Below are positions 1 to 64,000 of a stretch of DNA of 64,000 nt, in pieces. Below the pieces are notes generated by a model. The model was not told the DNA's origin. It was given only the letters and a program-made list of their open reading frames with translations, and did not search any database. The stretch covers positions 186,001 through 250,000 of the forward strand of contig NZ_CP024962.1 of the NCBI RefSeq assembly GCF_002804205.1. Reading direction: 5' to 3'. Within the stretch, counting starts at the first letter, position 1. The number at the start of each line of letters is the position of its first letter. Source of the stretch: Entomoplasma freundtii. Its GTDB lineage: Bacteria > Bacillota_I > Bacilli_A > Mycoplasmatales > Mycoplasmataceae. The position numbers and the translations under genes are program-made.

Positions 1-1
1 A

Positions 2-859
2 ACTTTTAATTTTACTAAAGGTAAAGTCTGACCAATCTTATTGCCATTTTTTATCGTGATGATTTTTTTAATCATTTTGCCTTTGGTTTCAATCTTGATT
101 TATTCGTTGGTTAAACCAACCGGTAATGCCCAATTATTTCGCATTACCTTAGAAAACTTTGTCAAGATGTTTACTAGTAAAAACATTATGGTAGCTTTGC
201 TACTTTCAATTGCTTATGCAGTAGCCGCTGCCTTGGTAGCCATTGTTTTTGGTTACCCAATCGCCTTAATTATGAGTGAAGTCAAATCAAAGGTACTTGT
301 CAAAAATATGTGAATTCTCGTGACAATGCCGATTTGAATCTCCATGCTATTAAAGGTTTTAGGGTTAAAGTCATTCTTTTACCTATTAATGCCAAGTGCC
401 ATCGGAACACCATTTGCTGTTATTATCGGGATGGTTTACATGTTTTTGCCCTTTGCGATTATTCCAATTTACGATAGTTTAGAAATGCGTCAAATAGATT
501 TGGAAGAAGCAGCCCGCGATTTGGGGATGTCAAGTTGAAAAACATTTTGACATATTACCTTTCGTTCTTCTTTACCAGGAGTCTTAACAGCTTTTACGTT
601 GGTGATTGTCCAAGCAGCCACTTCTTTAATCGTGATTCGTTACATGGGTGATGGCAAAATTAACTTAATATCTTCAATTATTGAATCTTATTTCTTTAAA
701 GGAAATAATTTTGGTTTTGGAGCTGCTATTTCGGTAGTGTTAACCATTTTTGTTTTCCTTTTAACTTTGTTGATTCGTTGAAGCAGTAATCGTCTAGAAG
801 GGAAAAGAGGAAAAAACAAATGAAAAAATTCTTCAGAGCCAACTATTTTGCCCTTATAA
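2..859 (+). CDS. potB: Spermidine/putrescine ABC transporter permease PotB (5' end outside window)
   Basis: Inner permease subunit of a polyamine ABC importer. The reading frame is already open at base 2 with no start codon, so the N-terminus lies upstream. Several hydrophobic segments are visible, and the loop that contacts the ATPase (EAA loop) is present as LEEAARDLGMSS followed by WKTFWHITF. TGA codons at 310, 338, 536 and 779 are read as Trp. The stop is TAA at 857-859, so the last 40 bases overlap the start of potCD in another frame, which implies translational coupling. The ATPase gene potA is expected upstream of the window. Family assignment is firm; polyamine specificity follows from the adjoining PotD domain. 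Confidence 0.9.
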
Positions 860-3825
860 TGGCTTTTATTTATATTCCGATTGTCATTATGATCATTTTT
901 TCCTTCAATGCAGGAACAACTGTTTCGACATGACGTGGATGAAGTCTTCGCTGGTATGAAGATTTCTTTAAAAATTCACCATTTATTAAATCGATTATTA
1001 CCTCACTTTTTGTTGCTTTTGTGTCGACTATTATCTCATTATTAATTGGAGTCGCCGCAGCCATTGGTTTAAGTCGTTGTCGTCGTAATACACAACGCAA
1101 ATGGATGGGGATTGCGAATATTCCTTTGATTAATGCTGATGTAGTTACTGCTGTCTCATTAATGATGGTGTTTTTGGTTGCCAATTTAAGGTTTGGAATC
1201 TTTACTTTAATCATGGCCCATATTTCGTTTAACGTGCCTTATGTTTTGATTACAGTGATGCCACGCCTACGAAAAGTTGACCACTCGCTATTAGAAGCTG
1301 GTGAAGATTTAGGGGCAAATAATTGACAATTACTAATACGCGTTATTTTGCCAGTGTTAAAGCCAGCGATTATTGCAGCAGCTGCCATTGCTTTTGCAAT
1401 GAGTTTTGATGATTTCATTATTTCTTACTTCACAGGTGGAAGTCAGACTAATGTCTCGACCTACATTTACACAATGAAAAAAATTCGTCCCTATGTTTTT
1501 GCCTTTGGGACAATGTTGGTCGCAATTATTATTTTGGGAATTTTAACTTGAAATGCTTTTGCTTTATATAAACAAAGTCAAGAGACCAAAGTGGAAAAAC
1601 TGCGAAATAAAACTTATAAATCAAAAAGAATGGCGGAATTGAAAAAGGAATTACTTCTTCTAGAAGCACAAAAGAATGGTAATTACAAAACAACTTATTC
1701 AACCAATATTTTCTTGTGATTGAAGTATGAATGCTTGAAATTCCGGATTAAAATGGTTTCAGCCAAAACTTACGACAAAAAGATTACCCGTTTAGAATGA
1801 AAACGGTATAAACTTCGTTCACAAATTAACAAAGAAAAACGTTATTATGACCGTCAGGAATTAGCAACAAAACGTTTAGCGAAACTAAATGCTCAATTAG
1901 ATAAAACAAACGATGTTCATAAAGCGGCAAAGTTAACTCTCCAAAAGGAAAAAGTTGAAGAACGTTTAACCTTCTTAAATGAGGAAATTGAAGCGTTAGA
2001 AAACCGTGAAGATGCTGCTTTGCATAAGGCCGAAAAAGTTGAACAAGAAATTTCAGCTTTAAAATGAAATCTCGCTACCGAGGAACTTTCAAAAAAAGAA
2101 AGTCTAGCTCTTAACCGCAAAATAAAACGTTTAGAGATTGAGAAAATCGAAATCTTAGAAGGCAAAAACATGCATAAACTTCGCTTGGTAGTAGAACGTT
2201 TGCGTGAGTTGCAAGATAAGAATTACAATGTCATTTTTGGTTTAACTGACCAAAAAAACCACTTGGAAAAACAAATCTTTATTAACAAACCATTGACTAA
2301 AAAGACCAGTCGTAAGTTAACTAGTGATATTCAAAAAATTGATCACAAAATTAATCTTTTAGCCGCTAAGGTTAAAAAAGAAACCTTAAAATTAGTTCCT
2401 AATTATGAGGCAAGTAGTGAAGGTCACGCCAAAAGTTGGTTAGCAAGAAGTTGAAAAATGCTTGGAGCTCTCCTTATTGGTCTAGCAGCTTTCTCAGGAC
2501 TAACCGTTGCTTATGTTTTAAATAATACTTATAACTTGGTGATTGGAAATTGAGGAGAATATATTGACCCAGCCTTGATTGGCGAATTTGAAAGAGAGTA
2601 TAAAGTACGTGTCAATTATCAAGAATATGATTCAAATGAGACTTTATATAATAAGCTTTATACATTTAATTATGATTTAATGGTGCCTTCAGATTACATG
2701 GTTAAAAAATTAGCTTTGGAAGACCGACTAGAATTATTGAATTATAACTTGTTAAATATTGACGCTCCGTGAGCGAAACGAGTTGAGGCCAAGACCAATG
2801 GGGCTAACCTTTTTGACAACGACAAACAAGAAAAGGTAACTCTAGATGATAATCTAGTGAAACTTTTAGCCAATTACGAAATTGATGGCAATGATGGAAA
2901 GAAGAATTTATTAGACTATTCGGTACCTTACCTTTGAGGAGATTTAGTAATTGTGGTTAATCCGACTCAGGCTAACCTTGATTTTTTAAAAACTAAAGCT
3001 GGTTTCACCGATGAAGAAATTGCGACCGCCATTAATACTGGTGAACTTAACCAAACTAAATTATCTTGGGATATTTTGAAACAAGCAGCTCAAGCTGGCA
3101 AAAGGGTGGCTTTAAATAACGACCCCAAAAATATCTTTGCCATCGCTGGCCAAGTATTGTTCCAAAAACCGAATCTCGAAACTGATCATGAAATTGAACA
3201 AGCTAACCAATATTTAGCCAACGATTTTATTAATAAACCAAAAGTTTCGTTAAATAATGATGAGTTAGTGGATAATGTTGGCCAAGGGCGTTTTGATTTT
3301 GCCATGATGTATAATGGGGACGCTGTGGAAGCCAACCGAATCTATAATGGTGAAGATGTCGACAACGGCGGGGGCGATGATGACGGTGATTTTGCTAACG
3401 CTATCGCTCTAGATGAGCCAACAAAATTCCTTTTTGGTAGACCCAATATTAAAATGGCTAATGGTCGTTACCAAACTACCAATGTTTTCTCAGATAACTT
3501 AGTCATGTCAAAAACATCTCACCATAAAGATTTAGCTTATAAATTTATTAATTTTTTAATCAGTAAAGCCACTGATATTAGTGAATATGTTGGAATTACT
3601 AGTCCAGTAGCAAGCGCGATGGACGAACTTACTCAACCAGGCAATATTTTTAGTAATTACAAAAGACTTTATTACCCTTGTGTTGATGCTTTGGGTGACC
3701 CAATTTACCAACAAAATAAAGATAAAGATGGTAAAGAAGAACTAATGGCGTTCAAATATTTACCAAGACTTGATGAAAAACTGGTTGATTATTACAACGA
3801 ACTTGTTGCCGGTAAGATAGGTTAA
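820..3825 (+). CDS. potCD: Fused polyamine permease PotC and substrate-binding PotD with a coiled-coil insert
   Basis: One 1001-codon frame joins the second permease of the polyamine importer to its binding protein. Residues about 1-245 are PotC (membrane segments; EAA loop LLEAGEDLGANN near residue 160). Residues about 250-545 are highly charged Lys/Glu/Leu sequence with heptad character, predicted coiled coil. A membrane segment lies near 547-570, followed by a PotD-type binding domain from about 575 to the end (VPSDYMVKKL). Many TGA codons are read as Trp. ATG 820 follows a purine-rich GGGAAAAGAGGA and lies within the end of potB. Such fusions are known in mollicutes, where the binding domain must stay membrane-anchored because there is no cell wall. 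The coiled coil presumably acts as a stalk or cytoplasmic spacer; that is inference. Confidence 0.88.
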
Positions 3826-3840
3826 TGATTTATTTTTTTG

Positions 3841-3846
3841 TATAAT
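3841..3846 (+). promoter_or_regulatory. -10 box (TATAAT) for the gene at 3872
   Basis: Perfect TATAAT placed 25 bases before the ATG in the short gap after potCD. No good -35 match is visible, as is common in mollicute promoters. Confidence 0.5.
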
Positions 3847-3871
3847 AAATAGTGATTGAGGAAATAAAAAA

Positions 3872-4585
3872 ATGAAAAAATGCATTATTTGTCATCGACC
3901 AATCACGCGAAATGAGATGGTCATGACTGGTCACAAACCCACCAATCAATTGATTAGTGGCCCTATGCATGCTAGTTGCTACAAAATCATGACGATATTT
4001 ATGGTTCGTGGCGCAAGATTACCGCTAACATGACTAGTGATGGGAATTATTTTTATGGTTGTTATCTTAATCCCAGGATTAATTTCTTCTGACCAAAAAT
4101 TAATCATTACGTCAGTGGTAATTATGGGGGGCGTTGGAGCGACTAGTGCCTTATGATTTGGCTTAATGTATAAATCAGCTTTGAAAGAGTGCAAAACTCA
4201 TGAGCCATTATTGAAAAAAGAGGATATTTATACTTATAATGTTGGAATGGGTGAAAACGAATATTCAATTAAAGAAGAAAGTTTTGATTATTACCAAGAT
4301 TACCCCGATGCAACTGAAGAGGGCGACTGGAACATTGACCCTGCCACACCAACTCATGACGCTGATTGGGCGTTAAAATTTATGTCACTAGCTCCAAACT
4401 TCACAATAAAAGATTTGGATAAACGTTTTGCAGATTTATCAAAAATTTATCAACCATCAGGTACAAACCAATATCAAACTCAAAAAATGCGCGAACTTTT
4501 AGAAGCGGTTAAAATTTTAAGAGGCGATATTTTAGGTGAAGACACTGATACTAACAATAACGATTTTGAAGGTAACAACAATTAA
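3872..4585 (+). CDS. Membrane protein with N-terminal CxxC finger, function unknown
   Basis: A 237-residue protein I do not recognise. It begins MKKCIICHRPI; C4 and C7 with a later H-A-S-C group near residue 37 look like a small zinc-binding knuckle. Two hydrophobic segments follow (about residues 50-70 and 78-97), then an acidic soluble tail of about 140 residues. TGA at 4031 and 4154 is read as Trp. A TATAAT box at 3841-3846 and a GAGGAAA Shine-Dalgarno precede the ATG, so it has its own promoter although it follows potCD by only 46 bp. A clear terminator lies at 4591-4619, making it a single-gene unit or the end of the pot operon. Confidence 0.75.
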
Positions 4586-4590
4586 CGCGG

Positions 4591-4619
4591 AAAGTAACTT
4601 TTAGTAAGTTACTTTTTAT
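4591..4619 (+). terminator. Rho-independent terminator
   Basis: Perfect 10-bp stem (4591-4600 with 4606-4615), 5-base loop and a T-rich tail immediately after the stop at 4585. Confidence 0.8.
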
Positions 4620-4662
4620 TTTCACCAAGGTAACTCAACTAGGCTTTTTGCTTCATTTTTGA

Positions 4663-4668
4663 TATAAT
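4663..4668 (+). promoter_or_regulatory. -10 box (TATAAT) for tRNA-Cys
   Basis: TATAAT ends 10 bases before the first base of tRNA-Cys, the usual position for a tRNA promoter. Confidence 0.55.
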
Positions 4669-4678
4669 TCTTAGGTAT

Positions 4679-4754
4679 GGTACCATAGCCAAGTGGCCTA
4701 AGGCATGGGTCTGCAACACCCTGATCGTCGGTTCAAATCCGACTGGTACCTCCA
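4679..4754 (+). tRNA. trnC: tRNA-Cys (GCA)
   Basis: Cloverleaf with acceptor stem GGTACCA / TGGTACC, anticodon loop CTGCAAC (GCA), T-arm GGTTCAAATCC, and encoded CCA. It stands alone with its own promoter and a downstream terminator hairpin. Confidence 0.96.
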
Positions 4755-4792
4755 AGAAAAACCACCTAACTCAAAAAAGTTAGTTAATATAT

Positions 4793-4822
4793 AAAAAACC
4801 TCTAAAAGCTTAGAGGTTTTTT
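4793..4822 (+). terminator. Terminator after tRNA-Cys
   Basis: A 13-bp perfect stem (4793-4805 with 4810-4822) with loop AAGC; the 3' arm ends in a T run. Confidence 0.8.
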
Positions 4823-5175
4823 ATATTAAATTTTTATAATAACGAATATGTAAAGCGAATTATTTCTGGAACCTAATAAAGTTTGTTACTTTTTGGCTTT
4901 ATTAGTTTTTAGTTTCGAAATAGTTTTAGTTTCTTTAAAATTTTTATAAAATGTTTTTTACAGAGTTAAAAAGTCTGGCTTAGTTCTTTTTGTAATCATA
5001 GACAAGATAATAAAAGGGAAAATCAATGATTCTAACTATTAAATAAGTATTAGCAACTTTTACCTTTTTTATTCTTGCCTTTCTTAAAAAAAGAGATAAA
5101 ATTTATAAGTAATCTTAATTATGCCATTTGCGAAAAAACTGTTAAATTGGTCCTTCCATTTTGTTTAGTTTTTGG
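4823..5175 (+). other. Intergenic stretch without a recognised gene
   Basis: About 350 bases between tRNA-Cys and the tRNA cluster. I find no convincing coding frame on either strand under code 4. A hairpin with 9-bp arms (4873-4881 with 4897-4905) is followed by TTTTT, like a second terminator. Nothing resembling RNase P RNA, tmRNA or 6S RNA was recognised by eye, though a covariance-model search was not possible. Confidence 0.5.
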
Positions 5176-5205
5176 TATAATTGTTATGTTGTTGTTTACG
5201 ACAAC
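5176..5205 (+). promoter_or_regulatory. Promoter and leader hairpin of the nine-tRNA cluster
   Basis: Perfect TATAAT at 5176-5181, 38 bases before tRNA-Arg. The leader contains a small hairpin, GTTGT (5191-5195) with ACAAC (5201-5205). No strong -35 box is visible at normal spacing. Confidence 0.5.
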
Positions 5206-5218
5206 TCTAAAAGTATAT

Positions 5219-5295
5219 GCGCCCGTAGATCAATTGGATAGATCGTTTGACTACGGATCAAAAGGTTGGGGGTTCGAGTCCCTCCGGGCGCACCA
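5219..5295 (+). tRNA. tRNA-Arg (ACG)
   Basis: Acceptor stem GCGCCCG / CGGGCGC, anticodon loop CTACGGA (ACG, first base expected to be inosine), encoded CCA. First gene of the cluster. It serves the CGN codons that are common in this window. Confidence 0.96.
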
Positions 5296-5347
5296 TTAGA
5301 AACCAAATGAAGATGTTATTTCGTTAGGTTATAACATCTTTTTAAAT

Positions 5348-5424
5348 CGGGAAATGGCTCAGTTTGGTAGAGCATTCGGTTTGGGACCGAAGGGTCGCAG
5401 GTTCGAATCCTGTTTTCCCGACCA
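5348..5424 (+). tRNA. tRNA-Pro (TGG)
   Basis: Acceptor stem CGGGAAA / TTTCCCG, anticodon loop TTTGGGA (TGG), encoded CCA. Confidence 0.96.
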
Positions 5425-5431
5425 TATTTGT

Positions 5432-5507
5432 GGGCCCTTAGCTCAGCTGGGAGAGCACCTGCCTTGCACGCAGGGGGTCGTCGGTTCGATCCCGATAGGG
5501 TCCACCA
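5432..5507 (+). tRNA. tRNA-Ala (TGC)
   Basis: Acceptor stem GGGCCCT / AGGGTCC with one G-T pair, anticodon loop CTTGCAC (TGC), encoded CCA. Confidence 0.96.
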
Positions 5508-5516
5508 TTTTTTTAT

Positions 5517-5593
5517 GGCGGGGTAGCTCAGTTGGTTAGAGCGTTCGGTTCATACCCGAAAGGTCGGGAGTTCAAATCTCCCCCCCGCTACCA
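5517..5593 (+). tRNA. tRNA-Met, elongator (CAT)
   Basis: Acceptor stem GGCGGGG / CCCCGCT, anticodon loop TTCATAC (CAT). Its body lacks the initiator C1-A72 mismatch, and it differs from the Ile2-type gene that follows, so I assign elongator Met. Confidence 0.88.
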
Positions 5594-5598
5594 TATAA

Positions 5599-5675
5599 GG
5601 ACCTTTAGCTCAGTTGGTTAGAGCATCCGGCTCATAACCGGGCGGTCATTGGTTCAAGTCCAATAAGGTCCACCA
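5599..5675 (+). tRNA. tRNA-Ile2 (CAT, lysidine-modified)
   Basis: Acceptor stem GGACCTT / AAGGTCC, anticodon loop CTCATAA (CAT). The 5' half GGACCTTTAGCTCAGTTGG matches what I know of Firmicute and mollicute tRNA-Ile2, which reads ATA after TilS converts C34 to lysidine. A Met assignment cannot be excluded by eye. Confidence 0.82.
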
Positions 5676-5714
5676 TTCAAATTACCAATGGTGTGAGTTG
5701 AGGTCAAAAGTAAC

Positions 5715-5807
5715 GGAAGATTACCCAAGTCCGGCTGAAGGGATCGGTCTTGAAAACCGAGAGTCGGGGAAACCCGAGCGGGGGTTCGAATCCCTCATCT
5801 TCCGCCA
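5715..5807 (+). tRNA. tRNA-Ser (TGA)
   Basis: Long variable arm typical of Ser, acceptor stem GGAAGAT / ATCTTCC, anticodon loop CTTGAAA (TGA), G discriminator, encoded CCA. Nearly identical to the CGA isoacceptor at 6142. Confidence 0.96.
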
Positions 5808-5823
5808 GTTAAAAATTAAAAAT

Positions 5824-5899
5824 CGCGGGGTGGAGCAGTTGGTAGCTCGTCGGGCTCATAACCCGAAGGCCGCAGGTTCGAGTCCTGCCCCCGCAACCA
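5824..5899 (+). tRNA. Initiator tRNA-fMet (CAT)
   Basis: CGCGGGG paired with CCCCGCA leaves the C1-A72 mismatch that marks initiator tRNA. It begins CGCGGGGTGGAGCAG and has anticodon loop CTCATAA. CCA is encoded. Confidence 0.95.
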
Positions 5900-5901
5900 T
5901 T

Positions 5902-5978
5902 GGCTCCATAGCGAAGTTGGTTATCGCGCCTCCCTGTCACGGAGGAGACCACGGGTTCAAGTCCCGTTGGAGTCGCCA
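5902..5978 (+). tRNA. tRNA-Asp (GTC)
   Basis: Acceptor stem GGCTCCA / TGGAGTC, anticodon loop CTGTCAC (GTC), G discriminator, encoded CCA. Confidence 0.96.
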
Positions 5979-5986
5979 TTATTTAT

Positions 5987-6062
5987 GGTCGTGTAGCTCA
6001 GTCGGTAGAGCAGCAGATTGAAGCTCTGCGTGTCGGCGGTTCAATTCCGTCCACGACCACCA
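5987..6062 (+). tRNA. tRNA-Phe (GAA)
   Basis: Acceptor stem GGTCGTG / CACGACC, anticodon loop TTGAAGC (GAA), encoded CCA. Last gene of the nine-tRNA cluster; a terminator follows at once. Confidence 0.96.
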
Positions 6063-6077
6063 TTCAGACAAAACATC

Positions 6078-6100
6078 AGTAGCTATTCGGCTACTTTTTA
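6078..6100 (+). terminator. Terminator of the nine-tRNA cluster
   Basis: Stem AGTAGC (6078-6083) with GCTACT (6090-6095), followed by TTTTTA. Confidence 0.75.
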
Positions 6101-6141
6101 TTTAGTCAAAAAAATGTAAAATAAAAATAAATCACATTACT

Positions 6142-6234
6142 GGAAGATTACCCAAGTTCGGCTGAAGGGGACGGTCTCGAAAACCGTTAGTCGGGGCAAC
6201 CCGGGCGGGGGTTCGAATCCCTCATCTTCCGCCA
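6142..6234 (+). tRNA. tRNA-Ser (CGA)
   Basis: Class II cloverleaf with acceptor GGAAGAT / ATCTTCC and anticodon loop CTCGAAA (CGA). It has its own weak upstream -10 (TAAAAT at 6117-6122) and its own terminator. Most bases match tRNA-Ser(TGA) at 5715; changes cluster in the anticodon stem, anticodon and variable arm, so it looks like a recent duplicate. Confidence 0.95.
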
Positions 6235-6243
6235 GTTAAAACT

Positions 6244-6265
6244 AAGGAGCTTTGGCTCCTTTTTT
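6244..6265 (+). terminator. Terminator after tRNA-Ser(CGA)
   Basis: Stem AAGGAGC (6244-6250) with GCTCCTT (6255-6261), loop TTTG, T run. Confidence 0.8.
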
Positions 6266-6316
6266 CTTTGCTCTTTAAAATAAAGTGCGTAGAATTATTT
6301 GGGAGAGGTCTTTATC

Positions 6317-7039
6317 ATGAAAGTTATTAAAGTAAAAAATAGTGAAGAAGCCGGTTTAAGCGCGGCGACGATTATTAGTAATCGTATTCACAACAAACCT
6401 AATTTAGTCCTTGGTTTAGCTACTGGCTCAACCCCCTTGCCAACTTATGAATGTCTTATTGCAGATCACAAACAAGGAAAATTAAGTTTTGTTAATGTAA
6501 CGACATTTAATTTAGATGAGTATCGTGGTCTTAGTGGTAGCCACCCCCAATCATACCGCTTCTTTATGAATGAAAATCTTTTCAAGAATATTGATATCCG
6601 TTTGGATAAAACTTTTGTTCCCAATGGATTAGATCCAAACGAGGCAACGAATTATGATAATCTTATTGCCCAAGCTGGTGGAATTGATTTGCAAATTCTT
6701 GGTTTAGGTTTAAATGGTCACATCGGTTTTAACGAACCTGGAACTTCATTTAACTCATTAACGCACATTGTCGGGTTAACTGATTCTACAATTGAGGCCA
6801 ATGCCCGATTCTTTGATAGTAAGGATGAAGTACCGAATCAAGCAATCTCGATGGGCTTAAAGTCAATTATGAATGCGAAGGAAATTTTGCTAATTGCCAC
6901 TGGCAAAAATAAAGCACAAGCCGTAGCTCAACTAGTCAAAGGCAATTTATCAGAAGAATGGCCTTGTACCATTTTACAAACCCACCCTAACTGCACTATT
7001 ATCCTTGATGAAGCAGCTGCTAGCCAACTTAACGAATAA
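6317..7039 (+). CDS. nagB: Glucosamine-6-phosphate deaminase
   Basis: Converts glucosamine-6-phosphate to fructose-6-phosphate and ammonia, feeding amino sugars into glycolysis. The 240 residues match the short form of the family. Visible motifs are LGLATGSTP (residues 32-40, phosphate binding), FNLDEYRG with the catalytic Asp67, and ILGLGLNGHIGFNEPG carrying the ring-opening His. ATG 6317 is chosen over an in-frame TTG at 6299 because GGGAGAGG at 6301-6308 is the ribosome binding site. It is transcribed alone: terminators lie before (6244) and after (7049). N-acetylglucosamine-6-phosphate deacetylase (nagA) is not in the window. Confidence 0.95.
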   Translation: MKVIKVKNSEEAGLSAATIISNRIHNKPNLVLGLATGSTPLPTYECLIADHKQGKLSFVNVTTFNLDEYRGLSGSHPQSYRFFMNENLFKNIDIRLDKTFVPNGLDPNEATNYDNLIAQAGGIDLQILGLGLNGHIGFNEPGTSFNSLTHIVGLTDSTIEANARFFDSKDEVPNQAISMGLKSIMNAKEILLIATGKNKAQAVAQLVKGNLSEEWPCTILQTHPNCTIILDEAAASQLNE

Positions 7040-7048
7040 TTCAGAAAC

Positions 7049-7068
7049 TCGCCTAAGGGCGATTTTTT
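7049..7068 (+). terminator. Terminator of nagB
   Basis: Stem TCGCC (7049-7053) with GGCGA (7058-7062), then a T run that overlaps the tpiA -35 region. Confidence 0.65.
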
Positions 7069-7094
7069 GGCATTCTAAAAGGCTGAGTTATAAT
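7067..7094 (+). promoter_or_regulatory. Promoter of tpiA-HAD-gpmI
   Basis: -35 TTGGCA (7067-7072), 16-base spacer, -10 TATAAT (7089-7094); the tpiA start lies 39 bases downstream. Confidence 0.7.
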
Positions 7095-7132
7095 AAAAAT
7101 TAGAAAAGAAAAAGAGAGGTTTTATTTTTATA

Positions 7133-7876
7133 ATGCGTAAGAAAATAATTTTTGGAAATTGAAAAATGAACGGAACTAACGCAAGTTTGGAACGTTTTTT
7201 AGAAACTGTTAATGCAAATCTAAAAGGAAACGATGTTGTTGCTGGTTTAGCGGTCCCATTTACTTTATTAGCTACTGGTGAAAAACATGCTGGAAAAGTA
7301 AAAATCGCTGCGCAAAATGTTCATTTTGCTGCTAATGGAGCTTACACTGGTGAAGTGTCGATTGAAATGCTTCAAGAACTAGGCGTGAAATATGTCGTTT
7401 TAGGACACTCAGAACGTCGCGAAATGTTTAATGAAACTAACGAAAGTGTTAACCAAAAGGTTAAAGCTTTACTAGCTCATGACATGACACCAATTATTTG
7501 TTGTGGAGAAACTTTAGCTACCAAAGAAGCTGGCCAAACTATTAGTTTTGTTAACGACCAAATTGCTTTAGCTTATAAAGGGTTAACTGCCGACCAAGCC
7601 TTAAAAACAATTATTGCTTATGAGCCAATTTGAGCAATCGGTACTGGAAAAACTGCCACTGCTCAAGATGCTGAAGAAGTTTGTCGAGCAATTCGTCAAC
7701 AATTAGCAAAACTTTATAATGAAACCACAGCCAACGGAATTAGTATTCTTTATGGAGGATCGGTCAAACCAGATAACATTAAGGAATTAATGAATGAAGC
7801 TGATATTGATGGAGCCCTTGTTGGAGGCGCAAGTCTTAAAGCTGATGATTATCTAGCACTTGTTGACTATAAATAA
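7133..7876 (+). CDS. tpiA: Triosephosphate isomerase
   Basis: Interconverts dihydroxyacetone phosphate and glyceraldehyde-3-phosphate in glycolysis. It is 247 residues, the normal TIM-barrel length. The catalytic residues are all visible: Lys11 in NWKMN, His92 in GHSERR and Glu164 in YEPIWAIGTGK; the phosphate-binding YGGSVKP is near the C-terminus. TGA codons in NWK and PIWAIG are Trp, direct proof of code 4. AGAGAGG precedes the ATG. It heads a three-gene run with the HAD phosphatase (1-bp gap) and gpmI. Confidence 0.98.
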
Positions 7877-7877
7877 G

Positions 7878-8786
7878 ATGACTATTTATAAAGATGAGCA
7901 AACTGCCGCTTCTATCAAACTACTAGCACTTGATATGGACGGAACCACTTATTATAAAATGGGAACCATGATTCCACAAAATGTAAAACCTTTGCAAGCA
8001 GCAATGGCTGAAGGTGTAGAAATCGTCTTCATTACAGGAAGACCAGTTTTGGCTCGAGCAAACGGCTTAGAAGGTCATGGTTTAGTTAATTCCGAAACAA
8101 TTATTGCTGGTTATAATGGGGCTTGTATTTACGCTTTAGCGGATCATAAACCCTTAAAAATCAGTCCCTTAAAAAGTACCGATGCTCAGGCGGTTTTTGA
8201 GTATGCTAATCAACCTGAAAATGCCGGAACAGTTATCTTTGGCTATGTGGATGATTTTCAGACAGTAATTACTAATGCCTCCAATCCGACCTCGCCAAAC
8301 GATAAATCAATCCCCTATCGTGCGGAGATGGAGTTTTTTGACGGTCAATATTTAGAATATAAAAATGTTGAAAAGAATTTTAATTACAATTTCTTTAAAC
8401 TAATTGCTTTTGGTAGTCCGCATCATTTTTGTCAGTCAGTAGTCCAAAAATTTGGTTTAACTGTTTCGACATCAAATAACCAAGATGGAGAAATTACTGC
8501 TCCCGGAATTGATAAAGCTTTTGCCTTAGAATGAATTGCAAAAACCAAAAAAATCCACCGGGACGAAATTATGGCTATTGGTGATGGAGCAAATGACTTA
8601 CCAATGATTGAATATGCAGGTTACGGGGTCAGCTTAAGTAACTCAATTCCAATAGTAAAAGAAAAGGCCCAAATTCAGGTGCCTTTAAGTAATGTTGAAG
8701 GTGGCGTCGCTTATGCAATTGATAAGTATGTTTTAAAAGACAAACCAAGTTCATCTTCAACATGATTAAGAGAGGAAAATAAATAG
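7878..8786 (+). CDS. Cof-type HAD phosphatase
   Basis: Predicted phosphosugar or nucleotide phosphatase of the HAD IIB (Cof) type, 302 residues. Motif I is LALDMDGTT with nucleophile Asp19 and acid Asp21; motif II is FITGRP; motif IV is GDGANDLPM near residue 235. A cap domain lies between motifs II and IV. The substrate cannot be read from sequence, but sitting between tpiA and gpmI suggests cleaning up phosphorylated glycolytic side products (inference). ATG 7878 lies 1 base after the tpiA stop; TGA at 8532 and 8763 is Trp. Confidence 0.88.
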
Positions 8787-8787
8787 T

Positions 8788-10386
8788 ATGAAAGCCAAAC
8801 AACCAGTGATGTTGGCCATTTTAGATGGTTGGGGAATTAGCCCCGAAACTAAAGGTAATGCTGTTGCCCAAGCTAACATGACTTTTGTGAAACAACTTGA
8901 ACAAGAATATCCATGAGTCAAAGCTCACGCTTCAGGAGAATGAGTTGGTTTACCTAATGGCCAAATGGGAAATTCGGAAGTTGGTCACATCCATTTGGGT
9001 GCAGGACGAATTAATTTTGAATCACTTGCCAAACTGAATAAAGAAGTTGAAACTGGCAATTTAGGCAAGAATCCAGAAATTGTTCAAGCCTTCGAAGTTG
9101 TGAAAAAGCATGACTCAACCCTTCATTTAATGGGCCTTTTCTCAGATGGTGGTGTTCATGCTCATATCGACCATATGTTGGCGATTTACCAAGCAGCGGT
9201 TGACTTTGGGGTGAAGAAAATTGCCTTTGATTTGATTAGTGATGGTCGTGATACGCAACCAAAAGTATTTCTTGACTACTTAACAAAATTAGAAAAATTA
9301 ATTGCTAAAAACAACGTAGGGGTAATTGCCTCAATTAGTGGGCGTTACTTTGCAATGGATCGTGATAAGCGTTTTGAACGAAGTGCGGAAGCTTATGGTG
9401 CAATTGTGACTCACAAAAATGTTAATCATTTCACTAATCCGAAAGCTTATATTGAATCACAATATGCTGAAGGAAAAGATGATGAAATGATTACTCCAGC
9501 CTTCAATAGTGCGATTCCAAATGATGGTTTGGCGCCTAATGATGCGTTAATCTTTACTAATTTCCGTCCCGATCGCGCTATTCAACTGGCCTCAATCTTT
9601 ACTAATCATGATTATGCTGCTTGAAAAACTCCGGAATTTGCAAACTTGCCTTTCATTGGCGATAAAATTACGTTTGTTTCGACTATGAAATATTCGGACT
9701 CCGTTATTTCAAAACATATCGCTTATCCACCAAAACCATTAGACAATACCTTGGGTCAATATTTAGCTAAATTGGGTTATCGTCAATTACGAATTGCCGA
9801 AACTGAAAAAATTGCCCATGTTACTTTCTTCTTTGATGGTGGTAATGATTATTTCAAAAATGGTTTAGCTAAACCATCAGAAATTACTCTTGAAGGCGCA
9901 AGTTTAGATTTAATTCCTTCACCAAAAGTGGCAACCTATGATTTAAAACCAGAAATGGCTGCCCCAGAAATTACTGATCAACTTCTTAAAGAAATTGATA
10001 AAAACGAATTTGATTTAATTGTTTTGAATTTTGCGAATAGTGATATGGTTGGACATACTGGAAACGAAAAAGCTGCTATTCAAGCAGTCAAAACTTTGGA
10101 TGACCAACTAAAACGTCTTTATGAGAGTTTTGTGGTGAAACATGATGGTATCATGATTATTACCGCTGACCATGGAAACGCTGAAAAAATGCTAGATAGT
10201 GATGGGGGTATTAACAAGAAACATACTACTTCTTATGTCCCAATCATCGTGACAGATAAAAAAGTGGAATTAAATCATGATAATCCCGCTATTGCTGATA
10301 TTGCACCAACAATTTTAGAGTTATTAGGAGCGCCAATTCCTCCTGAAATGACACAACCTTCCCTAATTACGAAAATCAAAAAATAA
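8788..10386 (+). CDS. gpmI: 2,3-bisphosphoglycerate-independent phosphoglycerate mutase
   Basis: Converts 3-phosphoglycerate to 2-phosphoglycerate using two Mn ions. It is 532 residues, in the family range. Motifs are LDGWG with metal ligand Asp13, MGNSEVGH with the phosphorylated Ser63, SDGRDTQP, SGRYFAMDRD, and near the C-terminus NSDMVGHTG and ITADHGNAE that bind the second metal. An AGAGGAAAA ribosome binding site sits at the end of the preceding gene. It closes the tpiA operon and is followed by a terminator. Confidence 0.97.
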
Positions 10387-10405
10387 GTTAGAGAAATTAA
10401 AATTG

Positions 10406-10431
10406 AAAAAGACCCTAGAGGGTCTTTTTTT
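10406..10431 (+). terminator. Terminator of the tpiA-gpmI operon
   Basis: GACCC (10411-10415) with GGGTC (10420-10424), extended by flanking A5/T6 pairs, ends in a T run. Confidence 0.85.
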
Positions 10432-10487
10432 CTCCGAAAACTATTAAAATAAGGTTATTATTGCTTATGTTATCGTGAGGTTCTCTT

Positions 10488-11456
10488 ATGATTGATAATC
10501 CTAAAAACAAAAACCTATCACCAACTTCAATTAGGCAACAAGTAAAACAAGAAATAAAGTTATTAACTAATGATTACCAATTTAAACATCGTCTTTACCA
10601 ACAACAGTTGTTGAAAGATATCGAATTTGTGGTGCTTGATCATCGTCAAAAGGGCAACTATAAGCGTAGTTACCAAAATCGGACCGATTTCAAAATGGCT
10701 GAGTTAACCGCCATTTGTGACTATTATGTTAATTTAGATCAACAAAAGGTGACCTGAATTAGCAAAGAACCAGATATTAAGGCAAAACAGACCAATAAAT
10801 CAGCACATCAAACGAAAAATCGGGAAAGTCTATGAACTAATAAATATTTAATTATTGATTTTGAAACAGCTAACAAGCACTCTACTAGTGCTTGTCAAGT
10901 CGGGATTATTGTTGTAGAGAATAACGAAATAGTTTGGCAATACGAAACTTTAATCCAACCTAAGCCAAATTACTTTGCTCCAATGAATATTCGCATTCAT
11001 GGAATAAACAATGCTACCGTGGCCCAAGCTCCCAGTTTTATAGAAGTTTGGGCAAAATTAGAGCCTTACTTTAATGGTCAATATATTATTCTTGCCCATA
11101 ATGCCGCTTTTGACATTGATTGGGTTTTACGACCTACTTTGAATAGCCATAAAATCTCTGAGCCAAATTTTCTTTACGCTTGTACTTGACAAATGTACCG
11201 CCACTTGCGGACCTATGCCTCTTTTTCGCTCCACAATCTTGCCCAACAAAAAAACATTCGGTTCAAACACCATAATGCTCTTGAGGATAGTCTAGTTTTG
11301 CTTAAAATAATTAATGAAGATTTTGGCAATATTGAACATTTTTTTAAAGAAGCTATGGCGAATCACTACGAGCCTTTGGTTTTTCAAAAAAGCCTTAATG
11401 GTCAGTTACCCGATGAGACGAAAAAGGAAAAAGTTAAAAAGGTAAAGCCGAAATAA
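10488..11456 (+). CDS. DEDDh-family 3'-5' exonuclease (DnaQ-like)
   Basis: A 322-residue protein with an N-terminal helical region of about 115 residues and a C-terminal exonuclease fold. The four acidic residues and general base of the DEDDh family are visible: IIDFETAN (D, E), AHNAAFDIDW (D) and HHNALEDS (H, D). Such proteins proofread or trim DNA or RNA; this could be a stand-alone epsilon-like proofreader, but the unusual N-terminus leaves that open. ATG 10488 has GTGAGG seven bases upstream; an in-frame ATG at 10467 (through a TGA Trp) is possible but has a poorer ribosome site. The C-terminus is Lys-rich. Confidence 0.82.
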
Positions 11457-11493
11457 AACTAGCATAATTATTAAGGGAAGGGACAAAATAATA

Positions 11494-12342
11494 ATGAAAC
11501 TAAATAATGAAGTGACAAAAACAAGTCCTTTTAAAAACTTTTTGGAAAGTCTTACTTGAGTAGCGGATCAAAATTGGTTCGAAGGTCAAGTCGGTTTTGA
11601 ATCAGCGATTTTGGATGAAAGTGACATTTGGGCAACAATTATGGATGCTTATAATCCTCATGAGGTGACTCTTCCGTTGCCTGTGCCAAATTTAAGTCAA
11701 CAAATGATTGTGGTTCCTTGTGATGGTAGACCTTTGCGAAGCATTGGACGCTCAATTTCCAAATTACACCAACAAATTGGGATTATTCAAGTTAACTTTA
11801 AAGGTACTGGTTACCGAGTTTTATGAGGTTTATCAGAGAAAGTCCCACCTACTAAATTCCTAAACCAAATTTTATGGGCTCATAATGAGCGTTTAGCAAT
11901 CAATCCCAAACATAGAGTTTTGGCCTATTGCTTTCCTTCAAATTTGGATGCTCAAGCCTTTTTAACAAATAACAAAAGTGACGAAATGAACAATTTTAAC
12001 CACAAACTTTTCCAAGCTCATCCCAATTTAAACCTTTGGTTGCCAAATGGGGTGAGACTCCAGACTTTAAAGGAGCCGTTTGTCGTTTCGGCACCAAATA
12101 CTTGAACTGACAACTTAGCCCAAACCTCAACCATCATTTTTCCCGGGCAAGGTGTTTTAGTAGCTGCCAATGATTGAAATACCGCGATTACTATTCTTGT
12201 TAATTTGGATAAAGCGGCTTGAAAACTTAGCCAATGACCTGCTACCTTCCAACCTCGTTGAAGTAAAGACTATGTCGAAAAATTACGTGATGCCTTCGAA
12301 GAAACTTTGGCTAAAACTGACAAAAAGAAAGTAGAAAAATAA
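11494..12342 (+). CDS. Class II aldolase-fold protein related to rhamnulose-1-phosphate aldolase, metal site lost
   Basis: A 282-residue protein. Residues about 95-160 (GYRVLWGL, then HNER, then VLAYCFPSN) resemble E. coli RhaD (GYHILWGL, HCER, VIMHCHATN as I recall it), as does the C-terminal GQGVLVAANDW against HGVFGSG. The zinc-binding residues do not survive: the HCH pair is Y145 and F147, the third His is Q219, and the catalytic Glu falls at F122. It is therefore probably not an aldolase. It overlaps tsaE by one base (TAATG) and follows the exonuclease gene by 37 bases with a GGGAAGGG site, so it is co-expressed with both. Function unknown. Confidence 0.7.
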
Positions 12343-12776
12343 TGAATTTTAGTAAAGAAACAACTTATTTTTTAGAGGACTTGAGGGCTACACAAGTCTT
12401 TGCCCAAGAATTAGCAACTTTCCTTAGTAAGCAAAAACGGCCCTTTTATTTGTTGTTGACTGGGGACTTGGGAGCTGGAAAAACAACTTTGACAAAAGCG
12501 CTCATGAAAGCCTTAAATGTTCTCGACCCTATCACCTCCCCAACTTTCGTTATCTTAAATCAATATGAAAGTAGTGATAACCAGGTCATTAACCACATGG
12601 ATGCCTACCGGCTAACATTTGGTGAAGATTCATCAATGTATGAAGAATATTTTGCTGACAACCTCAACATTATCGAGTGACCGGAAAATTTAGCCTTAAA
12701 TTGGGAAGCTTTATCGCATTTAAAATTAGAAATTAAAATCGTTGATGAAAACCGTCGTCAAGTCACGATAAAATAA
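12342..12776 (+). CDS. tsaE: tRNA threonylcarbamoyladenosine biosynthesis ATPase TsaE
   Basis: P-loop ATPase that drives the TsaB-TsaD complex to make t6A37 in ANN-decoding tRNAs. It is 144 residues. Walker A GDLGAGKTT is at 41-49, followed by SPTF, HMDAYRL and IEWPE, all typical of TsaE; the Trp in IEWPE is a TGA codon. The start ATG overlaps the stop of the aldolase-like gene by one base and tsaB begins 5 bases after the stop, so translation is coupled. Confidence 0.94.
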
Positions 12777-12781
12777 TAGTG

Positions 12782-13354
12782 ATGAATTTATTTATTGATA
12801 CAGCCAATGGCCGATTAGTTTATCTATTAGAAAAAGACAACCAAGTGGTTGACCTTTTTTTGTCAGCTCCAACCAAAAAAATTAGTGATGAAGCAATTCA
12901 CCAATTGAACCTTTTTTTGACCAAAAATCACCAAAGCTTGGCTTTGATTGAGAATTTCTATGTGACGACTGGTCCTGGAAGTTATAGCGGAATTCGTGTT
13001 GGTTTAACACTAGTGAAAACCGTTAAGGCCATTTCACCCCAAACCAATATTTATTTAATTTCTTCATTATTATTTCAAGTCGGCTTGGCAAAAGGCATTT
13101 CACTTCTGGATGCTCGTGGCCAAAAAGTTTTCTATGCTGTCTATAATCAAGCAAAATTATTAGAGGGGCCTTCCCTGATTGAAAAAGAATCTATTGAAGT
13201 AGTTAATGAACCATGAGCAAAAAAAGGCTATAAAATCTTTGAAGATAATGCTACTCTCGATTATAAAAAAAACTTTTTAGCTTTAAAAGAACATTTTCAA
13301 CTTGCCAACTCCATTAGCGATATTAAACCACTTTACTTAAAGGGGTATTTATAA
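12782..13354 (+). CDS. tsaB: tRNA threonylcarbamoyladenosine biosynthesis protein TsaB
   Basis: Non-catalytic ASKHA-fold partner of TsaD. It has the N-terminal IDTANGRLVYLL and the family signature TGPGSYSGIRVGLT. At 190 residues it is shorter than E. coli TsaB (about 230), as is common in mollicutes. The start is taken as ATG 12782; GTG 12779 immediately before is an alternative. There is no clear ribosome site, consistent with coupling to tsaE. Confidence 0.9.
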
Positions 13355-13382
13355 AGATAGGATTAGAGAAGGGAAAGCCTAA

Positions 13383-14546
13383 ATGGAAACTAAAAAAGTT
13401 GGCGTTTATTGGTTACTTATTCCAGCAACAGTCTTTTTTGCGTTAACTTTTGCAGCTTTTATAATTTCTTCTTTTTTTGATTGAGAAATCGCCGTTTATT
13501 TTGGTAATTTTTTTCACCGACCTTTTGGAAAATTTTTAGCTTATTGAGCTTTTAACAGTGGCAATGTAATGCTTTTCTTTTCAATTATCGCTTCTGTAGC
13601 GCTCATCATTGAAACCTTTTATCTCCATAGTAAACAAAGTACCCATGACCATTGGTTGAAGCGTAATTCGTGGTTTATTTGGTTTTTATATGGCCTTTTT
13701 TTCACTATTTATATTGGTCTTAACCTTTACCAAATCATTACTTTACCTACCAAAAACACAGGTTGAGGTAAAGGAATAGTGGTTCCGTTTGTAGCTACCT
13801 ACCATACCTTAATGTATTACAAAATTGGTTTTTTTGTCTTTGGTCTCTTTTTTTATATTTTTATGACTTGGTTTATTCGCTATTTCCTACCTAAAAAGCC
13901 TTATTTTTTAGTAAATTGCTATTGAATTGATGGCATTAAAATTCTGATTTTTAGCATTGTTTTATATCTAACGGTAGGAATTTTAAAAATTGCCTTTGCT
14001 CGCCCTTTTTATTTTTCCAATATTTTTGATGAAACAATTCGTGGCGAATTAAGTAATGTTCCAGGAGCTAAAGAAGAAACGTGATCGACTTGACAAAACC
14101 TTCCTTATCATGAGTGGTGACAACCATTCCGTTTTGTTCAACATATGAAGGATATCTTTACTGGCAAATTTAATGGGCATCTTTATAATGATGATTTTCC
14201 GTCAGGACATATGGCCTCTTGCATGATTTTGTTTAGCATAGTTTACTATGCACTAGATAAAAAACGAGGTAAGCTTTTCCCAATTATGGCCGCTTTTTCT
14301 GCCTTAATGTGGATTCAGGTTCTGGCGATCTTCTTTGGAATGATTATCTATCGTTTTCATTGAATGACAGATATGTGTTTCACTTTCTTGGTGGCAGTTT
14401 GTTATTTCGTTATTTTAGAGACACTATTCCGTAAGAAATACACTGCAAAGTTATTAAAGGCAGCACAAAAACAAGATAAAATTTCTAGGCAAAAAAAATC
14501 AACCGACTCCAAAGAAAACCGGAAAGAAAAGAAGACAAATTGTTAA
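13383..14546 (+). CDS. PAP2-like membrane phosphatase (variant active site)
   Basis: A 387-residue integral membrane protein with about six hydrophobic segments and a Lys-rich C-terminal tail. The type 2 phosphatidic acid phosphatase signatures are partly present: LKIAFARPF for motif 1, PSGHMAS for motif 2 and HWMTDM for motif 3. The Arg that normally lies six residues before the motif 3 His is not at that position (the sequence is GMIIYRFHW), so activity is uncertain. A second, canonical PAP2 protein lies at 29769-30764. It is preceded by AGAGAAGGGAAAG and sits 28 bases after tsaB. Confidence 0.8.
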
Positions 14547-14554
14547 CATTTTAG

Positions 14555-14560
14555 TATAAT
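14555..14560 (+). promoter_or_regulatory. -10 box (TATAAT) for tRNA-Ser(GCT)
   Basis: TATAAT ending 19 bases before the tRNA; no clear -35. Confidence 0.5.
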
Positions 14561-14579
14561 AAATAAGTATTTAAATATT

Positions 14580-14670
14580 GGGCTGATACTCAAGTTGGTG
14601 AAGAGGGCACCCTGCTAAGGTGTTAGGTCGTTTCCACGGCGCGAGAGTTCGAATCTCTCTCAGTCCGCCA
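14580..14670 (+). tRNA. tRNA-Ser (GCT)
   Basis: Class II cloverleaf with long variable arm. Acceptor GGGCTGA / TCAGTCC with one G-T pair, anticodon loop CTGCTAA (GCT), G discriminator and encoded CCA. Third tRNA-Ser in the window, with anticodons TGA, CGA and GCT. Confidence 0.95.
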
Positions 14671-14682
14671 GTTTACTTACTT

Positions 14683-14746
14683 AGACTACAAGAAACGACT
14701 TAGACTAGTAGATGTGACTAGACTATGTTTCTCGTAGTCTTTTTTC
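14683..14746 (+). terminator. Long terminator hairpin after tRNA-Ser(GCT)
   Basis: AGACTAC-A-AGAAAC (14683-14696) pairs with GTTTCT-C-GTAGTCT (14727-14740) with a single mismatch, then six T. The loop region contains further copies of the AGACTA hexamer. Confidence 0.75.
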
Positions 14747-14795
14747 TTTTAAAATGCCAGTCTTGATATAATTAAAGAGATAACGGGGTGACACT

Positions 14796-15545
14796 GTGGC
14801 ACAGAAAAAGCGCAAGCATCAAACCAAGTTATTTCGTTGACGGCAAAAAGACCTTGACCAAGGAGTTCTAGAGAGCTTTTTTAATACGCTTTTTTTAACT
14901 AATAAAAGCGAAAAGAAAAAGACTCTAGCTCTTTTTAAAAAAACTCATGTCGACTCCTTACTCTTTTATACCGATGTAAGAAATTTGCCTAATATTTTAG
15001 AGCATGGTCTAAGGCCTCTCAAAAATTTAAAACTTCAACCTCATGAAATTTACTACGTTTGATCATTTGATCAAGATGAAGAAATGGTTAGTTTAGAATT
15101 TGATATTTCTTCACGTGGTAATTTTTGAAAATGGACAACTGGTCTTGATTTTAATCCAGAACAAATCGTCACAATCGGGATTAACCCTAAGCGTTTAAGT
15201 GAACTAACCCAAAAGGACTGACTTCTGGATTGAGCTCAAAATATGGTGATGATTTCGGAAGATATTTATATTGAAACTTTTGATTGAATTTTAATTCAAG
15301 ATGTTTATGCTTATAAACAAGTTCGCGATTTTTTAATAAAGCACCAATATCCGATTGATCTTTACTATGGAAATAATGGCATTGTTAAAATTCAAAGACA
15401 ACCAGGTTTGCATGCCAAATCAGACAAAAGTGAAGTTGATGAAAAAACTCAAAAAACTAATTCCAGTCAGGATCTAACAAATCTTGAAAACCCTCAAAAA
15501 GAAGAATTTAATAAAGGAGAAAATAATGGCGAAACTAATCGATAA
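14796..15545 (+). CDS. DarT-like (DUF4433-type) protein, tentative
   Basis: A 249-residue frame opened by GTG with GGGGTGA six bases upstream and TATAAT at 14767-14772. It reads through seven TGA Trp codons, which is why it is easily missed. Residues about 55-80 ([18 protein letters not shown]) resemble the opening motif of DarT ADP-ribosyltransferases, and [13 protein letters not shown] near residue 155 could supply the conserved Glu. The last 45 residues are polar and low-complexity. No DarG macrodomain antitoxin is adjacent. The stop lies 20 bases inside proS, so the two genes are translationally coupled. It is certainly a gene by frame and context; the family call is inference. Confidence 0.6.
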
Positions 15546-16956
15546 AATCACGCCTCAAAAAGAAAATTTTTCACAATGGTATACCGATATCGTGAAAAAT
15601 GCCAAACTTGTGGAATATGGACCCACCAAAGGAATGTTAATTTTACGCCCCTATGGTTATGCTATTTGGGAAAATATTCAAAAAGAACTTGATCCAGAAT
15701 TTAAAAAACTTGGAGTGGAAAATGTTTACTTCCCTTTATTAATTCCCGAATCACTTTTTATGAAGGAAGTCGAACATGTTGAAGGTTTTGCTCCAGAAGT
15801 GGCTATGGTTACCCAAGTCGGTAATAAGGTTTTAGAGGAACGCTTGTTTATTCGTCCTACGAGCGAAGTGTTGATGGCTAATTTCTTTGAAAAAGAAGTG
15901 AAGTCCTATCGTGATTTACCTCTTCTTTATAACCAATGGGTAAATGTCATGCGTTGGGAAAAAACGACTCGTCCCTTTTTAAGAACAAGTGAATTTTTAT
16001 GACAAGAAGGACATACCTTACATAATAACTCGCAAGAAGCACAAGAATTCACTCTCAAAATTTTAAAAGTTTACGAAACTTTTATGCGTGATGTTTTACG
16101 TTTGCCAGTGGTTGTCGGACAAAAAACTGAACATGAAAAATTTGCAGGAGCGCAAACAACTTATACTTTAGAAACACTAATGCCAGATGGCCAAGCCTTA
16201 CAGGTGGGCACTTCGCATTACTTTGGGGACAACTTTGCAAAAGCCTACAATATTCGTTTCCAAAACCAAAATAGCGCTTGAGAATATGCCTACGGAACTT
16301 CTTGAGGGGTTTCAACGCGCATGATTGGGGCTTTAATTATGACCCACTCTGACGATTATGGTTTGGTGTTACCAACCAAAATTGCGCCCATTCAAATCAT
16401 GATTATCGTTGTTAAGAATACTCCAGAGTTATTGGATGTAGCACAAGAATTAAAAACAAAACTATCTCATTATCGTGTTCAAATTGACACCACCGACCGC
16501 TCTTTTGGTTATAAAATGAGTGAAGCAGACCTTAAGGGAATTCCGCTTCGAATTGAAGTGGGACCGCGTGATTTAGCAACTAACTCAGCCACCATTTCCC
16601 GTCGTGATAATCACGAAAAAACAGTTTTAGATTTAGCAAAAATTCCTGGAGTAGTCAAAGATTTATTCAAGGAATACGATGCCAACTTGATGGCAAAGGC
16701 CGAAGCTTATTCAACACAACGGACTAGCAAGGCGCTCGATTTGGTTTCTTATCAAGACCAATTGGTAAGAAACCCGGGTTATGTGTTAGTGCCATTTTGT
16801 GGAAAGGTAAGTTGTGAAGCTGAAGTTAAACAAAAAACGGCCACTAATTCTCGTTGCATCCCTTTACCAAAAAAGAAAAATTCACCTGTCAAGCAACTTT
16901 GTTTTAATTGTGGTGAACCTTGTGATTTAGAAGTTTACTTTGCCCGCGCTTATTAA
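15526..16956 (+). CDS. proS: Prolyl-tRNA synthetase (short, eukaryote/archaea-like type)
   Basis: Class II synthetase charging tRNA-Pro. It is 476 residues without the bacterial editing insert. The C-terminal domain has a cysteine cluster (CGKVSC ... CFNCGEPC) and ends in a Tyr (FARAY), both hallmarks of the type found in mycoplasmas, archaea and eukaryotes. The class II core is visible as RPTSEV and [14 protein letters not shown], the Trp in the latter being TGA. AAAGGAGA precedes ATG 15526, which lies within the end of the upstream DarT-like gene. Confidence 0.96.
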
Positions 16957-17059
16957 AGTCTGGCTTAAATACCTATTAGTGAACTATAGCGACTTATAAA
17001 TTTTTATTCTAAATAAACTTTTCCAACTTTTTACTAAAAGCACCTTGGAGGATGAATAA

Positions 17060-17755
17060 ATGAGTAATAAAAAGTTTTATGCCGTTAAAATCGGCCGAAA
17101 ACCAGGGGTTTATAAGCGGTGAGAGGATGTTCAAAAAGAAGTCTTGAACTTTCCTGGTGCAATTTACCGAGGTTTTGATAACTTCGAAGATGCTTGGCAA
17201 TTTTTAGAGGAACCAACCCTACAACCTCATGAAATCACCAACCGTTTTAACCATTTGGATCAAACCAAGTTACCTCACCTTAGAAATCATAAATACGCTA
17301 CTGCTTATACGGATGGAAGTTATGATGAGGCGACGGAAAGCTATTCCTACGGAGTGGTTTTGTTTTGAAAAAATAAAATGATTCAAATTTCTCGTCGTTT
17401 TCATAATTCCGAAAATGCTGCTCTAAGAAATGTGGCTGGCGAATTAGAAGGGGCCAAGCGGGCAATCCAGTTTGCCGTTTCTAATAAAATAAAAAACTTA
17501 ACTCTCTATTACGATTATGAGGGGGTTGCCTCTTGAGCCGATCAAAAGTGACGGACCAACACACCGTTGACCACCGAATACCAAAATTTTGTTCGAATTG
17601 CGCGTGAACAAATTAACATCGAATTTCGGTGAGTAAAAGGTCATAGTGGTAATCGTTATAACGAAATGGTGGACCAGTTAGCCAAGACGGCTACCAAAGA
17701 AGAATACCGACAAGTAGAAAATGTGGAGGACTTGAATAAAGATGCGAGAATTTAA
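17060..17755 (+). CDS. rnhA: Ribonuclease HI with N-terminal hybrid-binding domain
   Basis: Cleaves RNA in RNA-DNA hybrids. The N-terminal 50 residues (FYAVKIGRKPGVY ... GFDNFEDAWQFL) form the small hybrid-binding domain seen in eukaryotic RNase H1 and some bacteria. The catalytic domain has Asp85 in YTDGSYD, Glu128 in NVAGELEG, Asp152 in YYDYEG, and the C-terminal KGHSGN and DQLAK. It is 231 residues. GGAGGAT precedes the ATG. The gene overlaps the next one by 14 bases. Confidence 0.92.
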
Positions 17756-18668
17756 TTTAAGAATGCTAGATGGAAAAGAACTCCATTGCTATGAATGAAC
17801 TGCGGTGACTAAACCACAAGCGGTTTTACAACTTGTGCACGGCTCAGCTGAACACCTTCGACGTTATGATAAATTCGCTAAACACATGAACGAAAATGGC
17901 ATTATTGTGGTTGGGGATGATCATCGTGGTCATGGCTATACAGCTGATTTAAGCAAAAAAGAACTAGGTTACTTTGCTAACCATCATGGTTGAGAAAAAA
18001 TTGTTGATGATGAAAAATTAGTTAATGATTATATCCATAAAACCTGACCGACATTACCGGTCTTTATGCTTGGACACTCTATGGGAAGTTTTATGGTCCG
18101 TACTTATGCAATTAAGTATTCAAAAACAATCCAAGGCTTAATTATTATGGGTACTGCCGAAAACCCTCGTTTTTTAGTAGATTTAGGTTATTTTGTAGCC
18201 TTAATGCACCAAATTTTTAAAGGTGCTAAAACTCCAGACGTGTCTATTTGAAAACAAAGTTATAAACCATTAAATAAAAAGTTTCGTCATTTGCCAGATA
18301 GTAATGGCCAAGAATGATTAACCCGTGATTTAGAAGTTCAAAAGGCTTTTGCCAAAGACCCTCTTACAAAACAAGTTTTTACAACATCAGCCTTCAAGGA
18401 TATGTTTTATGGAATAAGTTATAACCAAAAGAAACGCAATATTAAATTAATGCGTGAAGACCTGCCAATTTTAATTATGTCGGGGACCGATGATCCAGTT
18501 GGCAACTATGGAAAATATCCGCAAAAAGTCTATAATAAGTTTAGTAAATTAAACTACCCGGTGGAAATAAAACTTTATCCGGATAGTCGTCATGAAATCC
18601 TAAACGACTTAGATTACAAAGAAGTAGAAAAAGATATTGTGAATTTCATTAATCAAAATTTAGAATAG
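17742..18668 (+). CDS. Alpha/beta hydrolase, lysophospholipase/monoacylglycerol lipase type
   Basis: A 308-residue serine hydrolase (Hydrolase_4 type). The nucleophile elbow is GHSMGS with Ser113, the acid is in SGTDDPVG and the base in DSRHE; HGSAEH and DHRGHG near the N-terminus match monoglyceride lipases. Probably hydrolyses host or membrane lysolipids or acylglycerols, a source of fatty acids for an organism that lacks their synthesis (inference). It starts inside rnhA and is followed after 9 bases by lepA, so rnhA, this gene, lepA, 20491 and typA may form one operon. Confidence 0.88.
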
Positions 18669-18677
18669 GAGTTGCAA

Positions 18678-20480
18678 ATGGAAAAAAAAGCCATTCGTAA
18701 TTTTAGTATTATCGCTCATATTGACCATGGTAAATCAACTTTGGCCGACCGAATCCTAGAATTAACTAACACTGTTGAAAAACGCGAAATGCAAAACCAA
18801 ATTTTGGACTCGATGGCCATTGAACGTGAACGTGGCATTACTATCAAATTGAATTCCGTTCGCTTAAAATACCATGCTAAAAATGGGGAGGACTTTATTT
18901 TCCATTTAATTGATACTCCTGGACATGTTGATTTTAGTTATGAAGTATCCCGTAGTTTGGCTGCTTGTGAAGGGGCGATACTTGTCGTAGATGCTACCCA
19001 AGGCGTGGAAGCCCAAACCCTCGCAAACGTTTACTTAGCTTTAGAAAACGATTTAGAAATTATTCCAGTCATTAATAAAGTTGATTTGCCAAGTGCTGAT
19101 GTTGAACGCACAAAGCAAGAAATTGAACAAGTTATCGGTCTTGATTGCCAAGATGCCCCTTTGATTAGTGCCAAAACCGGTTTAAACGTTGAGGATGTCT
19201 TAGAAGCAATTATCAACAAAATTCCATCACCACAAAATGCTGACAACAACGCTCCTTTACGTGCATTAATTTTCGACAATTACTATGATCCTTACCTAGG
19301 AGTAGTGATGTCGGTACGCGTTCGTGAAGGTCGCCTAAAGGTTGGTGACAAAATTAAGTTAATGGCCACAGAAGCGGTTTATGAAGTGACTGAAGTAGGT
19401 ATTAAAACCCCTAAAGTAGTTAAAACTGGCTTTCTGGAAGCTGGTGAAGTTGGGTGAGTCGCTGCTTCAATTAAAACAATTAAAGATATTCATGTTGGTG
19501 ATACGATTACTCTTGCTGAAAATCCTGCGTCAAAGCCATTGGAAGGTTACAAGAAAATTAAGCCAATGGTTTATTCTGGCTTTTACCCTTTAGACACCAC
19601 CAAGTATCCTGACTTTAAAGAGGCCTTAGAAAAAATTGAGTTGTCAGATTCAGCCTTAGTTTATGAGCCAGAAACCTCCCAAGCTTTGGGCTTTGGCTTC
19701 CGAGTTGGTTTTCTAGGACTCTTACATATGGAGGTTATTCAAGAACGCTTAGAACGAGAATATAACCTTGATTTAATTGCAACTGCCCCTTCAGTAATTT
19801 ACCGACTTACTTTAACGAATGGTGAAGTAATTGAAATTGACAATCCGGCGAAAATGCCAAATTCCCAAACAATTGCCAAAATAGAAGAGCCTTTTGTGTT
19901 GGTAAAAATTATGACACCGGAAGAACATGTTGGCGATTTAATGCAACTTTGTCAAAATAAATTAGGCGTTTATCGTGATTTAGAAGTCGTTGATGACCAA
20001 CGTCGGATCTTAATTTATGAAATGCCCTTAGCGGAAATAATCTTTGATTTTTTTAATAAATTGAAGTCAATTTCTAAAGGTTACGCTTCTTTTGAATATG
20101 ATTTAATTGGGTACCGCGTTTCAAACCTTGTAAAGTTGGACATTTTATTGAATAGTGATTTAGTGGATGCTTTTTCCATGATTGTTAATAAAAAGTTTGC
20201 TTATCAACGCGGTCAAGTGCTTACTAAAAAACTCAAAACTTTGCTTCCAAGACAAAACTTTGAAGTGCCTATCCAAGCGGCTATTGGTAACAAGGTTATT
20301 GCACGTGAGACAATCAAGGCCTATCGTAAAGATGTAATTTGAAAATTGCATGCTGCTGATATTTCACGGAAGAAAAAATTATTTGAAAAACAAAAGGCTG
20401 GAAAAAAACGAATGAAGGAAATTGGGAATGTTGAAGTACCCCAAGAAGCTTTCATTGCCGTTTTAAAACTCGATGATTAG
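18678..20480 (+). CDS. lepA: Elongation factor 4 (back-translocase)
   Basis: Ribosome-binding GTPase of 600 residues. P-loop AHIDHGKST begins at residue 13, followed by the switch I region with GITIK, the DTPGHVDF box, NKVD and SAKTG. The LepA-specific C-terminal domain ends in [20 protein letters not shown] 18678 has TAGGAG just upstream; TGA at 19456 and 20339 is Trp. Confidence 0.98.
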
Positions 20481-20490
20481 GAGGTGGACA

Positions 20491-21336
20491 ATGAATAAAG
20501 CAATGTCAACAACAATTGATGCAAATGGGACTCAACGAGGTCTCGATGATTACCGCATTTTGATTGAAGATGAAATTTTACTTTTGAAATATGAACCTGA
20601 GTTTCAAAACATTGATTTAGCTGGACAAATTCGTCGTCGTTGAGAAGGAAACAATCGTGATGTCGCTCTTTTCAACCAATGGCTAACGTTTAAATTTGCC
20701 ACTTTGGTGCCTTCATTTGTATCACTTAATGAAGAACAAACTAACGCTGTTAATGAGACATTAATTCTCCGTTTTTTTACCTTAAGTATTGTCATCTTGA
20801 AAATGCGTGAAATTGAAGCGCAAGCTTCTGAAGAACACCAGGCTTTAATCATTGGGAATTTTTCCCAAAAATTAAAACGCATTATTAACACAAGTGTCGA
20901 AATGCTGAGAGAAAGAGAATTTCCCAACTTTATTTTGCGTTTAGAACAAAAAAACCTTCCTGATTTTATTGAGAGTTGATTTAAAGATTTTAAAGTCGTC
21001 ATTCAAAATTTTGATAAAGTCCTCAATTTAACAAAATTAGAAGATATCTTGGAAGAAATTTATTTAGTTTATGAATTTGTTACTGATTTTTTAGACTATT
21101 TAGATGAAACTGAATTCGAGATTTTAGAAGATGAAGTTCAAGATATTAATATTATTTTGAGTTGAATTTTATATTTACACGGAATTCTTTATAATTTATT
21201 ATTAGTGATTGAAAAAGTTTTTGATTCAGAAGAACAAGAATCAAACTTGGAACTGTTGCCCTTAAAAGAGATTTTAGAAGAACATGACTCGCGTTTAGAA
21301 ATGATGCGTTTGTTATCTAACGAACTAACAAATTAA
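20491..21336 (+). CDS. Acidic helical protein of unknown function
   Basis: A 281-residue protein I do not recognise, between the translational GTPases LepA and TypA, with a strong GGAGGTGG ribosome site 10 bases after lepA. It is predicted mostly alpha-helical, rich in Glu, Asp, Leu and Ile, with no signal peptide and no Cys. One mid-protein stretch (ILRFFTLSIVILKM) is hydrophobic but short. Three TGA codons are Trp. Co-transcription with lepA and typA is likely; function is open. Confidence 0.8.
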
Positions 21337-21381
21337 ATTTAAACAAAGTAGTTGGAGAAAAGAGTAGTAAAGAGAAGTATT

Positions 21382-23208
21382 ATGAAAGAACAAAAAATTA
21401 TTAACATCGCGGTAATTGCCCATGTCGATGCTGGAAAGTCAACTTTAGTTGATGCGCTCTTAAGTCAAGGCGGGGCTTTTCGGATGAATGAAGAAGTTGT
21501 TAACCAGGTGATGGATTCCAATGATCAAGAACGTGAACGTGGGATTACAATTTATTCAAAAAACACCGCCATTGAATATGATGGCATCAAAATTAATATT
21601 GTTGACACTCCTGGCCATGCCGATTTTTCGAGTGAAGTAGAACGTATTATGAAAACTGTGGATACAGTTATTTTGCTTGTAGACTCAAGTGAAGGACCAA
21701 TGCCACAAACCCGTTTTGTGTTGCAAAAAGCATTGGAATTAGGCTTAAAACCAATCCTTTTAATTAATAAAATTGATAAAAGAGACCAACGGGCAGAAGA
21801 AGTTGTTGATGAAGTTCTTGAACTTTTCATGGAACTTGGTGCTTCCGATGAACAAATGGAATTTACTACTCTTTATGGGATTGCTAAAAACGGTATTGTT
21901 CAAAAAGACATGGCGACTCCTTCAACAAATTTAGCACCTCTATTTGAAACAATTGTTGAACAAGTAGGAGGTTACCCAAGCGAACTACGTGAGAAACCGT
22001 TTAAGATGCAAATTTCTTCATTAGGCTATGATTCTTATTTAGGTCGCTTAGGAATTGGTCGAGTGATTAATGGAGTCGTTCAAAAAAACCAAAACTATAA
22101 CCTTTTGAAAGCTGATGGTACTAGTCAACCTGTCAAAATTAGTCAATTAATGGTTAACCAAGGTTTACACCGGGTTCCAGTTGATGAAGCTTTGGCGGGA
22201 GATATTGTCATTATGGCTGGAATTAGCGATATCTCAATTGGAGATACAATTGCTGATCCAAGTGTTACTGAACCAATGGACCCAATCGAAATTGAAGAAC
22301 CAACAATGTCGATGAATTTTTTAGTTAATACTTCACCTTTTGCCGGAAGGGTTGGTAAATATGTTACTTCACGTAATTTGAAGGAACGTTTAGAACGCGA
22401 ATTAGAAGTTAACGTGGGGTTACGTGTTGAACCATTGGTTAACTCTAATATCGAAGGTTTTAAAGTTTTAGGACGCGGTGAATTACATCTTTCAGTTTTA
22501 ATTGAATCGATGCGTCGTGAAGGTTTTGAATTAGCTATTTCGAAACCAGAAGTGCTTTTCAAAACTGATTCGCACAATGAACCTTTAGAACCTATGGAAA
22601 AAGTGATTATTTCGATGCCAACCGAATATTCAGGAACTGTTATTAATAAATTAAACCAACGTAAAGGAGTCATGCTAGATATGGATTCTGATGGTAGCCG
22701 GGATAAAGTAATTTATAACATTCCACTTCGGGCTTTAATTGGTTTCCGCTCCGAGTTCACTAATGACACTCATGGCGAAGGTATTATGGTTCGTTCCGCT
22801 AATGGGTATGAACCATACAAAGGCCACATTGAATCACGTGCCAACGGAGTCATGGTGTCAATGGCAGCGGGAAAAACCTTGCCATATTCTCTAAACAATC
22901 TTGAAGAACGAGGAATCCTTTTTGTCGGACCGCAAACTGAAGTTTATGAAGGAATGATTGTTGGTCAACATTCTCGTGGTAATGACTTGGATGTTAACCC
23001 GACAACCGCTAAAAAATTAACTAATACTCGTTCTAGTGGAACTGATGATGCCATTAAACTAACACCATTCCGAAAAATGAACTTAGAAGAAGCTTTAGAA
23101 TATATCCAAAACGATGAATTGGTGGAAGTTACTCCCCAAGATATTCGTTTACGTAAACGTTACTTAACTATTAACGAACGTAAACAACATCGTAACCAAT
23201 TAAAATAA
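21382..23208 (+). CDS. typA: Ribosome-associated GTPase TypA/BipA
   Basis: Translational GTPase of 608 residues acting in ribosome assembly and stress. P-loop AHVDAGKST, switch I RERGITIYSKN, IVDTPGHADFSSEVER and NKIDKRDQR are visible, followed by domains III and V and the BipA-specific C-terminus. ATG 21382 is preferred over an in-frame TTG upstream because AGAGAAG lies just before it. A strong terminator follows. Confidence 0.98.
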   Translation: MKEQKIINIAVIAHVDAGKSTLVDALLSQGGAFRMNEEVVNQVMDSNDQERERGITIYSKNTAIEYDGIKINIVDTPGHADFSSEVERIMKTVDTVILLVDSSEGPMPQTRFVLQKALELGLKPILLINKIDKRDQRAEEVVDEVLELFMELGASDEQMEFTTLYGIAKNGIVQKDMATPSTNLAPLFETIVEQVGGYPSELREKPFKMQISSLGYDSYLGRLGIGRVINGVVQKNQNYNLLKADGTSQPVKISQLMVNQGLHRVPVDEALAGDIVIMAGISDISIGDTIADPSVTEPMDPIEIEEPTMSMNFLVNTSPFAGRVGKYVTSRNLKERLERELEVNVGLRVEPLVNSNIEGFKVLGRGELHLSVLIESMRREGFELAISKPEVLFKTDSHNEPLEPMEKVIISMPTEYSGTVINKLNQRKGVMLDMDSDGSRDKVIYNIPLRALIGFRSEFTNDTHGEGIMVRSANGYEPYKGHIESRANGVMVSMAAGKTLPYSLNNLEERGILFVGPQTEVYEGMIVGQHSRGNDLDVNPTTAKKLTNTRSSGTDDAIKLTPFRKMNLEEALEYIQNDELVEVTPQDIRLRKRYLTINERKQHRNQLK

Positions 23209-23234
23209 AATAAAAAAACACCCTAATAACTAAT

Positions 23235-23275
23235 AAAAAGGCCAAATAATGACTTGCTCATTATTTGGCCTTTTT
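23235..23275 (+). terminator. Terminator after typA
   Basis: Perfect 18-bp stem (23235-23252 with 23258-23275), loop CTTGC, ending in T5. It closes the whole + strand run. Confidence 0.92.
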
Positions 23276-23329
23276 ATGTTGAGTCCTTGCGTTATGGTTT
23301 TGGTTGTATTGGTATTGGCTTAACGTTTT

Positions 23330-23363
23330 CGTTAGAGAACTATCGTTTGATAGTTCTCTAACG
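23330..23363. repeat. Perfect 15-bp inverted repeat without T tail
   Basis: 23330-23344 pairs with 23349-23363, loop GTTT. It lies between the typA terminator and the convergent permease gene, and neither side has a T or A run, so it is not an ordinary terminator. Confidence 0.8.
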
Positions 23364-23484
23364 CTTGGGAGATGATTATCGATCATTTCGCGTTTATTAG
23401 GAAAAACTATTTTGGTTTGTTAAGCTTTCAAATAAAAAAACAACACCTTTTTATGGAAATGTAGAAATTATTTTTCTCTCATTA

Positions 23485-26400
23485 TTAATAATTGATTTTT
23501 ATTTTTTTTAACAAAAACTGGTTTAATAAACAACCTAAAATAAATATTAATAATATTATAAGGAAACCTAGTCAGACAATACCTCAATTAAACGGGGATG
23601 GAACTAAAATTTGAGCATTTTTGAATAAAATATTTATTACAATTTTCCAAACTATGAAATTAATAATCGTTCCTAAAATTGTGGCGAAAATAATTCCAAA
23701 GAAAATTTTTAAATTCAAATTTAAATTCAAAATGGTATTGTTATAACCAATGGCTTTTAAGATTTTTAAGTATTTACTTTGGTCCATAAAGGTTACTAGT
23801 GAAAGAACAAAATACATTATTGCCACTATTATAAAAGTTGAAATAGAAATGAAAATCATTAAATTTGCGAAATCATTATTTTTGTCATTTACAATTTTTG
23901 TTTCTAAATAATAATTGATATAATTTGTGCTACCAAAACTATTCCAAGTCATAAAATCATATATTTGATTTGGATTTTTAACCAATGAAATTAATGTAAT
24001 TTTCTCGTTTTTCGACTGAGGAATAAAAAAACTAAAATAAGGGACATTAATTTGAAAATCATTAATATTCGCTTTTGAAATAAGCGTTCTATTTTTGGTT
24101 AGGATTTCATTTTTCAAAACTTTAACATTGGAAGAACCAGAAGTAAAATTTTTAAAAAACACTTCATCAGATCCATAAATGTTATTTGTATATATATCTG
24201 ATTTATTTATTGACTTAATGATTAATTTTAGTGACGAGTCGTCGTGACTTTTTGCTAGTTCAACCTCAAAAACATCACCAATTTTTAATTTATTTAACTT
24301 TGCAAAATGATCAGTTACTATTACAGGAAAATAGTCTCGACTATTGGTATTTTTAACTTTTTCAAAATCTATCTCTTTTCATTTGAAGGCCTTCTTTGAA
24401 TAATCATTTATTAAAAATAATTGTCAATTTTTACTACTTACAAAATTATATGGTTTATTTTCCAAGGCAATTTTATACAAAGGAAAGTCTTGATTTTCCC
24501 TAACAAACATTTTATTAAAAGAAATAGTTATATTTTTCTTTATAATTTTATCTTTTAATGTTTTGAATTGCGGGATTCAATTTTTTTCAATTTCATCCAC
24601 CATTTCTTTGACAGGTAAAGTGATTAAGCCTTTTTGGTAATCTTCGGTAAATTTCAGCATGAAGTCCTCTAATGAAATTAGAGGGATTGTCAGTCTATTG
24701 AAGTCTATTTGGAATATTTTCATTATTTTTTCATTAACTGAATCGTTATTGCTTTTTAGATAATTATTTATAGTATTTACGGCGGTACTATCGATATTAC
24801 TATCGATATAATCATCTTTATTATAAAAATCATAGTCAATATTGTAATTTTGGCAGTCATCAAAATAGAAGCGACCATTAACATCTTTTTTCCAATTGAA
24901 TTTATATCCATTATTAAAAGAAGAATCAATATTATTGAGCACTTGAGGCCATTTATTAGTCAAATTAGTCATCAAAGTAACACCGTTTATTTCGAAGCAA
25001 AATGCCAAAAAAGCTAATGCCAAAACCGAAATAATAGTAGCCGTTCTTCCGTTAAATTTTAAGAAAAGAATCTTTCTAAACGGGTTTCATTCTTTATTAA
25101 ATTGCACTTTTCTTATGTGTTTGGCCTCATTGTTACTTTGTGCGACATTATTTGTTAATTCAATTGCCGAAGAATTTAAATAAAAATACAAAGACACAAA
25201 ACTAATCATTGAGAGAACAAGAGGTAATATAAAAATTGAGATTAAAATGAAAGATCAATGCCACAAAACTTTATTAATAATAACAAAAGAATTTGTAGCT
25301 ATTATTCCATTAACAAAACTTTGCAAAGGCAAACTTATAAAAAAGCCAATTAAAAAGCCAATAAACAATATTAAAAAAACTCTTATTCATAAGATTTTTG
25401 CCATTTCAAAGCCAGAGTAGCCACTCGCTTTTAGAATGCCAATTGTTGACGAAATTAGGGCTAACTCTTTTTTTAAACAATAATTTATAAAAATTGTAGA
25501 AAGAATTAATAAAATGCACCCTATTAATATAAAAAGGGAAGCTTCTATTATGTAAATATTTAATGTTTGAGAGAAACCTTCTTCTTTATACCTAGTAAAT
25601 TTTGGGGATTCCATTAATATCTTATTTTTGATTAAATTTTCAGAAAATTTTTTAACCTCCTTATTTGAACCAATTAATCTAGTTTTTAGAAAAACTTGAT
25701 TTTGATAATCCCTTTTATGATTTGGCAAAATAACTAAATTATCGACCTCGTATCAATATTCAATATACTTTTCAATTTCATTATTCGTTAAATAACAATA
25801 TACTTCATCGTTGCTGTTTGCATTATCCAATACTTTATTGTCAAATAAATTATCGATTTTTGTTCCATATCCAATAATCTTATATGTTGAAAAGGATAGA
25901 GGTTTTCCATCTCCATGAATATAATTATTAAGTGTTATGAAATCACCAATTTTTAATCTATTATTTTTTGCATATTTGTCGCTAATAATAACCTCATTAT
26001 CTTGCATATTTTTTAAAGCAGACTGTTTGCCACTCAATAAAACAACATTATCACTTTGATTCAAATTTATCGGTTCTAAATTAAATTTAATTCGTTTATT
26101 TCCATAATTTGCCCAAGAATAAGAAATTGTAAAATTGGAATCAATTTTTATTGTCGCCAAACTGGAATTTTTTTGAAAATCTTGATTAATCAACCTATAA
26201 ACTTGACCATAATTTTTATAACTTTCTTTTTCTCATTTTTCAGTTATTAAATCATGAAAATCAACCAATACTTCTTCATTATTCAAAGATGGAAGCAAAA
26301 TTTGGTGGGTAAATAGATAAGAAAAAGAAAAAACATTATCTCTTATAAAGAGACCCATAAATGTTTTGTAATCTTTAAATTTTTCTTTATTTTTTTCAAA

Positions 26401-26727
26401 AAACTCTTTCATATAAGAATCGAATTTTTTGCCATTGATATCTATATTATTTAATAATTTACTGTTTAAAGAATTATTTGTCCCATTATTGGCTTCAAAA
26501 TAATCAAATAAAAAATTTGGATCATAAGCTTTCCAGTCGACATTTCAACTATAATCTCATTTATTTTCTTGACTCTTAACTTTGTGTGCCACATTGATTA
26601 TTTGTATAGGTGTAGAAACAAGACCAAGAGTAATTCCGGAAAATAAAAAAATAAAGATAATAAATGAAACGGTTTGTATAAATTTAATTAGATTTAGTTT
26701 AAAAAAACTTTTATATAACCATTTCAT
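23485..26727 (-). CDS. Large FtsX-type ABC transporter permease
   Basis: A single 1080-residue frame, continuous from ATG 26727 to TAA 23485 when TGA is Trp; an in-frame TAG just upstream fixes the start. The layout is: N-terminal membrane segment (residues about 15-40), large outer domain, first FtsX-like core with three to four membrane segments (about 355-530), second outer domain (about 560-880), and a C-terminal FtsX core (about 900-1080). This matches the two-FtsX (MacB/LolE-like) permeases common in Spiroplasma and mycoplasmas, usually paired with an ATPase gene. No ATPase lies on either side here. The region is visibly richer in AT and Asn/Lys/Ile codons than its neighbours. Substrate unknown. 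Confidence 0.82.
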
Positions 26728-26741
26728 CTATTAACTCCACT

Positions 26742-26909
26742 TTAATTTTCTATTTCGCTATTTTTGCTATTACATTCTTGTCCAGCGATAGTCCATTCTT
26801 GTGATATATTAAAAGATAATTTATTATTTTCAAAAATGAATAAATTATCTCCACCACGTTTAAAGAATATTTCTTGACTAGCATTTGCAAGAACCACTCA
26901 ATGGCCCAT
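26742..26909 (-). pseudogene. Short gene remnant, possibly C39-peptidase-like
   Basis: A 55-residue frame (extending to about 26965 without a good start) ends 14 bases before the permease start. It contains MGHWVVLANASQEIFF, then a polar tail with IAGQECNS. The G-H-W-V-V-L pattern after a hydrophobic stretch with IPICPVVL recalls the catalytic His region of C39 bacteriocin-processing peptidases, but no cysteine-nucleophile half or ATPase is found upstream. An in-frame TAA occurs just upstream. Most likely a decayed fragment; family call is weak. Confidence 0.3.
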
Positions 26910-26969
26910 CAAAGATAGAACTACAGGACAGATAGGGATAAAGAAATATGCGAATATGTTATCTTAGAA

Positions 26970-27560
26970 AATTCCAGAAAAAACATCAATTAACAAACCT
27001 AAAAATCATAATATAAGGTCCACAAATTAAAAGGAATATATTTTGAGTATGACAAACGACATTATTTCTTTAAAACCATGTAAAATTTAAAATCTAAAAT
27101 ATTTCTGGTAATTTGCTTGTTAATTTGTTAAGTTGGAAATATTTGTCACAATTATAAATAGAAAGATAGAACCTTAATAAATTTCTTTATTTTTGAGTTT
27201 CGTATGTAATAAAATTCCAACTTTTAGCGTGATAAAATTTTTGTATTGTAGGATTCAATTTAATCGATTTGAATAATTATGTACTATCTATGATAAATAA
27301 TAATCCATAAATAATTTTTTTAATAAAGCATAGATTAAATATCTCTCTTCTAAAATAGAATTTATATTCCTATAATCCACAATTTTTAATTTTAAAAGTA
27401 CCTTTAATATTTATTTGTTTACCTATTGATTGGACACTTTCAGAAAGGCATTATCAGTTATTCACATATGTCATACCTTGACTACTTTATAGTCAACATA
27501 CTATTTCAATGATTTAATTTTAAATTTACCAAAATAAAAATTCTCCTTGTATACATTAAC
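26970..27560. other. AT-rich intergenic region with no convincing gene
   Basis: About 590 bases with frequent stops in all six frames under code 4. It contains an inverted repeat TTGACTA-CTTTA-TAGTCAA at 27478-27496. It may be the decayed remainder of genes that once accompanied the permease; I recognise no family. Confidence 0.5.
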
Positions 27561-27587
27561 AATAGTAATAATTTTTTTATTACTATT
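27561..27587. terminator. Hairpin downstream of the 27641 gene
   Basis: Perfect 11-bp stem AATAGTAATAA / TTATTACTATT (27561-27571 with 27577-27587) with a T5 loop, located where the - strand transcript from 28516 would end. There is no long T tail, so confidence is moderate. Confidence 0.5.
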
Positions 27588-27640
27588 ATGTACTTAGAGA
27601 ATTAAAGTCATTTTTACGAAATATACTTTTTATTTGATTA

Positions 27641-28516
27641 TTAATCGTCAAAACTTTGTTGACTATGGTAGATAACATTCGGAACTGCAACTGTTTTATT
27701 TTTAAGTAATTTATAAGTTAAGTCATTAAGTTCCAAGTCTTCTTCGTAATGATAATAAAAACGAGAAAATCCGTAATAACCAAACGCACGAATTTGTACC
27801 TCATGAGAAATATAATCATGATTTTTAATGGTTAATAAAGTATTCTGCAAATAAGGGTTAAGATTTAATATTTTTTGCAAAATTGCTTTTTCACTAAAAT
27901 CCACTAAATTACCTAAATTGTTATTGATAATTACACTACTAATGGCAAACCTTTGTTCAATAATAAAAGTTAGGACTAAGGAATGTGATTGTCTATCGTC
28001 ACCAACTTTAACAATAAATGTGGCACTTTGTGGTACTTCACTTTGGTTATTGATTAGACCCTGAATTTTTAAAACACCATTTTCGATTCAAGCTTTTACT
28101 AGCGCTCCCGGTTTATTTTTGACTCTTGGACGGTAAAGTTTTGCGAAATCTTGAATTTGTCTAGTGCGAGTTTCTCCCACTCCGATAGAATTTCCATTAT
28201 CATCTTCAACTAATAATAAAGGTACTAAATTAACATAGAAATTAACTTGAACTTCACCAAGGTAGATGTCACTTTTAATATAAGCACTTGTTAGTTGACC
28301 ATCAACTACACTATCTCAATCAACAACTTTTAAATGAGTATTTATTAAAGCGGGATTATGATAAATAATGGCTGCCATTAGGATATCAATCTCATAAGCT
28401 TCGATATGACCTAGATCTTTTTTAGTAAGCAAGTTATTTAAATTAATTTGCTCAGGAATTATTACCAAGGGGTTTTTATTAGGATTGGTTGTTAAAAAAG
28501 TTAGTAATTTTTTCAT
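27641..28516 (-). CDS. Protein of unknown function
   Basis: A 291-residue soluble protein that I do not recognise. ATG 28516 follows GAGGTGA at good spacing; a GTG nine bases upstream lies within that ribosome site. The N-terminal third has ITLNK-like helical sequence and an IDILMAAIIYHN segment; the middle is beta-rich (IYLGEVQVNFYVNLVPLLLVED, GETRTRQIQDFAKLYRPR), and the end is acidic and Tyr-rich. The frame runs through two TGA Trp codons. It has its own promoter (TATAAT at 28594-28599 on the - strand) and an inverted repeat in its leader. Confidence 0.75.
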
Positions 28517-28531
28517 TTTCTTCACCTCGAT

Positions 28532-28550
28532 TAATCATAAATGTTGATTA
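28532..28550 (-). promoter_or_regulatory. Inverted repeat in the leader of the 27641 gene
   Basis: TAATCA (28532-28537) and TGATTA (28545-28550) separated by seven bases, between the -10 box and the ribosome site. It could be an operator or a small RNA hairpin. Confidence 0.35.
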
Positions 28551-28593
28551 TGAAAAGTTATCTTTTTCCACGCCTCACTCCTTTGTTAACTTC

Positions 28594-28599
28594 ATTATA
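28594..28599 (-). promoter_or_regulatory. -10 box (TATAAT) for the 27641 gene
   Basis: Perfect TATAAT on the - strand 78 bases before the start, leaving a leader of about 70 bases. Confidence 0.45.
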
Positions 28600-28608
28600 G
28601 TCACAAAA

Positions 28609-28664
28609 AAAATTAGCATTGCTTTTTCTAAGAAAAAAGAAAAAGTTATTAAAACGCTAATTTT
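28609..28664 (-). terminator. Terminator region of ruvX-hpt
   Basis: Nested inverted repeats: outer AAAATTAGC / GCTAATTTT (28609-28617 with 28656-28664) and inner CTTTTTCT / AGAAAAAG (28622-28629 with 28638-28645), followed on the - strand by a T run. Confidence 0.6.
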
Positions 28665-28694
28665 GGTTATTTTTTTATTATAAAATTATTGATT

Positions 28695-29267
28695 TTATCA
28701 TTTTCAATCTTTAAGTTTTGAGACGTCGCAACTAGCGACATAGGGTAGATTTCTTAACCGTTCTTGATAATCTAAACCAAAACCAATCAGAAATTCATCC
28801 CCAATTTCAAACCCAGATCAATCAGGTTGTAAGTCTACTTTTCGTTTCATTGGTTTGTCAATTAAAGTAACGATTTTGACATCAGCAGCTTGACGATTAT
28901 AGAAATAACGTTTAACAAAATCTAAGGTTAAACCAGAATCAATGACATCTTCTAAAATTAAAATATGACGACCTTTTAAATTTGAATTTAAATCTAAGAC
29001 AATTTTTGGATTGCCATCAGCCTTAGTGCCTCCTTGATATGAAGACATTACCATATAATCAGTATCGCACTCATAATCAAAGTTATTCATAAATTCGGCC
29101 ATAAATGGAATGCATCCTTTTAATAACCCAACTAAAAGCACAGTATTATCGTTAATATTTTGCGAACGATAATATTCGCTAATTTGGCTAGCTAGTTCCT
29201 TAGTTCTTTTTTTAATTTGGTCGCTATCAATTAACACTTTTTTTACAAGTGGATGTTTTTTGCTCAT
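28695..29267 (-). CDS. hpt: Hypoxanthine phosphoribosyltransferase
   Basis: Purine salvage enzyme making IMP or GMP from the base and PRPP; 190 residues. The PRPP-binding motif is HILILEDVIDSGLT, the flexible loop has MSSYQGGTKADG, and VGLLKGC is the pyrophosphate loop. ATG 29267 lies four bases after the ruvX stop, so the two form an operon. One C-terminal TGA (WSGFEIGDEF) aligns with the conserved W/F stacking residue before the DEFL end. Confidence 0.95.
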
Positions 29268-29271
29268 TTTG

Positions 29272-29718
29272 TTATTTATCTCCTTGAGGCTTATTTTTTA
29301 CCATCGATAAGTATTGTTCCAAAATTAATTGGGCAGCTAAACTATCTTTTTTGGCCTTATGCTTTTTATTTTTGATTCCTGCCTCATGGAAAATAGCATG
29401 AGCCATTTGGGTAGTTCGACGTTCATCAACTCGCACAATTTGGTCATCACGCAGGTCGGGATTGTAGTCTCGAACACCTTGAATCACATAATCAACTAAA
29501 TCGGCAGTTGCACTTACAGTTCCATCCATATTCAAGGGATAACCAAAAACTAGGATAGTTGGTTTTTCTTTATGAATGATTATAGTTAATTGTTCTAAAG
29601 CTTTTTCATAGTCCTCTTCTGGGAATCGAATCGTTTCTCCCGGAGAAACGATTGTTCCACCACTTCAAGCTAAACCAATTGTCTTTGTTCCGACATCTAA
29701 CCCTAAGTACTTCGTCAT
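29272..29718 (-). CDS. ruvX: RuvX/YqgF family RNase H-fold nuclease
   Basis: A 148-residue member of the YqgF family (putative Holliday junction resolvase, or 16S rRNA 5'-end processing nuclease). It opens MTKYLGLDVGTKTIGLAWS with the first catalytic Asp, has GYPLNMDG in the middle and VRVDERRTT plus a C-terminal KDSLAAQLILEQYL with a catalytic Asp. A TGA codon encodes the Trp after GLA. Operon with hpt. Confidence 0.94.
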
Positions 29719-29768
29719 GTTGTTTGTGCCTCTCTTATCTTTATCTTTTTATTATAAAAGGGAAGTGC

Positions 29769-30764
29769 TTATTTTTTACTTCTCTTTTTTCAAACTTCAA
29801 TGATAAATCACCTATGAGGCTTATTGACAGAGGTTGGTGAGCGATGGTGTTTTTGGTAATGGCAATGAATATAATCGTGATTAAAATCTCATTTATTTAA
29901 TCATTTTTGGTGGTTAATTCATTTGCCGAAATAAAATCAAGCAACGGCGATGATCATCGCCATCAAAGTGTCTGTTAAATAATGCTTGTTATAAACGATT
30001 CTTGAACAAGCCATAATAATCACAATGGTTCAAATGCCTAAAGCCATCCAGAAATGAGGCTTTTTTCGTGGTTTAAGAAGGTAAAGAACACTAAGCAAAC
30101 TTAAGGTAATGGCGACATGTCCTGATGGAAACGAATTGTTCTTAAAACGATAAGGGTTTCAGGAAACTGATCATCAAGGCTGATAAACAGCATCACCAGC
30201 AACAACCGCTAAAATTCTTGGTCTTACAAAGATAACCTTGAAAATAAAGACTGTCAAATAAGTACCGATTATATAAATCACCATTGCTAAAAAAGTTTGT
30301 CAATGGTAATGACCATGACGAGCGGCCAAGAGTTGGTTAGGCTGATGATAATATCATAAAATGAAAGCATAAAATCAAGCATAAGTGAAAAGTACAATCA
30401 CTCAAGTAATTCAGGCAAATGGCTGGTGGTTTTTAAACAAACCCAGACTATCTAAAAAGCCAAATAGCAAAAATATTAAAGTTCATAGTCCCAATTCCCG
30501 TTCACCAGTTAACATTTTATTGTTTTTTAATTTTCAAAAATTACGGCAAATAGCCAAAATTATGGTTAAGGGAATTGTATAAATTCCGTAACCTAAAATT
30601 TCAAAATAAAGCCCAAAAAAATTATTTTCATGATGAGGTAAAAACCAATTAGCGATTTCTCGATCATATAAAGTTCCTAAAATAAAGAGAACTAAAAGTA
30701 CAAAGCCTCCCCCCATAATAAAAAAACTAGTTCAAATATCTCAATTATGGCGTCGATGTATCAT
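29769..30764 (-). CDS. PAP2 family membrane phosphatase
   Basis: A 331-residue protein with about six membrane segments. All three signatures are present: KVIFVRPR (motif 1), PSGHVA (motif 2) and CSRIVYNKHYLTD (motif 3, R-x5-H-x3-D). It may dephosphorylate phosphatidate, phosphatidylglycerophosphate or undecaprenyl-type lipids. ATG 30764 is used, with no strong ribosome site; an internal Met at 30716 is an alternative. Compare the variant paralogue at 13383-14546. Confidence 0.87.
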
Positions 30765-30831
30765 ATAAAAATCTTAACAAAAAATCACTCTTTATTATTG
30801 ATTCCAGAACCACTCTAAAATAAAGCGAGTA

Positions 30832-30880
30832 AAAAGTTCTAAAAATTTACAATTGCTAATTGTAAATTTTTAGAACTTTT
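30832..30880. terminator. Very strong terminator hairpin after fruK
   Basis: Perfect 23-bp stem (30832-30854 with 30858-30880), loop GCT, with T runs on both strands. It ends the - strand deoR-PTS-fruK operon. Confidence 0.9.
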
Positions 30881-30927
30881 ATTTAGTGGTGATGGCTGAC
30901 AATAAATAATTACTCTAAATATTCATT

Positions 30928-31872
30928 TTAATTAAAGTTTGTAATTGGCAACGAGTTAATAGTTTGTTTTAATTCTTGAATAAGACTAAAATCGGCAATT
31001 CTAGTCGAATAAGCGGTTGCGCTTCCACAAATAACCCCTGTTTTTAAAGCAGTCTGATAGTCTTTATTTTGCAACAATTCACTAAGAAAACCAGCAAGCA
31101 TACTATCTCCTGCACCAGCAGCATTAACCAATTGATGAGGTCAATTACCAATTGGACATTTAAACGCCTGTTCCTTAGTTACAAAGATTGCTCCGCGTGA
31201 ACCCAAGGACACCAAAACATTTTCCGCTCCTTTATTGATTAAAAGACGAGCTGCCTTAACTACTTCATGATCCGTTTTGATGGTTAAGTTCGTAGTTATG
31301 GCTAATTCTTCAAGATTGGGTTTAATGAGGAATGGTTTTTTTTCAATGGCTACATTTAAACTTTCACCGAAGGAATCCACCACACTTCTTGCCCCTAAGG
31401 AATTACATAAGTCAACTATCTCTCCATAGATTGACGATTCGACCCCTTCGGGAATACTTCCTGACACAATTACAAAGTCATTTGGTTTAACGGTGTTCCA
31501 AAGGTGATTCCTTAATTTTTTTAATTCCTCATTGGAGATGTGACTACTTGGAACACTACATTCAGTTTGTAAGTCATCAATTAATTTAAGGTTAATTCTA
31601 ATTTCCCCCTGACTTTGGAATTTGGTATATTTAAGGCCTATTTTGTCTAAACCTTTGTAAAAAAATTTCTCAAAATTTCCATTAGTAAAAATTAAGGATT
31701 CGGAATCAATATTTAAATTTTTTAAGAGCATTGCAATATGTATACCTTTTCCTGCCGGGTAGATTTCAGTGGCGATAGGACGATTAGTTTTATCTTTTTC
31801 AAAGTTGTCAAATTTTAAAATGTAATCTAACGCCGGACTCAAAGAGATTACATGAATTTTATTTTCAGTCAT
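30928..31872 (-). CDS. fruK: 1-phosphofructokinase (PfkB family)
   Basis: PfkB sugar kinase of 314 residues, expected to phosphorylate fructose-1-phosphate (or tagatose-6-phosphate) to the 1,6-bisphosphate. Seen: opening TLSPALD-like ISLSPALDY, PAGKGIHIA for the first PfkB signature, and NAAGAGDSMLAGF with catalytic Asp256 for the second. A TGA Trp precedes PHQLVNAAG. It follows the PTS permease by 27 bases, so the sugar arrives as a phosphate ester. A tagatose-6-phosphate kinase role is possible. Confidence 0.87.
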
Positions 31873-31899
31873 TTTTTCCTCTTCATAAATGTTTTTACT

Positions 31900-34065
31900 T
31901 TATATTTTTAGTTCTAACTTATTTGAAGAAATTTGAATATTATGAATAGCATTAAAATACGCTTTTTTATAATTATCAAAATCTCGATTTGTTAGAGATT
32001 CTAGATTGGTAATTGTGTTTTCAATATTGCTATAATGTTTGTCTGATTTTAAATTGATATCATCAGTGAGTTGATTTATAGTTTGTTTATTTTGATTAAT
32101 TAAAGTTTGTAACTTAATGATTTGTTGTTCTCTCTTTTCCGAACGATCTTTTCTTTTTAATGGTTTAAAAAGCACTTTTGCTTTTTTTCCTTTAGAAACT
32201 AGCACTTTTGCTTCTTGGTCCTCTTGAAGGGCGACTTGTTTTTTTAGCTTAAATTCTAAATTATCTGTTTTTGCTAAAACTTTGGCATAACTTTGAGTAT
32301 CTTTTTTCAAGGTTCTTAAATTAGTCGTTTGTTTTTTTAATCTTTCATATTCAAAATTAATTTGTTTTTGTTCGGCAGTTTTAAATCTTTTTAATTTTTT
32401 CACAAGATTTTGGTTTAATTTTTTATTTTGGACATTATTTAATAGGTTGGTTATAAAGTTATCTATTTCGCTAGCTAAAGTGCTGTCGCTAGTCGCGAAC
32501 TTATTTTTAACCTTGTTAATATCGTTAACATTTTTTTCTTTATTACCCAATTTTCTCTGGTTTGTTTTTATTATGGCGATAATTTTTTTGGCATCAGAAT
32601 CTATTTCACTACCAATGCCCTCCTTTTTAGCAATTTTTCTAGTAATTTTCATTGCTAGAGTTTTTTCAGTTTTTTGCTCACTTCAAAGAAGGTAAGTCAG
32701 GACAATCCCAAAACCAATAGCAAACAAATCAATTAGAATAGCCCCTACTAAATTTTCTGTATAGGCTAAAAATCCAACAATTCCGCCTAGTCCTGCCAAA
32801 TTGTCTAACCGAACATTAAAAATCCCAATTAGTCAACCTGATAAACCACCAGCAATTACACCAGTAATAAACGGTAAACCTTTAGGTAGATTGATACCAT
32901 AAATACAAGATTCTGTAGGCCCAGAAATTATCCCTGGAAGTGCTGCTGCAAAAGCGGCAGATTTGTCAATGCTTCTTTTGCTTTTTAAACCAACAGCAAT
33001 CGTGGCCCCCATTTGGGCTCAAGCAGCAGCGAAAGCGGCTGCTAAAAATAAAGATGGTTGGCCATTCGCAACAATATCGGTTACGGCTGCGAAGAACAGA
33101 ATATTATGTACTCCTAGAACTACCAATGGCTGTCAAGTTAAACCGACTACTAAGGCTCCTAAACCAAATGGTCACTCCATAATCCAATTGAAAGCTATTA
33201 GTAGGGCATTTTCAACAACTCTCATAATTGGCCCGACGATAAAGAAAGCTAATAGACCACCGATTAGAAGAGACAAGAAAGGATTGAGAATAAAATTAGC
33301 GACTGGGTGGAACCTTTTATCCATTTGTCTTTGTGCAAAAGCAATGAGTGCTCCAATGACAATAAAAGCCAAAATGGTTGAATAAAATGGTTGAATTTTA
33401 ATTTCTCACAATCCCAAACTTGTTAGTTTGATTCCAGCCTCGGGGATAATTGGACTCACCATAATTAAGCCTAGGGCAATGGCAATTGGCGCATTACCGC
33501 CTAAATACCGGACGGTGGATCACATTGCTATAACCCCCATCATTTTAAAACCAGTACTGGCAATTACATTCAAAACATAATCAAAAATATTATAATCAGT
33601 ACCTAAAATCGCTCCTTCTTTTGTTGGATCTGACGCTAGTCCTGACCTAATTAAAATTTGTTGCAAGGCCATAATTAAACCAACTCCAACTAAGAAAGGA
33701 ATTAATGGGCCAAAAATTGCTGAGACAGATTTTAAAAACCTTTTTCACAGAGGCACATTTTGTTTGACAAGATTGTTCGTTTTAAAATCGACGTTAGTTG
33801 ATTTTAACTTTTGGGAACTTTCTTTGACATAAGTTGTTAATTCTGAAACACCCGCGCCGATTATTAATTGTAATTCACCATTGGACCAAAGAGCTCCGCT
33901 GATTCCCTCAATCTTTTTCAATTCTTCAATATTTGCTCGAGAATTAACTCTTAAGGTTAAGCGCATTCTTGTTGCACAATTATAAACATCCTGGATATTT
34001 TCTGACCCACCAACTTTTTCTAAAATATTGGCTACTAATTTTTCAGATTTTTCACTTTTTTTCAT
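31900..34065 (-). CDS. PTS sugar permease EIIBC with C-terminal coiled-coil tail
   Basis: A 721-residue protein. Residues 1-90 are an EIIB domain of the glucose superfamily with phospho-Cys30 in YNCATRMRL. About 105-460 is the EIIC membrane domain with GPTESCIYGINLPKGLP in the place of the usual GITEP loop. From about 470 to the end is a 250-residue Lys/Glu/Leu/Asn-rich helical tail predicted to form coiled coil, which PTS permeases do not normally have. There is no EIIA domain; the separate Crr at 45061 can serve. It sits between deoR and fruK. Substrate unknown: fruK suggests fructose, the EIIC family suggests a beta-glucoside or disaccharide type. Confidence 0.87.
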
Positions 34066-34089
34066 AGACCCTCATATTTATAAAATTTA

Positions 34090-34839
34090 CTAATTAAATT
34101 TTGCTAAACATATTTCTCGATTGTAATCCGAAGGTTCTTTCTCGCTTATGAGAACAGTTTCTTTTTTAAGTTCAATTTTGATCCGATTTTTTAAATTAAA
34201 TTTGCTTGAATCCATTAGCATTCATGAGTGGTGAGAATTTTGACTGACTTTTTCCTTAATCATTGCTTCTGAAATATTAGTTGTATAAAAATTATTATTT
34301 GCCAAACCATTACTTCCAAGAAATGCTTTATCAAAAAAGAAATTATCCAAAAATTTCAACGCTAATTCACCGGCGGAGGCATGAGTGGAAGGGATAAGTC
34401 TGCCACCCACAAAATAGACTTCCATATCTTGTTCAATTAATGCCAGGGCAATTGAATAACCGTTAGTAACGATTTTTATTTTTTTGTTTAATAAATATTT
34501 CACCATTCTTTTTGTTGTGGTCCCGGTATCCAAAAACACCAAATCACCATCATTAATCATAGAAGCTGCCTTTTTGGCAATTTTATCTTTTGCCTCAATG
34601 TTTAATTTATCTTTTTCTTCATCGAATCTTTCAGGCATATTTTTTTGGTTATTATTTATTGTTATCGATTTTGCTCCGCCATAAACCTTAATCAATAAAC
34701 CTTCATTATGTAATTCGTTAATGTCAGTGATTACTGTTTGAATGGTTGAATTAGTTAATCTAGATAAGTTTATGTTTTTGGCAAACCCTTCCTTATTAAT
34801 TACTTCCAAAATTTTTATGCGTCGTTCGTCTTTAAGCAA
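34090..34839 (-). CDS. DeoR-family sugar operon repressor
   Basis: A 249-residue regulator. N-terminal winged helix (ERRIKILEVINKEG ... TVITDINELHNEGLLIKVYGGAK) and a sugar-phosphate sensing domain with FLDTGTTTKRM, VTNGYSIA and GGRLIPSTHASAG. The start is TTG 34839, supported by AGGAGG seven bases upstream; no ATG fits. It is the first gene of deoR-PTS-fruK and very likely responds to the sugar phosphate handled by FruK (inference). Confidence 0.9.
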
Positions 34840-34863
34840 AATTGTTCCTCCTGGCTCTATTTT

Positions 34864-34901
34864 ATTCTAATAGTTTAAAAAAGTTTAAAAAAGTTTAAAA
34901 T
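34864..34901 (-). promoter_or_regulatory. Promoter and triple direct repeat upstream of deoR-PTS-fruK
   Basis: On the + strand AGTTTAAAAA occurs in tandem at 34872, 34882 and 34892 (last copy ends in T), exactly 10 bases apart, so all face one side of the helix. A - strand TAGAAT at 34864-34869 could be the -10 box. The position, 25-60 bases before the deoR start, suggests an operator for DeoR itself. Confidence 0.5.
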
Positions 34902-34978
34902 AAATGGCTTTGGATTTTATTATTATCAAAAAATCACTTATTTCTTATAATTTTAAGGTCTCTAGTTAATTATTAACA

Positions 34979-35010
34979 AAAAATACATGGTCTAAAGACC
35001 ATGTATTTTT
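34979..35010 (-). terminator. Terminator of eno
   Basis: A 14-bp stem (34979-34992 with 34997-35010), loop TAAA, followed on the - strand by a T run. Confidence 0.85.
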
Positions 35011-35034
35011 AAATTATTGCCAATAGTTAAAAGA

Positions 35035-36396
<1,362 letters not shown>

Positions 36397-36436
36397 TTAT
36401 TAATATTCCCTTTCTTTAGTACTTCTCTACCGCTTA

Positions 36437-36442
36437 ATTATA
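36437..36442 (-). promoter_or_regulatory. -10 box (TATAAT) for eno
   Basis: TATAAT on the - strand 41 bases before the eno start; no consensus -35 seen. Confidence 0.5.
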
Positions 36443-36524
36443 AAACTTTTTAGCAAAAAGGCACTATTTTACTAAATGATAACAAGTTTGAGTCCCCAAT
36501 TTAACAATCTTTTTTAGAAAAAAG

Positions 36525-37214
36525 CTAAATCTTTAAGAGACGATTACTAATATAACCATGAATTAGCGAAGGCGGATAAATACTTTGGACATGCTTGATT
36601 TCGCTTTCATAATTAAAGGTTCAAACCATCATTGGTTTGTTCAACCCCAAATAATGACCATAGTTAACTTTTTTAATAACACTTTCAAAGTAAGGGTGAA
36701 TATAATCGAAATGGTTAAATAACTCTCGATCTAATTCCAATCAACTAGCAATCAAATAACCTCTTTTAAAAGCATCGTGGTCCAAACTCGTAATCCATCA
36801 CAAAACATCTTTATTAAAAGAAGAGACAATAATTTCCGCTTTGGTATGTTGTCTTAATTTATGTAAAGCATCATGAAATATTTTAAAGTCTTCTAAATCA
36901 TATTTTTCCGCTTTTATTTCCACATTCATTATTTGATAATAAGGAACACATTTATCTAGAAATGTTTCCAACAAAAGTGGTGGAATATCTTCGGGATGTT
37001 TTTTTAGAAACGGTAATTCTAAAATTTCACTATATGTGAGGTTTTTTACAAAGTGTTCAGGGGCCTCAAAACGAGCAAAATTGCTATCGTGAAAAATAAT
37101 AATTTGTTTATCTTTGGTGAGGCGAATATCGAACTCCACACCTAAACAAATTTTGAGTGCTTTTTCAAAGTCAATTAACCGGTTTTGGCCAAACCCGCGG
37201 TGAGCAATTAACAT
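36525..37214 (-). CDS. Glycerophosphodiester phosphodiesterase
   Basis: GDPD-family TIM barrel of 229 residues that releases glycerol-3-phosphate from deacylated phospholipids. N-terminal IAHRGFGQ with His5, then GVEFDIRLTKDKQIIIFHD supplying the Glu-x-Asp and second His. The usual PENT after HRG is replaced by a shorter loop. ATG 37214 is chosen over the in-frame ATG at 37226 because GGAGG lies between them. In mycoplasmas such enzymes feed glycerol metabolism and peroxide production; no glpO or glpF is in the window. Confidence 0.86.
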
Positions 37215-37226
37215 TTTTTCCTCCAT

Positions 37227-37468
37227 CAGTCTAATTTGGGGCTTTTTTTCGATAAATCTTCAAAATTCATCTTAATATCCCAAACTTTTTAAACAATTTT
37301 ATTATTCTCCTTTTCAATGGTTAAAGGTGACGTCAGGCTTCAGTTTGGTGTTTTTATCACGTTAGTAATAGGGAAAATTTGCGTAAATGATACAAAGAAA
37401 GCACCACAAAAACACGAAAAATAGTTATATAATCAAAAATATTGACACATTTTTATAAAGGATAGTTT
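37227..37468. other. Divergent gap between GDPD and pfkA
   Basis: About 240 bases holding both promoters. For pfkA the best element is TATAAT at 37428-37433. The TTGACA at 37442-37447 is too close to the start to act as its -35. I see no RNA gene. Confidence 0.45.
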
Positions 37469-38440
37469 ATGTTAAGAAAAATCGGAATTTTAACATCAGG
37501 TGGCGATGCCCCAGGAATGAATGCTGCAGTAGCCGCTATTATCAAAACAGGGATTGCCAAAGGCTTGGAAGTTTATGTTGTTGAAGATGGTTATAAAGGT
37601 TTAGTTAATGGTTGCATTCAAAAAGCCGATATTGCTTTTGCAAGTGAAATTCAAAGTCGTGGAGGTACTGCGATTGGCTCAGCTCGTTTGCCAGAATTTC
37701 AAGAATTAGCCGTTCGTGAAAAAGCGGTCATGAATTTAAAGAAATTTGGCATCGAGGCTTTAGTTGTCATTGGTGGAGATGGCAGTTATATGGGAGCACA
37801 GCGATTAACAGAAATGGGCATTAATTGTATTGGTCTACCTGGCACTATTGATAACGATATTGTTTCATCAGACTATACTATTGGTTTTGATACAGCTTTA
37901 AACACAATTGTTGAGGCTATTGATCGTATTCGTGATACGATGCAATCGCATAACCGTTGTGATGTAGTTGAAGTAATGGGAAATAAATGTGGTGACTTAG
38001 CCTTATATGCTGGCCTTGCGACAGGTGCTGAAATTATTTCGACAAGTGAAGATAAACTTAGTGAAGAAACAATTGTTTCCCAAGTTAAAAAGCTTAGCGA
38101 AGCTAGCAAGCGTTCGGTTATTGTACTTGTTTCCGAAAAGCTTTATCCAGATGTTCATAGTCTTGCTAAGAAAATTGAGGAAGCTAGTGGTTATATAACT
38201 CGAGCAACAGTCTTAGGACATATTCAACGTGGTGGTACTCCTAGTGCGATGGATCGCTACTTAGCAACTACTATGGGTATTTTTGCAGTTGAAGAACTCC
38301 TAAAAGGCCATGGAGGACTCTATGTCGGTCAACAAGGTAATGACTTAGTAGCCCGTGATATTCAATCCACTTTAAATATGGCCCGTAAGGACAAAAGCCA
38401 AGTCTTAGCCGACGCTCGTCTCTTAAACTCGCAAGTTTAA
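37469..38440 (+). CDS. pfkA: 6-phosphofructokinase (ATP-dependent)
   Basis: Phosphorylates fructose-6-phosphate; 323 residues, normal bacterial length. [13 protein letters not shown] at the N-terminus, [12 protein letters not shown], and the catalytic LPGTIDNDI with the base Asp, then [21 protein letters not shown] precedes ATG 37469. pyk begins 62 bases downstream with no terminator between, so pfkA-pyk is an operon as in many Firmicutes. Confidence 0.98.
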
Positions 38441-38502
38441 AAAACGGTTTTAAAGTGCTAATATACTTATGTATTTTAGAAATTAGAGGAGATAAAAAAT
38501 AA

Positions 38503-39939
38503 ATGACAAAGCAAGAATTGCTTATGCGTGGGAAACGTACTAAAATCGTCACCACTCTAGGGCCTTCAACTCATGAACCAGAAATGATTGAAAAATTATA
38601 TGAAAAAGGGATGACTACAATCCGTTTGAATTTCTCTCATGGTGATTATGAAGAACAAGGTTACCGAATTAAAGGAGCGAAAGAAATTCGTGAAAGGTTA
38701 AACCAACCAATTTCGATTATGCTTGATACTAAAGGGCCTGAAATTCGTGTCGGAAAATTCAAAGATGGGATGCAACAAGTTAGTGCTAACCAACAAATCA
38801 AAATTTACACTGATAGTGAAAGTTACGCTAATAGAGAAGCTGGTCAGGGAGAAATGACTGTTGCTTACGATATGTCACAAGATTTAAAACCTGGAGACAA
38901 AATTTTAGTAGATGATGGAAAACTTGAATTAATTGTTGAAACTGTAACCCCTGGTTTAATTGAAGCTAAAGCTTTCAATTCTCACAAAGTTAAAACTAAC
39001 AAACGTGTAAACTTACCAGGAATTGATTTTTCAATGCCATTCATGTCAGAAAAAGACCACAAAGATATTGCGTATGGAGCTCAACAAAAAGTTGACTATA
39101 TTGCCGCTTCTTTTGTTAATACAGCTGAAAACGTTCACCAAGTTCGTGCGATTTTAAAAGCTAACGGAGCAGAAGAAATCCAAATTATTTCAAAAATCGA
39201 ATCACAATTGGGTCTAGATAACATTGATGAAATTATTGAAGCCAGTGATGGAATTATGGTTGCTCGTGGAGATTTGGGACTAGAAATTCCTTACTATGAT
39301 GTACCTTACTGAGAAAAAGTGATGATTCGCAAGTGTCGTGAAGCTGGCAAAATCGTTATCGTGGCAACTCAAATGTTGGAATCAATGACTGATAACCCAA
39401 GTCCAACTCGTGCTGAAGTAACTGACGTTTACTTTGCAACTGAATTGGGAGCTGATGCAACTATGTTAAGTGGAGAATCAGCTGCTGGTTCATACCCATT
39501 AATCACTACTGAAGTGATGGCAACAATTAACCGTCGTGCCGAAGTTGAATTCTACAACAAGGGTTACTACCAAGTTCAATTTGAAAATGCTGTTAAATCA
39601 ACTAGTGGACCACGTGCCGAAATTGCTAAATCATTAGCTGAAAAAACTCGTGATGGTCAATACAATTTCGCTATCGTTCTTTCAAGAACTGGGGAATTAC
39701 TAAAAACAATTTCTAAATTCCGTCCTAACACTTCAATTTTAGGAGTTAGTGAATCAGATCGTCTATGAACTGCCTTTGGATGCTGACATTCAATCTTCAT
39801 GAACCGTCATAATGACATAAAAGCTTTAGAAACTAACGATACTGATCTATCAGCTATTGCGAAATCTTGAGGAGCTCAAGTAGGCGAAAAAGTGCTTGTC
39901 GTACGTAACGAAGATATCCGTGAATTAATTGTCAAATAA
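38503..39939 (+). CDS. pyk: Pyruvate kinase
   Basis: Makes pyruvate and ATP from phosphoenolpyruvate. It is 478 residues, lacking the extra C-terminal PEP-like domain of Bacillus. TTLGPSTHEPEMI, LDTKGPEIR, SKIESQLGLDNID, MVARGDLGLEIP and MLSGESAAGSYP are present. TGA codons (YWEKVM, LWTAFGW, SWGAQ) are Trp. AGAGGAG lies 11 bases before the ATG. Confidence 0.98.
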
Positions 39940-39989
39940 TAATTGACAATTCTAAATAAGTAATTTTTAATTTAAAATTTCACAATTTT

Positions 39990-40025
39990 AAAAATCTTAG
40001 GGTAAAACTTCCTTAAGATTTTTTT
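39990..40025 (+). terminator. Terminator of pfkA-pyk
   Basis: AAAATCTTAGG and CCTTAAGATTTT pair with one bulged base; a T run follows. Confidence 0.75.
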
Positions 40026-40133
40026 ATGCTTAAAAATAAAATGATAAAATTTTCATTATAAGTTAAATATTAAATGCAACTTAGGAAGAATAAAGATTAG
40101 AAGAATATTGAATTCAAGAGGCCTTAGTAAAAA

Positions 40134-42068
40134 ATGAAAATCAAACTCCTTGATGGCACAATAAAAGAATTTGCCACCCCTTTAACTGTTGAAGCAATCG
40201 CTAAAGAATTAAGTACCAGTCTTGGTAAAAAAGTGGTTGGAGCCCGCATCAATGATTGTCAAATTGTTGATAAAAATTTTTTAATTCAGGAGGACATCAC
40301 TTTAGATTTAATTACTCCATCTCATCCTGATTACCGCTTATTTTTAAACCATACACTAGCCTTTTTAATTTTGGCTAGCGTTCAAAAAATTTCACCCGAT
40401 ACCAAATTAGGGACCGTTAGTTATGTTCCTGACGAAAAAGAGTTCCGCGCAACTTTTTTAAGTGAACCACGTTTTACGAAAGATGATTTAAACAAAATTA
40501 CTACTACTTTGAATAAATTGCGCAAAGAAAAAATTACTACTTTTGCTTATGATAAACCGCAAATATTTAGAGAAATTTTCCAGAATCAACCTTTCCAATT
40601 AGCGCAAGCTGAAAAAATGTGAACTGAAACTGGTCATGTTCATGGTTACCAAATGGGAGAGACAAAGATTGTTGGTAACCAACCTTTGTTGTTAACCATC
40701 CCACCACTAGCGCAATTTGAATTACAACAATTAACTGGAGCTTATTGAGAAAATAATGCTAAACAACCAATGTTGCAACAAATTCACGGAATGATTGGTT
40801 TGAGTACCGAAGATTTAGCCCAAGAAAAAGCAGTTTTACAAAGCAAACGTGAGGCTGACCACCGTATTCTCAACCAGAATTTAGAAATTTTTGGTTTTGA
40901 CCCATTAATCGGCGCTGGTCTACCACTTTGATTACCAAACGGAACTATAATCAAAGAAGAAATTAAGAAATATCTTCTTGAAAAAGAATGAGAATATGAC
41001 TACACAATGGTACAAACGCCATTAATCGGTACAGTTGGGTTATACAAAACTTCTGGCCATTGAGACCATTATCGTGATGGGATGTTCCAACCTTTCAAAA
41101 GTGGTAAAGAGAGTGGGGAAGAATTTGTGCTTCGCCCGATGAACTGCCCTCACCACATTGCGGTTTACAAACAAAATATTCATTCTTATAAAGATTTACC
41201 AATCCGCCTAGCTGAGCATGCCTTACAATATCGTTACGAGTCATCAGGCTCATTAACTGGTCTAGAACGTGTTCGAGCAATGGAGCTAACTGATTCACAT
41301 ATTTTTGTTCGACCTGACCAAGTAGCACAAGAATTTAAAAATATTTATCAATTAATTCAAGAAATTCTTAAAACTTTTGATATTGAAGTGTCTTATCTTT
41401 CTTTCTCTACTCGTGATCCGCAAGATAAAGAGAAATATTTCCCCGATGACAAAATGTGAAATGAAGCCGAACACAATATGGAAGAAGTTTTAAAAGAATT
41501 AAATCTTAATTACCAAAAAGTGCCTGGTGAAGCTGCTTTCTATGGGCCAAAACTTGATATCCAAATCAAAACTCCTCAAAATCATGAGATTACTGTCTCA
41601 ACAATTCAATTGGATTTCCTCCTACCAAGAAAATTCGATGTTACTTATATTGATAAGGACCAAACCTTAAAACATCCAATTATGATTCACCGTGGCTTAA
41701 TTGGTACCTATGAACGTTTCATTGCGACTTTATTAGAACAAACAAAAGGTGTTTTACCACTTTGGTTAGCTCCGCGCCAAGTGGAAATTATTCCAGTTGG
41801 CGACGCTGGTGAAACCTATGCCAATGAAGTAGCTAAGTTGCTGAAACAAAACCATATTCGTGCTCATGTTGATACTCGTGATGAACGTCTATCATGAAAA
41901 ATTCGTGAAGCCCAAACGCATAAAATTCCTTACCAAATTGTGTTAGGAAATAAGGAAAGTGACACCAAAACAATCACTTACCGCCGATATGGTTCGGAAA
42001 ATCAAGTTACTTTACCAACTACAGAATTTTTAGAACTTTTGAAAACTCAAATCAAACAAAAAAAATAA
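40134..42068 (+). CDS. thrS: Threonyl-tRNA synthetase (editing site degenerate)
   Basis: Charges tRNA-Thr; 644 residues with TGS domain (about 1-62), the editing-domain region (about 63-225), class II core (MNCPHH with zinc-binding Cys, HRGLIGTYERF motif 3) and C-terminal anticodon domain (LWLAPRQVEIIPV). In the editing region the HxxxH motif is reduced to HTLAF and the later Cys/His pair falls in LLLTIPPLAQFELQQ, so Ser-tRNA clearance is probably lost, as reported for several mycoplasma synthetases. No T-box leader is visible. The ribosome site before ATG 40134 is weak (AAGAGG about 14 bases away). Confidence 0.94.
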
Positions 42069-42099
42069 AACCAAAGTCTAAAACCTTTGGTTTTATTTT
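42062..42099 (+). terminator. Terminator of thrS
   Basis: Perfect 15-bp stem (42062-42076 with 42085-42099) beginning inside the stop codon, with T-rich tail. Confidence 0.85.
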
Positions 42100-42115
42100 T
42101 TAAATGATTATTTTA

Positions 42116-42121
42116 TATAAT
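42116..42121 (+). promoter_or_regulatory. -10 box (TATAAT) for the Gfo/Idh gene
   Basis: TATAAT 22 bases before the ATG, just beyond the thrS terminator. Confidence 0.55.
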
Positions 42122-42143
42122 AAATCCAAAAGGATGGTGCAAA

Positions 42144-43106
42144 ATGCGCTGAGGTACAATTGGAACTAGTAAAATTACTGAAGAATTTATCAATGGCTTA
42201 AGAAAAATTAGCAACCAAAAAATTACTGCTTGTTATTCAAGGACAAAAGATACTGCGACAGCTTTTATTGAAAAGAATGCTCTTTTAACGGCGGTTGGGT
42301 TTACTAACTTTGACGCGATGTTGTCGGTGGTTGATGTCGTTTATATTGCTTCGCCAAATGGTCTTCATTTTGACCAAGCTAAATATTTTTTAAATAATCA
42401 CAAACACGTTTTATTAGAAAAACCATTAACTTTTACAGTTAGTCAAGCAGAAGAATTGATTAAACTGGCTAACCAAAATGGGGTTATCTTAATGGAAGCC
42501 TTCAAAACGACCCATTTACCCCAATATCATGAACTGAAAAAATGAACCGAAAATAATCATGCTTTTTTAAGTACTTTGATTATGAATCAATATTCATCAC
42601 GTATGCCAGAAGTAAAAATGGGTCTCTATCGTTCGGTCTTTGATCCGTTGCTTGGAAAAGGTTCAACCTATGACATGCTAGTTTACCCTGTAGAACTAGC
42701 GATTAGTCTTTTTGGCCCTGTAAATCGCCAATTATCCATGACATGGCGTTTAGAAAACAATGTTGGTTTAACTAACATGCTCCTTCTTGAGCACCATGGT
42801 GGGGTTTTCACAAATATCACGACTTCGAAAGCGGCACGTGGAGTCGCTCCTAGTGAAATTATCGGTCAAGATGGGGCGACAGCGACTTTTAGTCAATTAA
42901 CAAGACTTCAAAATATGCGTTTTTATGAGTTACATAATAAAAGCCCTCTCAAAGAAATCAAAGGAAGTAATGAAAACCCCTTTGTTTACGAAATTAATGA
43001 TTTTTTGGCCTTAGTTGCTAACAAAGACTTTAATAAAATGAATGATTATCTCCAAATAACTTTACAAACTATTGCAGTTTTAGAAAAAGTTGACCATGAT
43101 AAATAA
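42144..43106 (+). CDS. Gfo/Idh/MocA family oxidoreductase
   Basis: NAD(P)-dependent sugar or polyol dehydrogenase of 320 residues. The Rossmann start is MRWGTIGTSKI; VDVVYIASPNGLHF and VLLEKPLTF contain the family EKP motif with its catalytic Lys. The C-terminal half is the substrate-binding sheet domain. The substrate cannot be deduced. AAAAGGATGG precedes the ATG; the Trp at residue 3 is TGA. Likely single-gene unit. Confidence 0.88.
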
Positions 43107-43136
43107 TTAAAAAATTAATTTCCAAATTAAAAACTT

Positions 43137-43180
43137 AGAAGCGGAAACCAGCCGATAAATCGCGTTGTTTTTCCGCTTCT
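43137..43180. repeat. Inverted repeat between the Gfo/Idh gene and ptsI
   Basis: 11-bp arms AGAAGCGGAAA (43137-43147) and TTTCCGCTTCT (43170-43180) enclose 22 bases. No T run follows on either strand, so it may be a weak terminator or a structured leader of ptsI. Confidence 0.55.
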
Positions 43181-43293
43181 TGAACGTAGTTAAATGGTAA
43201 GTAAAGTGTTAAAATAAATGAGAAGTGCTTTCTAATTTGTGGGCACATCGAGGAATAAATAACAGAAAAATTGAATAAGAAATGGGAAAAGAC

Positions 43294-45018
43294 ATGAGTA
43301 AAAAAATCATTGGAATCGGAGCAAGCGAAGGTCTAGCTCTTGCCAAAGCTTTAGTTTTGGCCGAAACTGAACTTAAAATAACTAAAGAAAAAATCACTGA
43401 CGAAAAAACTGAACTTGCTAAAGTAGATCAAGCAGTCACTGATTCACTTTTAGAATTAGAAAAACTAAGATTAACTACCCAACAAAAATTAGGTGATGAA
43501 AAAGCAGCTATTTTTGAGGCACATAAGGATATTGCTAATGATCCTGAAATGCAAAATGAAATTAAGGATTTAATCAAAACTGAAAAAGTAAATGCCGCTT
43601 ATGCCATTCATAAAGTAACAAATAATTATTACGAAATGTTTTCACAAATGGATGATCCTTACTTCAAAGAACGTAGTGCTGATATTAAAGATATTGCTAA
43701 TCGTTTGATTAAGCATGTTTTAGGTTTACCAATTATCGATCTTTCGACAATCAATGAAGAAGTAATTATTGTTGCTGACGATTTGACTCCAAGTCAAACA
43801 GCTCAATTAGATAAGAATTTTGTCAAAGGCTTTGCTACTAATATTGGTGGAAGAACTTCTCATGCCGCTATCATGGCTCGTAGTCTTGAAATACCAGCTG
43901 TCTTGGGTTTAAAAGTTGTGACCGAAAAAGTTAAAAATCATGCTCTAATTGCCCTTGATGGCGACCAAGGTTTTGTGGAGGTTGATTTATCAGAAAACGA
44001 AATTAACACTTTTAAAGAAGCCATGGAAGCTTCGAAAGTTACCAAAGCAGAACTAAATAAATTCAAAAATCGTCCGACTGAAACAGCAGATGGAACTAAA
44101 AAATTAATTGAAGGAAATATTGGTTCACCTAATGATGCAGAGGCAGTGATTGAACGTGGTGGCGATGGCGTTGGTTTATTCCGTACTGAATTCCTTTATA
44201 TGGATAACGATCATTTCCCAACCGAAGAAGAACAATTTGTTGCTTATAAAAAAGTGGCCCAAACTATGGAAGGAAAAGTAGTTGTTATCCGAACTTTGGA
44301 TATTGGTGGCGATAAAAAATTAAGTTATTATGAATTCCCTCACGAAATGAATCCTTTCTTAGGTTACCGTGCTATCCGTTTCACTCTAGCTGAAAAAGGT
44401 ATTTTTCGTGACCAAATTCGTGCTTTACTACGTGCCTCAGCTTTTGGAAAAATCGCTATTATGTTTCCAATGATTGCTACGGTTGACGAATTTAAGGCAG
44501 CAAAAGAATTTGTAGAACTTTGCAAAAAAGAATTAGATAACGAAAAAATCGCTTACGATAAAAAAATTGAAATTGGAATGATGATTGAAATTCCAGCTGC
44601 TGCGGTTCTTGCTGATAAGTTTGCTGAGCATGCTGATTTCTTCTCAATTGGTACTAACGACCTTGTGCAATATTCAATGGCTGCTGACCGAATGAGCCAA
44701 AACGTTGCCTACCTTTACCAACCAACCAATCCATCGATTCTTCGTTTAATCAAAATGACAATTGATGGTGGTCACAAACATAATCGTTGAGTGGGTATGT
44801 GTGGTGAAATGGCGGGAGAACCTCAAGCTATTCCGTTACTTTTAGGCCTAGGACTAGATGCATTTTCAATGAGTGCTAGTTCAATTTTGAAAGCACGTTC
44901 ATTGATGTCTAAAATTAATCTTGCTCAAGCAGAAAAACTTGCTAACCAAGCTTTAGAATGTGAAACAGAGGCCGAAGTCCTAAAATTAGTTGATAACTTC
45001 ATTGCTAAACTTAAATAA
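43294..45018 (+). CDS. ptsI: PTS enzyme I
   Basis: Phosphoenolpyruvate-protein phosphotransferase, first step of the PTS phosphate relay; 574 residues. The N-terminal HPr-binding helices are followed by [12 protein letters not shown] with phospho-His190, then the PEP-binding barrel with [14 protein letters not shown]-like [12 protein letters not shown] and MCGEMAG. A TGA encodes the Trp of HNRWVGMCGE. ATG 43294 is preferred; an in-frame ATG at 43282 would add four residues. crr follows 42 bases later; HPr is not in the window. Confidence 0.97.
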
Positions 45019-45060
45019 AACTTTGATAAAATAAAAAGCAATTAAAAGGAGAATCCAGAA

Positions 45061-45537
45061 ATGTGAATATTTGGAAAAAATAAAAATAAAAACCTTGAAA
45101 TTTTTGCCCCCGTTGATGGAAAACTAATTTCGCTTGATCAAGTTGAAGATGATGTTTTCAAAGATAAAATGATGGGTGATGGTTTTGCTTTTGAACCACT
45201 TAATGGTTATTTTGTGGCTCCAATGGAAGGAGAACTAATTACAGTTTTCCCTACTAAACATGCTTATGGAATTCGTAATAAAAACGGTGTTGAAGTTTTA
45301 CTCCACATTGGTCTTGACACAGTTAACCTTAATGGTGACGGTTTCAAGAGCTATGTAGCTCAAGATCAACCAATTAAAGTTGGTGATAAACTAGTGGATG
45401 TTGATTTGGAAAAAATCCAAAAATCGGTACCGTCAATCAAAACACCTTTAGTCTTTACAAATCAAAGTGGAAGAGAAATCCAAATTTTGAAAAATGGAAA
45501 TGTCAAAAAGGGTGACTTAATTGCTGTTTTAAAATAA
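45061..45537 (+). CDS. crr: PTS glucose-type EIIA component
   Basis: Soluble phosphocarrier of 158 residues that passes phosphate from HPr to EIIB domains such as those at 31900 and 50020, neither of which has its own EIIA. His67 (FPTKHAYGI) and phospho-acceptor His82 (VLLHIGLDTV) are spaced 15 apart as in E. coli Crr. AAAGGAGA precedes the ATG; Trp2 is TGA. Operon with ptsI, ended by a large terminator. Confidence 0.96.
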
Positions 45538-45539
45538 AA

Positions 45540-45583
45540 AACAAAAAAACTTCCTTAGCAATTGCTAAGGAAGTTTTTTTGTT
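45540..45583. terminator. Bidirectional terminator between crr and deoR2
   Basis: Perfect 20-bp stem (45540-45559 with 45564-45583), loop AATT, poly-A and poly-T flanks, placed between convergent genes. Confidence 0.9.
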
Positions 45584-46349
45584 ATCCTAAGTTAACTTCG
45601 ATTTTGTCTTCTAACTTTTTCAATCATTGTTTGTCAATTCCTTTATTGGTAATCAATTGGTCAAAATCCGTGATAGGAACAATTGAGTGAAAACCTTGAC
45701 CACCAAATTTCGTTGAATCAAAAATAACGATTTTTTGATCACATTGGTCCAAAACCTTTAAATAGGTTGGCGTTTCTTCACTATTATCATTATAAATATT
45801 TAGCTCTTCATCGATATTAGTCCCGGTGAAAAAGCCCTTCGTAAAATGATAATGGTTTAAGGTTGATAAAGTTTCTAACCCCACAAAAGCACTGCTACGG
45901 TGACGATAAGTACCACCCAAAAGGATGACTTTTTTGATATTTAAATTATTTTTTGCAAGGTTAAAAATTTCTAAACCATTAGTGACAAGAGTGTTTAATG
46001 GTTTATTGATTGCTCGTACCACTCATTCATTTGTCGTTCCGGGAGTTAGAAAAATAATATCGTCTGGTTGTAAAATTTTGGCAGCCGTTTTGCCGATTTC
46101 ACTTTTAAGATCTTGATTGTGGTTTTTCTTTTCCCAACGACTACGTTCGATAGGACTTACTGATGTAAAAGTAATTGCTCCTAAATCAATTGAAATATAG
46201 CCATCTTTGGCGAAGTTTTGTAAATCGCGTCGCGCAGTAATATTTACAATACCTTTTTTCGCAGCGATTTCATAAAATTCCTTGGTTGTTAAAATATTTC
46301 TATTTTTAATTTCAGCCAGGAGGTAATCTTCTCTAGTAGATTTATCCAT
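45582..46349 (-). CDS. DeoR-family transcriptional regulator (second copy)
   Basis: A 255-residue DeoR protein, diverged from the one at 34090. N-terminal winged helix (DYLLAEIKNRNILTTKEFYEIAAKKGI ... TARRDLQNFAKDGYI) and the sensor domain with FLTPGTTNEW in place of the usual D-x-GTT, VTNGLEI and ILLGGTYRHRSSAFVG. The Asp of the D/SGTT motif is replaced by TP, which may alter ligand binding. A single TGA (NEWMVRA) joins the two halves. It is divergent from the aldolase-isomerase-PTS cluster and may control it. Confidence 0.88.
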
Positions 46350-46392
46350 TAATTTTTAAGGCTCCTTTAATTGCTAAGTTGAACTAGAGAAG

Positions 46393-46421
46393 ATTATATT
46401 TCAAAGTTCCACTTTTTCCAA
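46393..46421 (-). promoter_or_regulatory. Promoter of the second deoR gene
   Basis: On the - strand -10 TATAAT (46393-46398) and a plausible -35 TTGGAA (46416-46421) with a 17-base spacer. Flanked by AGTTGAACT (46377-46385) and GGAACTTTG motifs that could be autoregulatory sites. Confidence 0.5.
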
Positions 46422-46439
46422 ACCTCTTATTTAGTCTTT

Positions 46440-46468
46440 TTGAACTTTGCTTTTCTGCTTTTTATTAT
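46440..46468 (+). promoter_or_regulatory. Promoter of the small membrane protein gene
   Basis: -35 TTGAAC (46440-46445), 17-base spacer, -10 TATTAT (46463-46468); start codon 30 bases downstream. Divergent from the deoR promoter. Confidence 0.6.
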
Positions 46469-46497
46469 TACAATCAAAACAAAAAAGGAAATTGAGA

Positions 46498-46866
46498 ATG
46501 ATGGTTGTAAATTTTTTTTCAAATAATGTTGTAGGCAAAGAGTATGGTATTGAATATCTTCCGTGGTGAGTAATCTTTTTAATTGCCTTGGGAATTTTAC
46601 TATTGGCAATGATTCTTCCGTGAAATCATTGAAAACATAAACGCCAAGCGAAACAAGAAACTAAAGTTCTTGACGCCCCGAAGGAGTCAACAAAATTAGT
46701 AAAAGTATTAGAAAAACCAGGAAGTTGTTCAATTTGCAAAAAATTTGAAAATAAAATTTTGGATTTAAATGGCATTTCTAAAGAACATGAAAGCTTGGTA
46801 GAGGCCCGTAAACACGGCTTCAAACACAAAGGGTGCCTTCATGAATTTGAACCTTGAGAGAAATAG
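46498..46866 (+). CDS. Small single-span membrane protein with Cys/His cluster
   Basis: A 122-residue protein broken by four TGA Trp codons. One membrane segment (about residues 24-44) is followed by a basic stretch and a soluble tail with SCSICKK (C-x2-C), then HKGCLHEFEPWEK. The two Cys plus later Cys and His could bind zinc. AAAAGGAAATTGAG precedes tandem ATGs; I use the first. Function unknown; it sits 75 bases before the aldolase gene and may belong to the same unit. Confidence 0.7.
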
Positions 46867-46890
46867 GACCAAAAGCAACAAAAAAAGTAG

Positions 46891-46906
46891 TGATAATTTT
46901 TTATCA
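46891..46906. promoter_or_regulatory. Candidate operator TGATAA-N4-TTATCA upstream of fba-agaS
   Basis: Perfect 6-bp half sites around TTTT. Followed by TATAAA (46917-46922) as a possible -10. The same palindrome occurs at 49951-49966 before the PTS gene. Confidence 0.5.
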
Positions 46907-46941
46907 ATTTTGTTATTATAAAAATGAGTCTGAGGAGAACA

Positions 46942-47793
46942 ATGAAAACAAGTTTTAAAAAAGAATTGTTGAAAGCTCGTGAACTAGGTTATGCGGTACC
47001 TGCTTTCAATTGAGACAATTTAGAGATGTTAAAAGGAATTATTGAAGCAGCAGAGAATCTACAAGCGCCAGTAATCTTAATGGTTACGGAGTCCGCGGCC
47101 AAGTATATGGGAGTCGATTATGCAATCGCTCAGGGTTTAAGTGCTGTTTCTCAAGCTAAAGTACCAGTTATTTTGCATTGAGATCATGGCTTTGACAAAA
47201 ACCTGATTAAATATGCCATTGATGCTGGGTTTGATAGTGTCATGCTAGATGCATCTCAACAACCATTTCACTTAAATGTTGCTGAAACTCAAGAAATCGT
47301 TGCGTATGCACGTGCCAAGGGAGTTGAAGTTGAAAGTGAGATTGGCCATGTTGGTGGTAAAGAAGATGACCGTAATTCCAATAATGGTGGTTACACCGAC
47401 CCTCACGAGGCTCGCCAATTTAATAATCTAACACAAGTTGATGCCTTAGCTATTGCTGTTGGAACTGCCCATGGGCTTTACAAAGGAAAGGTAAATCTTC
47501 AATTTCACTTAATTGAAGAAATGGCACAAACCATTGATACCCCGTTGGTTCTTCATGGGTCAAGTGATGTTCCTCATGAACAACTCTCTCAAGCAATTGC
47601 TAAAGGTATTGCCAAAATTAATATCGGAACTGATTTAAAAGTGGCTTATGCAGATGCCATAAAAAATTGGTTCCAAAATAATCCAGATGGGTTTGATGCT
47701 CGTAAATTTGGACGCTCAGGTATTGATGCAGTGCGCACTGTAGCCGAAGCAAAAATAAAAGCGTTTAACGCAGCTGGTAAAGCATTAGAATAG
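46942..47793 (+). CDS. fba: Class II fructose/tagatose-bisphosphate aldolase
   Basis: Zinc-dependent aldolase of 283 residues. ILHWDHGFD carries a zinc-ligand His and catalytic Asp, GFDSVMLDAS and VESEIGHVGGKEDD follow, then AVGTAHGLYKG and LVLHGSSD with further metal ligands and NIGTDLK. Length and sequence also fit GatY/KbaY tagatose-bisphosphate aldolases, and the adjacent AgaS-type isomerase makes that alternative real. As the only aldolase seen here it may serve glycolysis too. GAGGAGA precedes the ATG. Confidence 0.92.
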
Positions 47794-47803
47794 GAATTTT
47801 AGC

Positions 47804-48961
47804 ATGTTATTAAATTTTAGTCATGAAGATTTAGTTGCTAACAAAGGTTTAGCAACTCTCACTGAAATCACTCAACAACCTCAAGTTTGAGCAGAAGTAT
47901 TAACCTTAATAGAAAACCAAAAACAAGTTATCGAAAACTTTTTAGCGACACACTTAACTCCGGATACGCAAATTATTTTTACGGGAGCTGGAACAAGTGA
48001 GTTTGCAGGAAATGTTCTTTATCTTGACCTCATCAAAAAGGGCTATGATGCAAAATCAATTGCCACCACTGACCTTGTTACCCATCCCACCCATTTCCTA
48101 AATTCCCACAAACCAACCTTGCTCGTATCGTTTGCACGTAGTGGAAATTCTCCTGAATCGGTCGCCACTTACAATATTGTGCAACAATATGTCACAACAG
48201 TTAGCAACTTAGTAATTACTTGTAATAAGGATGGTGCTTTAGCCAAAATAGCCCAAATTAATAAAAATGATTTAGTCCTTTTAATGCCAGAAGTTTCAAA
48301 CGATAAGTCTTTCGCAATGACTTCGAGTTTTACAGGAATGATGGTTGCTGCTTGACTTATATTTGATTTAGTGAACTTTGTTACTAACAAAAATCATTTA
48401 ATTCAAGCAATCAAGGAAATTGATTGCAATTTAAAAAATAACTTTTTGAAATTAGAAAATCTTGCCAACCAGAAACATGAACGGATTGTTTTCCTTGGTG
48501 GCGGTATCCTTAAAGGCATTGCGGAAGAATCGGCCCTTAAGGTTTTAGAACTTAGCGCTGGTGAAGTAGCTACTTTCTTCAACACCCCCGTTGGTTTCCG
48601 TCATGGACCAAAGTCAATTTTAAATGATAAAACAATTGCCTTTGTGCTTATGAACCGTAATGAGTATGCGCGTCGTTATGATTTGGATCTTTTAAAAGAG
48701 TTGGCTACCCAAAACCAATTAAATCAAGTGATTGCTATTGATTGCTTCGATGCCTCACAAGTATCGAGTTTAGTGCAAACTCTGAGCTGCCCTTTATCAA
48801 TTAATGATGACTTTTTAATGGGTTTAAACTATGTTACTCAAAGCCAAGTTTATGCTTTTTATAAATCATTAAGTTTAGCCAAAACCCCCGATAACCCTTG
48901 ACCCTCAGGACTTGTTAATCGCGTCGTCCAAGGAGTTATTATTCATGAATTCAAAGCGTAA
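47804..48961 (+). CDS. agaS: AgaS-type SIS-domain sugar-phosphate isomerase/deaminase
   Basis: A 385-residue protein with two SIS domains. GAGTSEFAGNV and LVSFARSGNSPESVAT lie in the first, GGGILKGIAEESALKVLELSAG and PVGFRHGPKSIL in the second, the last being the family's active-site loop. AgaS converts galactosamine-6-phosphate to tagatose-6-phosphate with loss of ammonia, fitting with the neighbouring aldolase; fructosamine-type substrates are possible. ATG 47804 is 10 bases after fba, with TAGGAA as ribosome site. Confidence 0.85.
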
Positions 48962-48969
48962 TTAAAATA

Positions 48970-49218
48970 ATGGATTCACAACATATTTGGTATTTAATCG
49001 GGGCGATTGCCACTTTTATTGGTTTATTCTTTTTCGGGATTGGCTTATGGTGACAAATTAAGATGAAGCATTATGAACAAAAGAAACATTTCGTTAGTCA
49101 AAATGGACGCGGAATAAAAGATTACTATAATGTTTTTATTTACTATATCTTTGCTTTTTGCTTAACTGCTGATTTTTTAGGATTTATCTTATTGATGACT
49201 CTTTTGTTTAAAAGATAG
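48970..49218 (+). CDS. Small two-span membrane protein
   Basis: An 82-residue protein, MDSQHIWYLIG..., with hydrophobic segments at about 7-28 and 56-79 and a basic linker (KMKHYEQKKHF). One TGA Trp. It starts 8 bases after agaS and is followed by another membrane protein, so it is probably in the same transcript. Function unknown. Confidence 0.65.
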
Positions 49219-49239
49219 AACAGGGATGAGGCGACAATT

Positions 49240-49932
49240 ATGTGAAAAATTTATTTAGTCACCCCTTTGCTCAGTAAGCAGTTTAATCCTCAAACTTTAA
49301 TTATTTCAATAGTTTGTACTATAGTTTTTATTGCTTTAATGGCCACCATGGCTTTGTTGACAACTGGTAATAGACATCGCAAAATTTATCAGGAGAGTCA
49401 GGAAATAATCGCCAAAATTTCCGCAATTGACCCATTAGAACCAATTGTTATTAATCAGCCTACTGCCTTAGTTTCTGAAGAAGACACTAATCTCAATTTT
49501 CCCGATTCATCGCAAAAGTCAATTTCAATCCCTATTCGAGTTTTTGCTAAAACTCTTGATCAGTTTGTTTTACCAAAAACTGAATTGCCACAAACTAAAA
49601 TTAACCATAGTCTTGCGCTCCTTGAAGGCTTCGTCGATGCTAAAAAAAGTAGGGAGCCCGTTGCCTTTGTTGATACTAAAATGGAAATTTTTCCAGATTT
49701 TGTATCGTTTACTCGAGAGGCCGACACATTCGTAACAACTTTTGATAGCCTCTTTTATTGTCGAATGTGAATTGATATTCAAACTAAGAGCCTAATTTTT
49801 AGTTTTGTGACCTATGATGACCAAATAAGCCCTAAATTCCAATTTTTTAATTATGAAGATTTGAAAAAATTTCATGATTTTGTTTGAAAGCAAAAAACAC
49901 AAAATATTACGCCAGTAATGAAAAAACAATAA
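49240..49932 (+). CDS. Single-span membrane-anchored protein of unknown function
   Basis: 230 residues; N-terminal anchor at about residues 20-42 (LIISIVCTIVFIALMATMALL region), then a soluble region of mixed beta content without recognised motif. AGGGATGAGG lies upstream of the ATG; Trp2 and two others are TGA. It follows the 82-residue membrane protein by 21 bases. No family recognised. Confidence 0.72.
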
Positions 49933-49950
49933 AAATTTCTCGTTTTTTTG

Positions 49951-49966
49951 TGATAAAAATTTATCA
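49951..49966. promoter_or_regulatory. Candidate operator TGATAA-N4-TTATCA upstream of the PTS gene
   Basis: Perfect half sites around AAAT, the second copy of the palindrome at 46891. TTTTTG follows, so it could instead be a short terminator of the preceding gene. A possible -10 TACAAT lies at 49986-49991. Confidence 0.5.
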
Positions 49967-50019
49967 TTTTTGTCCAATCTATGTTTACAATAAAACTATG
50001 AAAGGATAAGAATTTAATA

Positions 50020-51996
50020 ATGAAAAACTCTTTAAACAAAGAGCAAAGTTCACTTCAAAAATTTCATGTTAAGCCCTTTAGTAAAGAAGGCCACAAGAAA
50101 TTTTGATCTGACACTTTGTTAAAGTTGCAAAACTTAGGGAAAGCACTTTTATATCCAATTGCTATTCTCCCCTTTGCTGCCTTATTGAATCGTTTTGGTG
50201 CTTTGGCTATTTCGTTAAATCCAATTGCAGAAGACGGCACTAGAAATGCTGGAAACTGAATTGGCTTTATCATCCAAACTCCAGGTAAGATAGTTTTCGA
50301 TAATTTAGCTTTATTTTTTGCAATCGGTACGGCCTTTGGTTTATCCAAAGATAACCGTGGGGAAGCAGCCCTTGTCGGAGCTGTATTGTACTTTGCGTTA
50401 ACCGGATTTTTAGCTGAAAACGGTTTAGCCTCACTTTTCTATAAGAACGTTTTACAAATGGAATATTATGTTCAGGATGCTGATGGTAATTATCATCTCA
50501 TCAAAGGACTATCGCAATTATTTTATGTTCCAACTTACGGCAAAATCTTGGTGCCGGGGGCAGAAACAGAAACTTTAGAAAAAATTGGTGGACAATTCAT
50601 CCTTAACATTGGTGTTGTTGGTGGAATTACTGCCGGTTGCTTTACCGCTTGACTTTACAATAAGTACAGAGATATTAAACTACCAATGTACTTGTCGTTC
50701 TTCGGTGGACGTCGTTTTGTACCAATGGTGGTAATGTTAATTTCATTACCATTAGCATTTATCTTCGCTATCATTTGACCTTGAATCCAATTCGGGTTAG
50801 TAAAACTTGGTCAAACTTTATCATCGGGAGATGCTTGAGCGGTCCCTGGGGCGTTTATTTATGCCTTAGTTAACCGTTTCACCCAACCATTTGGGTTGCA
50901 CCACATTATTAACACTTTCTTATGATTCCAATTACCAGTGCAAGGACCTATTCTTGATCCAATGACTGGAAAAATGGTTTTAGGAGCTGACGTTATTCCT
51001 CCAGAAGTTTGAGAAAGCGCTGGCACAGAGTTGATGAAACATTTAAATGAAATTGCCGGTAGTTGAAAAAATCTGCCTAATGGTGGAATCACTGGTGACA
51101 ATTTTAAAGATTACTTCACTTATCGACCAAATCTAGTAAGTGATGTAATTCTATCGATGGGTAATGGAACTTATGCCGTCTTTGGAGATATCAATGCTTT
51201 CCAACAATCATTGTTATCAGGTAACTTCCAAACTGGTTACTTCCCAATGTATTGAGGAGGTTTACCAGGAGCAGCCTTAGCAATGATTATGGCTTCCAAG
51301 AAGGAAAACCGTAAACAAGTTACTGCCTTCCTTGGAGGAGTCGCTGTTGTTGCCTTATTAACAGGAATTGATGAACCAATTGTGTTCGCCTTTATCTTCG
51401 TTGGACCAATCCTATGAGTTTATAATGCTGTCTTCTGTGCTATCTTTGCATCTATCGCAGTTGCAATGCATATGCATATTGGATTTGGCTTCTCGGGTGG
51501 TTTAATTGACTACATTATTTCATTCCCAACTTCATGAGGAATGAGTAAATTTGAAGGACTTGCTAATGGTAATGCTTATGGTGTGTTATCTAACCCACTA
51601 TGAATGCTATTGCTTGCTGCACTAATGTTCCCTCTATATTACTATTCATTCTACTTTACAATCAAAAAAATGGATATCAAAACTCCAGGTCGTGATGATC
51701 AACCTACTAATATCCAAGCGATGTCAAATAAAACAGACCAAAAATCTGGTGATAAGTACTCAATCATGGCTAACGAAATTATTCGTTTAGTCGGAGAGGA
51801 AAATATCGTTAAAGTTGATAATTGCGCTACTCGTTTAAGACTAACCGTTAAGGATAATAAAATTGGTTCTGACCAAGAATATAAAAACCTTGGGGCTTAT
51901 GGTGTTAAACGCTTAGGAGATGAAGCTTTACAAATTATTATTGGAACTGACGTTGAGCATGTTGCTAACAAAGTTCACGAAATAACAAATAAGTAG
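50020..51996 (+). CDS. PTS glucose/N-acetylglucosamine-family permease EIICB
   Basis: A 658-residue permease. The EIIC membrane domain starts near residue 40 after a charged leader; VALLTGIDEPIVFAF is the substrate loop (usually GITEP). The EIIB domain is at the C-terminus with phospho-Cys602 in DNCATRLRL. No EIIA domain, so Crr is the donor. Placement next to agaS and fba suggests an amino sugar such as GlcNAc or GalNAc, or glucose; NagE and PtsG cannot be told apart by eye. The start follows AAAGGATAAG at rather long spacing. Confidence 0.9.
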
Positions 51997-52013
51997 GCTT
52001 TGATTGTTTTTAG

Positions 52014-52047
52014 AAATCTATTGGCTTAAATCTAATAGATTTTTTTT
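52014..52047 (+). terminator. Terminator of the PTS EIICB gene
   Basis: AAATCTATT (52014-52022) with AATAGATTT (52034-52042), then T5. Confidence 0.75.
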
Positions 52048-52048
52048 A

Positions 52049-52090
52049 TATAAAAATTCCCCCTTTGAATGAAAAGGGGGAATTTTTATA
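52049..52090. terminator. Bidirectional terminator before yebC
   Basis: 18-bp stem (52049-52066 with 52073-52090) with a five-C/five-G core and A/T-rich ends, located between convergent genes; it ends yebC on the - strand. Confidence 0.85.
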
Positions 52091-52098
52091 TTTGTTTT

Positions 52099-52821
52099 TT
52101 ACAAAGCTACATTATGATAAACGTTTTGAACATCCTCCAAATCGTCTAATTTATCCAAAAGGCTTTGGAAATTTTTGGCATCCTCGTCACTAAGAGTCAA
52201 TGGCGTATCAATGGGAACCATCCTGGTTTCGGAAACGACATAGTTTTTTACACCTAAGTTATCTAAAACTTTTTTAGTCGCCGCATAATCCTTAAATGGG
52301 GCGTAAACTAACGTCAAACCGTCATCTTCTAAAACATCATCAACACTAGCAGAAGCCATCATCAATTCTTCGAGAATTTCGTCAAGTTCTAAATCTAATT
52401 GTCCATTTTCAAAAACAAAAATCGAGGCTGGTTTAAAAAGAAAACTGACCTTTCCTTCGGGATTACCATGGTTTTTATTTAGAACTTCTCGAATCAAGGC
52501 AGCGGCACGGTTAACATTGGTCGTTAATGAATCAATAATAATTGCACTTCCCCCTGGTCCCAAAGCTTCATAACGGTTGGTAACATAACTTTCAGCATCA
52601 CTACCTTGAGCCCGTTTGATTGCCCGTTGAATAACGTCACTTGGAATTTGTTGCGATTTCGCTTTTTCGATTAAAGCACGGAGCTCTAAATTGGCTTTTG
52701 GATCTGGTCCACCCCTTTTGGTGGCCATATAAATTTCTTTGGCTGCACGACCATTAGCAGCAGATTTTTTTGCGGCAGTTTTTGCCATTGAGGCTGCGCG
52801 CACTTCATGGGCTCTTCCCAT
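52099..52821 (-). CDS. yebC: YebC/PmpR-family regulatory or translation-associated protein
   Basis: 240 residues, the normal family length. Opens MGRAHEVRAASMAKTAAKKSAANGR-like basic region, then GGPDPKANLELRALIEKAKS and YEALGPGGSAIIIDSLTTN, all diagnostic. Family members bind DNA or relieve ribosome stalling; which applies here is unknown. It lies 15 bases after the YhaM-like gene and is probably co-transcribed with it. Confidence 0.95.
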   Translation of the reverse strand: MGRAHEVRAASMAKTAAKKSAANGRAAKEIYMATKRGGPDPKANLELRALIEKAKSQQIPSDVIQRAIKRAQGSDAESYVTNRYEALGPGGSAIIIDSLTTNVNRAAALIREVLNKNHGNPEGKVSFLFKPASIFVFENGQLDLELDEILEELMMASASVDDVLEDDGLTLVYAPFKDYAATKKVLDNLGVKNYVVSETRMVPIDTPLTLSDEDAKNFQSLLDKLDDLEDVQNVYHNVAL

Positions 52822-52836
52822 ATTTTTCTCCTTTAA

Positions 52837-53847
52837 TTATTTTTTGGTTTTTGCTTTTACTTTGTCAAAATGGTGATAAAACATCTTGTTATCTTCACTT
52901 GGCAATTTTGGTGTCCAACTAAAGAGGTTAACTTTACTTATTTCTTCATTCGTTCGGTAGATTCGAGCATCTAGATTATCGAAGGTCGATAAGATAACCG
53001 CTTCAATTGTATGTGGTTCAACTGGTGATCCAAAGTCATGCTTGCCATGACTAGCAAGGATGAGATGTTCTAGTAAGGTAACTGAGGCGTTTTGACGGCC
53101 ATTCTCATAATCAATAAAACCTAACTCATGAGCAGCTTGGACTACTTGAGAATTACCTAAGGAAATATGTCCAATTAATTTTCCTTCTAATGAATAATCA
53201 TTAGCACCAATGTTATTAATTTCCACCACCTTACCAAGGTCATGAAGAATGGCTCCTGCAATCAGAAGCTCTCAGTCAATATTGGCATAACTATAATTAT
53301 CACGAATGGCTAGAATATTTTTGACTAACGTATAACTATGTCAAAACAAACCACCATGAACGTTATGATGAATAAAGATTGCTGCAGGGTATCTTAAAAA
53401 TTCTTTCTCATATTTTTTTAAGAGGTGTAAAGTCACTTTACGATAAACTTCATTTTCAAAACCACCAACAAGCTTCTTGAAATCTTGATAATGTTTTTCA
53501 ACATCAAGAGGAGCTTTGACAAAAAAATCGTCGCTTTTAAAACCAAATTTTGTCAAATCGTTTTCCGTTAAAACAGCATATTCATTTATTTTTAATTGTA
53601 ATTGACCACGGTATTCACTAGTCACGGCTTTGGTTAAATGAATGTACTGATTGGGTACGAGGTGTTCTTTATCGTAGTCATTAACCATTCATCTTCTTGC
53701 TTCTAACCGACCACTAGGATCCACTAAATTCAAAATTAAATAATTTTGGCCATTGGCTCCAGATAATAAAGTGGCTCTTTCTATTCTTACTAAAAGTTCT
53801 AAATCATTTTCATTGGCTTTTAAATCATGAAGTTTTTTCATCGTCAT
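52837..53847 (-). CDS. YhaM-like 3'-5' exoribonuclease (OB fold plus HD domain)
   Basis: 336 residues. An N-terminal OB-fold region (ATLLSGANGQNYLILNLVDPSG) and a metal-dependent HD domain: HHNVHGGLFWHS, ILHDLGKV and LEHLILASHG. This matches B. subtilis YhaM, which trims DNA and RNA. Two ATGs, 53847 and 53841, both have GG-rich sites; I use the first. The frame is continuous through TGA codons at the WMVND and FWHSYT Trp positions. Confidence 0.87.
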
Positions 53848-53961
53848 CCTTATCCTTTTAATTTTAACGTTTTCAACATTTTTAATCTACACTTCCCTCT
53901 GACTTTCATTTTTGATTTAGAATGAGTAAATTAAAGATGACTACCAAAAAGGAGAAAACTT

Positions 53962-54720
53962 ATGAAGGTAATATTAATCGATGCCGGGAATACAACAATT
54001 GATTGCCGCTTCTTCCAACAACAAACCAAAAAAATTAAGAAAGGTCTTCGAGTCTTAACTAATGACTTCTTAGCTATGACTCCGCGGGATTTCTTAGATA
54101 AATTAGCCATTACTACACCTGAACCAGTTTTTTTAGCTTATTCTAGTGTTGTCCCAAATTTTAATCAATGATTGACTGATTTACCCCGTTGAGTCAACGT
54201 TTTCAATATTCGTGATTCATCGTTAATTAATAATAAGGATTTTGACTTTGATTGAGAAAGACTAGGGAGCGATTTTTTGGCTATGTTTTATGCCCGCGAA
54301 TGGACTAATGCCGTCTTGATTAATTGTGGTACCGCTTCGACCATTAGTTTTATCTCTCAAGGAAAATTTCAAGGAACAATCATTACTCCTGGAGTAACAA
54401 TTGGTTTAGAGGCTTTAATTAATAAAGCTGCCTTACTTACGCCCGGAGCTTATAAATGAGAAACAGCTCTTTTTGGCCAAAATACTCAGGTTTCTTTAGG
54501 AATTGGTTGTGTTAATGGTCATTACGAAATGTTAAAGTCACTTGCTACTAAACAAATGACTATTAAATCGGAAATTGTGTTCACAGGAGGTAACGCGATT
54601 TTATTCCAACCCGGTTGAACTCAGGATGGTTTTGAATACCAAGAAGATTTAATCTTTGCAGGACTTATTTATTTATCACAATCAGCACTCAAAATTGCTA
54701 ATAACAAAATAAAAAACTAA
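53962..54720 (+). CDS. coaX: Type III pantothenate kinase
   Basis: First step of coenzyme A synthesis; ASKHA fold, 252 residues. The phosphate-binding start is LIDAGNTTIDCRF (Asp7), LINCGTASTISFI is the central motif and FTGGNA the adenosine motif. AAAGGAG precedes the ATG. Five TGA Trp codons. Its last three codons lie in a terminator stem that also encodes the end of ackA on the other strand; the two stops overlap by 3 bases. Confidence 0.9.
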
Positions 54721-54746
54721 ACAAGGTTGTTTAGTTTTTTATTTTG
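54705..54746. terminator. Shared terminator within both coaX and ackA ends
   Basis: Perfect 20-bp stem (54705-54724 with 54727-54746) around GG. Its left arm encodes the last residues of CoaX, and most of the hairpin encodes the C-terminus of AckA (KKLNNLV) on the - strand. T runs on both strands suit both transcripts. Confidence 0.85.
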
Positions 54747-55937
54747 AGAAGTCATTAATTTAATTGTTTCTTGAGCAATCATTAATTCTTCATTAGTACG
54801 TACAACATAAATCGGAATTTTAGAAGTAGGTGCCGAAATCTTACTTCATTCCTGATATTTTTCATGATTAGCATTATTATCTAAGACAAGATTTAACAAT
54901 GGCAAATTCATGATGATGCTTTGCCGAATTAATGGTGAATTTTCACCAATTCCAGCAGTGAAAACTAGGGCATCGATAGGCTCGCCAATCCTATTAGCCA
55001 TTGTCACAATAAAGTCTGCAGCAATTTGCACATACTTTTCATAAGCTAAACTTGGCAATTTAGTCCCCTTTTTTCATTCATTTTCAATATCACGCATATC
55101 ACTTGAAAATTGTGAAAGTCCTAATAGACCAGATTTTTTATTGAGCAAATCGGTGACTTCGTCAAGATTTAAATTGAGCTCTTTACCCATATAAGCCAAA
55201 ATAGAAGGATCAATATTGCCTGAACGCGTTCCCATCATTAAACCAGCTAAAGGTGTAAAGCCCATGGTAGTGTCAAAAGATACTCCCTTTTTAATAGCAG
55301 CAACACTAGCCCCATTACCAAGGTGGCAAACAATTAAATTAAGTTTGTGACTTGCCTTGCCGGTGATTTCTGCCATTTTTTGGGTAATAAACTGGTAACT
55401 AATGCCATGGAAACCATATTTCCGTACTTGGTGATTTTGGTATCACTCGTAAGGAACGGGATAAATGAAGTTGACTTCTGGAATTGTCTGGTGAAAGGCG
55501 GTATCAAATTGTGCTACGAGTGTTGCTTGAGGAATCACTTTTTCAAAGGCTTCAATAGCGATAAGGGCGCCAGGGTTATGCAAAGGCGCCAATTTGGCTG
55601 CCTCTTTAATAATCATTTTTGTTTCTTGGTCAATAATAATTGGTTTAGTGATTTTATTTGTACCATGTACTACACGAAAACCAATACCTTCAATATCGGT
55701 AGGTTTATTAATTAATTGTAAGTTTTGTAAACTAGCGATAATGGTCTCGACAGCTCGTAGATGGTTGGGAAAATCGTGTTGTCAAGTGTCTTTTATCCCA
55801 TTTGCCTTAATGGTTAAGCTACCATCTAAACCAATTCGCTCAGCTATCCCCTCTGCTATAATCTCCAAATGCCCTTGAACTACTTTATAAAGTCGGAACT
55901 TGATTGAACTACTTCCTGAATTCACTACTAAAACCAT
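54717..55937 (-). CDS. ackA: Acetate kinase
   Basis: Forms acetate and ATP from acetyl phosphate; 406 residues. VLVVNSGSSSIKFRL at the N-terminus, HLGNGASVAAIK and FTAGIGENSPLIRQ further on, and TRSGNIDPSIL are all typical. ATG 55937 has AAAGGAG 11 bases upstream and lies 4 bases after the pta stop. TAG stop at 54717-54719 overlaps the coaX stop on the other strand. Last gene of the nox-lplA-pdh-pta-ackA run. Confidence 0.97.
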
Positions 55938-55941
55938 TTTA

Positions 55942-56985
55942 TTACGAACTCCTTTGTTGACAACCAGATTCTTGTTGACTTTCATCTTCTAAGTGAGGGG
56001 AATTTTTGGCAACTTGTTTTGTTTGTTGCGCCTGAAAAGCAGTAATTAAAGCTGTCTCGTAAATATCGGCTAGTTCTGCCCCCCGGCTTAAATCGTTAAC
56101 AGGTTTATTTAAACCTAAAATAAAAGGTCCGGCAGCCTTAAAATTAGCTAACCGTTGAGCTATCTTGTAACCGATATTTCCTGACTGCAAATCAGGGAAG
56201 ACAAAAATATCTGGATGGTTTTTCGTAATTTTAGTTTCCGGTGCTTTTTTTAAACGGATATTTTTGTCAAAAGCAGCATCAAATTGTATTTCACCATCAA
56301 AAACAAAATCTACAGATGGATCTTTAGCAAGGATTTTAGCCGCTTCTTGCACGTTATCGACTTGAGGCCCAAAACCTGATCCTTTTGTTGAATAACTTAA
56401 AAGAGCTACTTCTGGTTTTGTGATACCGAGTTCGTTGGCAAACTGGGCTCCTAATTTAGCAATTGTAGCTAATTGTTGTGGATTTGGAACCACATTTAAA
56501 GCGCAATCTGTAAAAAGGTAATTTTCATTTTCTCGTCGCAAAATCATCGCGGAAGAAGCTAAAGACAAACCAGGTTGAGTTTTAATGATTTGTAAAGCAG
56601 GTCTCAGTGTTTCTGCGGTAGTAAAAGTAAGGCCACAAACCATTCCATCGACTTGACCGTTTTGGCAAAGCATAGCGCCTAAATAGGCCCGGTTTTTCAT
56701 CAGTGCTTGAGCTTGCTCAAACGTTGTTTTTGATCCCCGAAGGGCCATAAAATCAGTCACAAAAGGTTTCAAATCAATGTCTTCCATTGTGAGAAACTTA
56801 ATCATTCCATTTAAATCCTGAGGGACTTGGCTTTTAGTTTCAAATAATAACCAAGGAATGGCTATTTTTTTGTTTACTAATTCTTTAGCAACCATTTGAA
56901 TTTTCTTTTCGTTTCCTTCTGGAAAAACTAATTTCATTTTTGGTCCTTGTTTGAGAAAGGCTTCAATATCGGTGAGTGAATACAT
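55942..56985 (-). CDS. pta: Phosphate acetyltransferase
   Basis: Converts acetyl-CoA and phosphate to acetyl phosphate; 347 residues. LVFPEGNEKKIQ, MVCGLTFTTAETLRPALQ, LLSYSTKGSGFGPQV and FVFPDLQSGNIGYKIAQRL are family motifs. The C-terminus is extended by about 20 polar residues (SPHLEDESQQES region) beyond the usual end. It follows pdhD by 29 bases. Confidence 0.97.
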   Translation of the reverse strand: MYSLTDIEAFLKQGPKMKLVFPEGNEKKIQMVAKELVNKKIAIPWLLFETKSQVPQDLNGMIKFLTMEDIDLKPFVTDFMALRGSKTTFEQAQALMKNRAYLGAMLCQNGQVDGMVCGLTFTTAETLRPALQIIKTQPGLSLASSAMILRRENENYLFTDCALNVVPNPQQLATIAKLGAQFANELGITKPEVALLSYSTKGSGFGPQVDNVQEAAKILAKDPSVDFVFDGEIQFDAAFDKNIRLKKAPETKITKNHPDIFVFPDLQSGNIGYKIAQRLANFKAAGPFILGLNKPVNDLSRGAELADIYETALITAFQAQQTKQVAKNSPHLEDESQQESGCQQRSS

Positions 56986-57014
56986 TAATAGTTCCCTACT
57001 TTACACTTTCTATC

Positions 57015-58907
57015 CTAAATGTTAATAGCTACCCCTGACCAAAGCGCTTGCGCTGTTTCGCCAATTGCTTCGCTCATTGTTGGATGCGGATGAATTGTAT
57101 GGGCTAGCTCGGTTATTGTTCCTTCGGCTTCCATCAAAACTGTAATTTCGCTAATCATTTCCGTCGCGCGATTACCAATGATATGAGCGCCAAGAACCTT
57201 CCCAAAAGGTTCTTCAACGATAACTTTTGTAAATCCATAGGGATGACCATCAACAATCGCCTTACCAATTGCTGAAAATGGAAATTTATAAACTTTATAA
57301 TTTATTCCTTCTCTTTGGCATTGGGGTTCAGTTTTACCAACAACGGCAATTTCTGGGTGAGAATAAACACAACTTGGCACTTCGTCATAGTTAATCCGCA
57401 AATCTTCGGCACGTGGCAAACCATTTTTTGCAGCGATATGGTTAGCCGCAACTTCCCCTTCATGGCTGGCTACATGGGCTAACATTAAATGCCCGTTAAT
57501 ATCCCCAACAGCATAGATGTTGGGGATATTAGTTTGCCCATATTCATTAGCAACTTTTAAGAAACCACGATTGTCCTTGTCCAATGCTAAATTATCAAAG
57601 CCTTGAAGAACTGGACCTCGACCAACTGATTCTAAACAATAATCGGCACTTAATTTGTGTTCTCTACCTTCATGCTCAAAAATGACATTTTTGTCCTCAA
57701 TTTTGACGATTTGTGCATTAGTAATAATTTTCACGCCGTATTTATCTGCTAGGAGTTTAGTCATTTCTTGAGAAATATCAGGGTCAAGCATTTCTAAAAT
57801 TGTTGGTAATCCCTGCAATAAAGTTACTTCAGCACCGAAATTGCTGAAAAGACAAGCAAATTCTACCCCGATTACTCCACCACCAATAATGATTACCTTT
57901 TTAGGCACTTTTGGTAACGATAAGGCTTCGGTTGAATTAATTAAGAAACCTGCTTTTTTAGCTTCAGAAAAACCCGGCAATGGTAAGGTATTTGGTTTTG
58001 AACCAGTTGCGATAACTAAGTTGGCACCAGTATAAACTTTGTCATTAACCTTGATTGAGTGGTTATCCACACTTAGCGCTTCACCCTCGATATGGTCAAC
58101 CTGATTTTTCTTTAAGAGGTACAAGACGCCATTAGTCAATTTTTCGACAACATCGTTCTTACGTTTTTGGACAACGGATCAATTTAAAGTTACTTTATTG
58201 TTATCACCTAGTTCGACGCCAAAAGCTTCAGTCTTCTTGCGAGTTTGCTCATAAAGTTTGGCTGATTTTAATAAAGCTTTAGTAGGGATGCACCCTACAT
58301 TCAAACAAACTCCACCATATTTATCCTTTTCAATTACAAGGGCCTTTAGTCCTAATTGGTGCGACTTAATGGCGGTAGTATAGCCACCTAAGCCACCGCC
58401 GATGACAATGACATCGTAGTCATAAGTTGTCTTTTGTTCTTGGGGAATTGCTTGACTTTCCTGTTCTTGAAGTTTGTCCGTTTCCACTTCTGGATTTGTT
58501 GTTGGTTTATTATTTATTGGTTGTTGAGCCCGAGGCGGTAGAAGATCGTTAGAAACTGGTGTTGAACCAACTACACTAGCGTTTTCCTCAACATCAACCA
58601 TCGGACTTACAGATTTTGTGGTTGCAGTTTCTTGCGATTTATTTGTATCCAAACTAGCTTCAACATTTTTTTGACCATCATCAATTTCCATTACTACGTC
58701 ACCGACTTTAATTTCTTGGTCAGTTTGGATATTAATTTTGGCAATTTTTCCAGATGTGGGCGCTGGAATTTCAGAATTAACTTTATCTGTTTCAACATAA
58801 AACAAACTATCCCCTGCTTTAACAGTGTCGCCAAGTTTGACAAGGACCTCAACTACTTTCCCCTCGGTTAGACCTTCACCGATGTCTGCAAATTTTACTT
58901 TATACAT
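57015..58907 (-). CDS. pdhD: Dihydrolipoamide dehydrogenase (E3) with N-terminal lipoyl domain
   Basis: 630 residues. Residues 1-78 form a lipoyl domain with lipoyl-Lys42 in [10 protein letters not shown] flexible linker rich in Pro, Gln, Thr and Ser runs to about 160. The flavoprotein starts at [12 protein letters not shown], with the redox disulfide Cys201/Cys206 in [14 protein letters not shown], a second Rossmann [12 protein letters not shown] and the C-terminal [12 protein letters not shown] with the catalytic His/Glu pair. Lipoyl-E3 fusions are known in mycoplasmas; here it is the only lipoyl domain in the operon. AAAGAGG precedes the ATG. Confidence 0.97.
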
Positions 58908-58922
58908 AACTAACCTCTTTCT

Positions 58923-59885
58923 TTAAATAAATAATGTAATAGGATTTTGGAGAAAAGTTTCCATTTTTAAAAGAAACCGTCCCGCATCGGCTCCGTCGAT
59001 TATACGGTGATCCGCTGTTAAAGAAAAAGGCATCATGTAGCGGGGGGTTGGACTTAAATCATCAGGATTTAAGTAAATTGGTTCACGATGCATTGTGCCA
59101 ACACCCAGGATAGCGGATTCAGGAGAATTAATTAAGGGAGTTGCAAAATCCAAACCCACGGCTCCAAAGTTTGTGATTGTAAATGTACCTTCACTCATTT
59201 CTGATAGAGCAAGTTTTTTTTCTTTAGCTTTGTTTGCTAATGAACTAATGGCTTGTGCGATGGCAAAAATAGAAAGTTGGTCTGCGTCTTTGATGACTGG
59301 CACCATTAAACCATCGGGCGTATCGACAGCGATGCCAATATTAATATTTTTAACATAGTGGATAGCTTTATTAGCTTCATCAATTTGGGCATTAACATTC
59401 GGCATCTCTTGCAGGGCTTTGGCAGCTGCTTTCACTAAAAAAGCTAAATAGGTAAGTTTGGTTCCTTGTTTTTGAGCCTCGACCATTAAACTCTTTTTCA
59501 TGGTGACTGTTGGTGTAATATCCATTTTTTTCATTCCTGTAAAGGCTGCATTTGTTTGGTGGCTATAGGTCATGGCCTTCATGGTAGCTTTGCGAATCCC
59601 TGACATTGGTTTTGCTTCAAAAGTTAATTTGGTGGAAACTACTTTTGCTGAGGGAGCATTTGGATTATTAATTGTAAGTGATGGACTTTGGTTATGGGTC
59701 TGACCTGAACCTGAAACAAGATTATTATCTTGAGTGGTCTTGTCATGATTTGCCAAAGCTTCAACATCTTTCACAAGAATGCGTTGATTAGGTCCTGTTG
59801 GTGTAATAGTGGCCAAATCGATACCCATTGCGGCTGCTATTTTGCGTGCTAGGGGCGTGGCGCGAACGTTAGATTTTGTTCCCAT
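58923..59885 (-). CDS. pdhC: Dihydrolipoamide acetyltransferase (E2) lacking a lipoyl domain
   Basis: 320 residues. The protein begins directly with a peripheral-subunit-binding domain (ATPLARKIAAAMGI ... LVKDV, about residues 9-42), a linker to about 90, then the acetyltransferase core ending in TADHRIIDGADAGRF with His293 and Asp297. Normal E2 carries one or more N-terminal lipoyl domains; none is present, and an in-frame TAA two codons upstream of the ATG excludes a missed extension. An AAAGGAT site precedes the start. Acetyl transfer must use the lipoyl domain on E3. Confidence 0.93.
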   Translation of the reverse strand: MGTKSNVRATPLARKIAAAMGIDLATITPTGPNQRILVKDVEALANHDKTTQDNNLVSGSGQTHNQSPSLTINNPNAPSAKVVSTKLTFEAKPMSGIRKATMKAMTYSHQTNAAFTGMKKMDITPTVTMKKSLMVEAQKQGTKLTYLAFLVKAAAKALQEMPNVNAQIDEANKAIHYVKNINIGIAVDTPDGLMVPVIKDADQLSIFAIAQAISSLANKAKEKKLALSEMSEGTFTITNFGAVGLDFATPLINSPESAILGVGTMHREPIYLNPDDLSPTPRYMMPFSLTADHRIIDGADAGRFLLKMETFLQNPITLFI

Positions 59886-59949
59886 TGATTATCTATCCTT
59901 TCTTTATAATCACTAGTTTGACTAAGATTAATTGGTAAAGTTTCCATAA

Positions 59950-60939
59950 CTAAAATTTATAATCTAGAAGGTCTTTCATCTTTTCATAAATTTTGGCAGG
60001 ATTTACTTGGTGAAAACTTTCTCCTCTATCGAAAGGAATTGCAATATCATAGCCGGTTACTCGTGCCAAAGGGGCCTTTAAATAGTCAAAGGCCTCTTCA
60101 TTAACGGTAGCCATGATTTCAGCGGCCACAGAAAATGATTTTACGGCTTCATGCGTGACTAAAAGACGACCAGTTTTCTTCACCGATTCGATAACCATTT
60201 TTTTATCCCAAGGAACAATTGTACGAAGATCAATAAGATCAATAGTTATTTCTGGACGTTCTGCTTTAAGCATTGCGACTGCTTTTTGAGCGTCGACAGT
60301 TTGGGCTCCATAAGTCACAATTGTTAAGTCTTGACCTTCGGCAATTTTATAGGCTTCGCCAATTGGCAAAGTATAGAAACCATCGGGTACTTCTTGCTTA
60401 TAAGCTCGATATAACTTGGTTGGTTCAAAGAAAATAATTGGGTCTGGAGATTCAATAGCAGCAAGAAGGAGACCTTTGGTATCGTAAGGTGTCGAAGGAA
60501 TGATAACCTTTAGGCCCGGTGTATGAGCATAAATCGCTTCCATAGCTTCCGAGTGATGTTCTAAAGCTCTAATGCCTCCTCCCATTGGCATGCGAATAAC
60601 CATTGGCACTGTTCAACGACCGCGCGAACGATTCCGCATTTTAGAAATATGGGTCAAAATATTTTGTAAAGAGGCTCATCCCAAACCTTGAAACTGTAAC
60701 TCAACGACTGGTTTCATACTATTAAGGGCCATACCCATACCCACACCGGCAAATGTTGCTTCGGAAATTGGAGCATCGAAAACTCTATTTTCTCCATATT
60801 TTGCTTGCAAGCCTTGAGTGGAACGGAAAACCCCACCTTCAAAACCGGCATCTTCCCCATAGATGACTACTTCTGGTCATTTCGCTAAAGCTTCATCAAG
60901 AGCATTAGTGACAGCTTGGACATTATTTAAAACGGGCAT
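59950..60939 (-). CDS. pdhB: Pyruvate dehydrogenase E1 beta subunit
   Basis: 329 residues. YGEDAGFEGGVFRSTQGL, MPMVIRMPMGGG and HHSEAMEAIYAHTPGLKVIIPS are typical of E1 beta. The ATG overlaps the pdhA stop by one base (TAATG) with GGAGG 10 bases before. Forms the thiamine diphosphate-dependent E1 with PdhA. Confidence 0.97.
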
Positions 60940-62054
60940 TAATGATGAACCTCCTTCATTTCTGGGTGGGCGTTATGGAACGCCACTGCTTCTTCATATT
61001 GTTTTTCTAAATCTGGTGTCATTTCTGAATACATATAGGCAAAAATTTCTTTTAGGTCATAATCCTTGTTTTTAAGCGCGATAGCAAATTCTTCTTCAAT
61101 GAATTTATCTTGTTCAGTTTCCATAGTTAGCTGTTTAGTGTCATCTCAAAGTCCTTGAGATAAAAGATATTTTTTTAACCGAACTAGCGGGTCTTTAGGA
61201 AGTCATTCAGCGAGTTCTTCATCGGGGCGATATATTTTCGGGTTATCAGATGAGGAGTGAGCGCCCAAACGATAAGTATCAACTTCCACCAAAATTGGAC
61301 CATTCCCCTCCCTAACTCACTCAAAGGCCTCTTTAAAAACACCATAGCTTGCTAAAAAATCATTACCATCAACACGAATACCAGGGATTCCAGTTGCTAT
61401 GCCTTTGATAGCAAAATTTTGCGCTTTAGTAGCTTTTGAAACCGGTGTTGAAATCGCATATTTATTATTTTCGATAACAAAAATGACTGGTACTTCATGC
61501 AATTTGGCAAAATTCATGGCTTCATAAACTTCACCTTGACTTGAACCACCATCGCCAGTTGTTGTTAAAACAACACCCGGTTTTTTATGGTATTTTTCAG
61601 CAAAGGCAATTCCAGTCGCATGTGAATATTGTGTTCCAATCACAATGTTTGGCGGTAATGAGTTAATACCTTCAGGGGCTATCCCTCCGCGTTCGTTGCC
61701 AGCTCAATACATCATAATGTTATGCATTGGCATTCCTACAGTTAACCAAGCGGCATTATTGCGATAGCCTGAAAGAAACCAATCTGTCCCTTTTTTAATT
61801 TGCATGGCATAAGCTACCTCTCCAGCTTCTTGGCCTGTTGATGAAAGGAAGGAAAGGATTCGACCTAAACGTTGTTGCTTGTTTTGGTAATCATCTTGCC
61901 GACGTGAAAGAGACATGAGCTTATAAGCCTCAATTAATGTTTCGGGTGTAATATCTGGCATCAGACGTTTATTTAAAATTTCCCCGTTTTGATCCATGAT
62001 GCTAACCATATCGTTTTTAAGCGGATTAAATTTTCCTAAATATTTATATTCCAT
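60939..62054 (-). CDS. pdhA: Pyruvate dehydrogenase E1 alpha subunit
   Basis: 371 residues. The thiamine diphosphate motif begins GDGGSSQGEVYEAMNFAKL and ends with the Asn-Asn pair in IENNKYAIST. The N-terminal LMSLSRRQDD and WFLSGYRNN are conserved. GGGAGATT precedes ATG 62054. First pdh gene, 25 bases after lplA. Confidence 0.97.
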
Positions 62055-62079
62055 ATCAATCTCCCTTAATTGTCGAATT

Positions 62080-63081
62080 TTATTGAAATAATAAATGAAC
62101 TAATTTTTCGTGAGTCATTGCCTCACCAAACACATCTTGTAGTAAGGGTAGCGGTACTAATCGAATTGTGTCGGAATTTAATTTTTGACCAATAAGGCAT
62201 TTTGTGACAAGACCTATTGATAAAGAACCTAAAAAATCTCCTTCAAAATTTAAATCCTTAATAATCCCATCATCAGTATCCAACGAGGCCTTGATAAGAC
62301 CGATTTCTGGTCAATAAACCTCTTTTTCGCTCATGAAACTTTGGTTTTTCCCAAAATTCCACTCCCAAGTTGAATATTTTTTTGCTACTAGTTGGTCAAT
62401 ATTCAGCCAATCTTCATCATCCAAAACAATTTCTTGGACTTCATCATTTTTGGCATAGCTGATGGCCAAATTGTTAATAAAAGTTTCCATTGTCCATGGC
62501 ACTGGGAGAAGATTTTTAATATTTATGACCCGTGCTCGGACTGATTTTACTTTTTTTGATTGCAATTTGAGCGGATTAACGTTTAAATATTTTTCTAAGC
62601 GATTAAGGTCAACGTCATAAAGAATTGTGCCATGAGCTAATGTCTTGGTCGGCGTTTGTAATTGGGCATTGCCTGAAATTTTGGCTCCATCAATTTCAAG
62701 ATCGTTACGACCACTGAACTTAACGTTCAAACCTTGATTTTGCAATAACGTAATAACTGGGGTTAAGCATTCTTCAAAAACCTTGTTAGGCGATAAGGCA
62801 GCCTCTTTGTTTTTCTGGGCAATTAAAGAAAAACAAAGATTACCCAAATCTTGAAAGACTGCCCCTCCTCCGGTATTACGACGGACCACATTTACTAAAT
62901 CGTTTTCAACTGGATCTAAGTTAATTTCGGCCAAAATATTTTGGTTTCGTCCAATCACAATGGTGTTTTCATTTTGCCAAAGGAACACAATTGGACAAGG
63001 ATATTTATTACTTGTAAGTAGATATTCTTCTGTTGCTAAATTATGGTATGGACTATTGGTCCTGGAAATCAAGAGATGCAT
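62080..63081 (-). CDS. lplA: Lipoate-protein ligase A
   Basis: Attaches lipoate to the lipoyl lysine; 333 residues with the large catalytic domain (RRNTGGGAVFQDLGNLCFSLI, GRNDLEIDGAKISGNAQ, LAHGTILYDVDL) and the small C-terminal domain. Its only visible target in the window is the lipoyl domain of PdhD. ATG 63081 lies 29 bases inside the end of nox, with AAGGAAAAG upstream. Confidence 0.95.
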
Positions 63082-64000
63082 TTTCGATAATCTTTTCCTT
63101 TTTAAAATAGTTTAGGCCTAGAACTTCTAAACCAGCTAAAGTAACAAAATTGTAAGGCTTGTTAAAGTGAGGAAGGAAGAAAATATCCACCAATGGGAGT
63201 TCATCAATCGTTAAACCTTTTTGGATAGCTAAAGCAAACATGTACATTGTTTCGGTGTGGTTATTTTCTGAGGCTATTTGGGCCCCCAAAATTTCTCGGG
63301 TTTTTTTATCCCAAATAATTTTCAATAAAACATCCTTTTGCGAACTCATAAACTCGGGTCTATCCTTATCGGTAAAAACAATTGAATCAAAATCAATATT
63401 TAAGCGTTTAGCAATCTCTGTTGTCAAACCTGTTGAGGCCATTTTAATACCAAAGACATCGATACCGTTTGCCCCCGTAAAAGCGGGAGCTGCTAATGAA
63501 TTATGATTAGTGATGTTTACTGCTGCTACAATACCGGTTCGAACAGCGGTGGTAGCCAATTGAATCGGTTGCGCTAAGTTAGTAGCCTTATTCATGACAG
63601 CAGCACAGTCACCAATGGCATAAATATCTGGGTCAGAGGTTTGAAGATAGGCATTGGTTTGAATGGCTTTGTTGGGTAGCAAGTCAATAACTCCTTCTAA
63701 AAGTTGTGTTTGTGGCTTCACCCCCACGGAAAAAATAACATAATCGGTTTTAATTTCACCTTTATCAGTAACAACGCTTTCACAAACACCGTTATTACCT
63801 TTGAAGGCAATTACTTTTTCGTTAAGATGGAGATCAACACCAGCTGCTGGCATGCGTTCTTTTTCAATTTGGTTGGTAAACTCTGCATCATAATAATTTG
63901 GCATAATGCGAGGTGCAACATCCACTAGCGAAACTTTCTTTCCTTTACTAATGAATGCATCCACTAATTCAACACCAATATAACCAGCTCCAACAATGGT
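63053..64000 (-). CDS. nox: NADH oxidase / CoA-disulfide reductase family flavoprotein (5' end outside window)
   Basis: The last 315 codons of a flavin oxidoreductase; the frame is still open at base 64000. TIVGAGYIGVELVDAF is the NAD-binding Rossmann motif, followed by FSVGVKPQTQLL and YAIGDCAAV for FAD and the typical dimerisation domain (GANGIDVFGIKMASTGLT, LLKIIWDKKTREILGAQIAS). The FAD-binding N-terminus and redox Cys lie upstream. Position at the head of the PDH run supports water-forming NADH oxidase, regenerating NAD. Confidence 0.92.
   Translation of the reverse strand, partial: TIVGAGYIGVELVDAFISKGKKVSLVDVAPRIMPNYYDAEFTNQIEKERMPAAGVDLHLNEKVIAFKGNNGVCESVVTDKGEIKTDYVIFSVGVKPQTQLLEGVIDLLPNKAIQTNAYLQTSDPDIYAIGDCAAVMNKATNLAQPIQLATTAVRTGIVAAVNITNHNSLAAPAFTGANGIDVFGIKMASTGLTTEIAKRLNIDFDSIVFTDKDRPEFMSSQKDVLLKIIWDKKTREILGAQIASENNHTETMYMFALAIQKGLTIDELPLVDIFFLPHFNKPYNFVTLAGLEVLGLNYFKKEKIIENASLDFQDQ

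Follow-up and report, generated by a model that had tools for sequence, protein, structure and literature searches.

What maintains a protein with the fold of rhamnulose-1-phosphate aldolase (RhaD) but without the RhaD active site directly in front of the tRNA modification gene tsaE, in a genome of only 838,114 bases? The gene that raises this question lies at 11494..12342 (+) of the window (the whole stretch of 64,000 nucleotides of Entomoplasma freundtii DNA analyzed; G+C, 34.8%) and encodes a protein of 282 amino acids. The family to which it belongs is named here TRL, for tsaE-linked RhaD-like protein. Its frame is open under genetic code 4, with seven in-frame TGA codons read as tryptophan; table 11 was rejected for this frame because the TGA codons would interrupt it. 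The stop codon of TRL (TAA, 12340-12342) overlaps the ATG of tsaE by one base (TAATG), confirming the intact, overlapping frame described in an earlier note made from the sequence alone. The tsaE gene, encoding the t6A synthesis ATPase (12342..12776, +; Pfam TsaE, 4.6e-31; intact Walker A motif, GDLGAGKTT), is followed by tsaB (12779..13354, +; TIGR03725, 7.9e-18; Pfam TsaD-family, 1.4e-5). The upstream neighbor of TRL encodes a DnaQ/RNase_T exonuclease (10461..11456, +), and a P-type ATPase gene occupies this place in other TRL genomes.

Profile and structural comparisons indicated that TRL is a descendant of RhaD and, by descent and fold, a member of the class II aldolase superfamily. The window protein matched two rhamnulose-1-phosphate aldolase models in NCBIfam (PRK03634, 3.5e-21; TIGR02624, 5.4e-20) and E. 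coli RhaD in the PDB (6e-15, phmmer), and the alignment of the TRL and RhaD profiles by hhalign extended over 269 columns (probability, 100; E, 1.4e-46), in keeping with the likeness to this aldolase that had been noticed earlier. With Pfam Aldolase_II, the family to which the earlier note had pointed, the result was divided: four of the six TRL proteins matched (best, 3.9e-14), but the window protein on its own did not, and its place in the class II aldolase/adducin superfamily follows from the link between the TRL and RhaD profiles. The AlphaFold2 models of the window TRL and its M. seiffertii orthologue were of middling confidence (mean pLDDT, 69.6 and 67.5, respectively), and the best solved Foldseek match of both was E. 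coli RhaD (E, 3e-20 to 6e-20; TM-score, 0.69-0.75). The Foldseek matches of the TRL models also included the spectrin-actin junction entries 8iah and 8iai, which presumably hold adducin. TRL resembles E. coli RhaD (PDB 1GT7/1OJR) in whole-length homology, predicted fold, and the shared GYxxLWG and PT motifs, whereas the WMxPG segment, conserved in RhaD, has been lost. The other branches of the superfamily (RhaE, FucA, AraD, and MtnB) matched TRL far more weakly than RhaD did. In the tree, the split between TRL and RhaD was supported by 100/100, with the window TRL as the most diverged member (branch, 2.15). The scores of the window protein fell under the curated equivalog cut-offs (PRK03634, 75.5 versus 170 bits; TIGR02624, 71.8 versus 401 bits), and TRL, although it has the RhaD fold, stands outside RhaD by its residues, its score, and its genomic context.

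E. coli RhaD coordinates its zinc through His141, His143, and His212, and Glu117 matters for catalysis (PMC3870299). These four residues, together with Asn32, Ser116, and Glu171, were retained in all 25 canonical RhaD proteins aligned. We take Glu171 to be a second catalytic residue and Asn32 and Ser116 to be further residues of the active site. In the window TRL, the column of Glu117 holds Phe122 (codon at 11857..11859, +, as positioned from the residue number), those of His141 and His143 hold Tyr145 and Phe147 (Y145-C146-F147, 11926..11934, +), and that of His212 holds Gln219 (12148..12150, +). phmmer, MAFFT, and hhalign all gave these same columns, so that the substitutions read earlier from the bare sequence stand, with no profile alignment placing His residues elsewhere in the pocket. 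Further losses were found at Glu171 (N178; 12025..12027, +), Ser116 (K121), Asn32 (F35), and Asn29 (Q32).

A search of 60 genomes of the family identified a TRL orthologue in five further genomes belonging to two other genera: M. seiffertii, A. multilocale, and G018, referred to here as the seiffertii group, and M. lactucae and G005, the lactucae group. Asn32, Ser116, Glu117, and Glu171 were lost in all six TRL proteins, whereas the His triad was kept in all three members of the seiffertii group and lost in the lactucae group (Y/S/Q) and in the window TRL (Y/F/Q). The loss of the metal ligands, which had first drawn attention to this protein, is therefore not a property of the whole family, whereas the loss of both catalytic Glu residues and the linkage to tsaE are. 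Changes from His to Tyr and from His to Gln each need one base, which would make a parallel loss of the triad easy. In the M. lactucae TRL (L048:6001-6945), the C terminus is extended by about 35 residues in which Lys, Thr, Pro, and Ala are abundant (KPRVVKPKTIKEKTTKPATKPATKKPKADKNA), a tail that the other TRL proteins lack.

The genomic context also separates TRL from RhaD. TRL directly precedes tsaE-tsaB in all six genomes, with a stop-to-start gap of about -11 to +9 bases; at 24 canonical RhaD loci inspected with 1.5-kb flanks, by contrast, rhaA or rhaB adjoined RhaD in 23 and tsaE in none. No rhaA was found in any of the six TRL genomes, whereas both RhaD-bearing relatives have it. In these two family genomes (L007, L008; G033, G007), the canonical RhaD adjoins rhaA; rhamnose genes thus occur in Mollicutes, sporadically in this family. 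In several relatives lacking TRL, a P-type ATPase gene stands immediately before tsaE, so that TRL sits between two old neighbors; in the window genome, the orthologue of this ATPase is located about 120 kb away (G000:C1:76213-77634), TRL having stayed with tsaE. The GC content of TRL (37.6%, versus 34.8% for the window and 33.7-37.0% for neighboring genes) and its GC3 (0.298, inside the neighbors' range of 0.256-0.368) led us to rate a recent horizontal gain low.

Searched with the TRL profile, neither 320 genomes from the order nor 392 from the phylum yielded a further TRL; the other matches scored like RhaD (the weaker ones were judged by score). A contig search with the window protein found nothing, an alignment search gave three named relatives, and no RhaD relative was found in the viral contigs searched. 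Several related lineages retain tsaE and tsaB but have no TRL, which indicates that TRL is dispensable for t6A. This distribution is consistent with a single gain at the root of the entomoplasma clade followed by several losses, the number of which is approximate, since the LepA tree resolves the order of the entomoplasma genera poorly.

Three side observations were also made. A 249-amino-acid open reading frame at 14796-15542 (+) of the window, labeled DUF14796, has no Pfam, NCBIfam, or credible PDB match, and its homologues lie between tsaB and proS in many family genomes; it is a conserved uncharacterized protein. The segment 4679-6234 holds 11 tRNA genes (Cys, Arg, Pro, Ala, three with a CAT anticodon, two Ser, Asp, and Phe), and the short open reading frames listed there are artifacts of tRNA sequence. 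One family genome (G066:C1:465241-480259) carries, within 15 kb, two tsaE copies above the cut-off together with a broken fragment of a third.

The pattern of conservation within TRL differed from that of RhaD. The ratio of N-half to C-half identity was 1.5-2.2 in all 10 TRL pairs, versus 0.67-1.29 (mean, 0.92) in RhaD pairs, and the invariant columns were distributed 25 to 7 between the N and C halves of TRL but 10 to 15 in RhaD (Fisher p, 0.006). This shift toward the N half held at split points 110, 126, and 140, was weaker at 90, and held in a TRL-only alignment. The residues invariant only in TRL include N4, D51, N54, P80, K90, H92, and N131, most such residues lying in the N half; K90-x-H92 (11761..11769, +), part of a short TRL insertion, is invariant in all six TRL proteins and found in none of the canonical RhaD proteins. 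The zinc site and Glu171 of RhaD fall in the C half. We read this shift as evidence that the function of TRL has left catalysis for a role that resides in its N-terminal half. Purifying selection was evident in the one close pair that gives a usable TRL value, M. seiffertii and G018, both of which keep the His triad: dN/dS was 0.05 (dS, 1.06) for TRL, versus 0.11 for tsaE and 0.11 for tsaB, which makes neutral drift unlikely for the seiffertii group. The remaining TRL pairs (0.20-0.55) are saturated and allow only a rough reading. In the window species, an unbroken frame and the invariant columns shared with the other TRL proteins point to a maintained gene, as the earlier note had supposed, and the orthologues form a kept gene family rather than a decaying copy.

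The loss of both Glu residues in every member, the missing pathway, the shift in conservation, and the evidence of selection together argue that TRL is a re-used protein that is no longer an aldolase. Our preferred reading, to which we assign a probability of about 0.6, is that TRL is a RhaD that has given up catalysis and now serves as a non-catalytic protein for binding or scaffolding, co-produced with TsaE and TsaB. An ancestral rhamnulose-1-phosphate aldolase would have lost its aldolase function before the entomoplasma lineages diverged, and a folded, very probably non-catalytic TRL would have been kept and translated together with TsaE and TsaB. Its N-terminal half may now bind a partner or a ligand. 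The partner or the regulated process might belong to the t6A pathway, through TsaE or TsaB; this is the least certain step. The gene order and close coupling suggest that TRL could act with these two proteins, but neighboring genes need not encode interacting proteins, and the lineages that have tsaE and tsaB without TRL weigh against such a partnership. Judged by its residues, TRL is likely non-catalytic and would perform no aldol cleavage; against this, metal chemistry is possible in the three His-keeping orthologues. No paper in the literature searched treated rhamnulose-1-phosphate aldolase together with Spiroplasma, and none of relevance treated TsaE together with an aldolase.

The class II aldolase domain of adducin offers a precedent for the preferred reading: it forms a tetramer, has no catalytic activity, and binds proteins (PMC12599920). 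In both cases, the fold would have been kept for binding without catalysis, as the residue losses suggest for TRL, and TRL may still form a tetramer of the RhaD type. Adducin, however, is eukaryotic and binds actin and other proteins; the two are not orthologous, and the loss of catalysis would have been independent. RhaE, of the same superfamily, has Asp at the Glu117 position but keeps the His triad and the pathway context (PMC3870299). RhaE demonstrates that this position can change, whereas TRL has in addition lost Glu171, Ser116, and Asn32 in all members, with the zinc ligands gone in three of six, and is linked to tsaE outside any rha operon.

The best surviving alternative, although an unlikely one, is that TRL uses the class II aldolase fold to catalyze a new reaction, which would depend on the metal kept by the seiffertii group and proceed without metal in the other members. 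The retention of the entire triad in that group, alongside the replacement of Glu117 by Tyr and Glu171 by His, would suit such an enzyme, and K90, H92, and N131, invariant only in TRL, might have taken on new functions. The class II aldolase fold also yields epimerases, dehydratases, decarboxylases, and Fe(II) dioxygenases, and pyruvic oxime dioxygenase, TqaM, NovR, and decarboxylases among the Foldseek matches of TRL likewise show that it supports many chemistries. However, the pocket residues vary by lineage (F/Y/R in the Glu117 column, N/H/D in the Glu171 column, and F/H/S in the His143 column), unlike a single conserved new active site, and the constraint has shifted off the catalytic half even among the His-retaining members. 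Of the pseudo-enzyme, sensor, and new activity put forward in the earlier note, the evidence favors a role without catalysis rather than a new activity, but is no proof of it.

That TRL is a sensor of a sugar phosphate or another metabolite, its pocket binding a ligand without turnover and tuning TsaE or the translation of the operon, appears improbable. The RhaD fold, the retention of Thr115 in all TRL members, and the adjoining gene for a t6A-pathway ATPase are compatible with such a role, whereas the substrate-side residues Asn29, Asn32, and Ser116 are changed in a lineage-variable manner and leave no conserved pocket signature. Even less can be said for a neutral relic that is being lost and whose frame stays open by chance or solely because its translation is coupled to that of tsaE. 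Although the absence of TRL from several related lineages and the strong divergence of the window member might be expected of a relic, all six frames are intact at 27-33% identity to the window TRL, the dN/dS value below those of tsaE and tsaB contradicts a relic in the seiffertii group, and tsaE lies directly behind other genes in relatives without TRL. A rhamnulose- or fuculose-type aldolase with relocated catalytic residues is scarcely credible: rhamnulose-1-phosphate aldolase is the best family match, but both Glu residues are lost, all three His residues are lost in half of the members, the scores are far under the equivalog cut-offs, and no TRL genome has rhaA.

Within the preferred reading of a re-used, non-catalytic TRL, a bolder and doubtful version can be envisaged, in which TRL, derived from a dead RhaD, serves the bacterial t6A machinery as a regulatory or structural subunit specific to its lineage, its N-terminal domain binding TsaE or TsaB and coupling tRNA modification to metabolism in near-minimal genomes. 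An automatic label of rhamnulose-1-phosphate aldolase would be wrong for the TRL genes. The intermediate stages within TRL, with both Glu residues gone in all members and the metal ligands retained in some, represent a natural series for the passage from enzyme to pseudoenzyme. Genomes of 0.8-1 Mb keep few passengers, and an intact, selected, apparently non-catalytic fold tied to a near-universal tRNA modification gene suggests a real, undescribed role.
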